Shown: one piece after another, positions 1 to 64,000 of the stretch
Position numbering within the stretch: the stretch's first letter is position 1
How the letters are laid out: each line of letters starts with the position of its first letter
Assembly (NCBI GenBank): GCA_009838195.1
Contig: VXSC01000032.1
Span: forward strand, 1-64,000
From: Rhodothermaceae bacterium
Lineage (GTDB): Bacteria > Bacteroidota > Rhodothermia > Rhodothermales > Bin80
DNA: 64,000 bases
Reading direction: 5' to 3'
Program-made: the position numbers and the translations under genes
Notes under the pieces: generated by a model
The model's database searches: none
What the model was told of the DNA's origin: nothing
Seen by the model: the letters and a program-made list of their open reading frames with translations, nothing else

Positions 1-277
1 TAGGCTCTGAGAGACTTTTTTTGCTATTCTTGAATTTTCGGACAGACACTAAGTAATGTCCAATTGCAGAGATGAAGATTTCTCCCGAGGATCGGGATGA
101 CATTCCGGTGAGCCTTACCGGATGCCCTATGCGCCATTGCCTTCTTCCATGTTCTGAACCTATAATGAAGGTAATGGTTTCCTCAACGCATGTCAAACTT
201 CGTATATAATCCCATTATATTGAGTGGATCAACGCCGCGGCAGATGCTCACACGTGCTACGTCTTCAGACAACGCCG

Positions 278-1114
278 ATGGCAGGAGTAGCTAACTTGGG
301 CAAGGTCATACTCATCACCGGAGCCTCCTCCGGCATGGGCCGGGAGGCTGCGATCCTCTTGGCCCGTGGGGGGCACACCGTGTACGCAGGTGCACGCCGG
401 GTGAATCGTATGAAGAATCTGTCCGAACACGGCATCACTCCGATCGAGATGGATGTCTCGAAGGGTGAGGACAACGAGCGAACCGTGTGCGAGATCATCG
501 ATGCCCAGGGACGCATCGACGTTCTGATCAACAACGCGGGTTTCGGTCTCTACGGGACAGTAGAGGACATCCCGCTCGAAGACGCCAGATACCAGTTCGA
601 AGTGAACCTGTTTGGCCTCGCCCACCTCACCCAACTCGTCCTGCCGCATATGAGGGCGCGGCGCTCAGGCCGAATCGTCAACGTCTCGTCGATGGGAGGG
701 AGGATTTTTACTCCCCTCGGGGCTTGGTACCACGCCACCAAACACGCCCTCGAGGGCTGGTCGGACTGCTTGCGTGTGGAAACCGCCCCCTTCAACATAC
801 AGGTCGTCGTTATCCAACCGGGTGCGATCAGGACCGAGTTTGGCGACGTAATGGGAGCCCGCCTGAGGAAATACTCCGAGGACACGGCCTACAAAGCCCA
901 AGTGGACTCGCTTCTGAGGCTGATGGACAGCATCGAACCAAGTGACCTCGGCACCGGGCCGGAAGTTCTCGCCAAGGTGTTCGTCAAGGCCGCGACGGTC
1001 CGAAACCCGCGCCGGCGATACGTCAGCGGCACGATGGCGCGCCCCCTGATGTTTCTCCGCAAGTGGTTCGGGGACGGACTCTACGAATTCATGCTGCGCC
1101 GCATGTTCCGCTGA
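278..1114 (+). CDS. SDR family NAD(P)-dependent oxidoreductase
   Basis: A classical short-chain dehydrogenase/reductase of about 278 residues, predicted cytosolic. Visible motifs are the nucleotide-binding TGASSGMG (residues 14-21), NNAG (85-88), the VNVSS serine region (about 134-138) and the catalytic YHATK (Tyr151, Lys155). The substrate cannot be named; the family covers steroid, retinol, sugar and acyl substrates. I chose the ATG at 278 because the Rossmann strand begins a few residues later; an in-frame ATG at 224 would add 18 residues of no obvious homology, and a TTG at 296 is also possible. The gene is visibly richer in G and C than everything downstream and stands alone, which suggests recent transfer. 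Family call is firm, function is open. Confidence 0.85.
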   Translation: MAGVANLGKVILITGASSGMGREAAILLARGGHTVYAGARRVNRMKNLSEHGITPIEMDVSKGEDNERTVCEIIDAQGRIDVLINNAGFGLYGTVEDIPLEDARYQFEVNLFGLAHLTQLVLPHMRARRSGRIVNVSSMGGRIFTPLGAWYHATKHALEGWSDCLRVETAPFNIQVVVIQPGAIRTEFGDVMGARLRKYSEDTAYKAQVDSLLRLMDSIEPSDLGTGPEVLAKVFVKAATVRNPRRRYVSGTMARPLMFLRKWFGDGLYEFMLRRMFR

Positions 1115-1896
1115 TGTCATCGGGCCTTACCACGACGACTTCGAACTCCCGTCACCCGAATGGGATTTCCAGCCATTTCAACCCAGTCAGCTCGGATTCG
1201 AGTCCACCGGCAGGGAGGGCAGATCGTGCAGTCCCCATAGAACTTACGTGACTTCTTGCCTATCACGAAGCACACCTAATTCTAATAAGCCGAACAAAGT
1301 CTCTTCAGTTACGAATTCATATATGAAGCAGATCTCTCCCACTCGATTCGATCCAAGTCACTGATCCAGAATTTAGTAACTTCTTTGCCGGCTCTCCGTA
1401 AAGGAACACTGGTTACAACCGATTTACTTACCCGGCCGATTTCTCGGCAGTCAAGTGCCCAAGGGAGACCTGGACGAAATCAACCTAAACACAGATACGA
1501 TTGACTGGCGACTCCACTTAGGGGATTAACTGAGTTGACGGCCTGAGGCATTTCGCAGACCGAGATGGAATATCATGGTGGCGAGGTAATTGCTCCAGAT
1601 GGCCTGATTTTTGTTGGAAGAGATGGTAGAAAGATGGGACAAGATTCGGGGCGTGTGTCTGACATTGGGTTTGCCTGAGTGACGCAGCTCGAGTCGGTTG
1701 GCTGCTGAGTGAGACAGAAGAAAAAAAACGAGCCTTGGGGACCCAAACCCCCAAGGCTCTCACCACTAAACCTAATGGTCAAAGATAGTGCATCGAGACA
1801 TACTTTGAATACAAAAGACGCACGCCAACGACAAATCTTCATCGTTGAACATTCAATCCCGCCTCAATTCACCTGCAAGATCCCGAGGGTTGTGGC
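1115..1896. other. Gene-free stretch of about 780 bp
   Basis: No convincing coding region is seen. Short open frames exist on both strands, but none has a recognisable domain or ribosome binding site, and those near 1518-1900 run through the strong terminator hairpin at 1720-1759. No tRNA cloverleaf was recognised. The stretch separates the GC-rich SDR gene from the minus-strand DUF1080 gene and may be the scar of an insertion. Confidence 0.6.
1720..1759 (-). terminator. Rho-independent terminator, minus strand
   Basis: A perfect 11-bp stem (1730-1740 pairing with 1749-1759, arm GAGCCTTGGGG) encloses an 8-nt loop and is followed, read on the minus strand, by eight T residues (1729-1722, opposite the A-run). 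This is a textbook intrinsic terminator. It lies about 140 bp after the stop of the DUF1080 gene and should end the minus-strand transcript coming from the MFS and DUF1080 genes. Confidence 0.92.
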
Positions 1897-2613
1897 CTAA
1901 GATGCAGACAAGCGACGGATTCGAATATTCCGGAACCACACCGGATCACTGTGATCCTGCAGACAGATATGCCCCACCTTCGTCATTCCATAGTCGGGCA
2001 TGTCAATCCATTTGCTCTCAGCAATAGAGGCCTTCCAGGCATCACTCCACAGCTCATAGGAGACGATCTTTTCACCGTTGAGCCAATGCTCAACCTTTGC
2101 TCCATCAACAACAATACGAGCTTGATTCCACTCTCCGACCGGATTGACTACATCCGCTGATGGGGCATGCATATCATAGTTTGCTCCCGCGTGACGATCT
2201 GCGCCCTCCTTGGCGTCGGGGTGTGCGTCATTATCCAGAATCTGATATTCCGGACCGGTACGCCAAGGGTAATCATGTGCCTCAGATACCCTGAACATGA
2301 TACCACTGTTGCCCGCAGGGGAAATTTTCCACTCCAGTTTCAACTCGAAATTCTCATACTGCTCTAACGTGATAATATCACCACCTTCTCCCTCACCCGA
2401 AAAATGTAGTGCCCCATCTTCACTGACCTGCCACGCCTCGGGAATCCCTTCGCCCCCATAACGTCGCCACTGATCAGCACCAAGCTCCTGCCAGGAAGTG
2501 TCTGCCGTAACGGCTTCATCAGCTACTTCTACCGAAGCTTGTGCCGAAGTAGAATGCGTTACCAAAAAAAGTGCACCGGTCATTGCGCCAGCTACAATTA
2601 ATCGCGTCATCAT
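1897..2613 (-). CDS. DUF1080 (3-keto-disaccharide hydrolase-like) exported protein
   Basis: A 238-residue exported protein. A signal peptide (MMTRLIVAGAMTGALFLVTHSTSAQA) is followed by one DUF1080 concanavalin-like sandwich: the SGEGEGGDIIT, FELKLEWKIS, GNSGIMFRV, GPEYQILDN and NPVGEWNQARIVV blocks are typical. DUF1080 proteins include 3-keto-disaccharide hydrolases and are very frequent in planctomycetes and Bacteroidota; the glycoside substrate here is unknown. The open frame extends upstream to 2793, but that part lies inside the MFS gene, so I start at the ATG at 2613 (2610 is equally possible). It follows the MFS gene by 28 bp, so the two are probably co-transcribed and end at the terminator near 1720. 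Confidence 0.85.
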   Translation of the reverse strand: MMTRLIVAGAMTGALFLVTHSTSAQASVEVADEAVTADTSWQELGADQWRRYGGEGIPEAWQVSEDGALHFSGEGEGGDIITLEQYENFELKLEWKISPAGNSGIMFRVSEAHDYPWRTGPEYQILDNDAHPDAKEGADRHAGANYDMHAPSADVVNPVGEWNQARIVVDGAKVEHWLNGEKIVSYELWSDAWKASIAESKWIDMPDYGMTKVGHICLQDHSDPVWFRNIRIRRLSAS

Positions 2614-2641
2614 TGTAATCGAGGGTTTGTGAAAGAATAAG

Positions 2642-3892
2642 CTATTCAGTTTGCACTTCGGCAGATTTATCGTAATCCGCAACTTTGTCATCGAATAGCA
2701 GAACGAAGGCCAAGGAGAACACGAACGTTGCAACCGCAAAGATTGTCCAGAATGTACCCCAACCAGCGATATCAAGCTGTCCGTTGTCTCCAAACGTATT
2801 TACGTAGGCACCACTTAATTGAGTTCCCAAGAAAAACCCAATTCCCTGGGTAAGGAGAACGAGCAGCCCCTGCACTTGACCGCGGACTTCGGGGGCGGTT
2901 TTCTTATCAATGTAAATCTGCCCGGTGACGAAAAAGAAATCGTAGCAGATCCCGTGAATCAGAATTCCAATCATGATAAACCAGTACATCCCCACACTGC
3001 CCCCTAATGCGAAGATTGCAAAGCGGGCAACCCAAGCCAGCATGCCAAGAAGAAGCATCCACTTCACTCCCAGGCGGCGGAAGAAAAATGGAATCATGAG
3101 CATAAAGAAAATCTCGCTCACCTGCCCCCATGCCATCTCCCCACTAGGGTTGGCAAAGAGATTTGTGCCCGTAAAGACCTCCGTATTAACTTGAGAAAAA
3201 TACAGTGGTGCGTAAGGGAAATATGTTCCGAACGCAATGAATATGAGCATTGCTGCCGCAAGGAAGACCACAAAGGACTTGCTCTTTAGTGCATTAAATG
3301 CATCAATACCAGCGATCTGCTTCCAGGAGGTGGATTGCCCTCTTGACGGTGGTGGTGTGTAAGGAAGTGTAAAACTATATAGTCCAAGAAAGAGCGCGGC
3401 GCCTCCTCCGATATAAAGCGGAGTCGGAGAAGCATCTGCCTGGAGGACATATCCCATAAATAATCCAATGGCAGCCCAGCCAATCGTTCCAAAAACACGA
3501 ACCACCGGAAATTCCTTTTCCTGATTCTTTAAATGATGAAAGGCCAGCGAGGCTGTAAGTCCAAGGGTTGGGAAGTAGCAGAGTGCATGTAACCCCAAGA
3601 GTGGAAGGAAGAGATTCGTCCCGGCAGCCGATGGCATCATGCACATGGCGGCACCAGCAATCAGCATGAGTACGCCCAAAAGCTTTTCCGAATCAAAGAA
3701 GCGGTCCGCCACCATCCCGAGGAAAAATGGCCCAATAATGCAGGCAATCGGCCCAAGAGCATAGGCTAATTGAATCCAGTCTCCAATCCCCTCCGCACTC
3801 ATATAATTGCCCAAGGTAGGTGCCCAAGCTCCCCAAATAAAGTACTGGACAAACATCATTACGCTAAGGCGTGCAACAAGTCCTACATTCAT
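2642..3892 (-). CDS. MFS transporter, nucleoside:H+ symporter type
   Basis: A membrane transporter of 416 residues with about 12 hydrophobic segments. The N-terminal run VMMFVQYFIWGAWAPTLGNYM and the overall layout match the nucleoside:H+ symporter branch of the major facilitator superfamily, which in Bacteroidota and planctomycetes often sits beside DUF1080 and sugar isomerase genes. The natural substrate is therefore uncertain: a nucleoside or a (keto)sugar. The start at 3892 is preceded by a good Shine-Dalgarno sequence (AGGAG, 7-8 nt upstream); the longer frame to 3982 has no such site. It is followed by the DUF1080 gene with a 28-bp gap, and the pair may import and hydrolyse an oxidised glycoside. 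Confidence 0.85.
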   Translation of the reverse strand: MNVGLVARLSVMMFVQYFIWGAWAPTLGNYMSAEGIGDWIQLAYALGPIACIIGPFFLGMVADRFFDSEKLLGVLMLIAGAAMCMMPSAAGTNLFLPLLGLHALCYFPTLGLTASLAFHHLKNQEKEFPVVRVFGTIGWAAIGLFMGYVLQADASPTPLYIGGGAALFLGLYSFTLPYTPPPSRGQSTSWKQIAGIDAFNALKSKSFVVFLAAAMLIFIAFGTYFPYAPLYFSQVNTEVFTGTNLFANPSGEMAWGQVSEIFFMLMIPFFFRRLGVKWMLLLGMLAWVARFAIFALGGSVGMYWFIMIGILIHGICYDFFFVTGQIYIDKKTAPEVRGQVQGLLVLLTQGIGFFLGTQLSGAYVNTFGDNGQLDIAGWGTFWTIFAVATFVFSLAFVLLFDDKVADYDKSAEVQTE

Positions 3893-4028
3893 CTCAAATC
3901 TCCTGTTGATTGACGGATAAAAGAAACGCCGCAGGATCGGTAATCGTACGGCGTCCGAAATACACAGAAACAACCATCCCAATTACGGGATACTGATTCG
4001 ATCCGTGCTAATATAATCAAGATTTCAA

Positions 4029-5885
4029 TTAATTCTGAGCCTCAATAAATTCTTCCACACGACTGACGATGACTTCCGGTTCAGTTCCATCCGCCTCTGA
4101 CTGATCAATCTCAGCGCGGAGAGCAGCGATCTCGTCAGCACTTGCCCCATCATTCCTCTCCAATTGGTCTACATGCGCACGCGCGAGTGCAAATGAAGGA
4201 GGCCATTCATAGGTCGGCTGTTTTTGCGCATTCAAATATTCAAGCTGCACCGTATTTGCCGCCGCAATCTCGTTCTCCGTGAGAAAACCACTCGGAACAA
4301 GCTCGAAAACATCGAGACCACGGGCAATCTCACTATTGTAAATGTATCCGTTATACCAGTAGACAGACCAGCTTCCGCCCATCTGCATTTGATCTGCAGA
4401 TACGGGACCACGGTCATGGTAGGCAATCTCAATCACATTGGCAGGGTCTGTCCAGTCCGTGATAGAAATCCCACCCTGATACCAGGACTGCACAAAAATA
4501 TCCCGCCCTGGGACAGGAATTAGTGATCCATTGTGTGCAACACAGTTCTCCTGCTCCGTCTGGGGCACGGGAAGCTTATAATAGCTCTGGAAATGCATCT
4601 TGTTCTCTTCATCAATCGTGAAATAGGCATTTGCGCCCCATTCCATCGGATCGGTCTCACGGCATTTGGGGCCTCCACCACCACCCCACTCATCGGTGAA
4701 GAGGATTTTTGAACCATCATTGCTGAAGGTTGCCGAGTGCCAGTACGAAAAATTGCTGTCTGCGACGGCATCCAGTCGGAATGGATTCTCTGGATCAGAA
4801 ATATCAAGAAGAATACCATAGCCTTCACAGGCGCCGCCAGCTAAACCGATTTCTGGATACAGTGTGATATCGTGGCACTGATCTGGACCACGATCCTGAT
4901 CATCTCCACTTCCCATCATGGCAGCGATCATGTCTGGAAGAGCTTCGCGAAATGCCATGGTGTCTGCCGCGGTTGGCTCGGTAATTCCCTCCTCCTCAAA
5001 ATATGAACCACTCATTGCGACGACATACCGTTCCGGGAGAATCATCGTGCGTGAGCCCATTTCGACAACAATCTCCCCACGTGCCCTGGCTTCTTCAAAC
5101 TGGGCTTTTTCAGCCTCTGTTGGCCCATGCACAGGCGGAGCAGTCAGGTCTTCGAAAATTCGTGGAGAACTGACGATCGCTGCCTGAGTCGGATCAGACA
5201 GTGGCACTTTGATGACTTCAATGCGGAAGAGTGCGGATTCGGGATCTTCACTCGGAGACATCCCGGAACATCCAGGTAATTCATCTGCCGGGCGGACGGG
5301 AGCGGATCCAGATACATACACGTAAACATTCTCATCATCACCAGGGTCCTTGAGCAGTGAGTGGGTATGAGATCCCCGACAGGTCTGGACATTATGGACA
5401 TACTGTGGATCCAGTACATCCGTGATATCAAAGATTCGAATCCCTCTCAGACGATCCGGACTCACGCTTTCCTCTACGCCCTGGTCTCCGCAGTCAAGCC
5501 GTCCGCCTAGCCCTTCACCCGAAACAAATAGTAGGTTTTCATAGACAGACACATCACTCTGAGATGCAGGACATACATATTCTTTTGCAAGGATGGGAGT
5601 ACTTGGATCAGACACATCCCATATCTGAATACCATTATAGTTGCCCTGGAAAACATAATTCCCTTTGAAGGCAAGGTCACTGTTGGTTACACCAATGAAA
5701 TTTTCAGAGGGCGGAACAGTCGCAACCATGTTTAAATTCCAAATTGCCTCTTCCGCATCAAACAACCCCGCCTCAAGGCCAATGCGTGGATCATCAAGAA
5801 CCATAGCCTGCTGGGCAAAGCTGATGTCTAACCGAAACAGGATCACAGTCAGGACCATGGTGGTAAGGAGGGTACAAGTTCTCAT
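4029..5885 (-). CDS. LVIVD-repeat beta-propeller exported protein
   Basis: A 618-residue exported protein. After a signal peptide (residues 1-24, ending SFAQ) come LVIVD-type blades such as GNYVFQGNYNGIQIWDVSDPSTP and LRGIRIFDITDVLDPQYV, with HTHSLLKD, WHSATFSNDG and CVAHNGSLIP strands later. This repeat family is predicted to form a beta-propeller; no enzymatic role is established. The C-terminal 80 residues are charged and helical. It lies 20 bp after the DUF305 gene. This DUF305-LVIVD pairing suggests a shared extracytoplasmic role, perhaps with metals, but that is inference. Confidence 0.8.
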   Translation of the reverse strand: MRTCTLLTTMVLTVILFRLDISFAQQAMVLDDPRIGLEAGLFDAEEAIWNLNMVATVPPSENFIGVTNSDLAFKGNYVFQGNYNGIQIWDVSDPSTPILAKEYVCPASQSDVSVYENLLFVSGEGLGGRLDCGDQGVEESVSPDRLRGIRIFDITDVLDPQYVHNVQTCRGSHTHSLLKDPGDDENVYVYVSGSAPVRPADELPGCSGMSPSEDPESALFRIEVIKVPLSDPTQAAIVSSPRIFEDLTAPPVHGPTEAEKAQFEEARARGEIVVEMGSRTMILPERYVVAMSGSYFEEEGITEPTAADTMAFREALPDMIAAMMGSGDDQDRGPDQCHDITLYPEIGLAGGACEGYGILLDISDPENPFRLDAVADSNFSYWHSATFSNDGSKILFTDEWGGGGGPKCRETDPMEWGANAYFTIDEENKMHFQSYYKLPVPQTEQENCVAHNGSLIPVPGRDIFVQSWYQGGISITDWTDPANVIEIAYHDRGPVSADQMQMGGSWSVYWYNGYIYNSEIARGLDVFELVPSGFLTENEIAAANTVQLEYLNAQKQPTYEWPPSFALARAHVDQLERNDGASADEIAALRAEIDQSEADGTEPEVIVSRVEEFIEAQN

Positions 5886-5905
5886 TTGTCTTTCAAGTTT
5901 GTGTT

Positions 5906-6559
5906 TCAGTGTGCAACTCCAAGATCATCCAGCATCAGTTTCATGCGATTAATCTCCGTAATCTGATCAACGTGGATTTCTGAAGCTAATTTATAGGTGT
6001 CATCACCGGTGATGGCCCCATCTATTTTGAACAATTCTCTAACCATGTGGACAGCTCCCTCATGGTGCATAATCATGTATTCCAGGAACAACCGGTCAAA
6101 ATCTACACCTTGGGCGGCTTCAAGCTCTTTCAGTTGCGCGTCGGTAAGCATTCCCGGCATATGTGTGTCGTGATGATCCGCGCCATGAATCATCAGAGAA
6201 TTTCCCTCGATCATGATATGAGGAACCACCTGATCCCGCTTACGCAGCCACTCCTGCATGATTCGGATTTCATCATTCTGAGCATTAATAATCCGGGCAG
6301 CCAAAACCTGAATTGTTGGACTAGCCCCATTGGGCTCTGCAAATGATGACATGACAAGAGCCTGTGCATGGTGTGCAATCATGCCCGTCATAAAATCTAC
6401 ATCCGCCTGGGAAAAACGTGCAAGTGCGCTATCCTTGCGAGCCCAAAAAAGTGCTTCCAATTCCTCAGAATCCTGAGCAATGGATGGTACTACTACACAC
6501 AGACCGAGGAAAAGGGGAAATCCGAACCGAAGCGATAACAACAACTGTTTTCCTTGCAT
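5906..6559 (-). CDS. DUF305 domain protein, exported, His/Met-rich
   Basis: A 217-residue exported protein with a signal peptide (hydrophobic residues 7-28, ending SIAQ). The DUF305 four-helix (ferritin-like) pattern is clear: ADVDFMTGMIAHHAQALVMS, the NAQNDEIRIMQEWL helix, the HDTHMPGML loop and FLEYMIMHHEGAVHMV. The paired HH motifs and many Met residues suggest copper or other metal binding, as proposed for the family, but no residue set proves it. It is followed 20 bp later by the LVIVD gene and preceded 58 bp upstream by the large beta-barrel gene. Confidence 0.88.
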   Translation of the reverse strand: MQGKQLLLSLRFGFPLFLGLCVVVPSIAQDSEELEALFWARKDSALARFSQADVDFMTGMIAHHAQALVMSSFAEPNGASPTIQVLAARIINAQNDEIRIMQEWLRKRDQVVPHIMIEGNSLMIHGADHHDTHMPGMLTDAQLKELEAAQGVDFDRLFLEYMIMHHEGAVHMVRELFKIDGAITGDDTYKLASEIHVDQITEINRMKLMLDDLGVAH

Positions 6560-6617
6560 AGCCGGTCGTTCAACTGGGAATTTCTGAAAATGTTACAGGA
6601 AATCTACTCTAAAACGG

Positions 6618-9600
6618 TTAAAACACCGCAGATAACTGCATGCGAACCGTGTGGACTTGAGGGGCATCCTGAGGGCTGCGCCCCGTATAAGTTAGGGTGG
6701 CCCGTAAAACACGGTTCAGCTGCATCCATCCGTTTACGTGCCAGAGGAGAGAGCGTCCCCCCCCCCTGCCGTCGGTGAGTTCAAAAAATGCAAGCCCCCT
6801 CGAGTTCGGCTCCGCCGTCAATACGACACTGGCAAGTTCAAAACGTGCGCTGATGTTGGATCGACCTGCCCGATCCCACGAACCCTGTAGCGGCAGTTTT
6901 ATAACCGTTGCCTTCCCCCTTGTCCTCGTGCTTTTCCGGGCATAATCCAATCCACTGGATAATCGGATATTTGACATAGCTGACCACTGAATCTTCTGCA
7001 CGAATGACCTGGTTTGAATATCGAACTCCCGTGAACCGAATGCAGTACTCTGATTGATTTTATCCGAGAATACCCCTCCTGACTCAAAGGCCCACACATC
7101 TCCAAGGCTCCATCGTATCTGCGCCCGAAATTCATCAATACTCCGCATCTCCGTGTCGGCCGCAAAAACATTGGTTGAGCGAATTTTTCGCCAGGAGGTA
7201 TGGAACCCATACTGAGGCTGATTTCTAAAGAGCCAGAGATCCTGCATCAGATTGAGCGTACCGCGGACAGTGTTTTCTGGGTGACGAAACCTGGATTGCC
7301 GCAAAAGATAGATATTCACCGGATCGGAATCTTTGCTTTTTTCCTGTACCTCTATCGCTGTTTTGAGCGTGACCTGACGGAGCCATTTTTGCCATACTGT
7401 CTTTGGGGTGCGCCAGCGTTGCATTCCTTCAAACTGGATATTCAACCGAGCTTTTAACCCTGTTACGGATTGCAGCGAGTCGGATGGGATCAGCGTACGT
7501 GCATACACTCCTTCGTTTTGGGTGACTTCCGGCGTGAACTCATCAATCTCAACAACCCCATTCCCGTTGGAATCATTCCAGACATACTCTCCCAACTCTG
7601 GTCCGGTACGAATGTAGATCTCCTGCAGTACAGGGGTTTGCTCAGAGAGTGCCTCATAAAACCAGTTTAAGCGTAATAGTCGCCCCCACGGCTGTGCACG
7701 ACCATCCCAGCGGACAACCAAGGATCGCTCATCTAATAGCCCTTGGGTGGTTTGAAAGAAGTCCGTATAATTTGTGTACTGTACGCCTAGCCGCCCTTGG
7801 CTTTGAAAAGACTGCCGCTGCCCTGTTTGATAATTCATACTGGTTGTTGCGGTACGTCTTCCGGGTAGTAAACTGTAATTGCCCGACCAAAGGTGTTCCT
7901 CCCGCCAGTCAACCCCCGCAGACCACATGCCCCAGTTCCCCTTCAGCTCTACTGCCGGAGATATTTCCCAGTACTGCTGCGAGTCCTCTCGAAGCCCCTG
8001 ACTTATGTGTTGGTGACGCTGGCTCGTCTTCAAGCGTGTACGGACATTTAAGCGATTCTGCAACAATGCTTTGCTGGCTAGCACTTCATGTCGGACCCAT
8101 CTCCCCCTCACTGAATTCGCATCACTCTTAATATGGGTGAAGAGATAGTTGAGTTTGGGCAAATAGGGTTCGTCAACGATGAGTGTTGCCTCCCTTCGAT
8201 CCCCTCTGAATACCCCGAACTGCTCCAATTGACCGATCGTGCCGGCGATTGAGGATGTTTCAGACAACTGCCAGGCTGCACTTGCTTCATCAATCGTTTC
8301 CTGATGTGCCTGGACAAGCCCACGATCAATCGGCAGATTCCAGGAGCGCACAAATTCAACTGGCTGCGTTCGATCAAATGTAGCGAAATTCTCCCCTCTT
8401 CGGCGACGATTGGCGGTGAATTCCATTTTGCCCAATCCAACGGGCAAGTCGCTTACCGTCAGGCGGATATCGTAGCTGTGCGCCCGGTCGTTGTCTGCAT
8501 CCAAGGAAGAAAAGCGGTTTTCATCACGATAGGAATGCGCCCACTCTCCCGCGATCTCGACATAGCGGATCGGTGCAAAACTTCCCCGCAAATCAAACAT
8601 ACGCTGCTGCGCTGGCTTCGGCAATACACGTATCGGTGAATACTCTCCCTGCCCAGGGCCACGATAGCTATAAATAATCCCATTCGTGGTTTGACCTTGC
8701 CGCACATAATCTCCCTGTCCAGATCCGACCCGGGTAAATTCAACTCGAAAAACTTCACTCTCGGAAGCATCTGTAATGGGTAAGTAGATCTGATAACTTT
8801 TTCCAGCGACCGTCGTGTCTACTTGCGTATAGTGTACCCATGGCGCATCAGGATCATAGGTTACCGGGGTTGCACCACTGCGCGAAGCCTCCGAGTCTCC
8901 CAACTGGGCAAGGAGCTGCTTATCGTCAGTGGTGAGCCCGAATTCCTGATCAAATGATTTACCATCCGCTTCTCGGATGAAAGTAACTCCCAGAGAGGCT
9001 AATGGCGGTCCGGAATCTCGCCCTGTCGTGGCAACAATAGCCTCCGTCGCAGCAAGAGTGCGAGTGAATTCTGTTGTTCGGTATTGAAACTCAACCGCGA
9101 TTCGATGATGGTACTTGATCAGGCGATTTGTTGTGAAGGTGATCTCGCCTGTAGCATAGTCAATCACATAATCCCGAGACTCGCCGCGTTCCAGGCGAAC
9201 ACCATCCAAGTAAACGGCTTCTGAGCCTGGTATGACGAGAATAAACGGTTCATTTGCACTGCCTTGGAGCCTGTAGGGCCCTTGCACCCCATCTTTGACT
9301 TGGAGGTCCTGGGTCTTAAACAGCCCGCGTGACGTCGCCGCTACTGCGTGCAGTGTACCGCTTGGCGTCTTGAATGGTAATGGAGTCGTAATTCCAACCC
9401 CTTGAATCTTTCGGTTGAGTCTGGCGAACGTACTGTGATCAAGATCTAATTGAAAGTCACCCAGCTGGGCTGAACTGAATGGTGTATCAATTTCTATGAA
9501 TACCCGGTCCAGTTCGCTCAGTCGCTGCGTCGTTCCTTCAGGAAGAATGGGAGTGTTTTCATCCGTCAGTGCTGCTCTCACGTGGATATTCGGTGAAAGC

Positions 9601-10115
9601 TGCCCTGACATCTGCAGACGCAACCCTGACTCAATCGTTGCATCGCGATTATTGCCTGCCAAGATGCCACGCGTAATGGATCCACTCCGTCTTAGTTGAG
9701 TCGGTTGCGACAAGGGCGCCGACTCCTCCAGTTGAGTTGGAACCAGTGAATCCGTTGGAGGCAAAGGCCCCAAGACCCTTGTAAACTGATCGGGAAGATT
9801 TAAATCCCAGATTCTGTAACTGACCGTCGCTGTATCATTCGCGGCAATGGACGGGATCCAGAGGCGATGAAACCGGGTGTCCAATTGATAATCACTTGGA
9901 CCAAGTCTTCTGCCCTTCGCTGATACAACCAGTGTGCCTGGGACGGTAAAAGGATGCAGAACAAATGGTTGTTCTCCCGTCAGAGTATCTACCCTGGCTT
10001 GTGGAGCCTGGCCAAATGTGGAAGAAGAGCATAGCACTGCGCAAAGGTAACATATACACAATATGCTCCCCGATTTCGCAATCCAAACAAATTTTTGTGC
10101 CTGCCTAAACCCCAA
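6618..10115 (-). CDS. Very large outer-membrane beta-barrel protein, unknown function
   Basis: A 1165-residue protein with a signal peptide (residues 14-36, ending TFGQ). The N-terminal half contains Ig-like or plug-like strands and the block DYVIDYATGEITFTTNRLIKY (about residues 330-350), a pattern also met in Bacteroidota surface proteins such as SprA. The C-terminal half alternates aromatic and polar residues as in an outer-membrane barrel and ends on Phe (MQLSAVF), as expected for BAM substrates. I cannot name its function. It overlaps the preceding TPM gene by 11 bp, so translation is probably coupled. A run of ten G residues (6757-6766 on the plus strand as C) lies 45 codons before the stop; see the separate entry. 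Confidence 0.75.
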   Translation of the reverse strand: MGFRQAQKFVWIAKSGSILCICYLCAVLCSSSTFGQAPQARVDTLTGEQPFVLHPFTVPGTLVVSAKGRRLGPSDYQLDTRFHRLWIPSIAANDTATVSYRIWDLNLPDQFTRVLGPLPPTDSLVPTQLEESAPLSQPTQLRRSGSITRGILAGNNRDATIESGLRLQMSGQLSPNIHVRAALTDENTPILPEGTTQRLSELDRVFIEIDTPFSSAQLGDFQLDLDHSTFARLNRKIQGVGITTPLPFKTPSGTLHAVAATSRGLFKTQDLQVKDGVQGPYRLQGSANEPFILVIPGSEAVYLDGVRLERGESRDYVIDYATGEITFTTNRLIKYHHRIAVEFQYRTTEFTRTLAATEAIVATTGRDSGPPLASLGVTFIREADGKSFDQEFGLTTDDKQLLAQLGDSEASRSGATPVTYDPDAPWVHYTQVDTTVAGKSYQIYLPITDASESEVFRVEFTRVGSGQGDYVRQGQTTNGIIYSYRGPGQGEYSPIRVLPKPAQQRMFDLRGSFAPIRYVEIAGEWAHSYRDENRFSSLDADNDRAHSYDIRLTVSDLPVGLGKMEFTANRRRRGENFATFDRTQPVEFVRSWNLPIDRGLVQAHQETIDEASAAWQLSETSSIAGTIGQLEQFGVFRGDRREATLIVDEPYLPKLNYLFTHIKSDANSVRGRWVRHEVLASKALLQNRLNVRTRLKTSQRHQHISQGLREDSQQYWEISPAVELKGNWGMWSAGVDWREEHLWSGNYSLLPGRRTATTSMNYQTGQRQSFQSQGRLGVQYTNYTDFFQTTQGLLDERSLVVRWDGRAQPWGRLLRLNWFYEALSEQTPVLQEIYIRTGPELGEYVWNDSNGNGVVEIDEFTPEVTQNEGVYARTLIPSDSLQSVTGLKARLNIQFEGMQRWRTPKTVWQKWLRQVTLKTAIEVQEKSKDSDPVNIYLLRQSRFRHPENTVRGTLNLMQDLWLFRNQPQYGFHTSWRKIRSTNVFAADTEMRSIDEFRAQIRWSLGDVWAFESGGVFSDKINQSTAFGSREFDIQTRSFVQKIQWSAMSNIRLSSGLDYARKSTRTRGKATVIKLPLQGSWDRAGRSNISARFELASVVLTAEPNSRGLAFFELTDGRGGGRSLLWHVNGWMQLNRVLRATLTYTGRSPQDAPQVHTVRMQLSAVF
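6757..6766 (-). repeat. G10 homopolymer tract inside the beta-barrel gene
   Basis: Ten consecutive C residues on the plus strand, G on the coding strand, encode part of an Arg-Gly-Gly-Gly stretch. Loss of one G would reach a TAA after seven new codons; gain of one G would replace the last 45 residues with an unrelated tail lacking the terminal Phe. The length is in the range where slipped-strand mispairing drives phase variation in other bacteria. Confidence 0.9.
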
Positions 10116-10767
10116 AACTAACGTCGTCCGCTAGCTCATTGGTGTCATCTGATCGAATGGCAACGCCAGCTTTCTCAAGAAGATGTCCGCACTGATGAAT
10201 GCCTTGCACAAGCCCTTCCACTAACTGCCCCGCCTTTATATGTTGCCGAATTGTAGTCACAACCTCTATCCAATCATCCGTGTCAACCTTTGCATTGATA
10301 CCGGCGTCCCCCACAACTTCAATCCGATGTTCTAAAAGTGATACGAAAAGCAGAATGCCCGTACGTTCACGAGTTGAGAACACTTCTTTCTCTACAAAGG
10401 CCTGCATTGCCCGCCGATGGGTTGCAAGGGCCAACCTGACCTGTCCTGCGAAGCGGCGCTTTACGGCGGGGATCCAGTGTACTAGAGCAGCACCAATCGC
10501 TGCCGCTGTGATGATCAAAAGTACCGGTACTATACCTTCTGTCAGGCTACTACCACCCCACCCCGAGAACCAGCGGGTCCCCAGAACGACCGTGTACGCC
10601 AGGATTGCAAACAAACCAGCCCCCCGCCAAACGGCGACCTCATGCGAAGCACTCTGTGGAACGATATAGGGGACGATCTCTCCTGATGTTTGCTTTTCGG
10701 CTGTAGCTACCGCTTCTTTAATCCGATTGAGGTCAGCCTCGGTCATCATTGCCTTCATGGAATTCAA
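10105..10767 (-). CDS. TPM domain membrane protein
   Basis: A 220-residue protein of the TPM (TLP18.3/Psb32/MOLO-1) superfamily. The first 40 residues (LNRIKEAVATAEKQTSGEIVPYI) hold the start of the TPM fold, then two hydrophobic segments (about residues 48-68 and 78-98) follow, and the rest of the domain (RTGILLFVSLLEHRIEVVGDAGI, then a helix with VEGLVQGI) is on the far side. The family's function is poorly defined; some members act in membrane protein turnover or as phosphatases. It sits between modB (4-bp gap) and the beta-barrel gene (11-bp overlap), so it is in the same transcription unit. The second Met at residue 5 is an alternative start. Confidence 0.8.
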   Translation of the reverse strand: MNSMKAMMTEADLNRIKEAVATAEKQTSGEIVPYIVPQSASHEVAVWRGAGLFAILAYTVVLGTRWFSGWGGSSLTEGIVPVLLIITAAAIGAALVHWIPAVKRRFAGQVRLALATHRRAMQAFVEKEVFSTRERTGILLFVSLLEHRIEVVGDAGINAKVDTDDWIEVVTTIRQHIKAGQLVEGLVQGIHQCGHLLEKAGVAIRSDDTNELADDVSFGV

Positions 10768-10771
10768 ATCA

Positions 10772-11452
10772 CTATGTACGTGTTAGACGTGTTGACAAAT
10801 AAGCGTATACAGACAAGCTCAGGACACTCAAAGCTACGGCCACGAGGACCAGTCTAACTAGGGATGCCTCCGTACCAACCTGTCCGAGTCTGGTGAATAC
10901 GGCAAGTGGGACAGTTTGGGTCCGTCCGGGGATGTTGCCTGCAAAGACAATCGTTGCCCCAAACTCCCCAACAGCTCGAGCAAACCCAAGAATAATACCC
11001 GCAATGATCCCTCTTGTCGCAAGTGGAAAGGTTACCCATCGAAATATAGCCCAACGTCCACCACCATATACCGATACTGCCTCTTCCCACTCAGGGTCAA
11101 TCTGTTCTATGGCTACACGAAAGGTCTGGACGATTAGGGGGAATGCCATTACCCCGGCAGCTATCGCTGCTCCCATGCTGGTAAATGCCAGTTCCAACCC
11201 AAACAGTTCGTTCAGCCAGCTTCCCACTTTTCCCCGTGGCCCTAACAGAATCAGGAGTAAGAGTCCTGTGACAACCGGAGGAAGTACTAATGGGAGTTGG
11301 ACAAGATTCTCAATCACAAACGTTAGTGCAGATCTTCTACGAGCCAAGTACCAGGCAGTCAAAATGCCAGGGATGACCATGATTGCTATGGCGACCGTAG
11401 CAATTCGAGCCGATAATAGGATAATGGACCACTCCTGTCCAAACGTATCCAT
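10772..11452 (-). CDS. modB: Molybdate ABC transporter permease
   Basis: A 226-residue inner-membrane permease with five to six hydrophobic segments. The VLPPVVTGLLLLILLGP block, the EEAVSVYGGGRWAIFRWVTFPLA coupling loop (EAA-like) and the RAVGEFGATIVFAGNIPGRTQT block are hallmarks of ModB. I start at the ATG at 11452, 4 nt after the modA stop; a TTG at 11467 would overlap modA. It directly follows modA, so substrate capture and translocation genes are linked, but the ATPase ModC is not next to them or elsewhere in the window. Confidence 0.92.
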   Translation of the reverse strand: MDTFGQEWSIILLSARIATVAIAIMVIPGILTAWYLARRRSALTFVIENLVQLPLVLPPVVTGLLLLILLGPRGKVGSWLNELFGLELAFTSMGAAIAAGVMAFPLIVQTFRVAIEQIDPEWEEAVSVYGGGRWAIFRWVTFPLATRGIIAGIILGFARAVGEFGATIVFAGNIPGRTQTVPLAVFTRLGQVGTEASLVRLVLVAVALSVLSLSVYAYLSTRLTRT

Positions 11453-11456
11453 CTCT

Positions 11457-12197
11457 CTAAGAGTCAAATCCGAATCGTTCCCATACGTCCAACTGAAGCG
11501 AGTCTGTCACGAAAGCAACAAAGGCCGCCGCAGCTTCGGGGTGATTCGTTTTGCGAATTGTAGAAATAACGTAGTTGATCTCCGGTGTACACGAATCCGG
11601 TACCTGGAACAATACGTTCAATCCAGGCGCGAGTGCCGCATCCGACCCATAAACCATAGCAACGTCCGCCGCCCCGCTGACCACTGCAGTAAGTGCTGCC
11701 CGAACATCTAAAGTCGGAATAACCATGGATTCAATGGTATCCCATACCCCGGCACACTGGAGTGCCTGTTTACCATAAACACCCGCCGGAACATGCGAAG
11801 GATCTGCCACTGCAAGTCGCCGAGCAGTTGAAAGCTCTGAAAGATTGGTCATTGGGGAGGTTGTCAACGAACCAAGGACAACCAATTTATTCCGTGCAAA
11901 CGTAATTTCTGAACCAATCGTCAGGTTACGTTGCTGTAAGTAATTGATCCAGTCTGGACTAGCTGCCATAAATACATCTGCAGGGGCACCCTGCTGAATT
12001 TGCCTTGCAAGCAAAGAGGTCGGACCAATGTGCGTGTGGACCGTGATTGTCGGCTGCTGAAGTTCAAAGCGCCCGACTACCTCATGGAGCGCATCCGTCA
12101 GGGAAGCAGCAGCAAATACTGTGATAGAGGCGTTCGGGGAGTCAGGGGCCGGACTGCACCCAAAGGCCAGACAGACTGCGACCAATAATAGTCGCAT
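11457..12197 (-). CDS. modA: Molybdate ABC transporter substrate-binding lipoprotein
   Basis: A 246-residue periplasmic binding protein. The N-terminus is a lipoprotein signal ending LAFGC (Cys14 would be lipidated). ITVFAAASLTDALHEV, GPTSLLARQIQQGAPADVFMAAS and the VADPSHVPAGVYGKQAL block match ModA; the Ser/Thr and Ala-Ala-Ser residues are those that bind the oxyanion. It begins one base before the end of the zinc-ribbon/TPR gene (shared base at 12197) and is followed immediately by modB. Tungstate is a possible alternative ligand. Confidence 0.92.
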   Translation of the reverse strand: MRLLLVAVCLAFGCSPAPDSPNASITVFAAASLTDALHEVVGRFELQQPTITVHTHIGPTSLLARQIQQGAPADVFMAASPDWINYLQQRNLTIGSEITFARNKLVVLGSLTTSPMTNLSELSTARRLAVADPSHVPAGVYGKQALQCAGVWDTIESMVIPTLDVRAALTAVVSGAADVAMVYGSDAALAPGLNVLFQVPDSCTPEINYVISTIRKTNHPEAAAAFVAFVTDSLQLDVWERFGFDS

Positions 12198-13195
12198 TAC
12201 AAGTTTGTTTGTTCTCGGATCGTTGAAATTAACATCGTTGCACGTTGATAGTGCATTGAAGTTGAGTCAGGGGACAAGGTTAGAACTCGCTCCAGTTGGG
12301 TAATTGCTTCTTTGGTGCGATTGATTCGGGCAAGCATGAGCCCATAGTTAAAGTTGGCATTTAAGTGATCCGGATCCTCTTCAAGCACCTTTTTAATCTC
12401 CGTAACCCCGAACATTGGACTACCCGTATTCAAATAAGCGGTCGCCATATCTGTGCGAACGTCAAGATCACTGGGATTCAGAGTTAAAACTCTCTGGTAC
12501 GCACTCACGGCCTGGCCTGCAGCAACGCTGCGTATTTGAGGTTCCGGCTCGTCCGCCATCCAATCGTAGTACAAGTCTCCAGCTGTTTTCCAATCTTCGG
12601 CCAGTCCGGTCTCGTCCGCGATCTCTGACTGCACCTCTGCCGCCATATCCGGTCGCCCTCCCTCGACCAGAACATAAGTTTTCTCACGTTTAAGCACAAT
12701 GGAGAGCGCACTGGTATCACTTTCAATCGCCATATCCAACTCATTGATTCGACCGGCTAATTGACCCGAAAGTGCTGATTGTGAAGAAGCCTCTGTAGTT
12801 GATGGTGCGGCAGAGAGTGTGGGCTCCTGAGGCGGCGACACTCGCTTACTGACAAGGGTTGCGATAAACAGTACAACCACCAGGAGTACACCAAGCCCAA
12901 CAATGGTAAACACCTGCATACCAACTCCCGATTCGACATTGGCTGGACGCTTACGGGGCTTCGGTGATTGCGGCGCGGTCGGCAGTCTTACACTCATGCT
13001 CTGCAGTTTTGCACCACATTGAGAACAGAAGTTCGACGCGTTTGGGTTCTCCCAGCCACACGAATTACAGTAAATACGTCCCGGTGGATTTTCCTTAGGT
13101 CGGCGTACAGCGTTCGTATCCACTGGCCAGCCACACAGATCACAGCGGTCATTCTCTGCAGGAAGCCGTGCCCCGCATTCTGTACAGATCTCCAT
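12197..13195 (-). CDS. Zinc-ribbon / TPR membrane protein
   Basis: A 332-residue protein with two zinc ribbons at the N-terminus (CTECG...CDLCG at 4-21 and CNSCG...CSQCG at 43-60), one transmembrane segment (about residues 94-117) and a C-terminal domain with tetratricopeptide-like helices (AVSAYQRVLTLNPSDLDVRTDMATAYL and a second repeat at about 255-290, third at 290-325). The ribbon end would be cytoplasmic and the TPR end outside. Similar proteins are common and uncharacterised in this group. It begins directly after the HU stop codon and abuts modA. Confidence 0.78.
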   Translation of the reverse strand: MEICTECGARLPAENDRCDLCGWPVDTNAVRRPKENPPGRIYCNSCGWENPNASNFCSQCGAKLQSMSVRLPTAPQSPKPRKRPANVESGVGMQVFTIVGLGVLLVVVLFIATLVSKRVSPPQEPTLSAAPSTTEASSQSALSGQLAGRINELDMAIESDTSALSIVLKREKTYVLVEGGRPDMAAEVQSEIADETGLAEDWKTAGDLYYDWMADEPEPQIRSVAAGQAVSAYQRVLTLNPSDLDVRTDMATAYLNTGSPMFGVTEIKKVLEEDPDHLNANFNYGLMLARINRTKEAITQLERVLTLSPDSTSMHYQRATMLISTIREQTNL

Positions 13196-13483
13196 TTATT
13201 CTGAAGTCCCCCCGTTGATGCGATCCTTAAAGTCTTTCGAGGGTTTGAAGATGGGAACTTTCCTAGCCTCAATACGGAGTGATTCACCCGTTGCAGGATT
13301 GCGCACATTCCGGGCGGGACGATCCTGGATGCGGAATGAACCAAACCCACGAAGTTCTATGGATTCTCCCCGAGCCAGGGTCTCTTCAATGGTTTCCCAG
13401 AATCCAACAAACACAGCTTTGGTTTCCAGCTTGGTTAAGCCAGTCCTTTCAGAAATCGCCTCAATTAGCTTCGCTTTGGTCAC
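13196..13483 (-). CDS. HU/IHF family DNA-binding protein
   Basis: A small histone-like protein that bends DNA. TKAKLIEAISERTGLTKLETKAVFVGFWETI forms the helical dimer part, RGFGSFRIQDRPARNVRNPATGE the beta-arm with the conserved Arg-Asn-Pro (RNPATGE) that intercalates DNA, and RKVPIFKPSKDFKDRI the C-terminal strand and helix. I start at the GTG at 13483 because VTKAKLIEAI aligns with the usual MTKxxLI start and gives a normal 95 residues; the frame runs 21 codons further to a TTG at 13546 with no good ribosome binding site for either. It heads a run of minus-strand genes through modAB. Confidence 0.88.
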   Translation of the reverse strand: MTKAKLIEAISERTGLTKLETKAVFVGFWETIEETLARGESIELRGFGSFRIQDRPARNVRNPATGESLRIEARKVPIFKPSKDFKDRINGGTSE

Positions 13484-13546
13484 AATAAAATGCGCTTTGA
13501 TAACGACGTAAAAGCCGTTATTCGTTTCTGGTATGGTCCTAATCAA

Positions 13547-13933
13547 GTTACACTAAAAATTGCTGTAATTGTGCCATTTCCTCGAAAGCAATGCCCTTGC
13601 ACGAATGGGTTCAGTTGAATTTTGCTTCGAAATATTGCTTAGTGGACGCACTTTACCGACAATTGATCATAAACATGCATTGCCCCATGAAATCCTTCCA
13701 GAAAACCGTTCATGTTGTTACCCGAGAGTTGCGGTGCATTTTGGAGAATATGGCTGGGCTCACCTTCCCGCAGAAAAAGCTACTGCAGAGGGAGAGACGA
13801 AACCTAGCCTCCGTTCGATATTTCTATGAGCAAGAGTCTATCATAGACGTACAAGAGACCGACTGAGAGGAGACCATGTCGCCAGGTTGGGACGAAAAGT
13901 TCACCAAGGCATACGCCGCAAGAAGTATTTGAT
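13547..13933. other. Divergent upstream region of HU and ppc genes
   Basis: This 387-bp stretch should hold the promoters of the minus-strand HU unit and the plus-strand ppc gene. A plus-strand open frame 13591-13866 (91 codons) has no recognisable domain and no Shine-Dalgarno site, so I do not call it. A short 18-codon frame with a strong ribosome binding site lies just before ppc and is listed separately. No promoter boxes could be assigned with confidence. Confidence 0.5.
13876..13932 (+). CDS. Possible 18-codon leader peptide before ppc
   Basis: An ATG at 13876 follows the purine-rich GAGAGGAGA by two bases and opens an 18-codon frame ending in TGA at 13930-13932, one base before the ppc ATG at 13934. 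The two frames differ, so translation of this peptide would deliver ribosomes to ppc, which itself has only a weak AAGAAG site. It may be a leader that couples or tunes ppc translation. The peptide has no run of a single amino acid that would indicate classical attenuation. Chance cannot be excluded. Confidence 0.35.
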   Translation: MSPGWDEKFTKAYAARSI

Positions 13934-16684
13934 ATGAATTCTTGGCAGGGATTAAGCTTTGAAGCACACGGTACGGGAATTTCTGTACCTCTGAGCGAAC
14001 AGATCAATCTTTTGGGTGGCCTACTCGGCCGTGTAATTGAAGCTCAGGCCAGCCCTGAAGTACTGGGTTTGGTTGAGGAATTACGTCAGTTGACCAAACA
14101 GGCAATCACGCAGCAGGAACCCCATCTGCGAGATCAGGTGATTGAGCGAATCAAGGGGTTGGATCTTCAGGAAATTGAGTGGCTGTTACGTGCCTTTACA
14201 ACATTCTTCTATCTAGTCAATCAGAGTGAACAGCAAGAGATTATTCGGATCAATCGAGAGCGTGCACGCCTGCTTCCCGAGGCGGGTCGTGTAGATTCAA
14301 TTGATGAAGCAGTTGGGATTCTTCGGCGTGCAGGTTATGAGTTGGAAGATGTCTTAAAGATTGTCTCCCGCCTTGATATACAACCGACACTAACAGCACA
14401 TCCCACAGAAGCACGCCGTCGAACCATTTTATACAAACAAGAATTTCTGGCCTCCCTCATTGATCAACTGCGCTATAGTAAGCCAACCCCGGGAGAGCGT
14501 GACGAACTTCTTTATCAAGTCCATAACCAAATTGGACTCTTGATTGCATCCGATAAAGTCCGTGCAAGTAAGCCTACCGTGATTGACGAAGTTGAGAATG
14601 GACTCCATTACCTGCGGAACGCCATCTGGGAAACGATCCCACGCATCCATAAAGATGTAGCCGACGCAATTGAGCGCCATTACAATCAGACCGTGGATGT
14701 GCCCGTGTTCCTGAAATTCAGATCTTGGATTGGAGGAGATCGGGACGGTAATCCCAACGTAACCGCAGAGATTACCCGGAAAACCTTCTCCATGCACCGT
14801 AGAACAGCATTGGCCCGCTATTTAGAGGATTTACGTTCGTTGCGCAGGGATCTGAGTATTTCCGAACTGCAGTTAAAAATCCCTGAGACCCTTTACGAGT
14901 CCATAGCACGTGATAAGGAGGTGCTAAGTCTGAGTGCTCATGAGGCGCGCCAATTTGTGCAGGAACCCTTCCGACAGAAAATCAGCTTCATGATGCAACG
15001 CATTGAGTTGGCGCGGGATGGGGATTATGAGATCTATAACAGTGCGAATTTTATTGCAGATCTGCAATTACTTGTACATGCCCTGGAAGACATGGGGTAT
15101 GAAAGTCTGGTCTCTCATGGACGATTGGGGAAACTCATCCTGCGTGCACAGGCGTTTGGATTTCACATGGTTTCCCTAGATATACGGCAACACAGTCGTC
15201 ATCATGACAATGCCGTACATGCATTGCTCAGGGTTTCGAATGTCTGTGATGACTATTTGGGTTTGGCGGAAGAGGACAAGCTGGCGCTCTTGACAAAAGA
15301 ATTACAAAATCCTCGACCTCTTTTACCACATGGTGTCAAATTAGAGGAAGATGTCCAGGAGGTACTCAACACGTTTTCCGTGGTTAAGGAGACGGTTGAA
15401 TGGTCTCCTAACGCCTTGGGTAGCTATGTGATCAGCATGACGCATGCCGTGAGCCATGTGTTGGAGGTTCTATTGCTCGCAAAGGAGGCTGGGCTTTGGC
15501 GTATTGAGGGGAATCGCGTGCACTCTCCTATTGATGTTGTTCCTCTGTTTGAAACCATTGAGGATTTGGATCTTGCCGGGGTCTTGTTGACCAATATGTT
15601 TGAGCACCCGGCATACAAGAAGCACCTTGAGCATCGTGACAATATGCAAGAGGTAATGCTTGGCTATTCCGACAGCAACAAGGACGGCGGGTATTGGATG
15701 GCTAACTGGGCCTTGCACAAGGCAAAGAGGCATATTGGTAAGATCTGTAAGGATGCTGGCATCGACCTCCGACTCTTTCATGGCCGTGGTGGAACGGTCG
15801 GCCGCGGCGGAGGACGTGCTGGTCAGGCAATTATTGCGATGCCCCGCATCATCCATAACGGCCGGATCCGATTTACCGAACAGGGTGAGGTGATTTCATT
15901 CAGGTACGCCCTTCCCGCAATCGCACACCGACATTTAGAGCAGATTGTACGGGCGATGATGATTGCTCCGCTGCGTGTAGCCGATGTAGAGGAAGATGCG
16001 ATAATTATGGAGCGTATTGCAGATGTGTCCATGAAAACTTACCGGGAACTGATTGACGATCCAGAATTCTGGCCGTGGTATGCCTCCTCAACCCCAATTG
16101 AACAGATCAGTCGTCTTCCGATTGCATCCCGTCCGGTTTCTCGTGGCTCGGTACATCATGTAGATTTTGACGACTTGCGTGCGATCCCTTGGGTCTTTGC
16201 CTGGACTCAGACCCGCTATATCGTCCCAGGATGGTATGGAGCTGGTGAGGGGCTTCAGAAGTTACTGAAAGATCACGGTTCGGACCTCAAGCGGATGTAC
16301 AAGCAATGGCCATTCTTCCAGGCAGTCCTCAACAGTGCCCAACGCGAGATGGCACGAGCGCGATTGGATGTTGCATCAGAGTATCTGACTCTCTCTTCTG
16401 ATCCAGAAGCAGGAAAACGGGTCAATTGCTGGATTGTCGAAGATTACAAAAAGGCAGAGGCAGCTATACTTGAGATTACCGGGTATGAGAGCCTGTATGG
16501 GCATGTACCTGTATTCAGGAAATCTGTCAAACTTCGTAACCCCTACTCTGATGTGTTGAACCTGCTTCAGGTTGAGCTAATCCGGCGGAGTCGCAACGAT
16601 TTAGAATCAGACCAAGAACGGTTGATTCATGCATTGCTCCTCAGCGTGAACGGGATTGCAGCTGCAATGCAGAGTACCGGGTAA
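13934..16684 (+). CDS. ppc: Phosphoenolpyruvate carboxylase
   Basis: A 916-residue cytosolic enzyme that makes oxaloacetate from PEP and bicarbonate, refilling the TCA cycle. The catalytic signatures are complete: LTAHPTEARRRT with His156, FRSWIGGDRDGNPNVT, MLGYSDSNKDGGYW, FHGRGGTVGRGGG and the C-terminal PWVFAWTQTRYIVPGWYGAG. The chain ends in ...QSTG, close to the family's usual C-terminal Asn/Ser-Thr-Gly. The loop after the glycine-rich motif reads GRGGGRAGQAI rather than the more common GRGGGPTH or GRGGAPAH, a variant of the flexible region near the active site. About 20 residues precede the first family-like block, so the true start could lie a little downstream. Confidence 0.97.
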   Translation: MNSWQGLSFEAHGTGISVPLSEQINLLGGLLGRVIEAQASPEVLGLVEELRQLTKQAITQQEPHLRDQVIERIKGLDLQEIEWLLRAFTTFFYLVNQSEQQEIIRINRERARLLPEAGRVDSIDEAVGILRRAGYELEDVLKIVSRLDIQPTLTAHPTEARRRTILYKQEFLASLIDQLRYSKPTPGERDELLYQVHNQIGLLIASDKVRASKPTVIDEVENGLHYLRNAIWETIPRIHKDVADAIERHYNQTVDVPVFLKFRSWIGGDRDGNPNVTAEITRKTFSMHRRTALARYLEDLRSLRRDLSISELQLKIPETLYESIARDKEVLSLSAHEARQFVQEPFRQKISFMMQRIELARDGDYEIYNSANFIADLQLLVHALEDMGYESLVSHGRLGKLILRAQAFGFHMVSLDIRQHSRHHDNAVHALLRVSNVCDDYLGLAEEDKLALLTKELQNPRPLLPHGVKLEEDVQEVLNTFSVVKETVEWSPNALGSYVISMTHAVSHVLEVLLLAKEAGLWRIEGNRVHSPIDVVPLFETIEDLDLAGVLLTNMFEHPAYKKHLEHRDNMQEVMLGYSDSNKDGGYWMANWALHKAKRHIGKICKDAGIDLRLFHGRGGTVGRGGGRAGQAIIAMPRIIHNGRIRFTEQGEVISFRYALPAIAHRHLEQIVRAMMIAPLRVADVEEDAIIMERIADVSMKTYRELIDDPEFWPWYASSTPIEQISRLPIASRPVSRGSVHHVDFDDLRAIPWVFAWTQTRYIVPGWYGAGEGLQKLLKDHGSDLKRMYKQWPFFQAVLNSAQREMARARLDVASEYLTLSSDPEAGKRVNCWIVEDYKKAEAAILEITGYESLYGHVPVFRKSVKLRNPYSDVLNLLQVELIRRSRNDLESDQERLIHALLLSVNGIAAAMQSTG

Positions 16685-16910
16685 CACTGGATGGGGCCAT
16701 GATCATATCGACGATCAAATAGCTTAATCCCAACTCGAAATTAAAACACGGTGAGAGTATGCAGATTCGTCTTCATAGAATTAATTCATCCTTTGGAATA
16801 CTTCTCTGTCCTACCACAAAAAATATCTTGCCTTACCTAAGGAGTATAAATCTGGATTGATCCACCACTCGTGAAAGATGTATTTCCATTAAATTAATCT
16901 GTGCAAAAAA

Positions 16911-18023
16911 GTGTTGCTTCGAAATCGGCTAGAGCGAATTTCTCTGACAGGATTCAAGACGCTCAATCCACTTACTGACTTTGAGCCACGATCGCGGACG
17001 GTGCTGATCGGCCCCAACGGGGCAGGGAAATCCAATTTCATCTCATTTTTTCGTATGGTGAGCTATGCGCTATCTGGACCAGACCAGTTGGCCCGTTATG
17101 TTGCTCAACAGGGCGGCTCTCGCCGAGTCCTTCATGACGGACCGGATTGCACGCGTGAAATCAGGGCCACATTAACGATCCAAACCTCTTCTGGAATGAG
17201 TGATTACGACTTTCGTCTGTTCCATGCTGCCGGAGACACGCTGATATTTGCCAATGAGCGGTATCGCTTTACTCGCTCGGAATGGGAAATAAAGCCAAAT
17301 TGGAATATGCTCGGTGCGGGGCATAAGGATCCAGAGCTTCTGAAGGCTACAAGTGATCACCTGACTGCACGTGTCATCCATACTTTGCTACGGAAGATTG
17401 TGGTCTATCAGTTTCACAACACATCTGATAACTCACGGATTCGTGGAAAATGGTCAATCAATGATAACCGTTGGCTTAAGGAAGACGCGGCAAATGTCGC
17501 TCCGGTACTCCACCGCCTGAAAACCCAAGAACCCCTCTATTACCAGCGTATCGTTGATCATATCCGACTCGTTCTACCGATGTTTTCTGACTTCGAGTTA
17601 GAGCCGGACTATGGCAACTTGATGTTGCGATGGCGAGAAAAAGATACGGATGAGGTATTCGATGCCTCTCAGGCATCAGATGGTTTCCTCCGTATCGTCG
17701 CCCTGATCACTCTACTTCTTCAGCCATCAAACGACCTACCAGACACTTTAATTCTTGATGAACCCGAACTCGGGCTACACCCGTTGGCAATTAATATTAT
17801 CGGCAATCTAATCGCCGCAGCTTCCGTTAAGATCCAGATCATTGTGGCCACACAATCGGTTCTGATGGTTGACTGTTTTGACCCCGAGGATATCGTGGTT
17901 GTTGAACGACCAGGTCGTGCGTCGACATTTCGACGACTTGACTCCCACAAACTTGGTGAGTGGCTCTTCGACTACTCTTTATCAGAATTATGGGAGAAGA
18001 ATGTGATTGGAGGACAGCCTTGA
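16911..18023 (+). CDS. AAA family ATPase (AAA_21 / OLD-like), defence-module type
   Basis: A 370-residue ABC-type ATPase of the RecF/OLD-like AAA_21 group. The Walker A motif GPNGAGKS is at residues 34-41, a signature-like SDGFLRI at about 255, Walker B LILDEPELGLHP at about 278-289, and an ATQS switch block near 305. The start is a GTG at 16911. A 226-bp gap separates it from ppc, so it probably has its own promoter. It overlaps the DUF4276 gene by the TTGA stop/start arrangement, so both proteins are likely made together. Such ATPase/effector pairs often act in phage defence (for example PARIS and Abi-type systems); that role is inferred. Confidence 0.88.
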   Translation: MLLRNRLERISLTGFKTLNPLTDFEPRSRTVLIGPNGAGKSNFISFFRMVSYALSGPDQLARYVAQQGGSRRVLHDGPDCTREIRATLTIQTSSGMSDYDFRLFHAAGDTLIFANERYRFTRSEWEIKPNWNMLGAGHKDPELLKATSDHLTARVIHTLLRKIVVYQFHNTSDNSRIRGKWSINDNRWLKEDAANVAPVLHRLKTQEPLYYQRIVDHIRLVLPMFSDFELEPDYGNLMLRWREKDTDEVFDASQASDGFLRIVALITLLLQPSNDLPDTLILDEPELGLHPLAINIIGNLIAAASVKIQIIVATQSVLMVDCFDPEDIVVVERPGRASTFRRLDSHKLGEWLFDYSLSELWEKNVIGGQP

Positions 18024-18712
18024 AGTCTTATCGGCTTAACTTCATCGTAGAAGGGAAGACTGAAGAAAGATTCGTCAACCAAGTGTTGCAAAGTTACTTC
18101 GCTGACCAAGCAATTTACACCGCAGTGCACTGCGTTACGACCCGGCGTGACCGGCGTATGCCAAACATCATGGAACGAGGTGGTCTGACAACTTACCGCC
18201 ACGCATACAAAGACATTCAGAAATGGATCAAGGAGGAAAAGACTGAAAATGTCAGATTCACAACCATGTTTGATCTGTATCGACTGCCCCCCAACTTCCC
18301 CGGTTACGAGGATGCCAACAATGAATCCGATCCCTACGTTCGGGTGAGGGCCTTGGAAAAGGCGTTGGAGGAATCCATCTGTGACCGACGATTTATTCCG
18401 TACATTCAGCTTCACGAGTTTGAAGCCCTACTGTTCTCTGATATACAGCAACTCAGCCTACAAGTCCCGGAGTATTCAAAGGAAATTCATAAGTTGGTGA
18501 AAATAGCGTCAGATTTCAGCTCTCCCGAATTGATCAACGACGGACGAACAACGGCGCCTTCGAAACGGATTATTGAGGCAATCCCTGAATACAATAACCT
18601 AAAGGCGTTTGTTGGTCCGATTGTCACTTCAAAGATTGGCCTCCCGATACTCAAATCGCAATGCCAACATTTTCGGGAATGGCTGGAGAAACTGACGACT
18701 GCCTTTACCTGA
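18020..18712 (+). CDS. DUF4276 (Toprim-like) partner protein
   Basis: A 230-residue protein of the DUF4276 family. It opens with NFIVEGKTEERF (Glu11, Glu15) and carries TTMFDLYRLPPNFPG (Asp85) and LHEFEALLFSD (about 131-141). The Glu-then-Asp arrangement is like that of Toprim nucleases, so a metal-dependent nuclease effector is plausible but not shown. I place the start at the TTG at 18020: GGAGG lies 6 nt upstream and the TTG overlaps the TGA of the ATPase gene. The longer frames from 17960 (GTG) or 17990 (ATG) lie inside the ATPase gene and lack a suitable site. The tight coupling argues for a protein complex. Confidence 0.85.
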   Translation: MKSYRLNFIVEGKTEERFVNQVLQSYFADQAIYTAVHCVTTRRDRRMPNIMERGGLTTYRHAYKDIQKWIKEEKTENVRFTTMFDLYRLPPNFPGYEDANNESDPYVRVRALEKALEESICDRRFIPYIQLHEFEALLFSDIQQLSLQVPEYSKEIHKLVKIASDFSSPELINDGRTTAPSKRIIEAIPEYNNLKAFVGPIVTSKIGLPILKSQCQHFREWLEKLTTAFT

Positions 18713-18922
18713 CTGTAGCGACATTCAATCCCTTTCTGAGGGTTATCAGTGGATGATCTTTACCAATACTTGTCATTAGCCCTTCAACGATCCGCTGTAT
18801 TGGGGGCAAATCCTATGTTACCCGATCATCACAATTATCCTCCCCTCCTATTTAGTTGATCGAATACCCGTCTGGCTGAATTTCTGGCTCCTGCAACAGT
18901 AAATATGTTGTACCGAACTGTT

Positions 18923-19867
18923 TTAATTGTGGCAAAACTCAGTAACGGCATCCAGAACGGTCGTCACGATATCCTTGCGGTCATAAAAGTCAAATTGATT
19001 GATATCATCCGCTAACCATATTTTCTGGACCGGAACTCCCACTGCCTGTTCATAAGCAGCAGCACCGGAAGGTAAAGCCATCCCCTCCGAGCCAACCAGC
19101 AGGGTTGGTTTCTTTAACCTTGATGCGGATGAAAGAGCATTGTAGGTAAGCCAAGGCTTCCAGCTACAAACATTGAATTTATTGTCGTATTCTGGAATCA
19201 GTCCCCTGTGTTCCTCGGTGTAATAAGGTGCCTGAAACATCACAGATGTATCATCAGTCGCACTGGCGGCAATCAGGATCTCAGGAGAATCTGATTGCTC
19301 TGAGGCCTCACTGGCACTGATAAGTTTATCCACCGCATCATCACCACCATAAATGTTGACTGCCATACCTGGATCATGAAGCCAAGGGGCTACTAACGCC
19401 AATTTTGAGAGGTTTTTACTATCGGCTGCAGCCTCAGCCATATAACCGGATGATGCACATATACCAAGTCCGCAGAGATTTTGAGAATCAACATCATCAC
19501 GAGTCATGAAATAGGCAATTGCGGCGTGAATATCTTCGGTCTTAACAGCCGGATCTTCCACATATCGGCGATTCCCCTGACTCTCCCCCCAACCTGTGAA
19601 ATCGAATGCCAGTGCAATCGTCCCACGCACGGCAAGCTCCCGAGCATAAGCACCCGCCATCTGCTCTTTGACTGTTGTCCAAGCCCCGGTGACAATAACA
19701 GCTGGAAATCGGCCACTCTTATCAGCAAGCTTTGTCCACCTTGGACGCGCAGGTTTATACAGTATTCCCTTGAGAGTAACACCTGCACTCGTGAACGTAA
19801 CCGCTTCCGTTTCGATACCACTTGGGTCGGGAGTATTCTGCAGATTAATGAATTCCATGTCTGGCAT
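18923..19867 (-). CDS. Alpha/beta hydrolase (dienelactone hydrolase/YcjY-like)
   Basis: A 314-residue cytosolic alpha/beta hydrolase. The first strands carry VTFTSAGVTLKGILYKP and FPAVIVTGAWTTVKEQM; FDFTGWGESQG follows. The nucleophile elbow is GICASSG (about residues 156-162), which resembles the Cys-type elbow of dienelactone hydrolase and YcjY-like proteins rather than the usual Gly-x-Ser-x-Gly. The C-terminal domain has TLLVGSEG and a late Asp/His region. The substrate is unknown. Met4 is an alternative start. It stands alone, 149 bp downstream of the phosphatase-like gene. Confidence 0.8.
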   Translation of the reverse strand: MPDMEFINLQNTPDPSGIETEAVTFTSAGVTLKGILYKPARPRWTKLADKSGRFPAVIVTGAWTTVKEQMAGAYARELAVRGTIALAFDFTGWGESQGNRRYVEDPAVKTEDIHAAIAYFMTRDDVDSQNLCGLGICASSGYMAEAAADSKNLSKLALVAPWLHDPGMAVNIYGGDDAVDKLISASEASEQSDSPEILIAASATDDTSVMFQAPYYTEEHRGLIPEYDNKFNVCSWKPWLTYNALSSASRLKKPTLLVGSEGMALPSGAAAYEQAVGVPVQKIWLADDINQFDFYDRKDIVTTVLDAVTEFCHN

Positions 19868-20016
19868 TTTGGCTCAAGAAATCAAACAATTTCGCATATA
19901 ACTATAATGGATGTATGATGTGCTCCCGATTGATTTTTTGAACGAATCACGCCTACTAACGATTTCGACAACTCAGGTACACAACCTTGATTCCCCACAA
20001 TTCTTTTCGGCGGACA

Positions 20017-20841
20017 CTACTGAGTGAGTTGGATCTGTGCTTTTACAGGCAGATGATCGGAGACATATCTGCCATTTTGAATTGAAACTACTGCTTCATA
20101 GCTGGAGACATCCCATTCGGGCGATACGAGTACGTAATCAATTCGTGGGGCTTCATTAAGTTGATCATTTTCAAGAAATCCACTGAATGTACCCACAGGC
20201 CCGATTACTGGCATCTTACTCACCACGTGCGCATCCTTTAATAAATCTTCTCCGGTTAAAGTCACAAAAGCATCAGAATCCGGGGTTGTATTCAGATCTC
20301 CGAGCAACAATACGGGCTCGCTGAGTTCCTGAATGCGCTCTGCCAAAAGCTTTGCACTCTGCATCCTAGCTTCAATTCCACGGTGATCAAAATGTGTGTT
20401 TACGACATGGATATCCAGATCTGTACCCCGCACTTTTAAGTGTACTGAAGTGGCCACTCTGGGAAGGGCAGCGTCCCAACCTCGACTCCCCGGTTGCTCG
20501 GGAGTCTCAGATAACCAGAAGGTTGTGGTTCCAAGTAGTTCAAAGATGGCTGTCTTGAAAAAAATCGGGGCAAACTCTCCACCTTCTTTACCGTCATCTC
20601 TTCCGACTCCCACCCAATCATAGTCGGGAAGCTGCGCAGCTAATTGTGCAACCTGATGACTGAGTGCTTCCTGAACCCCAATCAGGTCGGCCTGCCGCAT
20701 CTCACTGGCAACCCACTCTACCCGATGGCTCCATGCACTTGCTCCATCATCGGGATTATCATAGCGAATATTGAAAGACATCGCTGTAAAACCCGCAGGT
20801 GTGGGTTGAGCGAGTACGACCATGATCAGCAGATTAAACAT
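20017..20841 (-). CDS. Endonuclease/exonuclease/phosphatase family exported protein
   Basis: A 274-residue metal-dependent phosphoesterase fold. The set of active-site blocks is intact: MSFNIRYDNP (Asn), LIGVQEA (Glu), VNTHFDH (His), LLGDLNTTPDSD (Asp, Asn) and SDHLPV (Asp-His). A short hydrophobic N-terminus (residues 1-17) suggests export or membrane anchoring. Family members cleave nucleic acids, inositol phosphates or sphingomyelin, so the substrate is open. Its ATG follows the moaA stop by one base, and its Shine-Dalgarno GGAGG lies within the last two Gly codons of moaA, so the two genes are translationally linked. Confidence 0.88.
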   Translation of the reverse strand: MFNLLIMVVLAQPTPAGFTAMSFNIRYDNPDDGASAWSHRVEWVASEMRQADLIGVQEALSHQVAQLAAQLPDYDWVGVGRDDGKEGGEFAPIFFKTAIFELLGTTTFWLSETPEQPGSRGWDAALPRVATSVHLKVRGTDLDIHVVNTHFDHRGIEARMQSAKLLAERIQELSEPVLLLGDLNTTPDSDAFVTLTGEDLLKDAHVVSKMPVIGPVGTFSGFLENDQLNEAPRIDYVLVSPEWDVSSYEAVVSIQNGRYVSDHLPVKAQIQLTQ

Positions 20842-20842
20842 G

Positions 20843-21925
20843 TTATCCTCCTATCGTAATCATTGGGCGATTTTTAGAGGCTGCAATGAGATGCATCCCG
20901 GCATGCCGAGCGTGTTTTCTGCTTACCGCTGTATGGATCAGTTCCAGTAAATCCTGATCACTGGCTCCACTTCGCATTACACGGCGTAGGTTTACTTCGG
21001 AGCGCCCAAACAGACATACTTTTAGGTGACCATCTGCCGTGATCCGGAGACGATTGCAGCCTTCACAGAAATGATCTGTCATGGATGTGATAAACCCGAC
21101 TTGACCAAGAAACCCCGGGACTTTGTACAGTTTAGCTGTTTCATTGCGGCCGTTGTGCAGTGCCTCAATTGGATACACTCGGCGAATAATACGGAGCATC
21201 TGGTCGTAAGGGACCAGTTTATCCTCATTCCAGCGATTACCATCAAAAGGCATGAACTCAATGAAACGAACCTCGATCGGACGATCACAGGTGAATTCAA
21301 CAAAGTCGACAAGCTCATCCTCATTCACTCCCCTCATCACAACACAGTTGACCTTGAGCGGAGAATATCCCATCTTTAGAGCACTTTCAATTGCAGCCAA
21401 TACAAGCTCAAGGCCATCTCGACGCGTGATCGCTTTAAAGCGATCAGGCTGCAATGTATCCAGACTTACATTGATCAAATTCACTCCAGCTGCCCGTAGT
21501 GCATGTAGCCTACGTTTTAGCAGTAGCGCATTGGTCGTCATCGCAAGGGTCTGAAGTCCTGGCAAGGAGCCTAGTTCTTCAGCAATTTTTTCAATCCCTG
21601 ACCTGAGTAGAGGCTCTCCTCCAGTCAAACGGATCTTTGTCACACCCTGCTCAACAAAAAGCCGTGCTAAACGGATGATTTCCTGATCCGTTAACAATTT
21701 TTCGGGCGATGTCCAGTCAAGCCCATCTTCTGGCATACAGTAGCCACATCTCAGGTTACAGCGCTCAACAAGTGAAATTCTGAGATAGTTGTGCACCCTT
21801 CCAAACCCATCCGAAAGAACGCTGGCCTGACTCTTAGCGGGTGAATAGGATAATGGGAAATCATCGGGAACCTGCGACGTAGGGATGATGTCTGGCTCCG
21901 ATAAAACCTTAAGTTCGAACATCAT
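20843..21925 (-). CDS. moaA: GTP 3',8-cyclase (molybdenum cofactor synthesis)
   Basis: A 360-residue radical SAM enzyme that starts molybdopterin synthesis from GTP, cytosolic. The N-terminal cluster motif CNLRCGYC (about residues 57-64), the TGGEPLLR block, the second cluster FCEGCNRLR with a later Cys (KVCLFG), and the C-terminal Gly-Gly tail (MITIGG) are all present. The N-terminal 40 residues are longer than usual. Neighbouring moa genes are absent from the window; modA and modB lie about 9 kb away. It is divergent from argG and followed by the phosphoesterase gene with a 1-base gap. Confidence 0.95.
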   Translation of the reverse strand: MMFELKVLSEPDIIPTSQVPDDFPLSYSPAKSQASVLSDGFGRVHNYLRISLVERCNLRCGYCMPEDGLDWTSPEKLLTDQEIIRLARLFVEQGVTKIRLTGGEPLLRSGIEKIAEELGSLPGLQTLAMTTNALLLKRRLHALRAAGVNLINVSLDTLQPDRFKAITRRDGLELVLAAIESALKMGYSPLKVNCVVMRGVNEDELVDFVEFTCDRPIEVRFIEFMPFDGNRWNEDKLVPYDQMLRIIRRVYPIEALHNGRNETAKLYKVPGFLGQVGFITSMTDHFCEGCNRLRITADGHLKVCLFGRSEVNLRRVMRSGASDQDLLELIHTAVSRKHARHAGMHLIAASKNRPMITIGG

Positions 21926-22125
21926 CTTTGCACTGCGAGGCTACAAGCAAGTTCTACAACAGTCGGAAATGTAAGATCTGATCTCCAATCTGCCAGATTG
22001 AACAACTCTGACAAAGTGATCTGGTTCGTTCATGTGTTGATCAACCCTGCGTGTGGTTTGGGACAGTTATTGATCCAAGGTTACCTCCATGCGTTAAAGT
22101 GCGGCTGTTCAGGAATCGAGACAGA
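21926..22125. promoter_or_regulatory. Divergent moaA/argG upstream region with two palindromes
   Basis: About 200 bp separate the two divergent start codons. Two inverted repeats are visible: CAATCT-gcc-AGATTG at 21986-22000 and the perfect 10-bp palindrome GTTGATCAAC at 22036-22045. Either could be an operator for the arginine operon, but neither matches a regulator I can name with confidence, and no repressor gene is nearby. Confidence 0.4.
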
Positions 22126-23316
22126 ATGGGAATCGTACTGGCATTTAGTGGCGGCTTAGACACCTCTTTTTGCGTTCCATACTTGCGTGAAAAGTACGAT
22201 GAATCAGTATTTACCGTAACGGTGGATACTGGCGCATCCCTGGATGAGACTGCCTTGAAAGCTCGCTCCATACAGCTTGGGGCAGAAAAACATTTTCACA
22301 TTGATGCCCGTCAGACCCTGTATGAGGACTATTTGAAGTTTCTCATTATGGGAAATGTCTTACGTGGAGGTGTATATCCCCTCTGTGTCGGCGCAGAACG
22401 TGTGGTGCAAGCTCTTGAGGTTGTCAAGATTGCCCGACAGGTCGGAGCTCGGGCAATTGCGCATGGCTCAACGGGAGCAGGCAACGATCAAGTACGATTC
22501 GATTCTGTGGTCCACCTGTTCGCTGATGAAATGGAACTCATCACACCAATCCGTGATGAAGGACTCACTAGGAAGGACACAACAGGATTTCTTCTTGAGC
22601 GAGGATTCTCCGTCCCTGAAAAGACGACCCGGTATTCCATCAATGAAGGGCTCTGGGGAACAACCATTGGAGGTGAAGAAACGCTCGGGACCGCCAAGCC
22701 ATTACCGGATGAAGCCTACCCACATACTGTACCTGCCGCTGAAGCACCTGAAGCAGGCCTTGAGCTGCGTATTCAATTCGAGAATGGCTTACCCATTGCC
22801 TTGGATGGTGAGGAATTGCCTCCCGTTGCATTAATCACCAAACTTGCCTCTGTCGGTGCCAAGCACGGAGCTGGACGAAATATTCATGTCGGGGATACGA
22901 TATTTGGACTCAAGGGACGAATTGGATTTGAGGCTCCTGCCCCTCTGATTCTGATCACCGCACACAGAGAGTTAGAGAAGCTTGTCCTCACCAAATGGCA
23001 ACGCTATCAAAAGGATCAGTTGAGCGACTTCTATGGTATGCTACTCCACGAAGGACAATACTTCGATCCCGTAATGAGAGATATTGAAGCATTCCTGACC
23101 TCCTCCCAGCATGGGGTTACCGGTTCCGTATTCGTTCGGCTTTATAAGGGTAATATTTCCGTCCAGGGCTGCGAAAGTCCCTATTCCATGTTTGATAATG
23201 GCGTGGCCACTTATGGCGAAGAGACTGCTCTCTGGGATGGACCCGATGCTCGCAGTTTTTCGAAACTCAGCGGCCTTCAAGCTTATCTCGCGTACAAGGC
23301 ACGCTCGAAAAAATGA
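22126..23316 (+). CDS. argG: Argininosuccinate synthase
   Basis: A 396-residue cytosolic ligase that joins citrulline and aspartate with ATP. The P-loop LAFSGGLDTSF begins at residue 5, followed by the GSTGAGNDQVRFDS and ALDGE blocks and the C-terminal QGCESPYSMFD region. The start is the ATG at 22126, right before the P-loop strand; the frame extends to a GTG at 22051 without family-like sequence. It is the first gene of an arginine operon in which successive genes overlap by a few bases (argC begins within its last codons). Argininosuccinate lyase, the next step, is not in the window. Confidence 0.96.
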   Translation: MGIVLAFSGGLDTSFCVPYLREKYDESVFTVTVDTGASLDETALKARSIQLGAEKHFHIDARQTLYEDYLKFLIMGNVLRGGVYPLCVGAERVVQALEVVKIARQVGARAIAHGSTGAGNDQVRFDSVVHLFADEMELITPIRDEGLTRKDTTGFLLERGFSVPEKTTRYSINEGLWGTTIGGEETLGTAKPLPDEAYPHTVPAAEAPEAGLELRIQFENGLPIALDGEELPPVALITKLASVGAKHGAGRNIHVGDTIFGLKGRIGFEAPAPLILITAHRELEKLVLTKWQRYQKDQLSDFYGMLLHEGQYFDPVMRDIEAFLTSSQHGVTGSVFVRLYKGNISVQGCESPYSMFDNGVATYGEETALWDGPDARSFSKLSGLQAYLAYKARSKK

Positions 23317-24311
23317 TTCGTACAGCAGTTCTGCATGGCAGCGGCTACGTTGGCCGTGAGCTTATACGACTGATCCTTCAGCATCCTCATGCATCGCTTG
23401 CATGCGTCACCAGCCGAACCTATGCAGGGAAACCACTGCATGTCGCACATCCAGCACTACGAGGACAACAAAAGATTCAATTTACCGCTGCTACGGAATT
23501 TGATGCGTCAGATATTGATGTCGTATTCGTGGCTGCCGAACATGGTAAGGGGGCGGCGAGCGTCAGAGCATTGATTGATAATGGATATACGGGATACATT
23601 ATTGACATGAGCTCTGATTTCAGGTTTAAAGATGTATCGAAGTTCGAATCACTCTTTAATGTGAAACACCCTGCTCCTGAACTGATCCCCGAATTTAAAT
23701 ACGGACAACCAGAACTCTTTGCCCCCTACTCTACCCGTTTCATTGCGAATCCTGGTTGTTTTGCGACGGGAATGCTTCTTGCTATCTGGCCGATTAACCA
23801 ATGCTGTGCGGAAGCCGACGCTTCTATCATCGCACTCACTGGAGCATCCGGTTCAGGAATTCGTCCAAAACCAACGACTCATTTCCCAGAGAGAGATGGG
23901 AATGTACGAGCCTACAAGGTGCTTGATCATCAGCATTTAGCTGAGATTTCACAGTTTGTCGGTTCCGGTATTCATCTGGCTATGGTGCCGGTATCTGGAC
24001 CCTGGACACGCGGCATATGGGGAACAATCCAACTTAAATCTCCCCTACCTGAATCCGAAATTGCAAAATGGTTCAAGGACCTGTATGATCACCATCCGCT
24101 CATTCGACTCTGGCCAGGTAAACTTCCAGAACTGCATTATGCCGTCGGTTCTCCGTATTGCGATTTGGGATGGGTCATGCGAGATGAAGATCTCGTGATT
24201 GGCTTTGCTTTAGACAACATGCTTCGCGGGGCTGCTTCACAAGCAATCCAGAACATGAATCTGTTGACGGACTTGTCGATCACAACCGGGCTTGTAGCGG
24301 AAACTCACTGA
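23313..24311 (+). CDS. argC: N-acyl-gamma-glutamyl-phosphate reductase
   Basis: A 332-residue NADP-dependent reductase that makes acyl-glutamate semialdehyde. GSGYVGRELIRLI is the nucleotide-binding loop (about residues 9-21); NPGCFATGM holds the catalytic Cys (about residue 148); and HFPERDGNVRAYKVLDHQH contains the substrate-binding His. It overlaps argG by 4 bp (ATGA) and its own stop overlaps the argD start by one base. The acyl group in this organism may be succinyl rather than acetyl; see the carbamoyltransferase. Confidence 0.94.
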   Translation: MIRTAVLHGSGYVGRELIRLILQHPHASLACVTSRTYAGKPLHVAHPALRGQQKIQFTAATEFDASDIDVVFVAAEHGKGAASVRALIDNGYTGYIIDMSSDFRFKDVSKFESLFNVKHPAPELIPEFKYGQPELFAPYSTRFIANPGCFATGMLLAIWPINQCCAEADASIIALTGASGSGIRPKPTTHFPERDGNVRAYKVLDHQHLAEISQFVGSGIHLAMVPVSGPWTRGIWGTIQLKSPLPESEIAKWFKDLYDHHPLIRLWPGKLPELHYAVGSPYCDLGWVMRDEDLVIGFALDNMLRGAASQAIQNMNLLTDLSITTGLVAETH

Positions 24312-25483
24312 TGAAAACGCAAACGATCTTGAAGGATGAAGATACATTTCTCATCCCGACCTATAAGAAAATGCCCCTCGCACTCGTGCGTGGCAAAGGA
24401 TGCTATGTATGGGATGCGGATGGGAATCGTTATCTGGATTTTTACGGAGGCCACTGTGTGACTGCCCTTGGGCATTGCCCTGCCCCGGTGGTGGATGCAA
24501 TTCAAAAGCAGAGTGAGCGGCTTCTCTTTTATTCGAATGTTGTTTACAACGATACCCGGGCTCATGCTGCTAGGCTACTGGCAGAAATGGCGCCACTCCA
24601 TCGGATTTTCTTCTGCAACTCCGGTACGGAAGCAATTGAAACGGCGCTCAAGATCGCTAGAAAATCCACCGGCCGAAACGGTATCATCTCTACAAAAAAC
24701 GGATTTCACGGACGTACTCTTGGAAGCCTGGCAACCACCTGGAATCCATCCTATAGAAATCCTTTCAAGGATGTATTGGCATCCGCGCATTATTTCGCCG
24801 AGTTTGGAGATCTGGAATCTGTAGAATCGATCCTTTCTCGGAACGAAGGCATTGCAGCCATACTCCTTGAGCCAATTCAGAGTATTGCTGGAATCGTAGA
24901 AGCTTCCAGCGATTACTTCCAAGGGCTCCGCGAGCTGTGCAATCGACATGATGTGTTGCTGATTTTTGACGAAATCCAGACCGGTGTGGGACGCACCGGC
25001 ACATTTAGTATTAGTGAACAATTTGGAGTAACTCCAGACATGATCACGCTCGCTAAAAGCCTCGGATCTGGGATTCCCGTCGGTGCGTTGTTGTTAAGTG
25101 ACCGACTCTCTGATGAAGTTCAGTATGGAGATCAGGGATCTACCTTTGGCGGAGGCATGATTGCAATGAGCGCTGTCATCGCAACCTTGGAATCGATCCA
25201 AAATGATGGCCTGATGGAGCGAGCGCCGGAAATATTTGATGCCATTGAGACTGCGATCAAACCGTACGTGACTGAAGTGTGCGGACACGGCTGCCTGATC
25301 GGCGTAAGGACTGAGCTGAGTACAAGTGATATTCTTCCAGCTCTGCGTAAAAATGGCGTATTAGCCGGTGGAAGTGCAGATCCGAATGTCATGCGCCTCA
25401 TGCCACCTCTGATCACCAATGCAGAGCATATTTCAGAATTCGCTGATGCGTTCAAAGACGTGATGGTGCGTGCTCATGCCTGA
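24311..25483 (+). CDS. argD: Acylornithine aminotransferase
   Basis: A 390-residue class III PLP-dependent aminotransferase that forms acylornithine. The NSGTEAIETALKIAR block (phosphate binding), FHGRTLGSLATT, IFDEIQTGVGRTG, and the PLP lysine in ITLAKSLGSGIPVG are in the usual order and length. The operon position between argC and argF' supports ArgD over other ornithine or GABA aminotransferases. It overlaps argC by one base and the next gene by 14 bp, so translational coupling is likely. Confidence 0.94.
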   Translation: MKTQTILKDEDTFLIPTYKKMPLALVRGKGCYVWDADGNRYLDFYGGHCVTALGHCPAPVVDAIQKQSERLLFYSNVVYNDTRAHAARLLAEMAPLHRIFFCNSGTEAIETALKIARKSTGRNGIISTKNGFHGRTLGSLATTWNPSYRNPFKDVLASAHYFAEFGDLESVESILSRNEGIAAILLEPIQSIAGIVEASSDYFQGLRELCNRHDVLLIFDEIQTGVGRTGTFSISEQFGVTPDMITLAKSLGSGIPVGALLLSDRLSDEVQYGDQGSTFGGGMIAMSAVIATLESIQNDGLMERAPEIFDAIETAIKPYVTEVCGHGCLIGVRTELSTSDILPALRKNGVLAGGSADPNVMRLMPPLITNAEHISEFADAFKDVMVRAHA

Positions 25484-26492
25484 TTCAGGACTGCATCACT
25501 TATTTGATTGGCATCTCGAAGATAACTTGACATGGGAAGAGCAATTAGCTCGTACCCGCCATCATTATCATCGCCCCCGATCGTTACGCAAACCGGACAC
25601 TCTCCGCAGTCTTGGACTGCTCTTCTTTAATTCCTCGTTGCGTACACGCACATCTATGGAAGTAGCGGCAGCTCGACTCGGTGCTCATACCTCGGTCATT
25701 ATCCCGGGATCTGGTGTATGGGGAATGGAATGGAATGATGGTGTTCGTATGGATGGCAAATCAGTAGAGCACATCCGGGAGGCGATTGGCGTACTTTCAC
25801 GATACTATGACGCGTTGGGCGTGCGCCTATTTGCAACAGGTACTGATTATGCAATTGATCAAAGCGAAGCACGATTCAAAAAAATTCTTGAGACTGCTAC
25901 TGTACCGGTTATCAACCTCGAATCCGCTTTATATCACCCTTGCCAGGCCCTGGCAGACGCTGCAACGATCAGAGAACACTTCAGTGATGAAGTCAAAGGA
26001 CGACGCTTTGTTCTTTCGTGGGCATGGCATCCTCGAGCATTAGCACAGGCCGTACCGAATTCTGCCCTTTTAATGGCAACCCGGCTTGGCATGCAGGTCA
26101 CCATTGCGCGACCAAAAGGGTTTGAGCTTGACCCTGAGATTATGCGACTCGCGGAATCATATACGTCAAAGCATGGCTTCTCATTAACAGAAACAGATGA
26201 TCAGGACGCTGCCTGCGAGGGAGCAGACATCATTTATGCCAAAGCCTGGGGAAGTCAGTTGCGTTATGATGATCTGGACCAGGAAAAAGTGTTACGCGAT
26301 CAGTACCAGAGTTGGCAAGTTCGAGAACACCATCTCGGTAATGCCGCCTTTATGCATTGCCTCCCTGTGCGCCGGGGAGTCGTGGTGGAGGATGCTGTTC
26401 TCAACAGCTCACAAGCCATCCATCTATTGCAGGCAGAATTTAGACTGCATGCACAAATAGCAATCCTAGAACGAGCCTGGAATCTCATATGA
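25470..26492 (+). CDS. argF': N-succinyl/N-acetyl-ornithine carbamoyltransferase
   Basis: A 340-residue transcarbamylase. SLRTRTSMEVAA is the carbamoyl-phosphate motif, followed by MDGKSVEHIREA, LYHPCQALADAATI and MHCLPVRRG. The HPCQ and HCLP blocks are family signatures. The alignment position that separates substrates (Glu92 in Xanthomonas acetylornithine enzyme, Pro90 in Bacteroides fragilis succinylornithine enzyme) is Val here. From published mutants, small or hydrophobic residues at this site favour succinylornithine, so I predict that substrate. It is not an ordinary ornithine carbamoyltransferase: it lies between argD and argB and is followed by a deacylase. Confidence 0.9.
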   Translation: MLMPDSGLHHLFDWHLEDNLTWEEQLARTRHHYHRPRSLRKPDTLRSLGLLFFNSSLRTRTSMEVAAARLGAHTSVIIPGSGVWGMEWNDGVRMDGKSVEHIREAIGVLSRYYDALGVRLFATGTDYAIDQSEARFKKILETATVPVINLESALYHPCQALADAATIREHFSDEVKGRRFVLSWAWHPRALAQAVPNSALLMATRLGMQVTIARPKGFELDPEIMRLAESYTSKHGFSLTETDDQDAACEGADIIYAKAWGSQLRYDDLDQEKVLRDQYQSWQVREHHLGNAAFMHCLPVRRGVVVEDAVLNSSQAIHLLQAEFRLHAQIAILERAWNLI

Positions 26493-27268
26493 GAGCACCA
26501 ATCGTGATTAAGATTGGCGGGGCTGTCCTTGATAATTTGACACGATTCTGGGATCAGATCAAGGCCATGGATTCTCCTGTGGTGATTGTACATGGTGGTG
26601 GAATCCAGTCAACCAGTTTGGCCAACCGACTTGGTCATGCTCCCAAAATCATTGAAGGGCGCCGGGTCACGGGTCCCTTGGACCTTAAAATTGCTGAGTG
26701 GGCGATGAGAGGCGCCGTGAATGTGAAGCTGGTAGCCGAGGCAAATGCCTGTGGACTGAAAGCAGTTGGGCTTAGCGGAGCTGATGGAGCCATGATAAAC
26801 GTCCGTCGACGCGAACCATGGCTTATTGATGGTGAGAAAGTTGATTTTGGCTGGGTTGGTGAAATCGTCTCCATTGATACCACCCTGATTGAAACGATTT
26901 CTGATGCTGGATTCATCTCCATCATCGCTCCACTTGGCATTGACAATTCGGGACAGCGCTACAATGTCAACGCGGATACGGTTGCCTACACACTCGCAGC
27001 ACGTATCCATGCAAAAGAACTACTTCTGGTAACGGATTCGGGGGGTGTTCTTCGAAACCTGAACGACCCTTCTTCACTACTTCGAACATGTTCCCCCTCC
27101 GACGAAACAGCCGGGATCACACAGGGATGGATCAGTGGAGGGATGTCTGTAAAGATTCAAACAGCACGCAGTGCACTCGAAAAAGGAGTTTCCAGTGTGT
27201 GGGTTTTAGGAGTAGATGATCTGCTCGAGAAACAGAATGCCACTTCAATTATCATGGAGAAAGAATGA
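26489..27268 (+). CDS. argB: N-acylglutamate kinase
   Basis: A 259-residue amino acid kinase that phosphorylates acetyl- or succinyl-glutamate. KIGGAVLDN at the N-terminus and VIVHGGGIQ are the nucleotide and substrate loops; GLSGADGAMI, YNVNADTVAYTLAA and LVTDSGGVL follow in order. It overlaps the carbamoyltransferase by 4 bp (ATGA) and the next gene by 4 bp. There is no N-terminal extension of the kind linked to arginine inhibition in hexameric enzymes, so feedback control cannot be judged from the sequence. Confidence 0.94.
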   Translation: MRAPIVIKIGGAVLDNLTRFWDQIKAMDSPVVIVHGGGIQSTSLANRLGHAPKIIEGRRVTGPLDLKIAEWAMRGAVNVKLVAEANACGLKAVGLSGADGAMINVRRREPWLIDGEKVDFGWVGEIVSIDTTLIETISDAGFISIIAPLGIDNSGQRYNVNADTVAYTLAARIHAKELLLVTDSGGVLRNLNDPSSLLRTCSPSDETAGITQGWISGGMSVKIQTARSALEKGVSSVWVLGVDDLLEKQNATSIIMEKE

Positions 27269-28341
27269 GAGAAAAAAAGGTGCTCAGCCTGCTAGACTCA
27301 ATGATTCGATTCCCATCATTGAGTGGTCAGGAGGATGAAATTTGTTCTTACATGCAATCCTATGTGGATCAAGCGGGAATTCAAAGCGAGCGTATTGAAA
27401 ATAGCTTGTTCTTCTGGTTAGGAGATGGGCCAAACAAATTGCTCCTGGCATCTCACCTAGATGTAGTCCCTCCCTCTTCCAGCCATCCCTATCCCCCCTT
27501 CGATGCTACGCGCATAAACGGGAAGATCTATGGTAGAGGTGCCTCAGATGCAAAAGCATCCGGGGCTGCCATGACATCGGCACTCCTGGAGTTAGCATCC
27601 GAAAATTGGAAGCCGGAAGAGGGTCAGCTCATCGTTGCCTTGACCGAGTGTGAGGAGACTGATTATGAGAATAATGGCCTACAAAAACTCTTGCAGACCA
27701 AGCTGCCGCGGCCACAGTCTGCATTAGTCGGTGAGCCGACGAATTTACTCCCCGTAGTTGCTCAGAAAGGATTGCTTGTATTACGGCTTGATGCCAAAGG
27801 CCACAGTGCTCATGCAGCTCGGCATGCGCTTGGAGAGAACGCAATCCTCAAGGCTGCAGATGATATCCGGCGTTTATTGAAACTCAAGTTCGATCGGTGT
27901 CATCCCATTCTGGGGGACACCAGCATGAATGTGACGACCATCCAAGGGGGAGTTGCCCGAAACGTGATCCCCGATCATTGCACCATTTATCTAGACATTC
28001 GAAGCACTCCCGCCTATACACACGATGAAATCGTCGCAACGATTCGCGCTGCCGTGGAATCCGAGGTCACTGTTCACAGCGATCGGATTATCCCCGTATG
28101 TACTGCGACAGATGAGCCCATCGTGGAAGCTTGCCTGACTGCAGCCCCTGGGACTCAACCAGAGGGCTCTCCAACTGCAAGCGACTGGATATACTTGCAG
28201 GGGATTCCTGCGGTGAAAATTGGCCCCGGCTCTAGTGAACTATCCCATACGGCAAATGAGCATGTGGACCAATCTGAGGTCGTTCAAGCTGTCGACTTCT
28301 ATAAGACTGCCGTGAAGAAATATTTTAGCTTGAGCAGGTAG
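27265..28341 (+). CDS. argE': M20 peptidase, predicted N-acylcitrulline deacylase
   Basis: A 358-residue dinuclear zinc hydrolase of the M20 family. Metal ligands are visible: ASHLDVVP (His, Asp), YGRGASDAKAS (Asp), ECEETDYEN (Glu-Glu) and a late His near SHTANEH; the dimerisation domain includes GHSAHAAR. In operons with an acylornithine carbamoyltransferase this enzyme removes the acyl group from acylcitrulline to give citrulline for ArgG. If the route is succinyl, the substrate is N-succinylcitrulline. It is the last of the overlapping genes; the following pab genes begin 150 bp later. Confidence 0.88.
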   Translation: MREKKVLSLLDSMIRFPSLSGQEDEICSYMQSYVDQAGIQSERIENSLFFWLGDGPNKLLLASHLDVVPPSSSHPYPPFDATRINGKIYGRGASDAKASGAAMTSALLELASENWKPEEGQLIVALTECEETDYENNGLQKLLQTKLPRPQSALVGEPTNLLPVVAQKGLLVLRLDAKGHSAHAARHALGENAILKAADDIRRLLKLKFDRCHPILGDTSMNVTTIQGGVARNVIPDHCTIYLDIRSTPAYTHDEIVATIRAAVESEVTVHSDRIIPVCTATDEPIVEACLTAAPGTQPEGSPTASDWIYLQGIPAVKIGPGSSELSHTANEHVDQSEVVQAVDFYKTAVKKYFSLSR

Positions 28342-28490
28342 AATACTCTTCTCTCACTTCTCCGAGTCGGGCTGTGACAAAATTATGCCAAACACGGGAA
28401 CACGGAAGATACACTTCTTTATGAGCGGCGAGTAGTAATTGGACGAAGGGCATCATCAGAATCTCCTCGGTCGGGAGATGCAGCAACTGT

Positions 28491-29837
28491 ATGTGGGCAC
28501 TGAGATTAGCAGCGGTAGATCTACAGCCTCTGGCGCAGAAATATGCGCAAGGGCATGGGTTAATCTGGCTAGACAGTTCATCAAGATCTCTGCGGTTTGA
28601 CCGTTACTCCTATCTCTGTATTGATCCGGTTGAATCCATCCCGGCAACGGCAAAGATGGATGATCTGCGGAGTGTACTCCATCGTTATACGACTGTCAGA
28701 TGTATGGAGGACGGTCCTCCATTTCAGGGGGGATTGGTGGGGTTTTTTGATTACGAGTTTACCGAAAATGGTTCCCCAATAGCCATACAGACTCGTAACC
28801 AAGGCGGTGCAAACTGCCACTTCAGGTTGTATGATACAATTGTCGCTGTGGATCACCATGCCGACCTTACGTGGATCATCTCGTCTGGCTTTAAAAATGG
28901 ATCAAACAAGCCGTGCGAGGACATCGCAAAAGCACGCATCAATGCAGTCAGACAGGATATTCGGGACATACCAAAACCTGTTACTCCTACAGTGGATCTT
29001 ATCTGGCGCAATGAGATCACAAAACAGGACTATTTGAAAGCAGTGCATGATATCCTTGATTTCATTCACGCCGGAGACATTTACCAGGCGAACTTTGCTC
29101 AGACTTTCGCGGCAGATTTACCCCGAGATACAGACCCGTTGCATATCTATCTTTCTACCCGAAAGAGTAATCCTGCTCCCTTTTCTGCGTATGGCGTTTT
29201 CGGCAAGCGGAGCATTGCATGTACCTCCCCAGAACGCCTGATCACCGTGAATGCGCAGGGACTGGCCGAAGCAAGACCGATCAAAGGAACGATTGCACGG
29301 TCAGACTATCCCGATGAAGATCAACAGCTCAGAGAGCGGCTTCTCAAGTCTGAAAAGGACCGCGCTGAAAATATCATGATCGTGGACCTACTTCGCAATG
29401 ACTTGTCACGAGTCTGTAAGCCTCATTCGGTGAGAGTGCCTGAGCTTTGCGTACTGGAATCCTATGCCGGATTGCATCAACTCACATCTTCTGTTCAAGG
29501 CCAGTTAGAGGATGGTAAGGATGCCTTTGATCTTTTGTCTGCTGTGTTTCCTGGAGGATCCATCACAGGAGCACCGAAACGCCGTTCCATGGAGATCATT
29601 GATCAGATAGAACAATTTTCCCGTCGTGCCTTTTGCGGATCATTTGGATATTTTGGGTTTGACGGTGCAGCAGATTTTAACATCATGATCCGGACTATTC
29701 AATTCCAAGACGACCGTGCATGGCTCGCTGTCGGGGGTGGGATTACTTCTTTGTCCCATCCAAATGAGGAGTATTCTGAGACCTTGCTGAAGGCACAGAA
29801 GATACTTGATGGGACTGAAAAAGCAAGCGTTGAATGA
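28491..29837 (+). CDS. pabB: Aminodeoxychorismate synthase component I
   Basis: A 448-residue chorismate-binding enzyme that aminates chorismate for p-aminobenzoate. The ARPIKGTIAR block has the Lys that marks PabB (TrpE has Ala at this spot), and GGSITGAPKRRSMEIIDQIE plus AFCGSFGYFG are the chorismate-binding signatures. The N-terminal half is more diverged. Start is the first ATG of the frame, 28491, and its ribosome binding site is weak. It overlaps pabA by 4 bp (ATGA), and with pabC it makes a complete set for folate precursor synthesis. Confidence 0.93.
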   Translation: MWALRLAAVDLQPLAQKYAQGHGLIWLDSSSRSLRFDRYSYLCIDPVESIPATAKMDDLRSVLHRYTTVRCMEDGPPFQGGLVGFFDYEFTENGSPIAIQTRNQGGANCHFRLYDTIVAVDHHADLTWIISSGFKNGSNKPCEDIAKARINAVRQDIRDIPKPVTPTVDLIWRNEITKQDYLKAVHDILDFIHAGDIYQANFAQTFAADLPRDTDPLHIYLSTRKSNPAPFSAYGVFGKRSIACTSPERLITVNAQGLAEARPIKGTIARSDYPDEDQQLRERLLKSEKDRAENIMIVDLLRNDLSRVCKPHSVRVPELCVLESYAGLHQLTSSVQGQLEDGKDAFDLLSAVFPGGSITGAPKRRSMEIIDQIEQFSRRAFCGSFGYFGFDGAADFNIMIRTIQFQDDRAWLAVGGGITSLSHPNEEYSETLLKAQKILDGTEKASVE

Positions 29838-30418
29838 TCTTGATACTTGACAACCGAGACAGCTTTGTCTATAATATCAGCCGATATTTCAGGGAGCTTG
29901 GTGAGGCGACCGATGTGGTTGGATCTGATCATGTAACGCTGGATGATATCGAAGTAATGCAGCCCAAAGCGCTGGTAATTTCGCCAGGTCCCTGCACACC
30001 AAATGAAGCCGGGATCAGTTTGAGTGTAACTTCGCATTTTTCTGGGCGAATCCCGATCCTGGGTGTATGCCTCGGCCATCAGGTAATCGCACAGTCCTAT
30101 GGCGCGGTGGTGACACATGCCCGGTTCCCGAAGTATGGTCGGGCAAGCTCTATGATACACGATGGATGTGGCCTGTTCAAAGGGTTACCCAATCCGTTGA
30201 CCGCAGGCCTGTACCACTCCCTAATCGTGACACAAGTTGATAAAAGTGATCTGATCATTCAGGCCAAATCACCAGAGGGGGAAATCATGGCCCTGCGACA
30301 CAAGCAGAACCCTACATTTGGAGTTCAATTTCATCCAGAATCAATATTGAGTAAATCTGGACATGAACTCCTGCATAATTTCGTACAGATTGTAGAGCGG
30401 TTTCAATGTTCCTCTTAG
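29834..30418 (+). CDS. pabA: Aminodeoxychorismate synthase glutamine amidotransferase
   Basis: A 194-residue class I glutamine amidotransferase that supplies ammonia to PabB. The catalytic triad is complete: Cys in GVCLGHQVIAQ, and His and Glu in QFHPESIL. LILDNRDSFVYN and VISPGPCTPNEAG are the other family blocks. PabA and TrpG are hard to tell apart by sequence, but the position between pabB and pabC, with short overlaps on both sides, favours folate synthesis; it might also serve anthranilate synthase. Confidence 0.94.
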   Translation: MILILDNRDSFVYNISRYFRELGEATDVVGSDHVTLDDIEVMQPKALVISPGPCTPNEAGISLSVTSHFSGRIPILGVCLGHQVIAQSYGAVVTHARFPKYGRASSMIHDGCGLFKGLPNPLTAGLYHSLIVTQVDKSDLIIQAKSPEGEIMALRHKQNPTFGVQFHPESILSKSGHELLHNFVQIVERFQCSS

Positions 30419-31230
30419 AGCAGTTGGGCAGACAACACGCAATTCGTCCTTTTGATCTACGAGATCGGGGACTACTGCTCGCAGATGGGGTATTTGACAC
30501 ATCCTTGATTGTGTGCGGCACCATGGTCCTGCGCTCGGCTCACGTGAACAGGCTTGTGCGTGATGCGACTGCGCTTGAGATTAACATTGATCAGCAAAGG
30601 ATCAACGATCTACTTGATAACAACCTGACCGAAGATCAGAATGGAGTGTTGCGCATCACGGTTACATCAGGCCCTGCAGAAAGATGGAGTTTGAATACTC
30701 AAATGATACCCCCAACAGTTCTACTGAGCCTATCACCGCTGAACAGGAGTGATCAGTTTAAGCCAATCTCACTGCAAACCAGTCTTATTCGCCGAAATCA
30801 TACCTCACTCACAAGCCGCCATAAAACCCTTGCCTATACGGATAACCTGGCGGCTCTGCGAGCCGCCCGCACTGAAGGCTATGACGATGCACTCTTCTTA
30901 AATACCCGCGGAAATGTTTGCTGCGTTACGACCGGGAATCTGTTTCTGAAAATTGGCAACACCTGGATGACTCCACCGGTCTCCGACGGTATCCTGCCAG
31001 GGATCATGCGTCAATGGGTTATGAAGACTGCTCCACACATAGGTCTTGGAATTATAGAACAAACGATAACGGAAGACGAGTTGCGGTTCGTGGAAGCTGC
31101 ATTCATGACGAACAGCGGGCGACTAGCGGTGCCAATTTCAAAAATGGACGGGCGAGAGCTTCGGCCACAGTTACCAGATGGACTGGAAGACACTGCCATG
31201 GAGCTGGTCAGGACATCCAGCGAGCATTGA
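30406..31230 (+). CDS. pabC: Class IV aminotransferase, probable aminodeoxychorismate lyase
   Basis: A 274-residue PLP enzyme of fold type IV. RGLLLADGVFDTSLI near residue 25, the lysine in SRHKTLAYTDNLAA, and the TTGNLFLK, PPVSDGILPGI and EAAFMTNS blocks fit PabC and branched-chain/D-amino acid aminotransferases. It begins 13 bp inside pabA, which makes p-aminobenzoate formation from aminodeoxychorismate the likely role. Class IV members can be mis-assigned, but the operon is strong evidence. It ends 75 bp from the convergent sialidase gene. Confidence 0.88.
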   Translation: MFLLEQLGRQHAIRPFDLRDRGLLLADGVFDTSLIVCGTMVLRSAHVNRLVRDATALEINIDQQRINDLLDNNLTEDQNGVLRITVTSGPAERWSLNTQMIPPTVLLSLSPLNRSDQFKPISLQTSLIRRNHTSLTSRHKTLAYTDNLAALRAARTEGYDDALFLNTRGNVCCVTTGNLFLKIGNTWMTPPVSDGILPGIMRQWVMKTAPHIGLGIIEQTITEDELRFVEAAFMTNSGRLAVPISKMDGRELRPQLPDGLEDTAMELVRTSSEH

Positions 31231-31304
31231 AGTCCGTCCAGATCCGCTTGAGAATTTTGAACGGGTATTGCTCGACCACTTTCATTGCTGCAAGAGCCGA
31301 ATAT

Positions 31305-32981
31305 TTAGTTCTCAGCGACCTTGTTATCAAGCTCTTCGAACGTAAAGCGAACGCTCATAATGTAAGGGGACTCGTTTTTTGTCCAGTGACCATACGTAGT
31401 AGTAACCACGGTCCCGTCGGGAAGTATCTCAACTCCCGGATAGGCAGTATCAGCCCCCTCGTGGTTGTCCATAAGTCGTACACGATACTGTCCTTCCTGA
31501 CCATGCACGATATCCTCATACGTACCAACCCATCCGACCCAGTCGCCCCATGTGGGTGAAACATGTGTACGGTCACGAAATGAAATAAATAGTCGACCAT
31601 CCGGGCCGTAGATGGCCTGATGTCTGTCACCGGTGAGAGCGCCTGTGACTTCCATTGGTGTACTCCATGTTGCGCCTTCATCATCCGAGAACGTTACGAA
31701 GCTGTTGAACTGACGGCTATTCTCTCTCAGTAACATGGCGATTTGTTGGCCGTCGGGGGACCGAATGACACCTGGTTCGCACAGATCAGCCACGGGATGC
31801 GTAACGACAACTTCGGGCTGACTCCAAGTTAGCCCGCCATCGGACGATACGGTCTTGTACACATAAAATTGTCCCCGCTCTTCCTCTCGTCCATTGATAA
31901 ACCTTCCATCGTCGTGAAAAAATGCCATATAGCGGCCATCTCGCAATCGAATTACATCTCCCATAGCTACGATTCCACCAAAATCTCCAATGGGATCTAA
32001 TGGGCTCCAAGTGTTTCCTTCGTCCTCGGAAACAGCCATACGGATGGGATACAACCCGGAAAACATGATTAAGCGCTTTGTCCCATCACGATCAATTACC
32101 GGATAGAGTGTTGGGACCTCCTGTGAGGTTGACCAGTTGTCCGGCACGGGGAGGCGGTCACTCCAAGTGAGCCCGCTGTCGTGACTTTTCTTCATCACAA
32201 CTGCACCGCGTCCGTGTCCCTTTGGATATACGGTGATGATTGTATGCTGGTCATCCAGCAGCACAGTGGTTGGATGGCCGAGGTACTGGTTTGACTCTCG
32301 ATCTACTAATACTTGTCGGTGAGTATCTTCGGCAAGGTCAACGAGCGGGATACTGAATCCCCCGGGCCTGTTTGTACCACTTGGGTGGAAAACGCCCGTG
32401 GTGACAAATTCCCGGATGTGGAGTTCACCTTTTGCCAAAGGCGCTACACGGCCAAGCGAGGAAAATGTGAACCCAAACCGCCCGATACCTGCAAAGCTAC
32501 CCACTGAATGAATCAACTGATCATCAATCAGAAACCGGATTACACCATCTGTTCGGATAGCTTCAAAAGTAAACCATTCTCCGGGTTCAAGATGGGGGCG
32601 GGCATCACCAAGAACTACATGATGCCAGCCTGCTAAAGCACCAGACAGGTATAGCTGTTGATTGGGGCCATCAAACCCGAGATAACTCTCTCCCAACTGG
32701 AATGCTGCGCCCGTAGCGTTTAGCTCGGGAAGGCTGAGCTGTGCTGTTATCTGGAAATCCCCCGTCGCAAGGTCACGATCGGCGAACAGCCCTGCTTCAT
32801 CTGACGTGCCTGATACAATTGCGATGTACCCATTCTGCTCAACCCATGTACCCAGACTGCCCATTTTCACGACACCGTTCTGGGTGACGGTAATAGTTTC
32901 TTGTGCCAGGGCCGCGAATGTCAATAGTAATGTGCCCAAGAGAATACACACGAGTTGATTGATTAATATGAGGCGTCGCAT
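31305..32981 (-). CDS. Exported sialidase (BNR repeat family)
   Basis: A 558-residue exported glycosidase. A signal peptide (MRRLILINQLVCILLGTLLL, cleavage near LAQ) leads to a concanavalin-like domain (about residues 25-200, PNQQLYLSG, SVGSFAGIGRFGFT) and then a six-bladed sialidase propeller. Four Asp-boxes are visible: SHDSGLTW, SEDEGNTW, SSDGGLTW and SDDEGATW. It probably removes terminal sialic acid from glycoconjugates outside the cell. I start at the ATG at 32981, just before the signal peptide; the ATG at 33029 is also possible and would overlap the lyase gene end. It is third in the unit symporter fusion, lyase, sialidase. Confidence 0.87.
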   Translation of the reverse strand: MRRLILINQLVCILLGTLLLTFAALAQETITVTQNGVVKMGSLGTWVEQNGYIAIVSGTSDEAGLFADRDLATGDFQITAQLSLPELNATGAAFQLGESYLGFDGPNQQLYLSGALAGWHHVVLGDARPHLEPGEWFTFEAIRTDGVIRFLIDDQLIHSVGSFAGIGRFGFTFSSLGRVAPLAKGELHIREFVTTGVFHPSGTNRPGGFSIPLVDLAEDTHRQVLVDRESNQYLGHPTTVLLDDQHTIITVYPKGHGRGAVVMKKSHDSGLTWSDRLPVPDNWSTSQEVPTLYPVIDRDGTKRLIMFSGLYPIRMAVSEDEGNTWSPLDPIGDFGGIVAMGDVIRLRDGRYMAFFHDDGRFINGREEERGQFYVYKTVSSDGGLTWSQPEVVVTHPVADLCEPGVIRSPDGQQIAMLLRENSRQFNSFVTFSDDEGATWSTPMEVTGALTGDRHQAIYGPDGRLFISFRDRTHVSPTWGDWVGWVGTYEDIVHGQEGQYRVRLMDNHEGADTAYPGVEILPDGTVVTTTYGHWTKNESPYIMSVRFTFEELDNKVAEN

Positions 32982-33018
32982 AGGTAATGAGAAGGGTGCT
33001 TTAAAAGTGGGACAATTT

Positions 33019-33954
33019 TCAGTCGGCATGTTTTCGAGCCCATTCAAAAAATCCGATTTCTTCCAGTGCTTTGCGCATTTCTGAAATTTGGGCCGGTGTA
33101 GCGGTGGAATGGGGCAATCTGTGGGGGCCACAATCTTGGCCGATCAGACCCATAACAGCTTTGAATCCTGCACGTCCACAGGTTTTCAGAATTACTTTTA
33201 TCATCGTAGATGCCCTCGCCTGATGGCGCCGGGCCTCTTCTATCCGTCCCTGTTCGCAGCAGGTAATAAGACGGTTATAGAGTGGTGTAGCAAAATTATA
33301 TGTCGTACCCACTGCTCCGCGCATGCCTGTCATCCATGCACCGAGAAGCATCTCATCGACGCCACATACAAAGTCATACCTTTCGGCATAAGGACACGCT
33401 GAGACTTCGTGCAGACGTGTATCTGAAAATTTTACACCAACGAGCGAATCCAATCGCGACACTGACAAACTCAGGAAATCATTCAGATCCAGCTCTACCC
33501 CCGTCTTTCCGGAGATATGGTAGTAGTAGAATGGGAGATCCGGTGCACCTGCAGCAATCACAGCCAGACAGTCCACCAGTGATCTTGTCGATTCAGGCTT
33601 GAAATAATAAGGGGGCGTGGCCGAAATAGCACTGGCTCCAATCTGTTGGGCATGCCTGGCGAGGGTTTGTGCTTCCTGTAGACTGTTATGTCCGACATGG
33701 ACCACCACAGGTACACGGCCGGCAACAGCCTGCATAAATTTTACTGCAGTATGCTGCCGCTCGCGGAGTGTCAGTGAGACCCCTTCCCCCGTACTACCCA
33801 ATACATATAATGCAGAGACACCATCTCTTAGTAGATGTTCGACTAAGTCTGGGATACGGTCAAGATCCACTAGAGCATCATCTTTCATGGGTGTGAACGC
33901 TGCCGCGGTAAGACCTCTCAGCCGGATTGATTTATCGATTGGCGCCTGCATCAT
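33019..33954 (-). CDS. nanA: N-acetylneuraminate lyase
   Basis: A 311-residue (beta/alpha)8 aldolase of the DapA family. AAAFTPMKDD, YVLGSTGEGVSLTLRER, PFYYYHISGKTGVELDL and VGVKFSDTRL are the key blocks; Lys in VGVKFSD forms the Schiff base and Tyr in YYYHI is the catalytic Tyr. GSTGEG instead of DapA's GTTGES, together with the YYHI motif, favours sialic acid lyase over dihydrodipicolinate synthase. It cleaves sialic acid to N-acetylmannosamine and pyruvate in the cytosol. It overlaps the symporter gene by 4 bp and precedes the sialidase gene. Confidence 0.88.
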   Translation of the reverse strand: MMQAPIDKSIRLRGLTAAAFTPMKDDALVDLDRIPDLVEHLLRDGVSALYVLGSTGEGVSLTLRERQHTAVKFMQAVAGRVPVVVHVGHNSLQEAQTLARHAQQIGASAISATPPYYFKPESTRSLVDCLAVIAAGAPDLPFYYYHISGKTGVELDLNDFLSLSVSRLDSLVGVKFSDTRLHEVSACPYAERYDFVCGVDEMLLGAWMTGMRGAVGTTYNFATPLYNRLITCCEQGRIEEARRHQARASTMIKVILKTCGRAGFKAVMGLIGQDCGPHRLPHSTATPAQISEMRKALEEIGFFEWARKHAD

Positions 33955-36530
33955 TCCGATTCTTGTTTCGGCAACCCGCTTTCCAAAGTATAGATTGTTA
34001 ACCCGCTAAGCTGTATGTGACGGCTGGGAAGAATGTTACTCATGATGTATCCTACGACAAAGCAGGTCAATATGCCAATACTTGCATAAAGGAAGAAATG
34101 AATGGCTGTGAAAGCACTTACTAAGTAGAGTACGATTGCACTGGTACAGGCGCCAATCAGTGCCCCAGTACCATGTGCACGGCGCGTAAAAATACCCAGA
34201 GCAAAGAGACCTGCCAGGCTGCTCCCCAATAATCCCAATAATTCAAGGAAAAAGTCGAACAATGAAGCAATTTCGATTGTAGCCATTAGTAAACCAATGG
34301 TGGTAGCTAGAAAGCCTAATCCAACAGTCAGCCATTTGGCCAATCGCAGACGGATTGACGCAGTGGAACGCGGCTTAAATCTTTTGTAAAAGTCGCATAC
34401 CAGTGCGGCAACGGCGCTATTGAGACTACTGTCAAGGCTGGACATGGCTGCGGCAAAAATCCCGGCAATCAGGAGGCCTGATATACCTTGGGGTAACTGC
34501 TGTATGATAAACAGCGGGAAGATTGCATCGGTTGATAGCGAAGGCTCCAGAGCGCTTGCGTGCTGTTGGTAGAACACAAACAAGGCTGTCCCCAAGCAGA
34601 AAAAAAGCAAGCTACCGGGGATAGTGAGTACTGCATTAGTCCAGACAGATCGTGCAGCAAGTTTTTCATTTGCCGTGGTTAGGTAGCGTTGAACTACCGT
34701 TTGATCCGCTGTATAGGGGATCAAGTTGCTGAAAATTGAACCTCCCAGCACCACCCAGACTGCCGTAGTCGTCGCATCCCACGACCAGGTCAGAATATGA
34801 AATTTGTTCTGAGCGGTGGCAACTTCTATCAATCCAGGAGCCCCACCCTCAATGTTCGAGACCAAGACAATGAGGCTCAAAAAAGCGCCGCCTAAGAGTA
34901 CAATTACCTGCATTACATCTGACCAAATAACGGCTTCCATGCCTCCCAATGCTGTATAGAAGGTGCTCAGTAGTCCCATTAGTAATATGGCCAAGTAAAG
35001 ATTGAAGCCTGTAACTGCGGATAAGGCTATTGCAGGGAGAAAGATCACTACTCCCATACGTCCGAGCTGGAGGAGAACGAATGCAAGGCTACCGAAAAGT
35101 CGAACTGCTACATTAAAACGTCGCTCTAAAAATTCATAGGCCGTCGTTATCTGGAGTCGGCGGAAGAAGGGTAGATAAAGATAGACTACTATCGGGGCAA
35201 CCAGCAGGATGGCAATCTGCCCAAGAAAGTACACCCAATCCGTAGCGTAAGCCTTGGCGGGGATGGCCATGAAGGTGATGGCACTCAGCTGTGTTCCGAA
35301 GATGCTGATTCCTGCTGCCCACCACGGGATACGTCTACGAGCTAGAAAGTAATCAGTATCACTTTTTCCACGGTTCCAGAAGTACAGACCCATTCCTGCA
35401 AGGACCAGGAAATAGACAACCACGACAACGTAATTTATTGTGCCGAACGGGGCGACTGTATTTCTGGGTGTGACCTTCCAAACCGCGGCAGTTCGTACTC
35501 CCGGGCGTGTTTCACCACTTGAGATGAAAATATTATCGCCTTGTTGCACTGTTGGGACAGTGACCTGCCCCATGGGCAAAGTTCCCAGCTGCGCCCAGGT
35601 GTCCGTGATGACGTGATAGGCCAGCACGTTACGGCTGAATCCAGGGTGTTGGTTGCCGAGCTCTTGAACGCGATCTACATCTACTCCAGTATTACCTCCC
35701 AATACTAGAAGGTGTGAGGGGCCCAAAGTGATTGCAGGAGAAGGGGCCGCAGCTGTAGGATACGGTAGATCGTGCAGTTGCTCCCATCCATGTTGAGGGT
35801 CATACCGATAGGCATCGGTGAGAAACTCGTAAGCCACTGAGTCAGACAAATTTGGCTTCAACGCGGTACCACTGAAGAGATAGAATTCCCCGTCTAAGGC
35901 ACCCGACACAGCACTATGTCGAGATGGACCAGGCAAAGATTCGAGTATTTGCCATTGCGCATCAGGATCAGCAAGATCCAATGCCCAGAAATCCTTGCTC
36001 GCGACGGTATCGTTGGGGGTCTCCAGTCCTCCGGCTATGTAAAGGATATTTCCAGCTACGGCCCCGCTAGCAAATGCTCTGGGTTGTGGAAGTGCTGGCA
36101 ACAATCGCTGGGAGATGCTCTCGCCGTCCCAGCGCAGCGCAACCACCTCCACAAAATGCTCCAGGGCATTTCCCCCGCCTGCACAGATTACTTCATCTTC
36201 CCATTGGGCTGCTACTGCATAGCCCGTCGGCCTGGTAAGTGTGAATCCGCTTTTCCACTCACTGAAGGAGGAGGTCAGAACGTAGAGGCTGTCAGTCCAG
36301 ATCTTCTCCCCACCCTGCAGATACGGGTCCCGAAAATGTGCACCTCCGGCCACGACCAGTGCTCCATTTGAGATTCCTGCGCATGGACCACCTACTCCAA
36401 TTGGATCCGGGAGATCAGGCAACCGATACCAATCAAACAATTCTCCGGTTCGCACGTCCTGGCCTTGCAGCGCAGCAACTTGAAATAGTAGGATAAATAG
36501 GAGAAGGACTCGCTTGGCCAGTTTTATCAT
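33951..36530 (-). CDS. Fusion of cyclically permuted mutarotase (Kelch) and sodium:solute symporter
   Basis: An 859-residue two-part protein. After a signal peptide (residues 1-23, ending ALQGQ) come about 330 residues of Kelch-type propeller (DPIGVGGPCAGISNGALVVAGG, EVICAGGG, LYIAGG, FYLFSG, HLLVLGG), matching the cyclically permuted mutarotase family related to NanM. From about residue 361 there are roughly 13 membrane segments of the sodium:solute symporter family, with FFLARRRIPWW-like and TALGGMEAVIWSDVMQVIVL blocks. The propeller should lie in the periplasm, converting the anomer of sialic acid where the symporter takes it up. The operon with nanA and sialidase supports this; the substrate itself is inferred. 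Confidence 0.9.
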   Translation of the reverse strand: MIKLAKRVLLLFILLFQVAALQGQDVRTGELFDWYRLPDLPDPIGVGGPCAGISNGALVVAGGAHFRDPYLQGGEKIWTDSLYVLTSSFSEWKSGFTLTRPTGYAVAAQWEDEVICAGGGNALEHFVEVVALRWDGESISQRLLPALPQPRAFASGAVAGNILYIAGGLETPNDTVASKDFWALDLADPDAQWQILESLPGPSRHSAVSGALDGEFYLFSGTALKPNLSDSVAYEFLTDAYRYDPQHGWEQLHDLPYPTAAAPSPAITLGPSHLLVLGGNTGVDVDRVQELGNQHPGFSRNVLAYHVITDTWAQLGTLPMGQVTVPTVQQGDNIFISSGETRPGVRTAAVWKVTPRNTVAPFGTINYVVVVVYFLVLAGMGLYFWNRGKSDTDYFLARRRIPWWAAGISIFGTQLSAITFMAIPAKAYATDWVYFLGQIAILLVAPIVVYLYLPFFRRLQITTAYEFLERRFNVAVRLFGSLAFVLLQLGRMGVVIFLPAIALSAVTGFNLYLAILLMGLLSTFYTALGGMEAVIWSDVMQVIVLLGGAFLSLIVLVSNIEGGAPGLIEVATAQNKFHILTWSWDATTTAVWVVLGGSIFSNLIPYTADQTVVQRYLTTANEKLAARSVWTNAVLTIPGSLLFFCLGTALFVFYQQHASALEPSLSTDAIFPLFIIQQLPQGISGLLIAGIFAAAMSSLDSSLNSAVAALVCDFYKRFKPRSTASIRLRLAKWLTVGLGFLATTIGLLMATIEIASLFDFFLELLGLLGSSLAGLFALGIFTRRAHGTGALIGACTSAIVLYLVSAFTAIHFFLYASIGILTCFVVGYIMSNILPSRHIQLSGLTIYTLESGLPKQESE

Positions 36531-36719
36531 GGATACATCGCCCAGAAAGAATATTTAATCTCAGGGGTGAAGGTAACCTCCTGCTACATCAGTTGGGCGG
36601 CACCATATAATCAGGGATTAGAAACAGACTGGGGGAACAATGGACATGAAGCAAGAGGAGGAACACAAGAGCGCTCCTGGTTCTAATGACAATGGACCAT
36701 TTCCTGACCCTTCAATATC

Positions 36720-39700
36720 CTACCGTACGATAGTCATGGCTTTTGATCGCTCAACCAATTCTCCATCCATGTCTACTCTTAGTGTGTAATAATAGACTCC
36801 CGACATTAAGCCCCCTGTACTGATTTCCAAACTATGCCCATGGCCTGCGCCAAACTCACCATAGGGCACACTCTTGACAATTCTACCTAATACATCAGTT
36901 ACGATAACTGAAATTTGTGCTGGCACTGGCAAATCAAATTCTATCCTTGTTGTCTCCGAAAACGGATTCGGATAATTCCCCCATAGGGTCAATGACATGG
37001 GCTGCTCTAATTCTTCAATATTCACTCCCAGATTGTCTGCAATCGTGATCACTACCTCCTGCGTGATTCCGTCGTAACCGCCCCCAGATCCAGTAATTGT
37101 GAGCGTCACTTTATCATTTACATTATCTTCATCTCCAACTGTGCTCAGCGTAACTGTCTGAGCAGTGGACCAGTCGTCAACCCCAAAGGTCAAAATAGTC
37201 GGAGAAGGTATCAGGTCCGTGTTTTCATGTCCACTCAATGTCATCGTTACCTCATTGGATGGCTTAGCCTTCAGCGCAACCTCGAATGCTATCGAGTCTC
37301 CCTCCACAACCGATAACCGTGTTGGTGCCGAAATCGCTGCTACATCAATCCAGCGGTCATTCCTGAGTTGGAGCGTACGCTTTGCATTTTCTACAAGTTC
37401 ATTTTGATTCTCACCATAGACCATAGCAAAATCCACTACAACTTCTGAATTTACATCAACTGAGTAAGGGCCAGAACCTATTAACTGTGCATCTCCAGCT
37501 CCACTTCCCGTTCGTGATGGGCTGATGATCCCTCCCGTCAGTCCCTCCCAGACATCTTCCGGTTGATTCAAGTCCCCAATCTCATTGGAGTCATAAGTTC
37601 TGTAATGTATTCGGGCATTTTCGGATAGTACAGCGAATCCCACATAGCCACTCCTTGAATTGTGTTCCTGATCTAGATTCACATTAGGGAAAAATCTTTC
37701 AATATTCCCATCTTGATATCTGGCCATACTATATTCACCAGTACCAAATGAATCAAAATACAGTCCAATGAGCAAATCCTTGATTGCCGTACTGGTCTGG
37801 TTACGTATTGTATATCGAAAAAGCACTCCATCTTCGAATTGACTCTGCGTATTCACAAGTGATTCCTGAATAATTTCTAGGCCTGGGGGAAGCTTGTTTG
37901 TCTTGTTCGTCATCGTCACACGGCTTACTTGCTCCCCGCTCCCATCCTCCAGAAATTGCATTGAACTAACAGGCACAAAATCTTGGCTCTGAGGGCATCT
38001 CATAAACTGACACTCAGGTACGTTGAACACAGAACCTGCAACCGTTCTGGGAGCTATCCCAACCAGTAATCCTGCCTCATCCATCAACCCATCTCCTTTC
38101 AAGTCCATTTGCCCCAGTGTTTCTTCGCAATGCCAGTGCGCCCAAACTTCCCCCGTATCCGTATGGCCAATATTCCCCTCCGAGGTCATGGTATAGCTGA
38201 ACGTGGCCGTTTCATGCAATGCCAATTCTACAGGATTAACGTATAACTCAATCGCATCTGATCCACTCACAACCCCTCCATCTGATATACGGATACGGGG
38301 CTCAATAAACAAAAATGACCGGTAGGGGAAATTTGGCGTTGCCATGACGGAGAAATCTATGGATGTTTTCGCGCCACTCGGCAGCGATCCAACACTGAAC
38401 GTATTTCCACTCGGAAAGACGATACCAGGAGATTTGGCAACAAACTCTACCGTAACGTTCTCTGCATCGGCCAAGAACGACTCAAATGTTGCAGTTATGT
38501 TTATCTGTTCTGATGGGCGAAAGCAATAACCTTTCTCACGGTCAGTCACTTCCCACTCCACCATTCGGATGGACACTTTATCTGTCTCCGTTACGGCGCG
38601 ATAGGCATTCACATACCCCCGTCCCAGTAGTCCTTCATATGAAGGGGGATGCTCCTGATATATTTTCTCATCCGCAGTTACTCGAATCTGCTCACGTATT
38701 TGCACCGGTGAAAACTCAGGAAACTGTGTCTTCACCAGTGCTGCGATTCCAGATACCAGAGGAGCCGCAAACGATGTGCCCCACCAAAACCGATACTGAT
38801 TATTCAAATCCGTGGTCATAACTCGAACCCCAGCCGCGCAAACATCAACACCATATCCATAATTCCACGCATTCTGATAGGACTGGCCTTCTGTACCACA
38901 AACACTTAGAGTTTCCTGATACGATGCGGGATAGCTCCGAGGATTATACCCGCCCATTTCAAAGTCATTGTTCGATGCCGAAGCGATCACAAGACTCCCG
39001 AGGTCGAGAGCTGCCCGCATAGTAAGAGCATCAGTTCTAAGGGGACCATAATTGAGTCGGCCATAGCTGGCATTGATAATATGTGCCCCGTTAATCGCAG
39101 CGTACAAAACCCCTTCCCAAGTGTAGCAAAACCGACGGCTATTCGGTCCACACGCCACGTCAATGGGCATAAATTTTGTATTCCAACTGGTTCCAGCCAA
39201 GCCTATACCATTGTCTGCTACAGCAACTGCTGCACCTGCAACAGCAGTCCCGTGGTTATTGCCCTCCAGAGGTCTGGAATTATTCGTATCATCTGAAAAA
39301 CTCCATCCGTGCAGATCATCTATAAATCCATTTCTATCGTCATCTATTCCGTTATTTGCAATTTCTCCGGGGTTCTCCCACAAATTTGCCCGCAGGTCAT
39401 GATGCTCCCAATCTGTACCGGAGTCCACGATTGCAATCACGACATCCGAATCTTCTCCCTTCACGACCTCCCATGCCTTTGTCATTTCCATCATTTGCAT
39501 ATATCCTTCGTTCGAAAACAAAGGATCATTCGGCATAGGTGGGGATTGCTTTCTCACTCCCCCGATTGGAACTGGAAATGCAGACACGGAATGGCGATAC
39601 TGTGGCTCAGCGTACACAACTCCCGGGTTGGCCTCAATTATCCTAGCAGCGTGGTTCGGAGATATCTCCGCATCGTACCGAACACGGTACACTCGTTCTA

Positions 39701-39944
39701 ATTCTTGAACACTCGCCAGTTGTGCTCGCTTGCCCCTCAACGTATTCAGAAACGGAAATGCCCGCTCCACTGATTGTACTTGTAGTACCGGTGGATAGGC
39801 AGCTTTTCCCAGATATGCGCCCTGTTGGTACTGAACGATAACTATCCCCAGTTTAATATTCTGCTCTGCCTGACGCGACTGAGATAGACTCGGTGCCACA
39901 AAACACACTACGAACAGTAGACATGTGGCAAGCCACTTCCACAT
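36720..39944 (-). CDS. Secreted S8 (subtilisin-like) protease with T9SS C-terminal sorting domain
   Basis: A 1074-residue secreted serine protease. The signal peptide (MWKWLATCLLFVVCFV...) is followed by an inhibitor-like prodomain (ERVYRVRYDAEISP, about residues 80-110) and a peptidase S8 domain with catalytic Asp174 (IVDSGTDW), His231 (NNHGTAVAG) and Ser391 (WGTSFAAP). Then come beta-rich regions, a Calx-beta-like segment (VVEGDSIAFEVALKAKPSNEV) and a C-terminal sorting domain with NYPNPFSETTRIEFDLP and SGVYYYTLR. The last domain is the por-type secretion signal, so it should be exported by the type IX system. I start at the ATG at 39944, before the signal peptide; the frame reaches 40046. 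Confidence 0.93.
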   Translation of the reverse strand: MWKWLATCLLFVVCFVAPSLSQSRQAEQNIKLGIVIVQYQQGAYLGKAAYPPVLQVQSVERAFPFLNTLRGKRAQLASVQELERVYRVRYDAEISPNHAARIIEANPGVVYAEPQYRHSVSAFPVPIGGVRKQSPPMPNDPLFSNEGYMQMMEMTKAWEVVKGEDSDVVIAIVDSGTDWEHHDLRANLWENPGEIANNGIDDDRNGFIDDLHGWSFSDDTNNSRPLEGNNHGTAVAGAAVAVADNGIGLAGTSWNTKFMPIDVACGPNSRRFCYTWEGVLYAAINGAHIINASYGRLNYGPLRTDALTMRAALDLGSLVIASASNNDFEMGGYNPRSYPASYQETLSVCGTEGQSYQNAWNYGYGVDVCAAGVRVMTTDLNNQYRFWWGTSFAAPLVSGIAALVKTQFPEFSPVQIREQIRVTADEKIYQEHPPSYEGLLGRGYVNAYRAVTETDKVSIRMVEWEVTDREKGYCFRPSEQINITATFESFLADAENVTVEFVAKSPGIVFPSGNTFSVGSLPSGAKTSIDFSVMATPNFPYRSFLFIEPRIRISDGGVVSGSDAIELYVNPVELALHETATFSYTMTSEGNIGHTDTGEVWAHWHCEETLGQMDLKGDGLMDEAGLLVGIAPRTVAGSVFNVPECQFMRCPQSQDFVPVSSMQFLEDGSGEQVSRVTMTNKTNKLPPGLEIIQESLVNTQSQFEDGVLFRYTIRNQTSTAIKDLLIGLYFDSFGTGEYSMARYQDGNIERFFPNVNLDQEHNSRSGYVGFAVLSENARIHYRTYDSNEIGDLNQPEDVWEGLTGGIISPSRTGSGAGDAQLIGSGPYSVDVNSEVVVDFAMVYGENQNELVENAKRTLQLRNDRWIDVAAISAPTRLSVVEGDSIAFEVALKAKPSNEVTMTLSGHENTDLIPSPTILTFGVDDWSTAQTVTLSTVGDEDNVNDKVTLTITGSGGGYDGITQEVVITIADNLGVNIEELEQPMSLTLWGNYPNPFSETTRIEFDLPVPAQISVIVTDVLGRIVKSVPYGEFGAGHGHSLEISTGGLMSGVYYYTLRVDMDGELVERSKAMTIVR

Positions 39945-40121
39945 TGGCTCACTCACAGTCCAGATCGACGAGATTGATTGTCCTTGGGCGGCTCGGGACA
40001 AGACGGTTGTTATCAGAATCGGTGTTCGCCTGATATCTGTGTTCATATGTGGCTTTGAGATATAGGCTGCAACAATAACAGTTCTGCAAGAGGCTCACAC
40101 AATGAACAGAAATGACCGCAA

Positions 40122-41732
40122 TCAGAATGCACTGACGGCTTCCGCCTCCTCTGTCTGTACAACAGGTTTGGTGCGCAAAAGATAATAGCGCACGCCATCA
40201 GTTAGCGCCTGCCAACTGGCATCCAGAATATTTGGGGAGACCCCCACTGTATGCCAGATATCCTCGCCGTTTGTATCGTGATGTTCGATCAGGACACGCA
40301 CAGAAGCTGCCGTTGCTTCCTCTGGAGTAAGAACACGTACTTTATAGTCAGCGAGGCGTAAGGCTTCCAAGCGAGGATAGAAGCGACAAAGTGCTCGATT
40401 CAATGCCTTGGACAAAGCATCTACAGGTCCAACTCCCTCACTAACCGCAAGCTCACGATGATCTCCTACAAAAACAGCAACAGTAGCCTCAGACCACTCC
40501 GATCCTTGATCATCCTGTTCACTGTATACCCGTAGCCGATCCAGTCTGAACATCTCTGTATCTTCCCCCTGTATCGTTCGAAGCAATAGTTCAAAAGATG
40601 CCTCAGCACCCTGAAACTCATAGCCAAGGTGCTCTAACTCCTTAATGCGCTGGACCGCTCGCCGTGCCTGATCATTATCGTCGAGTGTAATCCCTAGCTC
40701 CTGCGCCTTGTAACGCACATTGGACTGCCCGGACAAGTCCGAAACCAATACCCGCCTTTTATTCCCCACCGCCTCAGGGACCATATGCTCATACGCAGAC
40801 GGTTCTTTCATGACCGCCGATACGTGAATTCCACCTTTGTGCGCAAAAGCACTTCGACCAACAAATGGAGCACGGTCAATTGGCAACATATTACAGATTT
40901 CATACACGAACTGACTCAAATCTGCAAGTGTAGCCAACTGCTCTTCAGAGACACACCGATACCCCATTTTATGCTGAAGACAGGCAATCACTGTACATAA
41001 ATCAGCATTCCCCGTACGTTCACCGATCCCATTGATTGTGCCTTGCACATGACGCGCTCCCGCTTCGACCGCAGCAATACTATTCGCGGTTGCAACACCA
41101 CTGTCATTGTGCGCGTGAATACCAATGACATGCTGATTCATCACGGAACTTACATGCTCTGTGATTCGTCCGACATCTGCTGGCATACTCCCACCATTCG
41201 TATCACACAATACCAGCACGTCCGCACCTGACTCTGCAGCGGCACGTAGAGTGGCTAATGCGTATTCGGCATTGTCCTTGTACCCATCAAAAAAATGCTC
41301 TGCGTCATATATGACACGGCGACCGTTCTGAGCCAGCCATTTGACTGACTCCGCAATCATATCCAGATTTTCTTCCTTCGTTACCTTGAGGGCCTTCTCT
41401 ACGTGCAGGATCCAGCTTTTACCAAATATTGAAACGGTATTCGTTTCGGCTTTGATGAGTGCAAGTAAATTGGGATCTTCACCTGGGAGGTTCTGTACGC
41501 GACGGGTAGACCCGAAAGCACAAATATCTGCCTGTTGCCAGCCTTCCTCAATCGCAAGTTCAAAAAACTCCTGATCTTTCGGATTCGATCCGGGCCATCC
41601 CCCCTCAATCACATTAATTCCAAACGCGTCAAGCCTGTGTGCAATACGAATCTTATCATTTACCGAAAGCGTCACATGCTCGCCTTGGGTACCGTCGCGA
41701 AGTGTGGTGTCAAATAATTCAATCCGTTCCAT
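40122..41732 (-). CDS. cimA: (R)-citramalate synthase
   Basis: A 536-residue enzyme that condenses pyruvate and acetyl-CoA to citramalate, giving isoleucine without threonine. It is of the HMGL/LeuA fold: FDTTLRDGTQGEHVTLSVNDK starts the barrel, GGWPGSNPKDQEFF and CDTNGGSMPADV are typical of CimA, and IGIHAHNDSGVATANS and INGIGERTGNADLC follow. The C-terminal third has the LeuA-like regulatory dimer domain (FQGAEASFELL, then AVSEGVGPVDALSKAL). It starts one base into the leuD stop (TAATG) and is the last gene of the ilv-leu operon, so it shares LeuCD and LeuB. Some related proteins are alpha-isopropylmalate-like, but length and motifs favour CimA. Confidence 0.9.
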   Translation of the reverse strand: MERIELFDTTLRDGTQGEHVTLSVNDKIRIAHRLDAFGINVIEGGWPGSNPKDQEFFELAIEEGWQQADICAFGSTRRVQNLPGEDPNLLALIKAETNTVSIFGKSWILHVEKALKVTKEENLDMIAESVKWLAQNGRRVIYDAEHFFDGYKDNAEYALATLRAAAESGADVLVLCDTNGGSMPADVGRITEHVSSVMNQHVIGIHAHNDSGVATANSIAAVEAGARHVQGTINGIGERTGNADLCTVIACLQHKMGYRCVSEEQLATLADLSQFVYEICNMLPIDRAPFVGRSAFAHKGGIHVSAVMKEPSAYEHMVPEAVGNKRRVLVSDLSGQSNVRYKAQELGITLDDNDQARRAVQRIKELEHLGYEFQGAEASFELLLRTIQGEDTEMFRLDRLRVYSEQDDQGSEWSEATVAVFVGDHRELAVSEGVGPVDALSKALNRALCRFYPRLEALRLADYKVRVLTPEEATAASVRVLIEHHDTNGEDIWHTVGVSPNILDASWQALTDGVRYYLLRTKPVVQTEEAEAVSAF

Positions 41733-42298
41733 TAGGCAGTGGTAATCAGGCCATTCTTCCTTGCATATTCGAAGACGTTGCCCGCGTTAAGAATATCGGC
41801 CACATCTCCCAACGGTTTTAGTAGATACTCTTTCCCAGTCGTATGATTGGTTAGCTGCCCAATAGTTGTATCAAGTTCTAGTCTATCTCCGGTGCGGATT
41901 TCATGATTGATCTTCTCGTGAGACTCAAAAGGAATCACAAACCCTCCGTCAATCGTATTTCGATAAAAGATTCGCGCGTAGCTCTGGGCTACAACCACCT
42001 CGGCACCCGCCTCCGTCAATGCAAATGGTGCATGCTCCCGCGATGATCCACATCCAAAATTGACACCACCAATAACGAAGGTAAACTTGCTGATGTATTT
42101 GTCTGGATCTGTGAACGGAATATGACCTTGAGGGAGTCCTTGATCTTCTGCAGGGACACCGCTCATGGCAAAACGACCATACATACGTCGCTCGTCCGGT
42201 TTCTTAAGACTGTAAACCAAATGCTCCGCAGGTATGATTTGATCTGTATCAATCGCATCACCAACGACGTAAGCCAAACCACGAATAATTGATTCCAT
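41732..42298 (-). CDS. leuD: 3-isopropylmalate dehydratase small subunit
   Basis: A 188-residue swivelling subunit of isopropylmalate isomerase. AYVVGDAIDTDQIIPAEH, FGCGSSREHAPFALTEAGAEVVVAQSYARIFYRN and DRLELDTTIG are the family motifs, with the GCGSSREHA loop that touches the substrate. It pairs with LeuC, 2 bp upstream, and overlaps cimA downstream by one base. It likely also acts on citramalate. The sequence looks like the archaeal/plant-type branch rather than enterobacterial LeuD. Confidence 0.93.
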   Translation of the reverse strand: MESIIRGLAYVVGDAIDTDQIIPAEHLVYSLKKPDERRMYGRFAMSGVPAEDQGLPQGHIPFTDPDKYISKFTFVIGGVNFGCGSSREHAPFALTEAGAEVVVAQSYARIFYRNTIDGGFVIPFESHEKINHEIRTGDRLELDTTIGQLTNHTTGKEYLLKPLGDVADILNAGNVFEYARKNGLITTA

Positions 42299-42300
42299 AA

Positions 42301-43593
42301 CTACACTAAAACTTCTCTGGGATCTGTAATAACACCACTGAGTGCACTCGCGGCTACCGTCAGCGGCGATGCCAAATATACTGAAGCCTGCTTCGAACCC
42401 ATACGACCGGGGAAATTACGATTCGTTGTAGAAATCACAACCTCATCTCCCTGCATCCGACCAAACGTATCTGGCGGTCCTCCCAAACAGGCGGCACAAC
42501 TCGCCTGCCCCATCTTGCATCCTGCATTGGCAAATACATCCCAAAGCGTGGTTCCATCAAGCGTTTGCGTTCGAAGTGACTCGCTAATCTCCGTCGTAGC
42601 AGGCACGATATACGTATCGATCACGACCTCTTGTCCCTTGATGATCTGAGCAGCCGCCTGAAAATCTTCCAATTTTCCACCCGTACAACTTCCAACGTAC
42701 GCCCGGTCCAAGCGGGTGCCGGCAACCTCCATAACACTCGCACGATTATCTGGTCGATGAGGTTTTGCCACGACAGGTTCCAGGGTTGATACATCGTAGC
42801 GGTATTCTGAATGAAAACGTGCGTTCTCATCACTGTAGATGCATTCAAACTCGTGATCAGTCCGTGCGCGTACATATTCAATTGTGGTTTCGTCTGGTGC
42901 AATAATCCCGTTCTTCCCCCCTGCCTCAATGGCCATATTTGTCAGTGTCATGCGTTCCTGCATGGAGAGAGAATAGACGGATTCTCCATCAAATTCCATT
43001 GCACGATACGTAGCTCCATCGCAACCGATTTCTCCAATCACGGCCAAGATCAAATCTTTTGCCATCAGATAGGGAGGCAAGGCTCCCTCGAAAATAAAGC
43101 GCATGGTCTCAGGTACGCGAAGCCAGATCTTTCCAGTTCCCATGATGAGAGCTGCATCCGTATTCCCAACTCCAGTTGAGAACATACCGAAAGCTCCAGA
43201 TGTGCAGGTATGGCTGTCTGTACCAATCAGCAATGAGCCAGGTCGGTTAAACCCCTCTTCAGCAAGAGCCATATGACATACTCCCTTATACCGGGGGGAA
43301 CCTACATCATAATAATGTGGCAAGTCATGCTCCTGGGCAAACTCCCTGAGTAGACGTACATTCCGATTGGCATGATGATTCTGCGTGAAGATGTAATGAT
43401 CTGGGAGGATCACCAGTTTTTCTGGATCCCATACCTTGGCATCCTCACCAAACTCACGTTTGAAAATGTCAATGGTTGGGGGACCACACACATCATGGGT
43501 CATCAGAATATCTACGTCCACCCAAACACTTTCACCAGGCGAGATTCTTTCACGACCACAATGGCGGGCAATAACCTTTTCTGTAATTGTCAT
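42301..43593 (-). CDS. leuC: 3-isopropylmalate dehydratase large subunit
   Basis: A 430-residue [4Fe-4S] aconitase-type subunit. DILMTHDVCGPPTI, GTDSHTCTSGAFGMFSTGVGNTD, and the cluster Cys residues in SHTCTSG, GSCTGG and CKMGQASCAACLGG are visible. The length and pattern fit the archaeal/type II LeuC rather than the longer E. coli form. It shares a base with the leuA stop region (43593) and precedes leuD by 2 bp. It isomerises 2-isopropylmalate and, through CimA, probably citramalate. Confidence 0.94.
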   Translation of the reverse strand: MTITEKVIARHCGRERISPGESVWVDVDILMTHDVCGPPTIDIFKREFGEDAKVWDPEKLVILPDHYIFTQNHHANRNVRLLREFAQEHDLPHYYDVGSPRYKGVCHMALAEEGFNRPGSLLIGTDSHTCTSGAFGMFSTGVGNTDAALIMGTGKIWLRVPETMRFIFEGALPPYLMAKDLILAVIGEIGCDGATYRAMEFDGESVYSLSMQERMTLTNMAIEAGGKNGIIAPDETTIEYVRARTDHEFECIYSDENARFHSEYRYDVSTLEPVVAKPHRPDNRASVMEVAGTRLDRAYVGSCTGGKLEDFQAAAQIIKGQEVVIDTYIVPATTEISESLRTQTLDGTTLWDVFANAGCKMGQASCAACLGGPPDTFGRMQGDEVVISTTNRNFPGRMGSKQASVYLASPLTVAASALSGVITDPREVLV

Positions 43594-45209
43594 TAATCTT
43601 GTCCTCCGTCACTACCAAATGATTGCATAATTCCATCAGAAACAAACTCTTCTCCGCTGCTGGCCCTGAATGCCTCTAACTGATTTAATGCCTGAACATA
43701 TGCATTTGCAGAGGCTTGGAGGACATCCGTATGGCGGGCAATACCTCGGAAAAGAGTCCCATTCTCGCTGATCAGAACCGTAACTTCTCCCATTGCGTCT
43801 TTTCCCTCGCCAACTGATCGAATCCCATAGGATACCAAACCGTGGTGGCTTCCGGCTGCCATATCAATCGCTTTATAGATCGCCGCTACCGGGCCATCTC
43901 CTTCGGCCACCTTTCGACAGGATGTATCTGATGAGTTATGATAGAGAAGTACTTCAGCACGTGGCATCCTGCCAGTCCCACAGTTCACAGATAGATGATC
44001 CAGGCGATAATGGACCACGGCTCCGTCTCCTTTCTTTCCCTGTGCCAGTAACACCAGGTCCTCGTCAAAGATTTCTTTTTTTCTATCCGCAAGCGTAACG
44101 AACTCCTGATAAACATCCTCTTTTCTATCGGAGCCTACAAAGATGCCCAGCTTTTCCAGTCGGCTGAATAATCCGTGTCGGCCCGAATGTCGTCCGAGGC
44201 GAATCGCTTCTGTTTCCTGCCCTACATCCTCTGCCCGCATGATTTCATAGGTCTCCCGACTTTTGAGTACCCCATGTTGATGAATCCCGGCTTCATGGCT
44301 GAATGCATTCGCACCGACAACCGCCTTATTCGGAGGCACAGCGAAGCCGGTGGCAATGGACACCATTTTACTCGTTGCTGCGAGGAGACGCGTATTAATG
44401 CCTGTCTGCGTACCAAAAAGCTGGCTACGTACATGCAGAGCCATCACGACTTCTTCCAAGGACGCGTTTCCCGCCCGCTCACCAATGCCATTCACGGTAC
44501 ATTCGACCTGACGAGCTCCGGCCAATACTCCCGCGAGAGAATTCGCGACCGCTAGTCCCAAGTCATCATGGCAGTGGACAGACAAAGTCACTTTATCTAT
44601 GTCAGTGCACTGTTCTTTTACGGTCTTGAAGAGATCTGCATATTCTTTAGGAACGCAATAGCCTGTTGTATCTGGAATATTGATCGTGGTCGCTCCTGCC
44701 TTGATCGCGACATTGATGACTTCGACTAAGTAGCCAACACTGGTACGGCCTGCATCCTCTGCACTGAATTCTACATCATCGGTGATGGAGCGAGCTTGAC
44801 GCACCGCCCGATCTACCATTTCCAGTATGGAGTCGCGTTTTGCCTCAAGGGTCCGTCCATACCGGTCCGCCCCGAATTTAGCCGCCAGATGAATATCACT
44901 GGTACCTATGAATGTATGGATCCGTGTATTATTCCCGGTCAACAGTGCTTCGCCTGCAGCATCGATATCCCCTTCAATCGTTCGTGCCAAGGCTGCAACA
45001 ACGGGCCCGTCAACTTCCTGGGCAATCCGCTGGACCGCTTCAAACTGGGCAGGTGACGAAATGGGAAACCCGGCTTCAATGATATCCACATTCAATTTGG
45101 CAAGCTGGTGTGCAATACGAATCTTTTCTGCGATATTCATGGAGGCACCAGGTGCCTGCTCACCGTCACGCAGCGTTGTCTCGAATATTAATACTTTATC
45201 GCCAGACAT
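43593..45209 (-). CDS. leuA: 2-isopropylmalate synthase
   Basis: A 538-residue first enzyme of leucine synthesis, joining 2-oxoisovalerate and acetyl-CoA. FETTLRDGEQAPGASMN, IEAGFPISSPAQFE, SVHCHDDLGLAVANSLAGV, VNGIGERAGNASLEE and SHEAGIHQHGVLK are the catalytic and metal-binding blocks. The C-terminal leucine-sensing dimer domain is present (GDGPVAAIYKAIDMAAG). Full length near the family norm. It lies 25 bp after leuB and touches leuC. It is a clear paralogue of CimA at the other end of the operon. Confidence 0.95.
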   Translation of the reverse strand: MSGDKVLIFETTLRDGEQAPGASMNIAEKIRIAHQLAKLNVDIIEAGFPISSPAQFEAVQRIAQEVDGPVVAALARTIEGDIDAAGEALLTGNNTRIHTFIGTSDIHLAAKFGADRYGRTLEAKRDSILEMVDRAVRQARSITDDVEFSAEDAGRTSVGYLVEVINVAIKAGATTINIPDTTGYCVPKEYADLFKTVKEQCTDIDKVTLSVHCHDDLGLAVANSLAGVLAGARQVECTVNGIGERAGNASLEEVVMALHVRSQLFGTQTGINTRLLAATSKMVSIATGFAVPPNKAVVGANAFSHEAGIHQHGVLKSRETYEIMRAEDVGQETEAIRLGRHSGRHGLFSRLEKLGIFVGSDRKEDVYQEFVTLADRKKEIFDEDLVLLAQGKKGDGAVVHYRLDHLSVNCGTGRMPRAEVLLYHNSSDTSCRKVAEGDGPVAAIYKAIDMAAGSHHGLVSYGIRSVGEGKDAMGEVTVLISENGTLFRGIARHTDVLQASANAYVQALNQLEAFRASSGEEFVSDGIMQSFGSDGGQD

Positions 45210-45234
45210 CCGAAGATCACTCTTGTGGTCTCAA

Positions 45235-46305
45235 TTATACAGTAGTTGTAGAAATTGTGAATGCATGCTCAAGTACGGCATTGCTAAACTCTACGGTTGA
45301 AGCCGTTCCGCCCAGATCATAGGTAAGGATTCCGTCTTCCAGAGCTTTTACAACCCCATGCTGTATACGTGCACCGGCCTCCGTCTCTCCCAACATCTGC
45401 AACAGCATTACGGCACTGAGGAGCGCGCCAGCAGGATTTGCATACCCCTTCCCTACTATGTCGGGTGCGCTCCCATGGACCGGCTCAAATAAGCCAACCT
45501 TGCCTCCTATACTTGCCGAAGGTAGAATACCGAGTGATCCAGGTAGTGTGCCAGCCAAATCACTCAGGATATCTCCGAATAAGTTACCGGTCACGATCAC
45601 ATCAAACTGGGAAGGCCTGAGGATCAACTGGATTGCGGCATTATCTATGTATAGATGCTCCAGCTCTACATCTGAAAATTCGGCGTTATGAATCTCGGTA
45701 ACGACACTCCGCCAAAGTTGTGAAACTTCAAGGACATTTGCTTTATCCACAGAAGTGAGGCGCCCTCTGCGTTTCCTTGCAAGGTCGAATGCAGTCCGAA
45801 CAATTCGCTCAATTTCGTCCCGGGAATAGACCATAGCGTTGGAGGCCTTCTCTTCCGTGCTGCTGCGTGGGGTGCCAAAGTAAATCCCTCCCGTAAGCTC
45901 ACGGACGATCAGAAGATCGGTCCCGGCCACACGCTCTGCCCGCAACGGGGAGCTCTCTACCAGGCTCTCAGGCACAATTACTGGTCGCAGGTTGGCGTAG
46001 CCGCCTAGAGCTTTTCGTAGAGATAATAGAGCCGCCTCGCATCTTCGTGATCCAGTCTCATGATCCCATTTGGGGCCGCCAATCGCCCCCAGAAATACTG
46101 CATCGGCCGCTAGGCAGGCATCACGTGTAGCGTCTGGGAATGGTGTGTCGAACTGGTCCAAAGCTGTACCACCAATTGGCCAACGCTCCAGCTTCACCTC
46201 GAAATTAAACTCATCGGCCGCAGCCAATATGGCCCTTTCAGCTTCTCGAGTTACTTCTGGCCCGATCCCATCTCCAGGTAATACCGCAATCTGATATGCA
46301 GACAT
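45235..46305 (-). CDS. leuB: 3-isopropylmalate dehydrogenase
   Basis: A 356-residue NAD-dependent decarboxylating dehydrogenase. VLPGDGIGPEVTREAERAI, LGAIGGPKWD, ANLRPVIV, ELTGGIYFGTPRS, VDKANVLEVSQLWR, the NLFGDILSDLAGTLPGSLGILPSAS block and FEPVHGSAPDIVGKGYANP are in order. ELTGGIYFG marks it as LeuB rather than isocitrate dehydrogenase. Its ATG follows the ilvC TAG with no gap. It may also oxidise erythro-3-methylmalate in the citramalate route. Confidence 0.95.
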   Translation of the reverse strand: MSAYQIAVLPGDGIGPEVTREAERAILAAADEFNFEVKLERWPIGGTALDQFDTPFPDATRDACLAADAVFLGAIGGPKWDHETGSRRCEAALLSLRKALGGYANLRPVIVPESLVESSPLRAERVAGTDLLIVRELTGGIYFGTPRSSTEEKASNAMVYSRDEIERIVRTAFDLARKRRGRLTSVDKANVLEVSQLWRSVVTEIHNAEFSDVELEHLYIDNAAIQLILRPSQFDVIVTGNLFGDILSDLAGTLPGSLGILPSASIGGKVGLFEPVHGSAPDIVGKGYANPAGALLSAVMLLQMLGETEAGARIQHGVVKALEDGILTYDLGGTASTVEFSNAVLEHAFTISTTTV

Positions 46306-47322
46306 CTATGCAGCTTTCTTCGTTTCTACGCTACTCTCGTTCTTTCTGAGCCAGGCCATCATCTTGCGCAACCGCTGCCCTACTTCCTCTACTGGATGGG
46401 CGGCTGTCTTTTCCCGGTAAGACTGAAACGTCGGTTGCCCATCCTCACATTCAGCGATCCATTCCTTGGCAAACTGGCCGGACTGGATTTCTGCAAGGAT
46501 TCGTTTCATTTCATCTTTTACCTGCGAGCCAATCACCCGAGGACCTCTTGAATAATTACCATACTCAGCCGTATCACTGATCGAGTAATTCATGTAGGAG
46601 AGTCCTCCCTCGTAGTAGAGATCTACAATGAGTTTGAGCTCATGAAGAACTTCAAAGTAAGCAAGCTCTTCGGGGTATCCTGCTTCAACCAGTGTCTCAA
46701 ATCCTGCCTGGATAAGGGATTGTGACCCTCCACATAGCACGGCCTGCTCTCCAAAGAGGTCCGTTTCGGTTTCATCTTTGAAGTTAGTCTCAATCACGCC
46801 TGCGCGTGTTCCACCAATTGCATCGGCATAGCTGAGTGCCAGATCCAACGTGCTCCCGGAAGCGTCCTGTGCAACGGCAACAAGGCACGGTATTCCCTTC
46901 CCTTCTTCAAACGTACGGCGAACCAGATGTCCGGGCCCCTTGGGCGCTACCATAAAGACATCTACTCCTTCTGGAGCCTGGATTTGGCCGTAGTGGACAT
47001 TAAATCCATGACCAAACGCTAAAGCTTTTCCTGGTATGATATGCTGAGAAATTTCAGCTTCATATACGCGCTTCTGATCCTGATCCGGTATCAGGATCAT
47101 CACCACATCCCCCCAGGCGGAGGCATCTGCTATGCTCATGACTGTGAGTCCTTTCGCGCGCGCCTTATTAGCAGATTGTGATCCAGCCCGAAGGCCAACG
47201 GCAACGGTTGCACCACTGTCCTGTAAATTCAATGCATGGGCGTGCCCCTGGCTTCCATATCCAATTATCGCAACCTTCCGCCCCATGACGATGGCAGGGT
47301 CCGCGTTATAATGTACCCTCAT
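46306..47322 (-). CDS. ilvC: Ketol-acid reductoisomerase, class I
   Basis: A 338-residue class I enzyme that isomerises and reduces acetolactate and acetohydroxybutyrate. [19 protein letters not shown] is the nucleotide fold, and [12 protein letters not shown] is the cofactor-specificity loop; Arg and Ser at the loop suggest NADPH use. Metal and substrate residues are in [11 protein letters not shown] and [18 protein letters not shown]. It is 24 bp after ilvN and directly abuts leuB. Confidence 0.95.
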
Positions 47323-47346
47323 GTGTTGTTTAATTATTTGTTCAAG

Positions 47347-47913
47347 TTAAGAATCCCGCTGCATAGCAACCCGGCCACTCCGGGCTACCTCAACAATCTT
47401 GTGTGAGGCCATCATGTCAATGAAGGCATCAATCTTTTTCGACGGACCCCGAAGTTCAAAAGTCATGGTTTTGGACGTGATGTCCACAACCTTGCCACGA
47501 AAGATCTCATTGACAGAAAGAATTTCGGAGCGGGAATCCGGATTATAGCAAACCTTGAGTAGACATAACTCCCGTTCTACATAATCGGTATCCGTCAGGT
47601 CAATGACTTCAATCGTATCTACCAGGCGGCTGAGCTGCCTTAGAACCTGCGCAATGATACGACCATTGCCCGTGGTAACGATATTCATCCGGCTTACGCT
47701 AGGATCTTCTGTGACCCCGACAGTGACGCTGTCAATGTTGAAGTCCCGGGCTGAAAACATATTTATGACGCGAATGAACGCACCAATTGAGTTCTCTACT
47801 TGGACCACAATCGTGTGCGATTGTATCATCTCGCTGTCATCCGGCTGAATTGGCTCTCCTGCGGCCTTTTTTCGGATGATCTGCTGAGGCGTGAGTATCA
47901 GTGTGTCTGCCAT
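47347..47913 (-). CDS. ilvN: Acetolactate synthase small (regulatory) subunit
   Basis: A 188-residue regulatory subunit with an N-terminal ACT domain (HTIVVQVENSIGAFIRVINMFSARDFNIDSVTVG, about residues 29-62) that senses valine, and the second ACT-like half (LCLLKVCYNP onward). The usual GVLARV of the first ACT loop is GAFIRV here. The extension of about 25 residues before the ACT domain is common in this group. It follows ilvB by 24 bp and supports its activity. Confidence 0.92.
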   Translation of the reverse strand: MADTLILTPQQIIRKKAAGEPIQPDDSEMIQSHTIVVQVENSIGAFIRVINMFSARDFNIDSVTVGVTEDPSVSRMNIVTTGNGRIIAQVLRQLSRLVDTIEVIDLTDTDYVERELCLLKVCYNPDSRSEILSVNEIFRGKVVDITSKTMTFELRGPSKKIDAFIDMMASHKIVEVARSGRVAMQRDS

Positions 47914-47937
47914 TTATTCGGGTTTTTTAATCACAGA

Positions 47938-49737
47938 TCAGACAAAGGAATTGGGTGTCATTCGATCTGTGATCATATCTCCGGTTGCTGCTCCGGCCGG
48001 AACCATTGGGAAAACCATCTCCTCTTTTGCTACAGAAAATTCCATCAGAACCGGACGGTCCGTGACTTTCCATGCCTCATCAATAATCTCTTTTGCTTCT
48101 TCGGGAGTGTTCGCGCGAAGACCAACACAGTGATGGGCTTCCGCAAGTTTCACAAAGTCAGGGTTGGTGTCTGAAAGATCCGTATGGCTGTATCGTTCCA
48201 TATGGAAGAGTTCCTGCCATTGCCGCACCATACCGAGGAAGCGATTATTGATGACCGCGAGCTTGAGCGGAAGTTTGTGCGCAGCCGCTACACTCATCTC
48301 CTGTGCATTCATCACAAATCCGCCATCCCCGCTAATACAGACGACGGGTCGGGAAGACCCAATCTCACGCATTCCAAAAGCAGCTCCCATGGCTGCCGGC
48401 ATCCCGAATCCCATTGTACCCAATCCGCCACTGGTGATATGGGTGCGGGGATGAAGAAAGCGAAAATACTGAGCGGACCACATTTGATGCTGCCCTACAT
48501 CCGTAATCAAAACGGCATCGCCTCCAGTTTTATCACGCAACTGCTCAATCACGCCCTGAGCGTGTAACTTCCCATCCTTCTGATACTGCAAAGGACATTC
48601 CTGACGCCAGGTATCAATTTGCTCCAGCCACTCTGTGGTATCCTTTGGGTCTACCAAGGGAATGAGGCGCTCCAGCACAGTTTTTACATCACCCAGAATC
48701 GCACAATCTGCAAATACATTCTTGGAAATGCACGACTGATCAATTTCAATATGAATTACTTTTGCATGGGGGGCCCAAGAATCAAGCTTCCCAGTTACCC
48801 GGTCGTCAAAACGAGCTCCAACTGCGATAATGAGATCGCAGTGCTGTACTGCCTGGTTCGCCCACCAGGTTCCATGCATTCCTAGCATTCGGAGTGCAAG
48901 GGGATCCTCTTCTGGGAAGGCCCCCAGTCCATGCAAAGTGGTGGTTACCGGAATACCCGTGTACCTTGCAAGTTCGGTCAAGCTCTCCGAGGCATCACTA
49001 TTAACTGCGCCGCCACCTACATAAAGCAGTGGTCGTTTTGAATCAGCGATCATGCGTGCAGCCCGCTGCAGCTTTTCGGGACGAACGGCCTCCGGGACAG
49101 CATACCCTCGCATATTCACGGTTTCCGGATATTGAAAGGGACCCTCTGCTAACAGAACATCCTTTGGTAAATCAACCAGCACTGGACCTGGGCGCCCGGT
49201 TCGGGCAATGTGATAGGCTTCCTTCACGGTTCGGGCCAAATCCTTGATATCGCGGACCAGATAACTGTGTTTGGTAATGGAGCGTGTAATTCCGACTGCA
49301 TCACACTCCTGGAACGCATCATTGCCAATCAGACCTGTAGGAACCTGTCCGGTAAAGACAACGATCGGCACGGAATCCATGTATGCATCCGCGATTCCCG
49401 TAACTGTGTTCGTGGCCCCAGGTCCACTAGTAACCAGAACCGTTCCAACCTTCCCTGTCGCTTTTGCATATCCTTCTGCCGCGTGTGTCCCCCCTTGCTC
49501 ATGTCGAACCAGGATGTGCTGGAACTCGGGATTGATTCGGTGCATCTCATCATACACCTTGATGACAGCACCACCGGGATGTCCAAAAATAATTTTGACC
49601 CCCTCGGCCTCAAGAGAGCGGAGAAGAATCTCAGCACCCGACATCACCTGACTTGTGCTGGTGATCTCTGGCCGGACCTCTGGGAGCGAGTCCCCCGTAG
49701 TTACAGGCTGTACCTTTGTATGTTCGTCGTAAGTCAT
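47938..49737 (-). CDS. ilvB: Acetolactate synthase large subunit
   Basis: A 599-residue thiamine diphosphate enzyme that condenses two pyruvates or pyruvate and 2-oxobutyrate. GVKIIFGHPGGAVIKVYD and VRHEQGGTHAAEGYAKATGK (catalytic Glu), VTSGPGATNTVTGIADAYMDSVP, and the ThDP motif SGDGGFVMNAQEM are clear. It heads the operon ilvB-ilvN-ilvC-leuB-leuA-leuC-leuD-cimA. Its upstream region contains a stem-loop that might regulate it. The N-terminal 30 residues are extra and the start could be later. Confidence 0.95.
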   Translation of the reverse strand: MTYDEHTKVQPVTTGDSLPEVRPEITSTSQVMSGAEILLRSLEAEGVKIIFGHPGGAVIKVYDEMHRINPEFQHILVRHEQGGTHAAEGYAKATGKVGTVLVTSGPGATNTVTGIADAYMDSVPIVVFTGQVPTGLIGNDAFQECDAVGITRSITKHSYLVRDIKDLARTVKEAYHIARTGRPGPVLVDLPKDVLLAEGPFQYPETVNMRGYAVPEAVRPEKLQRAARMIADSKRPLLYVGGGAVNSDASESLTELARYTGIPVTTTLHGLGAFPEEDPLALRMLGMHGTWWANQAVQHCDLIIAVGARFDDRVTGKLDSWAPHAKVIHIEIDQSCISKNVFADCAILGDVKTVLERLIPLVDPKDTTEWLEQIDTWRQECPLQYQKDGKLHAQGVIEQLRDKTGGDAVLITDVGQHQMWSAQYFRFLHPRTHITSGGLGTMGFGMPAAMGAAFGMREIGSSRPVVCISGDGGFVMNAQEMSVAAAHKLPLKLAVINNRFLGMVRQWQELFHMERYSHTDLSDTNPDFVKLAEAHHCVGLRANTPEEAKEIIDEAWKVTDRPVLMEFSVAKEEMVFPMVPAGAATGDMITDRMTPNSFV

Positions 49738-50075
49738 GATTCAAATGAATGGTTACCTACATTGGGCAATGATACCAACTAGTAAGCAGGATGTCCCTTT
49801 CATCGTTGACATCCTCACCAGTTGCACAAAATGAGATACTTTGCTTGATATTTGAAACCAGTTCCTAACAGCAAGTTCGGTTTAACTGAACTAGTACGAT
49901 GTTTATGCCGACTGGTTTAGAGATCAGGCGTGAAATTTGCTCAACCAATGGTCGCCGCATATTTCCAGCCCCTGCTTGATCCAATAAAATTACTCCCCTT
50001 CCTGTAGGCGGTAACAGCATTGATCTACTCGGAATCCACAATTGCAACGATGTCCCAACCACACATTTTGTACGC
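49738..50075. other. Upstream region of the ilv-leu operon
   Basis: The 338 bp between ilvB and the propeller gene upstream contain a stem-loop (separate entry) and a minus-strand open frame 49865-50062 of 65 codons. That frame is rich in Ile, Leu and Val near its end (...INIVLVQLNR...), but it is long for a leader and has no known homology or clear ribosome binding site, so I do not call it a gene. The promoter must lie here. Confidence 0.5.
49776..49824 (-). promoter_or_regulatory. Imperfect stem-loop in the ilvB leader
   Basis: A 7-bp perfect inner stem (GGATGTC/GACATCC, 49789-49795 with 49808-49814) with a 12-nt loop sits inside an outer stem (CAACTAGT with ACCAGTTG, 49776-49783 and 49817-49824, one G-U pair in RNA). 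It lies about 40-90 nt before the ilvB start on the minus strand and has no U-run, so it is not a plain terminator. It may be an attenuation or protein-binding element. Confidence 0.45.
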
Positions 50076-50954
50076 TCATATCTCCAACCGCAGTAACTGA
50101 ATGGGAGTCAGAAGTAGGATAGAATCCAAGAGCGGTACTGCTGCAATCAGTGGATCATCAAGCGGAATGACCATCTGACGGGACAGGATACCCTGATGGC
50201 TATATATCCAAATGGATTGGGGAAAAATGATCCATAACCCCTCCTGCGTAACCGTAATACTATTCGGGTCTGATTCAGCTTTTAAGTTGCGTATATGTCC
50301 ACCGAAATAATCATAGACCTTGACCAGACCAAGAGCACGATCAGCAACATAGAGTGATGATGCGTCGGTTGTAAGACTGATCGGCTCGACCAGTTGCCCA
50401 GCTCCAGAACCAAACTCCCCGATCACACGCTCCAAGCGTCGACTCGCGTCCCATTTTAGAACACGCTGGGATGATGCGTCAATGGCGAATAGTTCTCCCG
50501 CGACCCCCGTTGCAACAGCAATTGGCTGCCCCAACGCCGTTGAAAATCCACCCTGTAGATCAAGCCGAGGAGAGTGCCCTAATTCACGGTCTGTGTTTCT
50601 TGGAACCCGGATCGTCTCCAAATGCAGAAGTTCTTTGGAGAATCGGAAAAGATTGCCTTTCTCTGCATCTGCAAGAACCCAGATCAGTCCATTCCCCGGA
50701 TCAACATCTGAAAGCTCCCCAAACACTCCGGCATTCGTACCATCTAGGCGTGCCTTGATTTCTCCGAGATGGTCCAGCTGCAACAGCTCCGAAGCTGAAA
50801 CCACATAGATCAAGCCTTCCGGATCAATGGCAAGGCTTCGTGCTTCTGGAATCTGCGCGATCACTTCGAATTCGGTTTGAAGCGTATCCTGCGCTCCCCC
50901 AACCCGTGCGAGAACCGTTGACAGTATCAACAAACTTGCCAGGACTTCCTTCAT
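50076..50954 (-). CDS. Exported NHL-type beta-propeller protein
   Basis: A 292-residue protein with a signal peptide (MKEVLASLLILSTVLARVGGAQ). Repeats such as SLAIDPEGLIYVVSASELLQLDHLG, AVATGVAGELFAIDASSQRVLKWDAS and SSLYVADRALGLVKVYDYFGG fit NHL/6-bladed propellers used for binding. No catalytic site is visible. Its start overlaps the last codon of purD by 4 bp, so they are co-translated, though a functional link is not evident. The gene in this position could instead be a lipoprotein-like surface factor. Confidence 0.75.
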   Translation of the reverse strand: MKEVLASLLILSTVLARVGGAQDTLQTEFEVIAQIPEARSLAIDPEGLIYVVSASELLQLDHLGEIKARLDGTNAGVFGELSDVDPGNGLIWVLADAEKGNLFRFSKELLHLETIRVPRNTDRELGHSPRLDLQGGFSTALGQPIAVATGVAGELFAIDASSQRVLKWDASRRLERVIGEFGSGAGQLVEPISLTTDASSLYVADRALGLVKVYDYFGGHIRNLKAESDPNSITVTQEGLWIIFPQSIWIYSHQGILSRQMVIPLDDPLIAAVPLLDSILLLTPIQLLRLEI

Positions 50955-52219
50955 TCGCGATGTAATGCACGGTGCCCAATATCACGGCGGAGGTGTTTGC
51001 CATCAAACTCTATGAGGTCTGCCGCCTGATAAGCATGGTCTATTGCCTCCGGGAGTGTAGCACTGATTGCCGTTACTCCTAGTACACGGCCACCGGCCGT
51101 CAAGATATTTCTCCCATCCGACTTTGTGCCTGCATGAAATACGAGTGTCCCTGAAACTTCGCCAGCGGCCTTGAGGCCGCTAATCACGCATCCTTTGTCA
51201 TAAGACCCTGGATATCCCCCACTGGCCAAGACCACACATGCTGCAGCTAATGATTGTTTTTCCAGTCGCAGGTTACCGATCCCTCCTGTTGCAGCGCGCA
51301 ATAGAATTTCAACCGGATCGCCCCCCATGAGGGGCAGTACCACTTGCGCCTCAGGATCACCAAATCTGCAGTTAAATTCAACGACCTTCGGGCCTTCGTC
51401 CGTAATCATCAGACCGGCATACAGGCACCCTTTGTACAGTCGCCCCTCCCGTGCCATTCCTTCGAGTACTGGCTCAATGATACGTGAGCAAGTAGTCTCA
51501 ATCAGACTCTGCGTCATGACCGGAGCTGGAGCATACGCACCCATTCCTCCAGTATTTGGTCCCTGGTCATCGTCAAATACACGCTTATGATCCTGTGCAG
51601 AATCCAGAAGGAGATAGTCATCTCCATCTGTGAGAACAAACAAACTCGCTTCCTCGCCCTCCATCCACTCCTCGATCACAATTTCTTTGCCGGCATCTCC
51701 GAGACTCCCCTGGATCATCAATTCGTGCAGTGCCCGTTCTGAATCTGCAATGTCCTCGCACATGATGGCACCCTTACCTGCAGCGAGCCCTGAGGCTTTG
51801 ATCACACACCTCCCCAGTGTTTGAGCATAACTTTTGGCCTCATCAATTTGATTTGAATGAAAATACCGCCATTGCGCTGTTGGAACAAGGTGCCGTTGCA
51901 TGAACGATTTGGCAAATGCCTTGCTACTTTCAATCTCAGCCGCGGCAGCCGATGGGCCAAAGCATGGTATTCCCACATTTTCCAAGGCATCTGCAAGCCC
52001 CTCAGCAAGGGGCACTTCCGGCCCTATAATTACCAAATCGATTTTCTCGTCCCTAGCAAACGATACCAACGCTGTGAGGTCCGTTGCCTGAACAGGGATA
52101 TTCTTCCCGAACTGCGCCGTCCCGGGGTTCCCCGGTGCAATAAATAGAACATCTGCACCGCGCACAGCCCATGCCAGCGCGTGCTCACGCCCACCACTTC
52201 CAACAATGAGAATTCGCAT
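50951..52219 (-). CDS. purD: Phosphoribosylamine-glycine ligase
   Basis: A 422-residue ATP-grasp ligase for the second step of purine synthesis. MRILIVGSGGREHALAWA, FGPSAAAAEIESSKAFAKSFM, VIKASGLAAGKGAIM, DHKRVFDDDQGPNTGGMGAYAP, VEFNCRFGDPEAQVVLPLM and the C-terminal AGGRVLGVTAI blocks are complete. It lies 14 bp after mutS and precedes the propeller gene with a 4-bp overlap. No other pur genes are in the window. Confidence 0.96.
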   Translation of the reverse strand: MRILIVGSGGREHALAWAVRGADVLFIAPGNPGTAQFGKNIPVQATDLTALVSFARDEKIDLVIIGPEVPLAEGLADALENVGIPCFGPSAAAAEIESSKAFAKSFMQRHLVPTAQWRYFHSNQIDEAKSYAQTLGRCVIKASGLAAGKGAIMCEDIADSERALHELMIQGSLGDAGKEIVIEEWMEGEEASLFVLTDGDDYLLLDSAQDHKRVFDDDQGPNTGGMGAYAPAPVMTQSLIETTCSRIIEPVLEGMAREGRLYKGCLYAGLMITDEGPKVVEFNCRFGDPEAQVVLPLMGGDPVEILLRAATGGIGNLRLEKQSLAAACVVLASGGYPGSYDKGCVISGLKAAGEVSGTLVFHAGTKSDGRNILTAGGRVLGVTAISATLPEAIDHAYQAADLIEFDGKHLRRDIGHRALHRE

Positions 52220-52233
52220 GGTAAAGCTATGGT

Positions 52234-54801
52234 TTAATCAGACTGCTCCTTCAACTCGGCCAGAAGCAACAATGCCTGCATTGGTGTGATTTTATCTGGA
52301 TCAATTTCCTTAAGCCGATCTCGCAGTGGATCTGGTTCCGGTTCATCAAAGAGGGGCATCTGAGTGGATTCAATCTCAGGAGAGATCTCTCGGCTCACCG
52401 TTTCCTGCGACTCCAGCTCCTGCAGAATTATTTTCGCTCGCTGTAACAGTTTCGAGGGCAAGCCCGCCATGTGGGCTACCTCAATTCCATATGAGTGATC
52501 TGCGGCACCACGAACCAGTTTACGAAGAAAAACAATCTTGCCTTTATGCTCCTGTACGTGAATGCGATGATTCTCTACTCGCTCAAGCTGCTCTTCCAAT
52601 GCATTCAGTTCATGGTAATGTGTCGCGAAGAGGGTTCGTGCCGCAATCGAATCATTCTGATGTAGGTATTCTACCAGAGCCCATGCAATCGAGAGCCCAT
52701 CGAACGTGCTGGTACCCCGACCTACTTCATCTAAAAGGATGAGAGAGCTTTGGGTGGCGTTATTGAGAATGTTGGCAGTCTCATTCATTTCCACCAGGAA
52801 AGTGCTCTCACCTGCAGCCAGATTATCCGATGCACCAACCCGGGTAAAGATGCGATCAACCACACCAATTTGTGCTTTTTTCGCTGGCACAAAACTTCCT
52901 GTCTGTGCCATCAAAACAATCAAACCCACTTGGCGCAAGACGACACTCTTACCCGCCATATTGGGGCCTGTGATAATCAGTATCTGATTCTTGTCTGGAT
53001 CGATGTTCACCGAGTTGGGGACGAATGTTTCGGCGATAGATTGCTCCACAATAGGATGTCTCCCGTCAAGAATTCGAAGGCATCGGGAGTTATTCAACTC
53101 CGGCCTCACATATCTTTCACGCACCGCTACCTCCGCAAATGCCACCAGACAATCCAATACAGCAATCGCTGTCCCCAAGTCCTGAAGTTCCTGAGACTTT
53201 ATGGATAAATTAGCTCGCAAGGAGTGTAGCAGTTCATTCTCAAGCACTGCGATCTTTTCTTTTGCACCAAGAACACGTTCTTCGTACTCCTTCAACTCAC
53301 TCGTGATATACCGCTCTGCATTGACCAGCGTTTGCTTACGAACGTAGTCCCCAGGGACCTTATCTCGATGAGTATTTGTAATCTCAAGATAGTATCCGAA
53401 TACTTTGTTATAACCTACTTTGAGGGATGGGATACCGGTTCGTTCGATTTCACGCTTTTGTAATGTCTCAATGAACTTTTTCCCTGAACTGGAAATTTCT
53501 TGAAGTTCATCCAGATCGCGGCTATAACCTGAGCGAAAAATCTGCCCCGAGGATTCATCCAGAGCCTGATGGATCATTGACTCGACCTCGCTGCATGGGT
53601 TCAGGGCCTGGGCTAGTTTTCCCAAAACCGGACATTCCGATGCATTCAGTTGCAAAATTATATCTGGCACCTGGTGCAGGGCAAGCCCCAGACTTAGAAG
53701 CTCCCGTGGAATGGCACGCTGTGTACAGATTCTGGCAACTACCCGCTCAATATCACAAACCTGCTTTAGGTGATCTTGCAAGCTACTTCGGATATCCGAA
53801 TTTCCAACTAGTGTCTCCACAGCATCAAGCCGCCGATTGATCCGCTGAACATCACGCAGTGGCTGAAAAAGCCATCGCCGTAATGTCCGCGCCCCCATGG
53901 CAGTAAAAGTATGATCCAGAAGCTTGACCAAGGTCATCGCCTTGGAATCCCCATGAAGAGGTGTAAGCAGTTCAAGATTCCTACGTGTTTGCGGATCAAG
54001 GAGCATCGTGCCTTGATCCGTTTGCAGGCGAATCTTTTTGATGTGTTCTGGCTTCCCTTTTTGGGTTTCAATCAAATAGTGGAGGACTGCCCCTGCTGCA
54101 ACAATTCCCTCTCGTAGCTCAGAAACGCCAAACCCCTTCAGGGAATGCGTACCAAAGTGTTCGAGTAGTGTGAGGTTGGCAAAGTCATAATCGAAGACCC
54201 AATCTTCACGCGGTGTGACAATGTAGCCTTGGTTACGCAGATCCTGAACGGAGTCCCGGATTGATTTATCAATCAGGATCTCCGATGGCTCAATGCTTTG
54301 TAAGAGGTTGCTAAGCCGAAAATGGCTAACCTCCGTAAGCACAAACTCACCGGTTGAAACGTCCGCATAAGACACCCCTGCCTGCCTCTTTCCATAATGT
54401 ACTGCTACCAAGTAGTTGGCCTGCTTCGGTGAAAGTGTTTGGTCCCGAAGTGATACCCCAGGGGTGACGACTTCCGTTACTCCTCGTTTTACCAGAGATT
54501 TTGTTGCCTTGGGATCTTCCAACTGCTCACAAATGGCAACTCTCAGCCCCGCATCAACCAATTTGGGAAGATGATTTTCAAGCGCATGGTGAGGGAATCC
54601 TGCCAGTGCTACACTCTCTGTCGCACCATGTCCTCGCTTGGTCAACACAATTCCAAGTACGTCACTTGCCCTCAGGGCATCCTCTTCAAATGTCTCGTAG
54701 AAATCGCCCATGCGAAACAGCAACAATGTATCCGGATTCTCTTCTTTAATCCGGTAATACTGTCGCATCAGCGGTGTTTTACCTATGTTCTTCTGTGGCA
54801 T
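52234..54801 (-). CDS. mutS: DNA mismatch repair protein MutS
   Basis: An 855-residue mismatch sensor. The N-terminal domain has TPLMRQYYRIKEENPDTLLLFRMGDFYETF, which contains the Phe-x-Glu mismatch wedge (FYETF); the core domain follows; and the C-terminal ATPase has GPNMAGKS (about residues 612-620), DEVGRGTSTFDG and TLFATHYHELNAL. Complete length for MutS I. The matching mutL gene lies 7 kb away in the same orientation. Its 23-bp gap to the deacetylase gene suggests co-transcription. Confidence 0.97.
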   Translation of the reverse strand: MPQKNIGKTPLMRQYYRIKEENPDTLLLFRMGDFYETFEEDALRASDVLGIVLTKRGHGATESVALAGFPHHALENHLPKLVDAGLRVAICEQLEDPKATKSLVKRGVTEVVTPGVSLRDQTLSPKQANYLVAVHYGKRQAGVSYADVSTGEFVLTEVSHFRLSNLLQSIEPSEILIDKSIRDSVQDLRNQGYIVTPREDWVFDYDFANLTLLEHFGTHSLKGFGVSELREGIVAAGAVLHYLIETQKGKPEHIKKIRLQTDQGTMLLDPQTRRNLELLTPLHGDSKAMTLVKLLDHTFTAMGARTLRRWLFQPLRDVQRINRRLDAVETLVGNSDIRSSLQDHLKQVCDIERVVARICTQRAIPRELLSLGLALHQVPDIILQLNASECPVLGKLAQALNPCSEVESMIHQALDESSGQIFRSGYSRDLDELQEISSSGKKFIETLQKREIERTGIPSLKVGYNKVFGYYLEITNTHRDKVPGDYVRKQTLVNAERYITSELKEYEERVLGAKEKIAVLENELLHSLRANLSIKSQELQDLGTAIAVLDCLVAFAEVAVRERYVRPELNNSRCLRILDGRHPIVEQSIAETFVPNSVNIDPDKNQILIITGPNMAGKSVVLRQVGLIVLMAQTGSFVPAKKAQIGVVDRIFTRVGASDNLAAGESTFLVEMNETANILNNATQSSLILLDEVGRGTSTFDGLSIAWALVEYLHQNDSIAARTLFATHYHELNALEEQLERVENHRIHVQEHKGKIVFLRKLVRGAADHSYGIEVAHMAGLPSKLLQRAKIILQELESQETVSREISPEIESTQMPLFDEPEPDPLRDRLKEIDPDKITPMQALLLLAELKEQSD

Positions 54802-54824
54802 AAATTACAGCAGGTGAGCCTCGA

Positions 54825-56237
54825 TCATACCGGATATCCTCTCCATGAGCTAAGTGCATTTCTTAAAGAGCCAATATATGCCCCCTGTTCACTACACCAT
54901 TGAACGATGGCCTCAAAATGTTTGCCCCATCCTGGATAATCCATTTCTTCCCCAATCACATTATGCCACAATGCAACCCCTACTCCACCAAATTTCTGGC
55001 ACATTCTTAGAATTTCGGTGCTTTCGTGGATAGCTTCTTCCACTCCATAATTCTGCCGGTTAAAGAGAACCCCATCCATCAAGAGCAGGGGCATTTCCCA
55101 CAGGTCCATCACCTCGTTCCTATTACAGTCAAACTTTAAAAATGGCATACAGGTACCATTCCTGAATCCTGCACACTCCGAAAATCCAAGCGATGAATCA
55201 ATCAGGAAGCCGGCTTCAGCCTGCAACCGCGGTGTGATCCTGGGATCATAGCGCAGGAAATGTTGCCGGACACTCACGGGGGGCGTTCCAATTTGATTGG
55301 TGAGTGTACGGCGCTCGCTGCGCAAATAGCCGGGATGCGCATATGCATGGTAACTAGGATGCAACCCAATTTCAAAATCATCCGACTGCAGATCCCGCAG
55401 CATTTTTTGCAAGAATTTCTGATCCAGTCGATAATCCACATCATTGGGGCCATGAGCGGCAGCTTTAAGAAAAACGGTTGCGCTCCCATACCTGCGAATC
55501 AAACGATGCATTCGATACAATGCAGTTTGAAATGCATCTCCGGGCGTGAAATAACTTTGGATAAATTGAAATAACCTGCGCCACCTCTCCATACCATTCA
55601 CCTTTCGGTGATTCAGAAGAAAATAGTGCACCTTCTCCCTGAGAATCATCCCTAACCGCCAATGTTGAAGATAGTCTACATCAATGGTCGGACAAAATGC
55701 CCACTTTTTCCCCGCCCAAGTCTTTGACGATACCTGAATCCCCGCTGCGACAAGTTTTCCTTGAAGCACCTCACGATAACAATCCACAACCGGAATATGC
55801 GTCACATTCAGCATTGCCTGAAGTGATTCTTTGTGAGGGAAGCGGCCATGCGGGTCCCTCGCGATAGTTGCATTCTCCTGCCAGCCGGAGAGCCAATAAA
55901 ATGTCGATGCGACTAAATCATCCCCCGTCTTTGACGAGAAAAGAACTGGAAAATTGCAGCCGAAATTGTCTTGCCATGTAACGGAAGCCACATTCAGTGG
56001 GGCAAAATCATCAAAGAAATCTTCTGAGTTGGGAGCTAGCGGCAATACAATGATCTTTGGGTCAAGCCCGGAGGGCGCATCCCCATAGTAGATTCCCCGC
56101 CCGCCCAGCTTACTGCGGGACTGAAATATCGGACCCAAACCAAGCGGGCCAAGTAACATGCGTATACTATACTCAGCCTTAGGCCTGTATTGGTGGCCCA
56201 CTTCAAGGCACACGGGAATTGCTGAATTCATTGACAA
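54825..56237 (-). CDS. Polysaccharide deacetylase-like protein (DUF7033 type)
   Basis: A 470-residue protein. The N-terminal half (SIRMLLGPLGL, IIVLPLAPNSEDFF, VLFSSKTGDDLVASTFYWLSGWQE) matches the DUF7033-type domain seen before polysaccharide deacetylase regions in Bacteroidota; the second half has FCPTIDVDYLQHWR (metal Asp), IGLHPSYHAYAHPG and VALWHNVIG, a NodB-like layout. The NodB Asp-Asp and His-xxx-His motifs are only partly conserved, so activity may be altered or lost. The substrate is unknown. It ends 23 bp before the mutS start. Confidence 0.72.
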   Translation of the reverse strand: MSMNSAIPVCLEVGHQYRPKAEYSIRMLLGPLGLGPIFQSRSKLGGRGIYYGDAPSGLDPKIIVLPLAPNSEDFFDDFAPLNVASVTWQDNFGCNFPVLFSSKTGDDLVASTFYWLSGWQENATIARDPHGRFPHKESLQAMLNVTHIPVVDCYREVLQGKLVAAGIQVSSKTWAGKKWAFCPTIDVDYLQHWRLGMILREKVHYFLLNHRKVNGMERWRRLFQFIQSYFTPGDAFQTALYRMHRLIRRYGSATVFLKAAAHGPNDVDYRLDQKFLQKMLRDLQSDDFEIGLHPSYHAYAHPGYLRSERRTLTNQIGTPPVSVRQHFLRYDPRITPRLQAEAGFLIDSSLGFSECAGFRNGTCMPFLKFDCNRNEVMDLWEMPLLLMDGVLFNRQNYGVEEAIHESTEILRMCQKFGGVGVALWHNVIGEEMDYPGWGKHFEAIVQWCSEQGAYIGSLRNALSSWRGYPV

Positions 56238-56326
56238 TTGTTTTTCTTCATACCGTCAGTTCCCGCATCAAATTAAGCAGTTTGTCCATTCTCTAGGTGA
56301 CTAGCTGAACGCCGGAAAGCATTATA

Positions 56327-57601
56327 ATGGCCCGTGATCTTACCGTACTTGCTGACCCTGTCCATGGATTCATTAAAATTCCTCAGAAGATAATCCAATC
56401 ACTGTTAGAATCCCTCGAAGTGCAAAGACTTCGTCGGATTAAGCAGTTGGGGATGGGATCTCTCGTTTTTCCTGCGGCAGAGCACAGTCGCTTTCCACAC
56501 GCTTTGGGAGCAATGGGACTGTTATCTGGCGCATTAGACAGTTTTGAAGCGAAGGGAACTCGCATCGAAGAGGAAGAGCGGCTGACCGCTATGGCGGCGA
56601 TCCTCTTACACGACATTGGCCACAGTCCCTTTTCGCATACGCTCGAGTCCAAGCTGATCCATGATACGAAGCACGAGGAGATAAGCATAGCATTGGTTAA
56701 GCGCCTCAAATCACAGATGGGCAGCCTGCTTGACATGGCGATAGAAATGCTTGAGGGTAACTATGAAAAACCATTCTTTAATGCTTTGATTTCCAGTCAA
56801 CTGGATATGGACCGTCTCGATTACCTGTGCAGAGATTCTCATTTTACCGGGGTTGCCGAAGGCAGGATCGGAGTTGGCCGGATTCTACGAACATTATGTG
56901 TCCATCCTGCCGATGGCGGGTCTAAATCCCACCTTGCCATTGAGTCTAAAGGGGTATATGCGGTTGAAAATGTGCTCATTGCAAGAAGGCTAATGTACTG
57001 GCAGGTGTATGTTCATAAGACAGTCATTGCTGCAGACCATGCACTTGTAGGGGCCATTGATCGGGCTCGTGACCTGATTCGCAATGGTGACGATGATGCC
57101 GTGCATGGAATATCTCCGACCCTCTATTGGTTTCTCAAGGAGAATCCAGATAAGAGCCGAGTTATTGAGGATCAGGTTCTGACTCGCTTTCTTGATTTAG
57201 ATGACTCCGAGGTGATTTACAGCTTAAAGCAGTGGTGCACCAGTAACGACCGAATTCTCGCGGATTTATCGCGTCGGATTATTACCAGGGATTTATTCCG
57301 TTGCACCTTTCTAGAGGAAGAACCAAGCGATCATCTTCGTGAAAACTGGAGGGACCGCGTAACGCATACTCTGAGGAAAATGGGGATTACAAGCCCTGAA
57401 GCCCATACCTATTACTTAAAAGTCGGCAAATCCAGTCACGCGGCCTATAAACCGGACAAGAATGTCGTGCATGTCCTGAGTCCTCAGGGTCACCTGAGCG
57501 AGCTGGGTCAGTACGCGGATGGAGCCGCAATCAATGCCCTCACCAAGTTTGTACAAAAACCATATGCCTGTCACCCAAAAACCGTCGAGTTAGAGCTATG
57601 A
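56327..57601 (+). CDS. HD domain phosphohydrolase (dNTPase-like)
   Basis: A 424-residue cytosolic protein with an HD domain of the dGTPase/SAMHD1-like group. HSRFPHALGAMGL (His58), LLHDIGHSPFSHTLE (His95-Asp96) and SQLDMDRLDYLCRDSHFTG (late Asp) form the metal site. Similar proteins in this group are thought to cleave nucleotides, but the substrate is not shown. It is divergent from the deacetylase gene (89-bp gap) and its end overlaps the convergent isomerase gene by 6 bp. Confidence 0.85.
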   Translation: MARDLTVLADPVHGFIKIPQKIIQSLLESLEVQRLRRIKQLGMGSLVFPAAEHSRFPHALGAMGLLSGALDSFEAKGTRIEEEERLTAMAAILLHDIGHSPFSHTLESKLIHDTKHEEISIALVKRLKSQMGSLLDMAIEMLEGNYEKPFFNALISSQLDMDRLDYLCRDSHFTGVAEGRIGVGRILRTLCVHPADGGSKSHLAIESKGVYAVENVLIARRLMYWQVYVHKTVIAADHALVGAIDRARDLIRNGDDDAVHGISPTLYWFLKENPDKSRVIEDQVLTRFLDLDDSEVIYSLKQWCTSNDRILADLSRRIITRDLFRCTFLEEEPSDHLRENWRDRVTHTLRKMGITSPEAHTYYLKVGKSSHAAYKPDKNVVHVLSPQGHLSELGQYADGAAINALTKFVQKPYACHPKTVELEL

Positions 57602-58546
57602 TTCCAGGGCGTTACGGCAGTACTCTACACACTTGCCCATTTCCTCCATCACACTGGATCCCTCGGGAATCGGGTATTCCAGCTCAATCATCGCAGGAAT
57701 CGGATACCCCTCGTCTCTGATCAGTTGCAGTACTTCGGCAATCGGAGTATCTCCCATACCCCAGGAAACATTGTCCTGCCCGTTTTCAGGGCTTTTTCGA
57801 TCCTTGAGATGTAAATGGGCAATTCGATCGTGGTATTGCTGGATAACTGGGATCGGAGATGTCCCCAATGCAGCGACATAGTGGCCGATATCTAGATTGA
57901 GCATATTGTTTGGCGAATGTGCCAAATACTCATCAAAACTAAAATCTTCGTTGGCTACCTGCAGATGATTATGCATGCTATTAAGCAAACCATGTTTGGA
58001 TGCAATGGGGGCCATTCGCTCGGATGAACTGGCGGAGATTTCGAAGGAGATTCCACGAGCCCCAATTGCTTTTGCGGCACGGTACGCATAATCAATATCT
58101 TCGTCCGACCAGTTGGGGTTGCCCAATTTCAAGATATCAACCTCAACACCTGCATCCCTATACATTTCTCCTAACTCTGTAAATTTTTCGATCGGAGCGC
58201 TGCGACGCCACTTCTGGAGTTCCAACTCGGCTTCTCTCCTTGCATCCATATAGGCAGTCCTTTCCTCCGATGTCATGGAGTCGAGACGACGCCAAGGCGA
58301 GCCTCCTGACGGGGCACCGGCATATCTCTCGGCGGGGGTCCCCATTAACTCTACCGTATCGAGTCCGAGCGTTTTCATATATCCAAGAATTTCTTCCGCA
58401 CTATCAGGAATCTGGCGAAAGCTATAGGATATCGCGCCGATCTTTACAGCAGAAGGAGTTGCCAATAGCTGACGTGGAGCAACCGCGATTCCGGTAACTG
58501 CCGTGGCAATTTTCAGAAAATCACGGCGGTTAAATATCGTATTCAT
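57596..58546 (-). CDS. Sugar phosphate isomerase/epimerase-like protein, Tat-exported
   Basis: A 316-residue xylose isomerase-like TIM barrel (AP endonuclease 2 superfamily). It starts with a twin-arginine signal (NRRDFLKIATAVTGIAVAP), so it is made folded and exported. The barrel has IGAISYSFRQ, LDTVELMGTPAERY, GARGISFEIS, NSMHNHLQV, LNLDIGHYVAAL, HLHLKDRK and MIELEYPIP; the Glu, His, Asp and His residues are in the usual metal-binding places. Such proteins are widespread in Bacteroidota and planctomycetes near keto-sugar enzymes. The substrate is unknown. Confidence 0.82.
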   Translation of the reverse strand: MNTIFNRRDFLKIATAVTGIAVAPRQLLATPSAVKIGAISYSFRQIPDSAEEILGYMKTLGLDTVELMGTPAERYAGAPSGGSPWRRLDSMTSEERTAYMDARREAELELQKWRRSAPIEKFTELGEMYRDAGVEVDILKLGNPNWSDEDIDYAYRAAKAIGARGISFEISASSSERMAPIASKHGLLNSMHNHLQVANEDFSFDEYLAHSPNNMLNLDIGHYVAALGTSPIPVIQQYHDRIAHLHLKDRKSPENGQDNVSWGMGDTPIAEVLQLIRDEGYPIPAMIELEYPIPEGSSVMEEMGKCVEYCRNALES

Positions 58547-58773
58547 GGTGGGACAGAGTTTGTTATTGAGTTAGGAGAGAAGTTACTGAATCTATTGGCA
58601 AACAGCAACGACGGACTCATGAGTATGTATGATTAACGCCCCCTCCCGTTGGCATGACCAATTCGTTCAGGCTGAAGCGTGTGGGCTGAAGTAATGTATT
58701 AGGAAAAGACTATCCCCTGTGAGTTCCATCAATTCAGCGAAGAGTAAAGCAAACCATTAGAATATTGTTGAAG

Positions 58774-59940
58774 TTACTCACCAACAGGACTGTAGCTGCG
58801 AACTGAAATTTGAGGATATGGTGAGATGCGAGTAGTATACAAATGATCTTTTGAGATCGCCCTAATTATCGGCAATGAATCACCGATATACACTGCCTCC
58901 CCGGTGTGAGATAGCATGATATAAGACCGAAGTGCCGCGTATCTCTCTCCTCCCCCGTGAATACTCTCAGGCGTGAAAGAGGCGACCTGAACAATCACAT
59001 ATTTTTCAGGCAAAGAGACAACTCCGACTACCTGATCATACGTGCTGGAAAGTATACCCACTGATATTTGAGATCGTCCTGAGTTTCCACGTTTGTTTTC
59101 TTCAACCTCAAGTGGCTCAAAATTTGAGACTCTTGCTACCCATTGAATGTCCCCTTCAAGTGAATAGCCATAGATCATTGGAAGCAACCGAGGAGCATAT
59201 ATGATCCTTCTAGGTTGTCTCGAACATGCTATGTGTCCTTCACCGAAGGTAAGTTGCACCGCAGTAGATGGGGAATTGTATATGGTACCAAAAGAGCCTG
59301 AGCGATTTCCATCCGATGAATAAGAAAAGATCGAATTGGAAGATTCTCCAAGAAAAGTGCCATGAACGTAGACAATCCCATCCTGCTTGCAAAGTCCAAC
59401 TGGAGAAACAGATAGGGTCATTGTCTGTCCCAACTGATGTGCATTACCAACTCGATTGAAAATTGTCTTGCGGTAAGCTTTATCGACTACATAAATTCGT
59501 CCTGTAGAGTCAACTTCCATACCCCGAGGCTTGAAAAACTCACCCGGACCTCTACCCTCACTCCCCACTGAATAGAGAAATACACCCTCCGGGTTAAATA
59601 TTCTCACCTCACTGTATTGCGCATCCAGTATATATACATTCCCATTGGAATCCAATTTGATATCGGAAATCTGGCTGAACATCTCGTATGGTTCTCCATT
59701 CTCTACTCCAAGTGTCAGGATCTCTGTTGATGACAGCAGATTCTGACCTAATTCTCTGGCATCTTGGAGATCTTTGGAATCATAGTCGCGTGAATCAAGA
59801 TCATGACTATCCTCAATACCAGGAATCAGGCTTGGAATTGGATGAATGATTTTCTGAGTTTCCGCAGAAGCTCTAGATGAGCTCAGAAGAATCAGTAATG
59901 CACCAAAGAGAAATGACGTTGAGTAGTGAATTTTTTCCAT
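58774..59940 (-). CDS. 6-bladed beta-propeller exported protein
   Basis: A 388-residue protein with a signal peptide (residues 6-26, ending SRASA). Blades such as ISDIKLDSNGNVYILDAQYSEVRIFNPEGVFLYSVGSEGRGPGEFFKPRGMEVDSTGRIYVVDKAYR match the 6-bladed propeller (BF3886-type) exported proteins of Bacteroidota. No catalytic residues are recognised. I prefer the Met at 59940 to the one at 59949. It stands alone, with 227 bp before the isomerase gene and about 195 bp after hpt. Confidence 0.78.
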   Translation of the reverse strand: MEKIHYSTSFLFGALLILLSSSRASAETQKIIHPIPSLIPGIEDSHDLDSRDYDSKDLQDARELGQNLLSSTEILTLGVENGEPYEMFSQISDIKLDSNGNVYILDAQYSEVRIFNPEGVFLYSVGSEGRGPGEFFKPRGMEVDSTGRIYVVDKAYRKTIFNRVGNAHQLGQTMTLSVSPVGLCKQDGIVYVHGTFLGESSNSIFSYSSDGNRSGSFGTIYNSPSTAVQLTFGEGHIACSRQPRRIIYAPRLLPMIYGYSLEGDIQWVARVSNFEPLEVEENKRGNSGRSQISVGILSSTYDQVVGVVSLPEKYVIVQVASFTPESIHGGGERYAALRSYIMLSHTGEAVYIGDSLPIIRAISKDHLYTTRISPYPQISVRSYSPVGE

Positions 59941-60135
59941 TAAAACCATCGTTATTGGAGAGTTAACATGACATTGACCCTTGGTTGACTTTGAAGATCC
60001 CTCTTTCTTGTGTGAGAGATTTTACCCGTTCTTCAAGAGCGAATAGCACCCGGTCCGCTACCCGTTTAAAGGCAACGAGGTTTCACACAGGTCCATAGCC
60101 TCAATCAGGTGACAGACCATCCCATTGCTGCTTGA

Positions 60136-60717
60136 TCAGTCATTCGCCGGCTCAGCACTCTTTAGATAGTACAGTGCAGGCAATTCGCGAAGTTCCTGAG
60201 CGATATCCAAACCGTACCCCACGATAAATTCCCCGCTGGAAATAAAGCCCACATGATCCACTTCAATTGGACTCCCTTTTACCTTCACAAGGGAAACGAT
60301 GGTAACGGACTTTGGCCCATACTTGGAAAGTTGCTGGCGTACATATGTCAGCGTTCGACCTGAGTCGACAACATCTTCAACCAGAATTACATGTTGATCG
60401 TGAAGGGGCACTGTCGGGGGCATGATCTCTTGTATGGACTGGTTGCTTGTCATTCGGTCACCATAGGAACTCAAGCGCCAGAAGTCAACGACGCAGGGAA
60501 GTTTTATGGCGCGTACCAAGTCTGCTGTAAAGATGAATGCTCCCTGCATTAAGCCGATCACAATCGGGCGGTGTCCCCGATGCGTACGGGTTAATATTTG
60601 TCCGATTTCCCGAACACGCACTGCAATAGCATCGGCATCCTTGAACAGCTTCAGACGCCGGCCATGAATGATTTCAGTTTCGTTCAAAATAGAGTCTAGC
60701 ATAGTTTCGAGTTGCAT
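60136..60717 (-). CDS. hpt: Hypoxanthine phosphoribosyltransferase
   Basis: A purine salvage enzyme of about 193 residues that makes IMP (and GMP). PIVIGLMQGAFIFTADLVRAI, VDFWRLSSYGDRM, and the PRPP loop VILVEDVVDSGRTLTYV, followed by VGYGLDIAQELRELPALYYL, define the family. The start is uncertain: ATGs at 60717 and 60702 both lie inside the tilS 3' end, and the frame continues upstream. The 44-bp overlap with tilS in another frame implies coupling, and tilS-hpt adjacency is common in bacteria. Confidence 0.9.
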   Translation of the reverse strand: MQLETMLDSILNETEIIHGRRLKLFKDADAIAVRVREIGQILTRTHRGHRPIVIGLMQGAFIFTADLVRAIKLPCVVDFWRLSSYGDRMTSNQSIQEIMPPTVPLHDQHVILVEDVVDSGRTLTYVRQQLSKYGPKSVTIVSLVKVKGSPIEVDHVGFISSGEFIVGYGLDIAQELRELPALYYLKSAEPAND

Positions 60718-62029
60718 CCATGATCCGAAATGTATGCGAGAGGCGATATCCAACAACCCATACAATTTCGCCCTTACTGCACACCACAATTGTGTCTTTT
60801 CGCTTGGAGGCTGGAACACCTATATCCGTTAACAGGTCGCTAACCTTTTTTGTACCCTCCATTCCCAGGGGGCGGATTCGATCCCCCGGTCTCCAGTTAC
60901 GAACCGTCAAAGGTACAGTTAGTCGATCTGCGTCAAGCCAGGCTTCATCCGAACCGCGGAGATTGCCTGGTTTAGTGTGAGACAGATCAAGTCCAATCTG
61001 TCCTTCGGGAATGGCTACGGAGCTGGAATCCCCAAAGAGCTTTAATCTTTCCATTGGCTTGTGGTCAATGGAGTCCGAAAATGTGAGATAGTTTCGATCC
61101 CTCCATATCGCTCCCCCACCTACCTCAACCCGCTTCCCTGACTGCATGTGAATCAGAGCCATGACTCTCTGCGCCATTGCTTCATCGGCCGGAGCCCGTG
61201 GGATCCAATGACGCAGTCCTTCAATCACCAATCGCTGCGCTAATACATTGGGAATTTGCTCCAGATAGGTAATATCTAGCGATTGTCCCTCGGAGGCAGC
61301 ATCAAAGTTCTCCGCAATTGCCGGAGCAATGAACTCGTCAACCCATTGTCCGACGAGATTAGCGCTGCGAGCAAGTGCCTCGGCATTCAAATGCGGCATC
61401 ACCTTGGTGCGCAACCTAGACCGCAGATACTTTTCATCCTGGTTGCTCATATCTTCGCGCCACTCAAGATGCCGGGCCTCGGCATAAGCACGAATGGAGT
61501 CTCTGGTTTCAGTAAGTAATGGTCGAATCAGATTGCATGATGCTTCCAAACACCGTACTGGACGCATTCCCACCATCCCTTCCAAGCCTGTGCCACGATT
61601 GAGGTTGATGAGTAAGGATTCGGCCTGATCGTCACAATGATGCCCTACCGCAACACTTGTGATCTGCCGCTCAGAAGCTGTTTTTGTAAATAGAGAATAC
61701 CGTATCTCGCGGGCGGCCATTTGCACCGAGCGCTTGGTACCGGCAGCATGAGAACGTGCAGGAACTTGACGGACGTGGAGTTTCAGCCTCCGCTGAGCAC
61801 ATAGGTCACGTACAAATTTTTCATCCTCATCTGAGTCAGAACCACGTAATTGAAAATTTACGTGAATAACTTCACACCCGAATCCGAGGCCATTCAACAC
61901 ATCCAGAAGCACAACCGAATCAACTCCTCCGCTGACTCCAATCAGGATCCGCTCGCCAGCCGCCACCTGACAGGTATGCTTCATATAAGCTGCGACCCGA
62001 TCACGGAATGATTTCATCAGGCTCCCCAT
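60674..62029 (-). CDS. tilS: tRNA(Ile)-lysidine synthetase
   Basis: A 451-residue cytosolic enzyme that changes the C34 of tRNA-Ile(CAU) to lysidine. ILIGVSGGVDSVVLLDVL (PP-loop, residues 33-38), VIHVNFQLRGSDSDEDEKFV, VAVGHHCDDQAESLLINLNRGTG and EDMSNQDEKYLRSRLR are typical; the C-terminal domain has WRPGDRIRPLGMEGTKKVSDLL. Met5 (62017) is an alternative start. It overlaps the mutL end by about 17-29 bp and hpt at its own end. Confidence 0.95.
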   Translation of the reverse strand: MGSLMKSFRDRVAAYMKHTCQVAAGERILIGVSGGVDSVVLLDVLNGLGFGCEVIHVNFQLRGSDSDEDEKFVRDLCAQRRLKLHVRQVPARSHAAGTKRSVQMAAREIRYSLFTKTASERQITSVAVGHHCDDQAESLLINLNRGTGLEGMVGMRPVRCLEASCNLIRPLLTETRDSIRAYAEARHLEWREDMSNQDEKYLRSRLRTKVMPHLNAEALARSANLVGQWVDEFIAPAIAENFDAASEGQSLDITYLEQIPNVLAQRLVIEGLRHWIPRAPADEAMAQRVMALIHMQSGKRVEVGGGAIWRDRNYLTFSDSIDHKPMERLKLFGDSSSVAIPEGQIGLDLSHTKPGNLRGSDEAWLDADRLTVPLTVRNWRPGDRIRPLGMEGTKKVSDLLTDIGVPASKRKDTIVVCSKGEIVWVVGYRLSHTFRIMDATRNYARLYFERN

Positions 62030-63809
62030 GATCTGCCATTCGCTGGTCGAACCGTCTGTTCAACTCTTCAAGTGTAACTCGAATAAGCGTTGGCTTTCCC
62101 CCCGGAGTACGGTAGGGTTCGTTACATTCAAAAAGACGGTCAATCAGTGTCCTCATCTCCTCATCACTCAACTTTACTCCTGGCTGTATCGCACCGCGTG
62201 TGGCGAGACTACGGGCCATTTTCTCCTCTGCCGGAAGAGGGGCTAACTCCGTCTCAGAACTCTCCTTATATCCATCAAGAATAGACTGAAGAAGCTCTTT
62301 TTCCGCCCCGACTCGTATGTGTGAGGGTACTCCACGGACGGTCACCGTACGGTTTTCAGAGATTGAATAATCAAACCCAAGTGCTTTTGCCAGTGGATCC
62401 AGTTCACGTAAGAGCTGACAGTCCTGCTGCGTCAAACAGATCAAGTGATGAAACAGGAGTTGTTGTGACAAACCTGCCCCCGAGCGTAGATCTTCTAAAG
62501 CATTCTCAAAGAGGATCCGTTGATGGGCAGCATACTGATCTACCACCAGGATCCCATTACTGAGTTGCGTGAGAATGTAAGAATCCTGTAGCTGCCATAA
62601 AAACCCAGACGGCTTGGGGTCCGCTCCGCTGGGCAACCGGCTCGGCTCCACTTCATAGACAATTGAAGTCTGATGACCATGCAAGGCTGGCAACTCATCC
62701 GCACGGGCCGGTGGACTCCAAGAACTGGATGAATCTGATCGTTCCTGCTGAAAACTCAACGAGGAAACTGCACCGGGGTGCTGAGGAATCAACTCAGCGA
62801 CCCCCAAGGCTCTCCTGCAGATCGCCTGTATAAAATTATAGACTCCCCGGTCATCATCAAATCGAACCTCAATCTTTGAAGGGTGCACATTCACATCAAC
62901 ATTCCGGGGATCAACATTTAGGAATAGTGCATACGCAGGCTTTTGCCCCTCTGGAAGAATCGCATCATACGCTGACCTGATTGCATGATTTAAGCTGGGG
63001 CTTTTGATCGGCCTCCCATTCACAAATAGATATTGATTTTTCCGGGATTTTCGCGCATGCTCAGGATGTGTCAGAAATCCCGATGCAGAGATATAGCTGG
63101 TTCCTTCATCGACCTGCACAAGGTGTCGAGCCACTTTAGATCCGAGGACCACACGGAGACGTTCCCGGAGTGCATCCAGAAAATTCTCGGCGCGTGATCC
63201 GGCAAGCCGATACACCTCTTGTTTTTCATGCTCTAATCTAAATGCAGTCCATGGGTTTGCCAAGGCGCAGGTAACAAAAACTTCCGATATATGCCGGAAT
63301 TCTGTGGTTGGTGCTTTTAGGAAACTCCGCCGCGCCGGGACATTGAAGAAGAGATTCCGAACATTAATCGTTGTCCCCACAGCTGTGGCACACGGAGAGG
63401 TTTCAATGACTTCCCCCCCTTCAATGCGCACATGAGTCCCCTCCGTGCCTTCCTGCCTCTTTGTCTTCAATGATACTTGGGCAATCGCGGCGATTGATGC
63501 TAAAGCTTCGCCTCGAAAACCCAGCGTTCGGATATTTTCTAAATCCTCAGCCTGCGCAATCTTACTGGTTGCATGACGCTCAAAGCACTGAGCAGCATCC
63601 TGTGAGCTCATCCCGGTCCCGTTATCTCTGACCTGGATCAGGTTACTCCCAGATGCTTTGATCAAGACAGAAATGTCTGTCGCACCTGCATCAATTGCAT
63701 TCTCAAGCAATTCCTTGACCGCCGATGCAGGGCGCTGAACAACCTCACCAGCTGCAATCTTATTGGCCAGCTCAATAGGCATTCGCCTGATTTGCGCCGC
63801 TTGCTCCAT
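62001..63809 (-). CDS. mutL: DNA mismatch repair protein MutL
   Basis: A 602-residue GHKL ATPase that links MutS to strand removal. MPIELANKIAAGEVVQRPASAVKELLENAIDAG (motif I), VRDNGTGMSSQDA (motif II), TLGFRGEALASIAAIA (motif III), and the C-terminal domain with QYAAHQRILFE. The endonuclease motif DQHAxxExxE is not evident: the C-terminal QYAAHQRILFE lacks the Asp-Gln-His-Ala form, so a nicking activity is doubtful. I start at 63809, just before the conserved MPIELA block; the longer frame to 63911 has no family sequence. Confidence 0.94.
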   Translation of the reverse strand: MEQAAQIRRMPIELANKIAAGEVVQRPASAVKELLENAIDAGATDISVLIKASGSNLIQVRDNGTGMSSQDAAQCFERHATSKIAQAEDLENIRTLGFRGEALASIAAIAQVSLKTKRQEGTEGTHVRIEGGEVIETSPCATAVGTTINVRNLFFNVPARRSFLKAPTTEFRHISEVFVTCALANPWTAFRLEHEKQEVYRLAGSRAENFLDALRERLRVVLGSKVARHLVQVDEGTSYISASGFLTHPEHARKSRKNQYLFVNGRPIKSPSLNHAIRSAYDAILPEGQKPAYALFLNVDPRNVDVNVHPSKIEVRFDDDRGVYNFIQAICRRALGVAELIPQHPGAVSSLSFQQERSDSSSSWSPPARADELPALHGHQTSIVYEVEPSRLPSGADPKPSGFLWQLQDSYILTQLSNGILVVDQYAAHQRILFENALEDLRSGAGLSQQLLFHHLICLTQQDCQLLRELDPLAKALGFDYSISENRTVTVRGVPSHIRVGAEKELLQSILDGYKESSETELAPLPAEEKMARSLATRGAIQPGVKLSDEEMRTLIDRLFECNEPYRTPGGKPTLIRVTLEELNRRFDQRMADHGEPDEIIP

Positions 63810-63819
63810 GAATGCTGAT

Positions 63820-64000
63820 CTAACGTCCGAGTGCGTTGTAGATATAAAAGGCAGTAAGCAATAGTGCCAAGAGATAAAAAAGAGCGATCGGACTGCGTCG
63901 ACGACGGACACGACTCTGAATTCTCATGCGCCGCTTCAAACTATCATCCTTCCTAGGATCATAATAACGAGGCGTATAATCAAATTTTCTCGGTCGTACT
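63820..64000 (-). CDS. Small membrane protein, C-terminal part (cut by window edge)
   Basis: Reading minus from the window edge, an open frame gives 59 residues ending at TAG (63820-63822), 10 bp before the mutL start. The visible part is a charged stretch (KFDYTPRYYDPRKDD, then RRRMRIQSRVRRRR-like basic run) followed by one hydrophobic segment (SPIALFYLLALLLTAFYIYNALG). It would be a single-pass membrane protein with a basic cytoplasmic tail. I do not recognise the family; the true start lies outside the window. It is probably the first gene of the mutL unit. Confidence 0.7.
   Translation of the reverse strand, partial: VRPRKFDYTPRYYDPRKDDSLKRRMRIQSRVRRRRSPIALFYLLALLLTAFYIYNALGR

Follow-up and report, generated by a model that had tools for sequence, protein, structure and literature searches.

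The window analysed here, 64,000 nucleotides of contig VXSC01000032.1 from a Rhodothermaceae bacterium, carries a single gene that joins two known types of sialic acid protein, a NanM-type mutarotase propeller and a SiaT-type sodium symporter. The joining is real and well conserved. In our view the product is probably a protein for sialic acid uptake: its periplasmic part would be a sialic acid mutarotase, tethered to the sodium symporter in the same chain. The 859-residue open reading frame (33951..36530, minus strand) was found where the original prediction had placed it; it is read from the minus strand, which had been left unstated there, and the same interval on the plus strand is interrupted by many stops. 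A frameshift or misassembly as source of the fusion was rejected, as the same open frame recurs, at 35-90% identity, in a large number of independent genomes.

Profile searches (Pfam, NCBIfam) and PDB matches bore out the expected order of a signal peptide, a Kelch mutarotase domain and a complete symporter. The signal peptide (MIKLAKRVLLLFILLFQVAALQGQ, residues ~1-24; 36459..36530, minus strand) was recognised from sequence and hydropathy, its cleavage site being inferred by eye. The propeller follows (residues ~28-357; 35460..36449, minus strand) and ends about 10 residues before the first membrane helix of the SSS symporter domain (residues ~360-845; 33996..35453, minus strand). In the full-length protein, Pfam NANM (PF24996) reaches 121.6 bits, its cut-off being 45. 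The cyclically-permuted mutarotase model TIGR03548 aligns colinearly over residues 44-350 (E 7e-33) but, at 114.1 bits, remains below its curated cut-off of 243.2, as do the mutarotase models of NCBIfam generally. In the symporter part, SSF (PF00474) covers residues 394-794 (E 4e-43) and TIGR00813 matches above its cut-off. The signal peptide, together with the N-out topology expected of SiaT-type symporters, places the propeller on the periplasmic face.

The cyclic permutation of the propeller is evident from the alignment with E. coli NanM (YjhT, PDB 2uvk), where the N-terminal part of the domain corresponds to residues 225-327, the middle to 2-101 and the end to 166-222. An AlphaFold model of the full chain, computed from an alignment of the fusion with seven relatives, was usable for the propeller (pLDDT mostly 60-90 across residues 31-350, with a few weaker stretches) and not for the membrane part (mean pLDDT 50.8, with residues 356-859 below 50). 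The modelled propeller resembles Kelch domains and propellers (Z ~27, VIA-align), a result that we take as fold support only, 2uvk not being among the 50 matches listed. Near the propeller end, some 20 residues ahead of the first membrane helix, lies the motif GETRPGVRT (residues 339-347; 35490..35516, minus strand), which aligns with GEAKPGLRT of E. coli NanM so that E340 and R346 match E209 and R215 (mature numbering). These two NanM residues are reported to be catalytic (Severi et al. 2008). The propeller has thus kept the mutarotase active-site residues whose loss would have spoken against the predicted function, and it is a homologue of the NanM Kelch propeller judging from the Pfam match; mutarotase activity appears likely. 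E. coli NanM shares with the fusion the Kelch propeller, the GE..PG.RT motif and the periplasmic location, but is a separate soluble protein, reported to be a homodimer (PMC10017367), whereas the fusion propeller is permuted and joined to a membrane transporter. Members of the TIGR03548 family have the colinear order, without an SSS domain; a stand-alone permuted member from Pseudoalteromonas also carries its motif near the C-terminus and ends soon after it. That the motif marks the propeller end in both proteins suggests that the fusion could have arisen from a permuted nanM joined to siaT.

Among solved structures, the closest relative of the SSS domain is the sialic acid transporter SiaT of Proteus mirabilis (SSS, ST5; 5nv9), aligned over its full length with an E value of 6e-111. 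The Neu5Ac contacts S60, T63, Q82 and R135, whose mutation in SiaT abolishes transport (PMC5931594), are all kept, together with N247, R260 and the Na2 serines S342 and S343. At the Na3 site, D182 and S346 are kept and S345 is replaced by aspartate; the other changes are T58Q, F78Y and Q250P. SiaT itself has no propeller. With a complete SSS core, the assignment as sialic acid transporter is a good one on these residues, and Neu5Ac is the presumed substrate. The sugar bound in the SiaT site is beta-Neu5Ac, T58 contacts its anomeric hydroxyl, and a T58A change doubles uptake (PMC5931594). The fusion symporter presumably prefers the same anomer; with glutamine in place of T58, its preference may differ. 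Sensor kinases such as CbrA and MxtR/CrbS also join an SSS domain to another domain (PMC7918813), but there signalling domains come after the SSS part, whereas in the fusion an enzyme-like periplasmic domain precedes it.

As predicted, a gene for an N-acetylneuraminate lyase-like protein (nanA, 311 aa; 33019..33954, minus strand) directly follows the fusion gene, overlapping it by 4 bp. The product belongs to the DHDPS/NAL family, its best solved relatives are N-acetylneuraminate lyases and, although below NCBIfam cut-offs, it keeps Y137, the Schiff-base lysine K165, D191, E192 and GSTGE. A DapA identity was rejected, since the NAL signature is kept and DapA Arg138 is absent; a lysine occupies this column, which corresponds to L142 of E. 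coli NanA. The assignment as N-acetylneuraminate lyase is good, and the possibility that the operon pairs a symporter for another sugar with a different DapA-family aldolase found no support, both proteins resembling those for sialic acid.

The gene after the lyase, predicted to encode a sialidase, specifies a BNR/Asp-box protein that carries a signal peptide and an additional domain at its N-terminus (31305..33131, minus strand; GTG start at 33131, probable ATG start at 32981). The sialidase fold and superfamily stood, with four SxDxGxTW boxes in the sequence and BNR_2 above cut-off; the catalytic equipment did not. In an alignment with YRIP-containing sialidases from other fusion loci, the protein has YLGHP at the position of YRIP and VYPKGHGRG in place of the aspartate region, while keeping the columns of the tyrosine, the glutamate and one arginine. 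With the RIP arginine and the usual acid/base aspartate absent, its label as a sialidase is unproven and this identity is doubtful. An AmGH181-like inverting sialidase was not assigned either: the nearest PDB matches (8gn6, 8feb) are weak, and a tyrosine is kept where GH181 has glutamine (PMC10067855). The predicted structure is of no use (mean pLDDT 41.4). No RIP-type or canonical sialidase was found among the other BNR_2 matches of the source genome. Homologues of the BNR protein adjoin fusion genes at six other loci (L002, L003, L004, L005, L058 and L060), and these proteins are possibly an uncharacterised sialidase-like family. Upstream of the operon lies a gene for a large subtilase bearing a sorting tail for type IX secretion (36720-40046, minus strand).

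Elsewhere in the source genome are one AGE-like epimerase gene and two NagB genes. One of the latter (1387-3321 of locus L078, contig C19) encodes a 644-aa protein whose C-terminal part resembles a deacetylase and might stand in for NagA. No NagA scored above cut-off in this genome; such absence is weak evidence, as the same model misses nearly all the sampled relatives in the order.

The fusion was found in some 20 other genomes. Its closest named relatives are in Rhodothermaceae and Rhodothermales metagenome assemblies; homologues occur in the same genus (85-90% identity), in further families of its order and further classes of its phylum, and also in a Phycisphaerales planctomycete and in Pseudoalteromonas. 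Some of these loci are textbook sialic acid operons. At locus L057 the fusion gene is accompanied by genes for a TonB receptor, a NanU-type SusD (E 4e-93), a RIP-motif sialidase, a GDSL esterase, a GntR regulator, NanA and an AGE epimerase; in Pseudoalteromonas its neighbours are a RIP-motif sialidase, a TonB receptor, nagA and nanA. These two neighbourhoods are the strongest evidence that the fusion family handles sialic acid, and they strengthen the case for sialic acid as the substrate proposed originally. The source bacterium is related to marine-sponge symbionts, which are reported to be enriched for sialic acid use, class Rhodothermia being among the lineages that overlap with sialic acid degraders (PMC8163846). 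No paper on a mutarotase-SSS fusion was found in the literature searched; an earlier description is possible.

Among the 25 fusions examined, the E/R motif is kept in 18, including the window fusion and its closest relatives, and lost in seven (L076, L058, L060, L061, L066, Pseudoalteromonas and Sphingopyxis). Not all of the seven are necessarily sialic acid proteins, as the Sphingopyxis fusion has an unrelated neighbourhood and those of L061 and L066 have divergent binding sites. Furthermore, four SiaT relatives with no propeller group with fused proteins in a supported clade, and three of them have a nanA-like gene nearby; no mutarotase match was found in genomes G039, G048 and G054. The pattern implies either repeated loss or disabling of the propeller or repeated origin of the fusion, the sampling of stand-alone SiaT proteins being too thin to choose. 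It also indicates that the transporter can do without the propeller, which is an accessory. Conversion of the anomer at the mouth of the transporter, as the original prediction had it, does not hold as a general property of the architecture, given the fusions that have no catalytic residues. Purifying selection acts on both domains in the window lineage, with dN/dS of ~0.11-0.15 for the propeller and ~0.04-0.05 for the SSS domain.

The sequence of events that we favour would start with the release of alpha-Neu5Ac, or of a close nonulosonic acid, by retaining sialidases belonging to the bacterium itself, to its neighbours or to the host. Retaining sialidases are known to release the alpha anomer; NanM speeds its conversion and may relieve sialidase inhibition (PMC8141875, PMC10017367). 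The propeller would convert alpha-Neu5Ac to the beta anomer, the form bound by SiaT, and the SSS domain would import this anomer with Na+. The product of the overlapping nanA gene would then cleave the sugar to ManNAc and pyruvate, and the epimerase encoded elsewhere in the genome would carry catabolism onward. We counted against this reading the sub-cut-off scores of the NCBIfam mutarotase models, the T58Q change, the non-canonical BNR protein, the want of a NagA above cut-off, the lysine at the L142 column of NanA, the motif-less and propeller-less relatives and the small growth effect of nanM in E. coli. Direct channelling from propeller to symporter is speculative; local enrichment or co-expression would suffice to explain the fusion. 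The more elaborate proposal, that the propeller passes the beta anomer straight to the symporter and has changed, in several lineages, from an enzyme to a non-catalytic capture domain, a built-in substrate-binding module, strikes us as unlikely.

Both activities could also be present and yet independent of each other, the fusion fixing nothing beyond co-expression and stoichiometry. Such an arrangement, compatible with the two activities of the tethered-mutarotase reading, is rather unlikely. In its favour, relatives nested among the fusions do without the propeller, and mutarotation proceeds faster on its own at alkaline pH (PMC8141875), as in seawater. On the other hand, the linker measures only ~10 residues, and the fusion has persisted in several Bacteroidota families as well as in a planctomycete and a gammaproteobacterium. 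The propeller might instead be mainly a non-catalytic tethered domain for capture or gating, concentrating sialic acid at the symporter much as a substrate-binding protein would, with mutarotase chemistry an ancestral and dispensable trait. This would account for the propeller staying fused in the seven motif-less proteins and for its faster evolution relative to the SSS domain. It would also fit the arrangement in Pseudoalteromonas, where a separate gene of the mutarotase family, with a GE..RS motif (GEVKAVQRS), adjoins the cluster of the motif-less fusion on the opposite strand. The full motif in the window fusion, its closest relatives and the majority of fusions, and the source genome, in which a search found the fusion as the only mutarotase-type gene, make this explanation quite improbable.

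Finally, the same architecture might serve another substrate, for example Kdn or some derivative of sialic acid, freed by the unusual BNR protein. Cleavage of Kdn yields mannose and does not call for NagA. This route would therefore dispense with the enzyme that has no clear candidate in the source genome; the T58Q and Q250P changes in the symporter and the L142K change in NanA could be read in the same way, as could the non-canonical BNR protein, which also accompanies the related fusions of G011 and G013, where the propeller motif is absent and no nanA adjoins. Nevertheless, the core Neu5Ac contacts (R135, S60, T63, Q82, N247) and NanA D191/E192 are kept, an AGE-type epimerase is present, and the fusions of G012 and G026, relatives of that in the window, do have an adjacent nanA. 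We regard such a different substrate as highly improbable.

The component parts of the fusion, NanM-type and SiaT-type, are already familiar. The idea that periplasmic mutarotases act as servants of transporters has so far been based largely on E. coli NanM, where the effect is small, nanM mutants showing a reduction in growth rate of at most 20% (PMC3658417). A natural fusion whose relatives include active-motif, dead-motif and propeller-less forms offers a direct genetic and biochemical test of the link between mutarotase and transporter. It is likewise a clean system for asking if covalent coupling speeds uptake, and opens a way into sialic acid use by bacteria associated with sponges.

Two further variants were observed among the homologues. 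The fusion homologue at locus L005 (5968-8526) is missing about 21 residues, which make up most of the first membrane helix, and is otherwise intact. Locus L069 of genome G157 contains two divergent fusion paralogues within 13 kb (3550-6141 and 13507-16218); one of them has changes in the substrate and sodium sites (T63G, D182H) and perhaps has another specificity.
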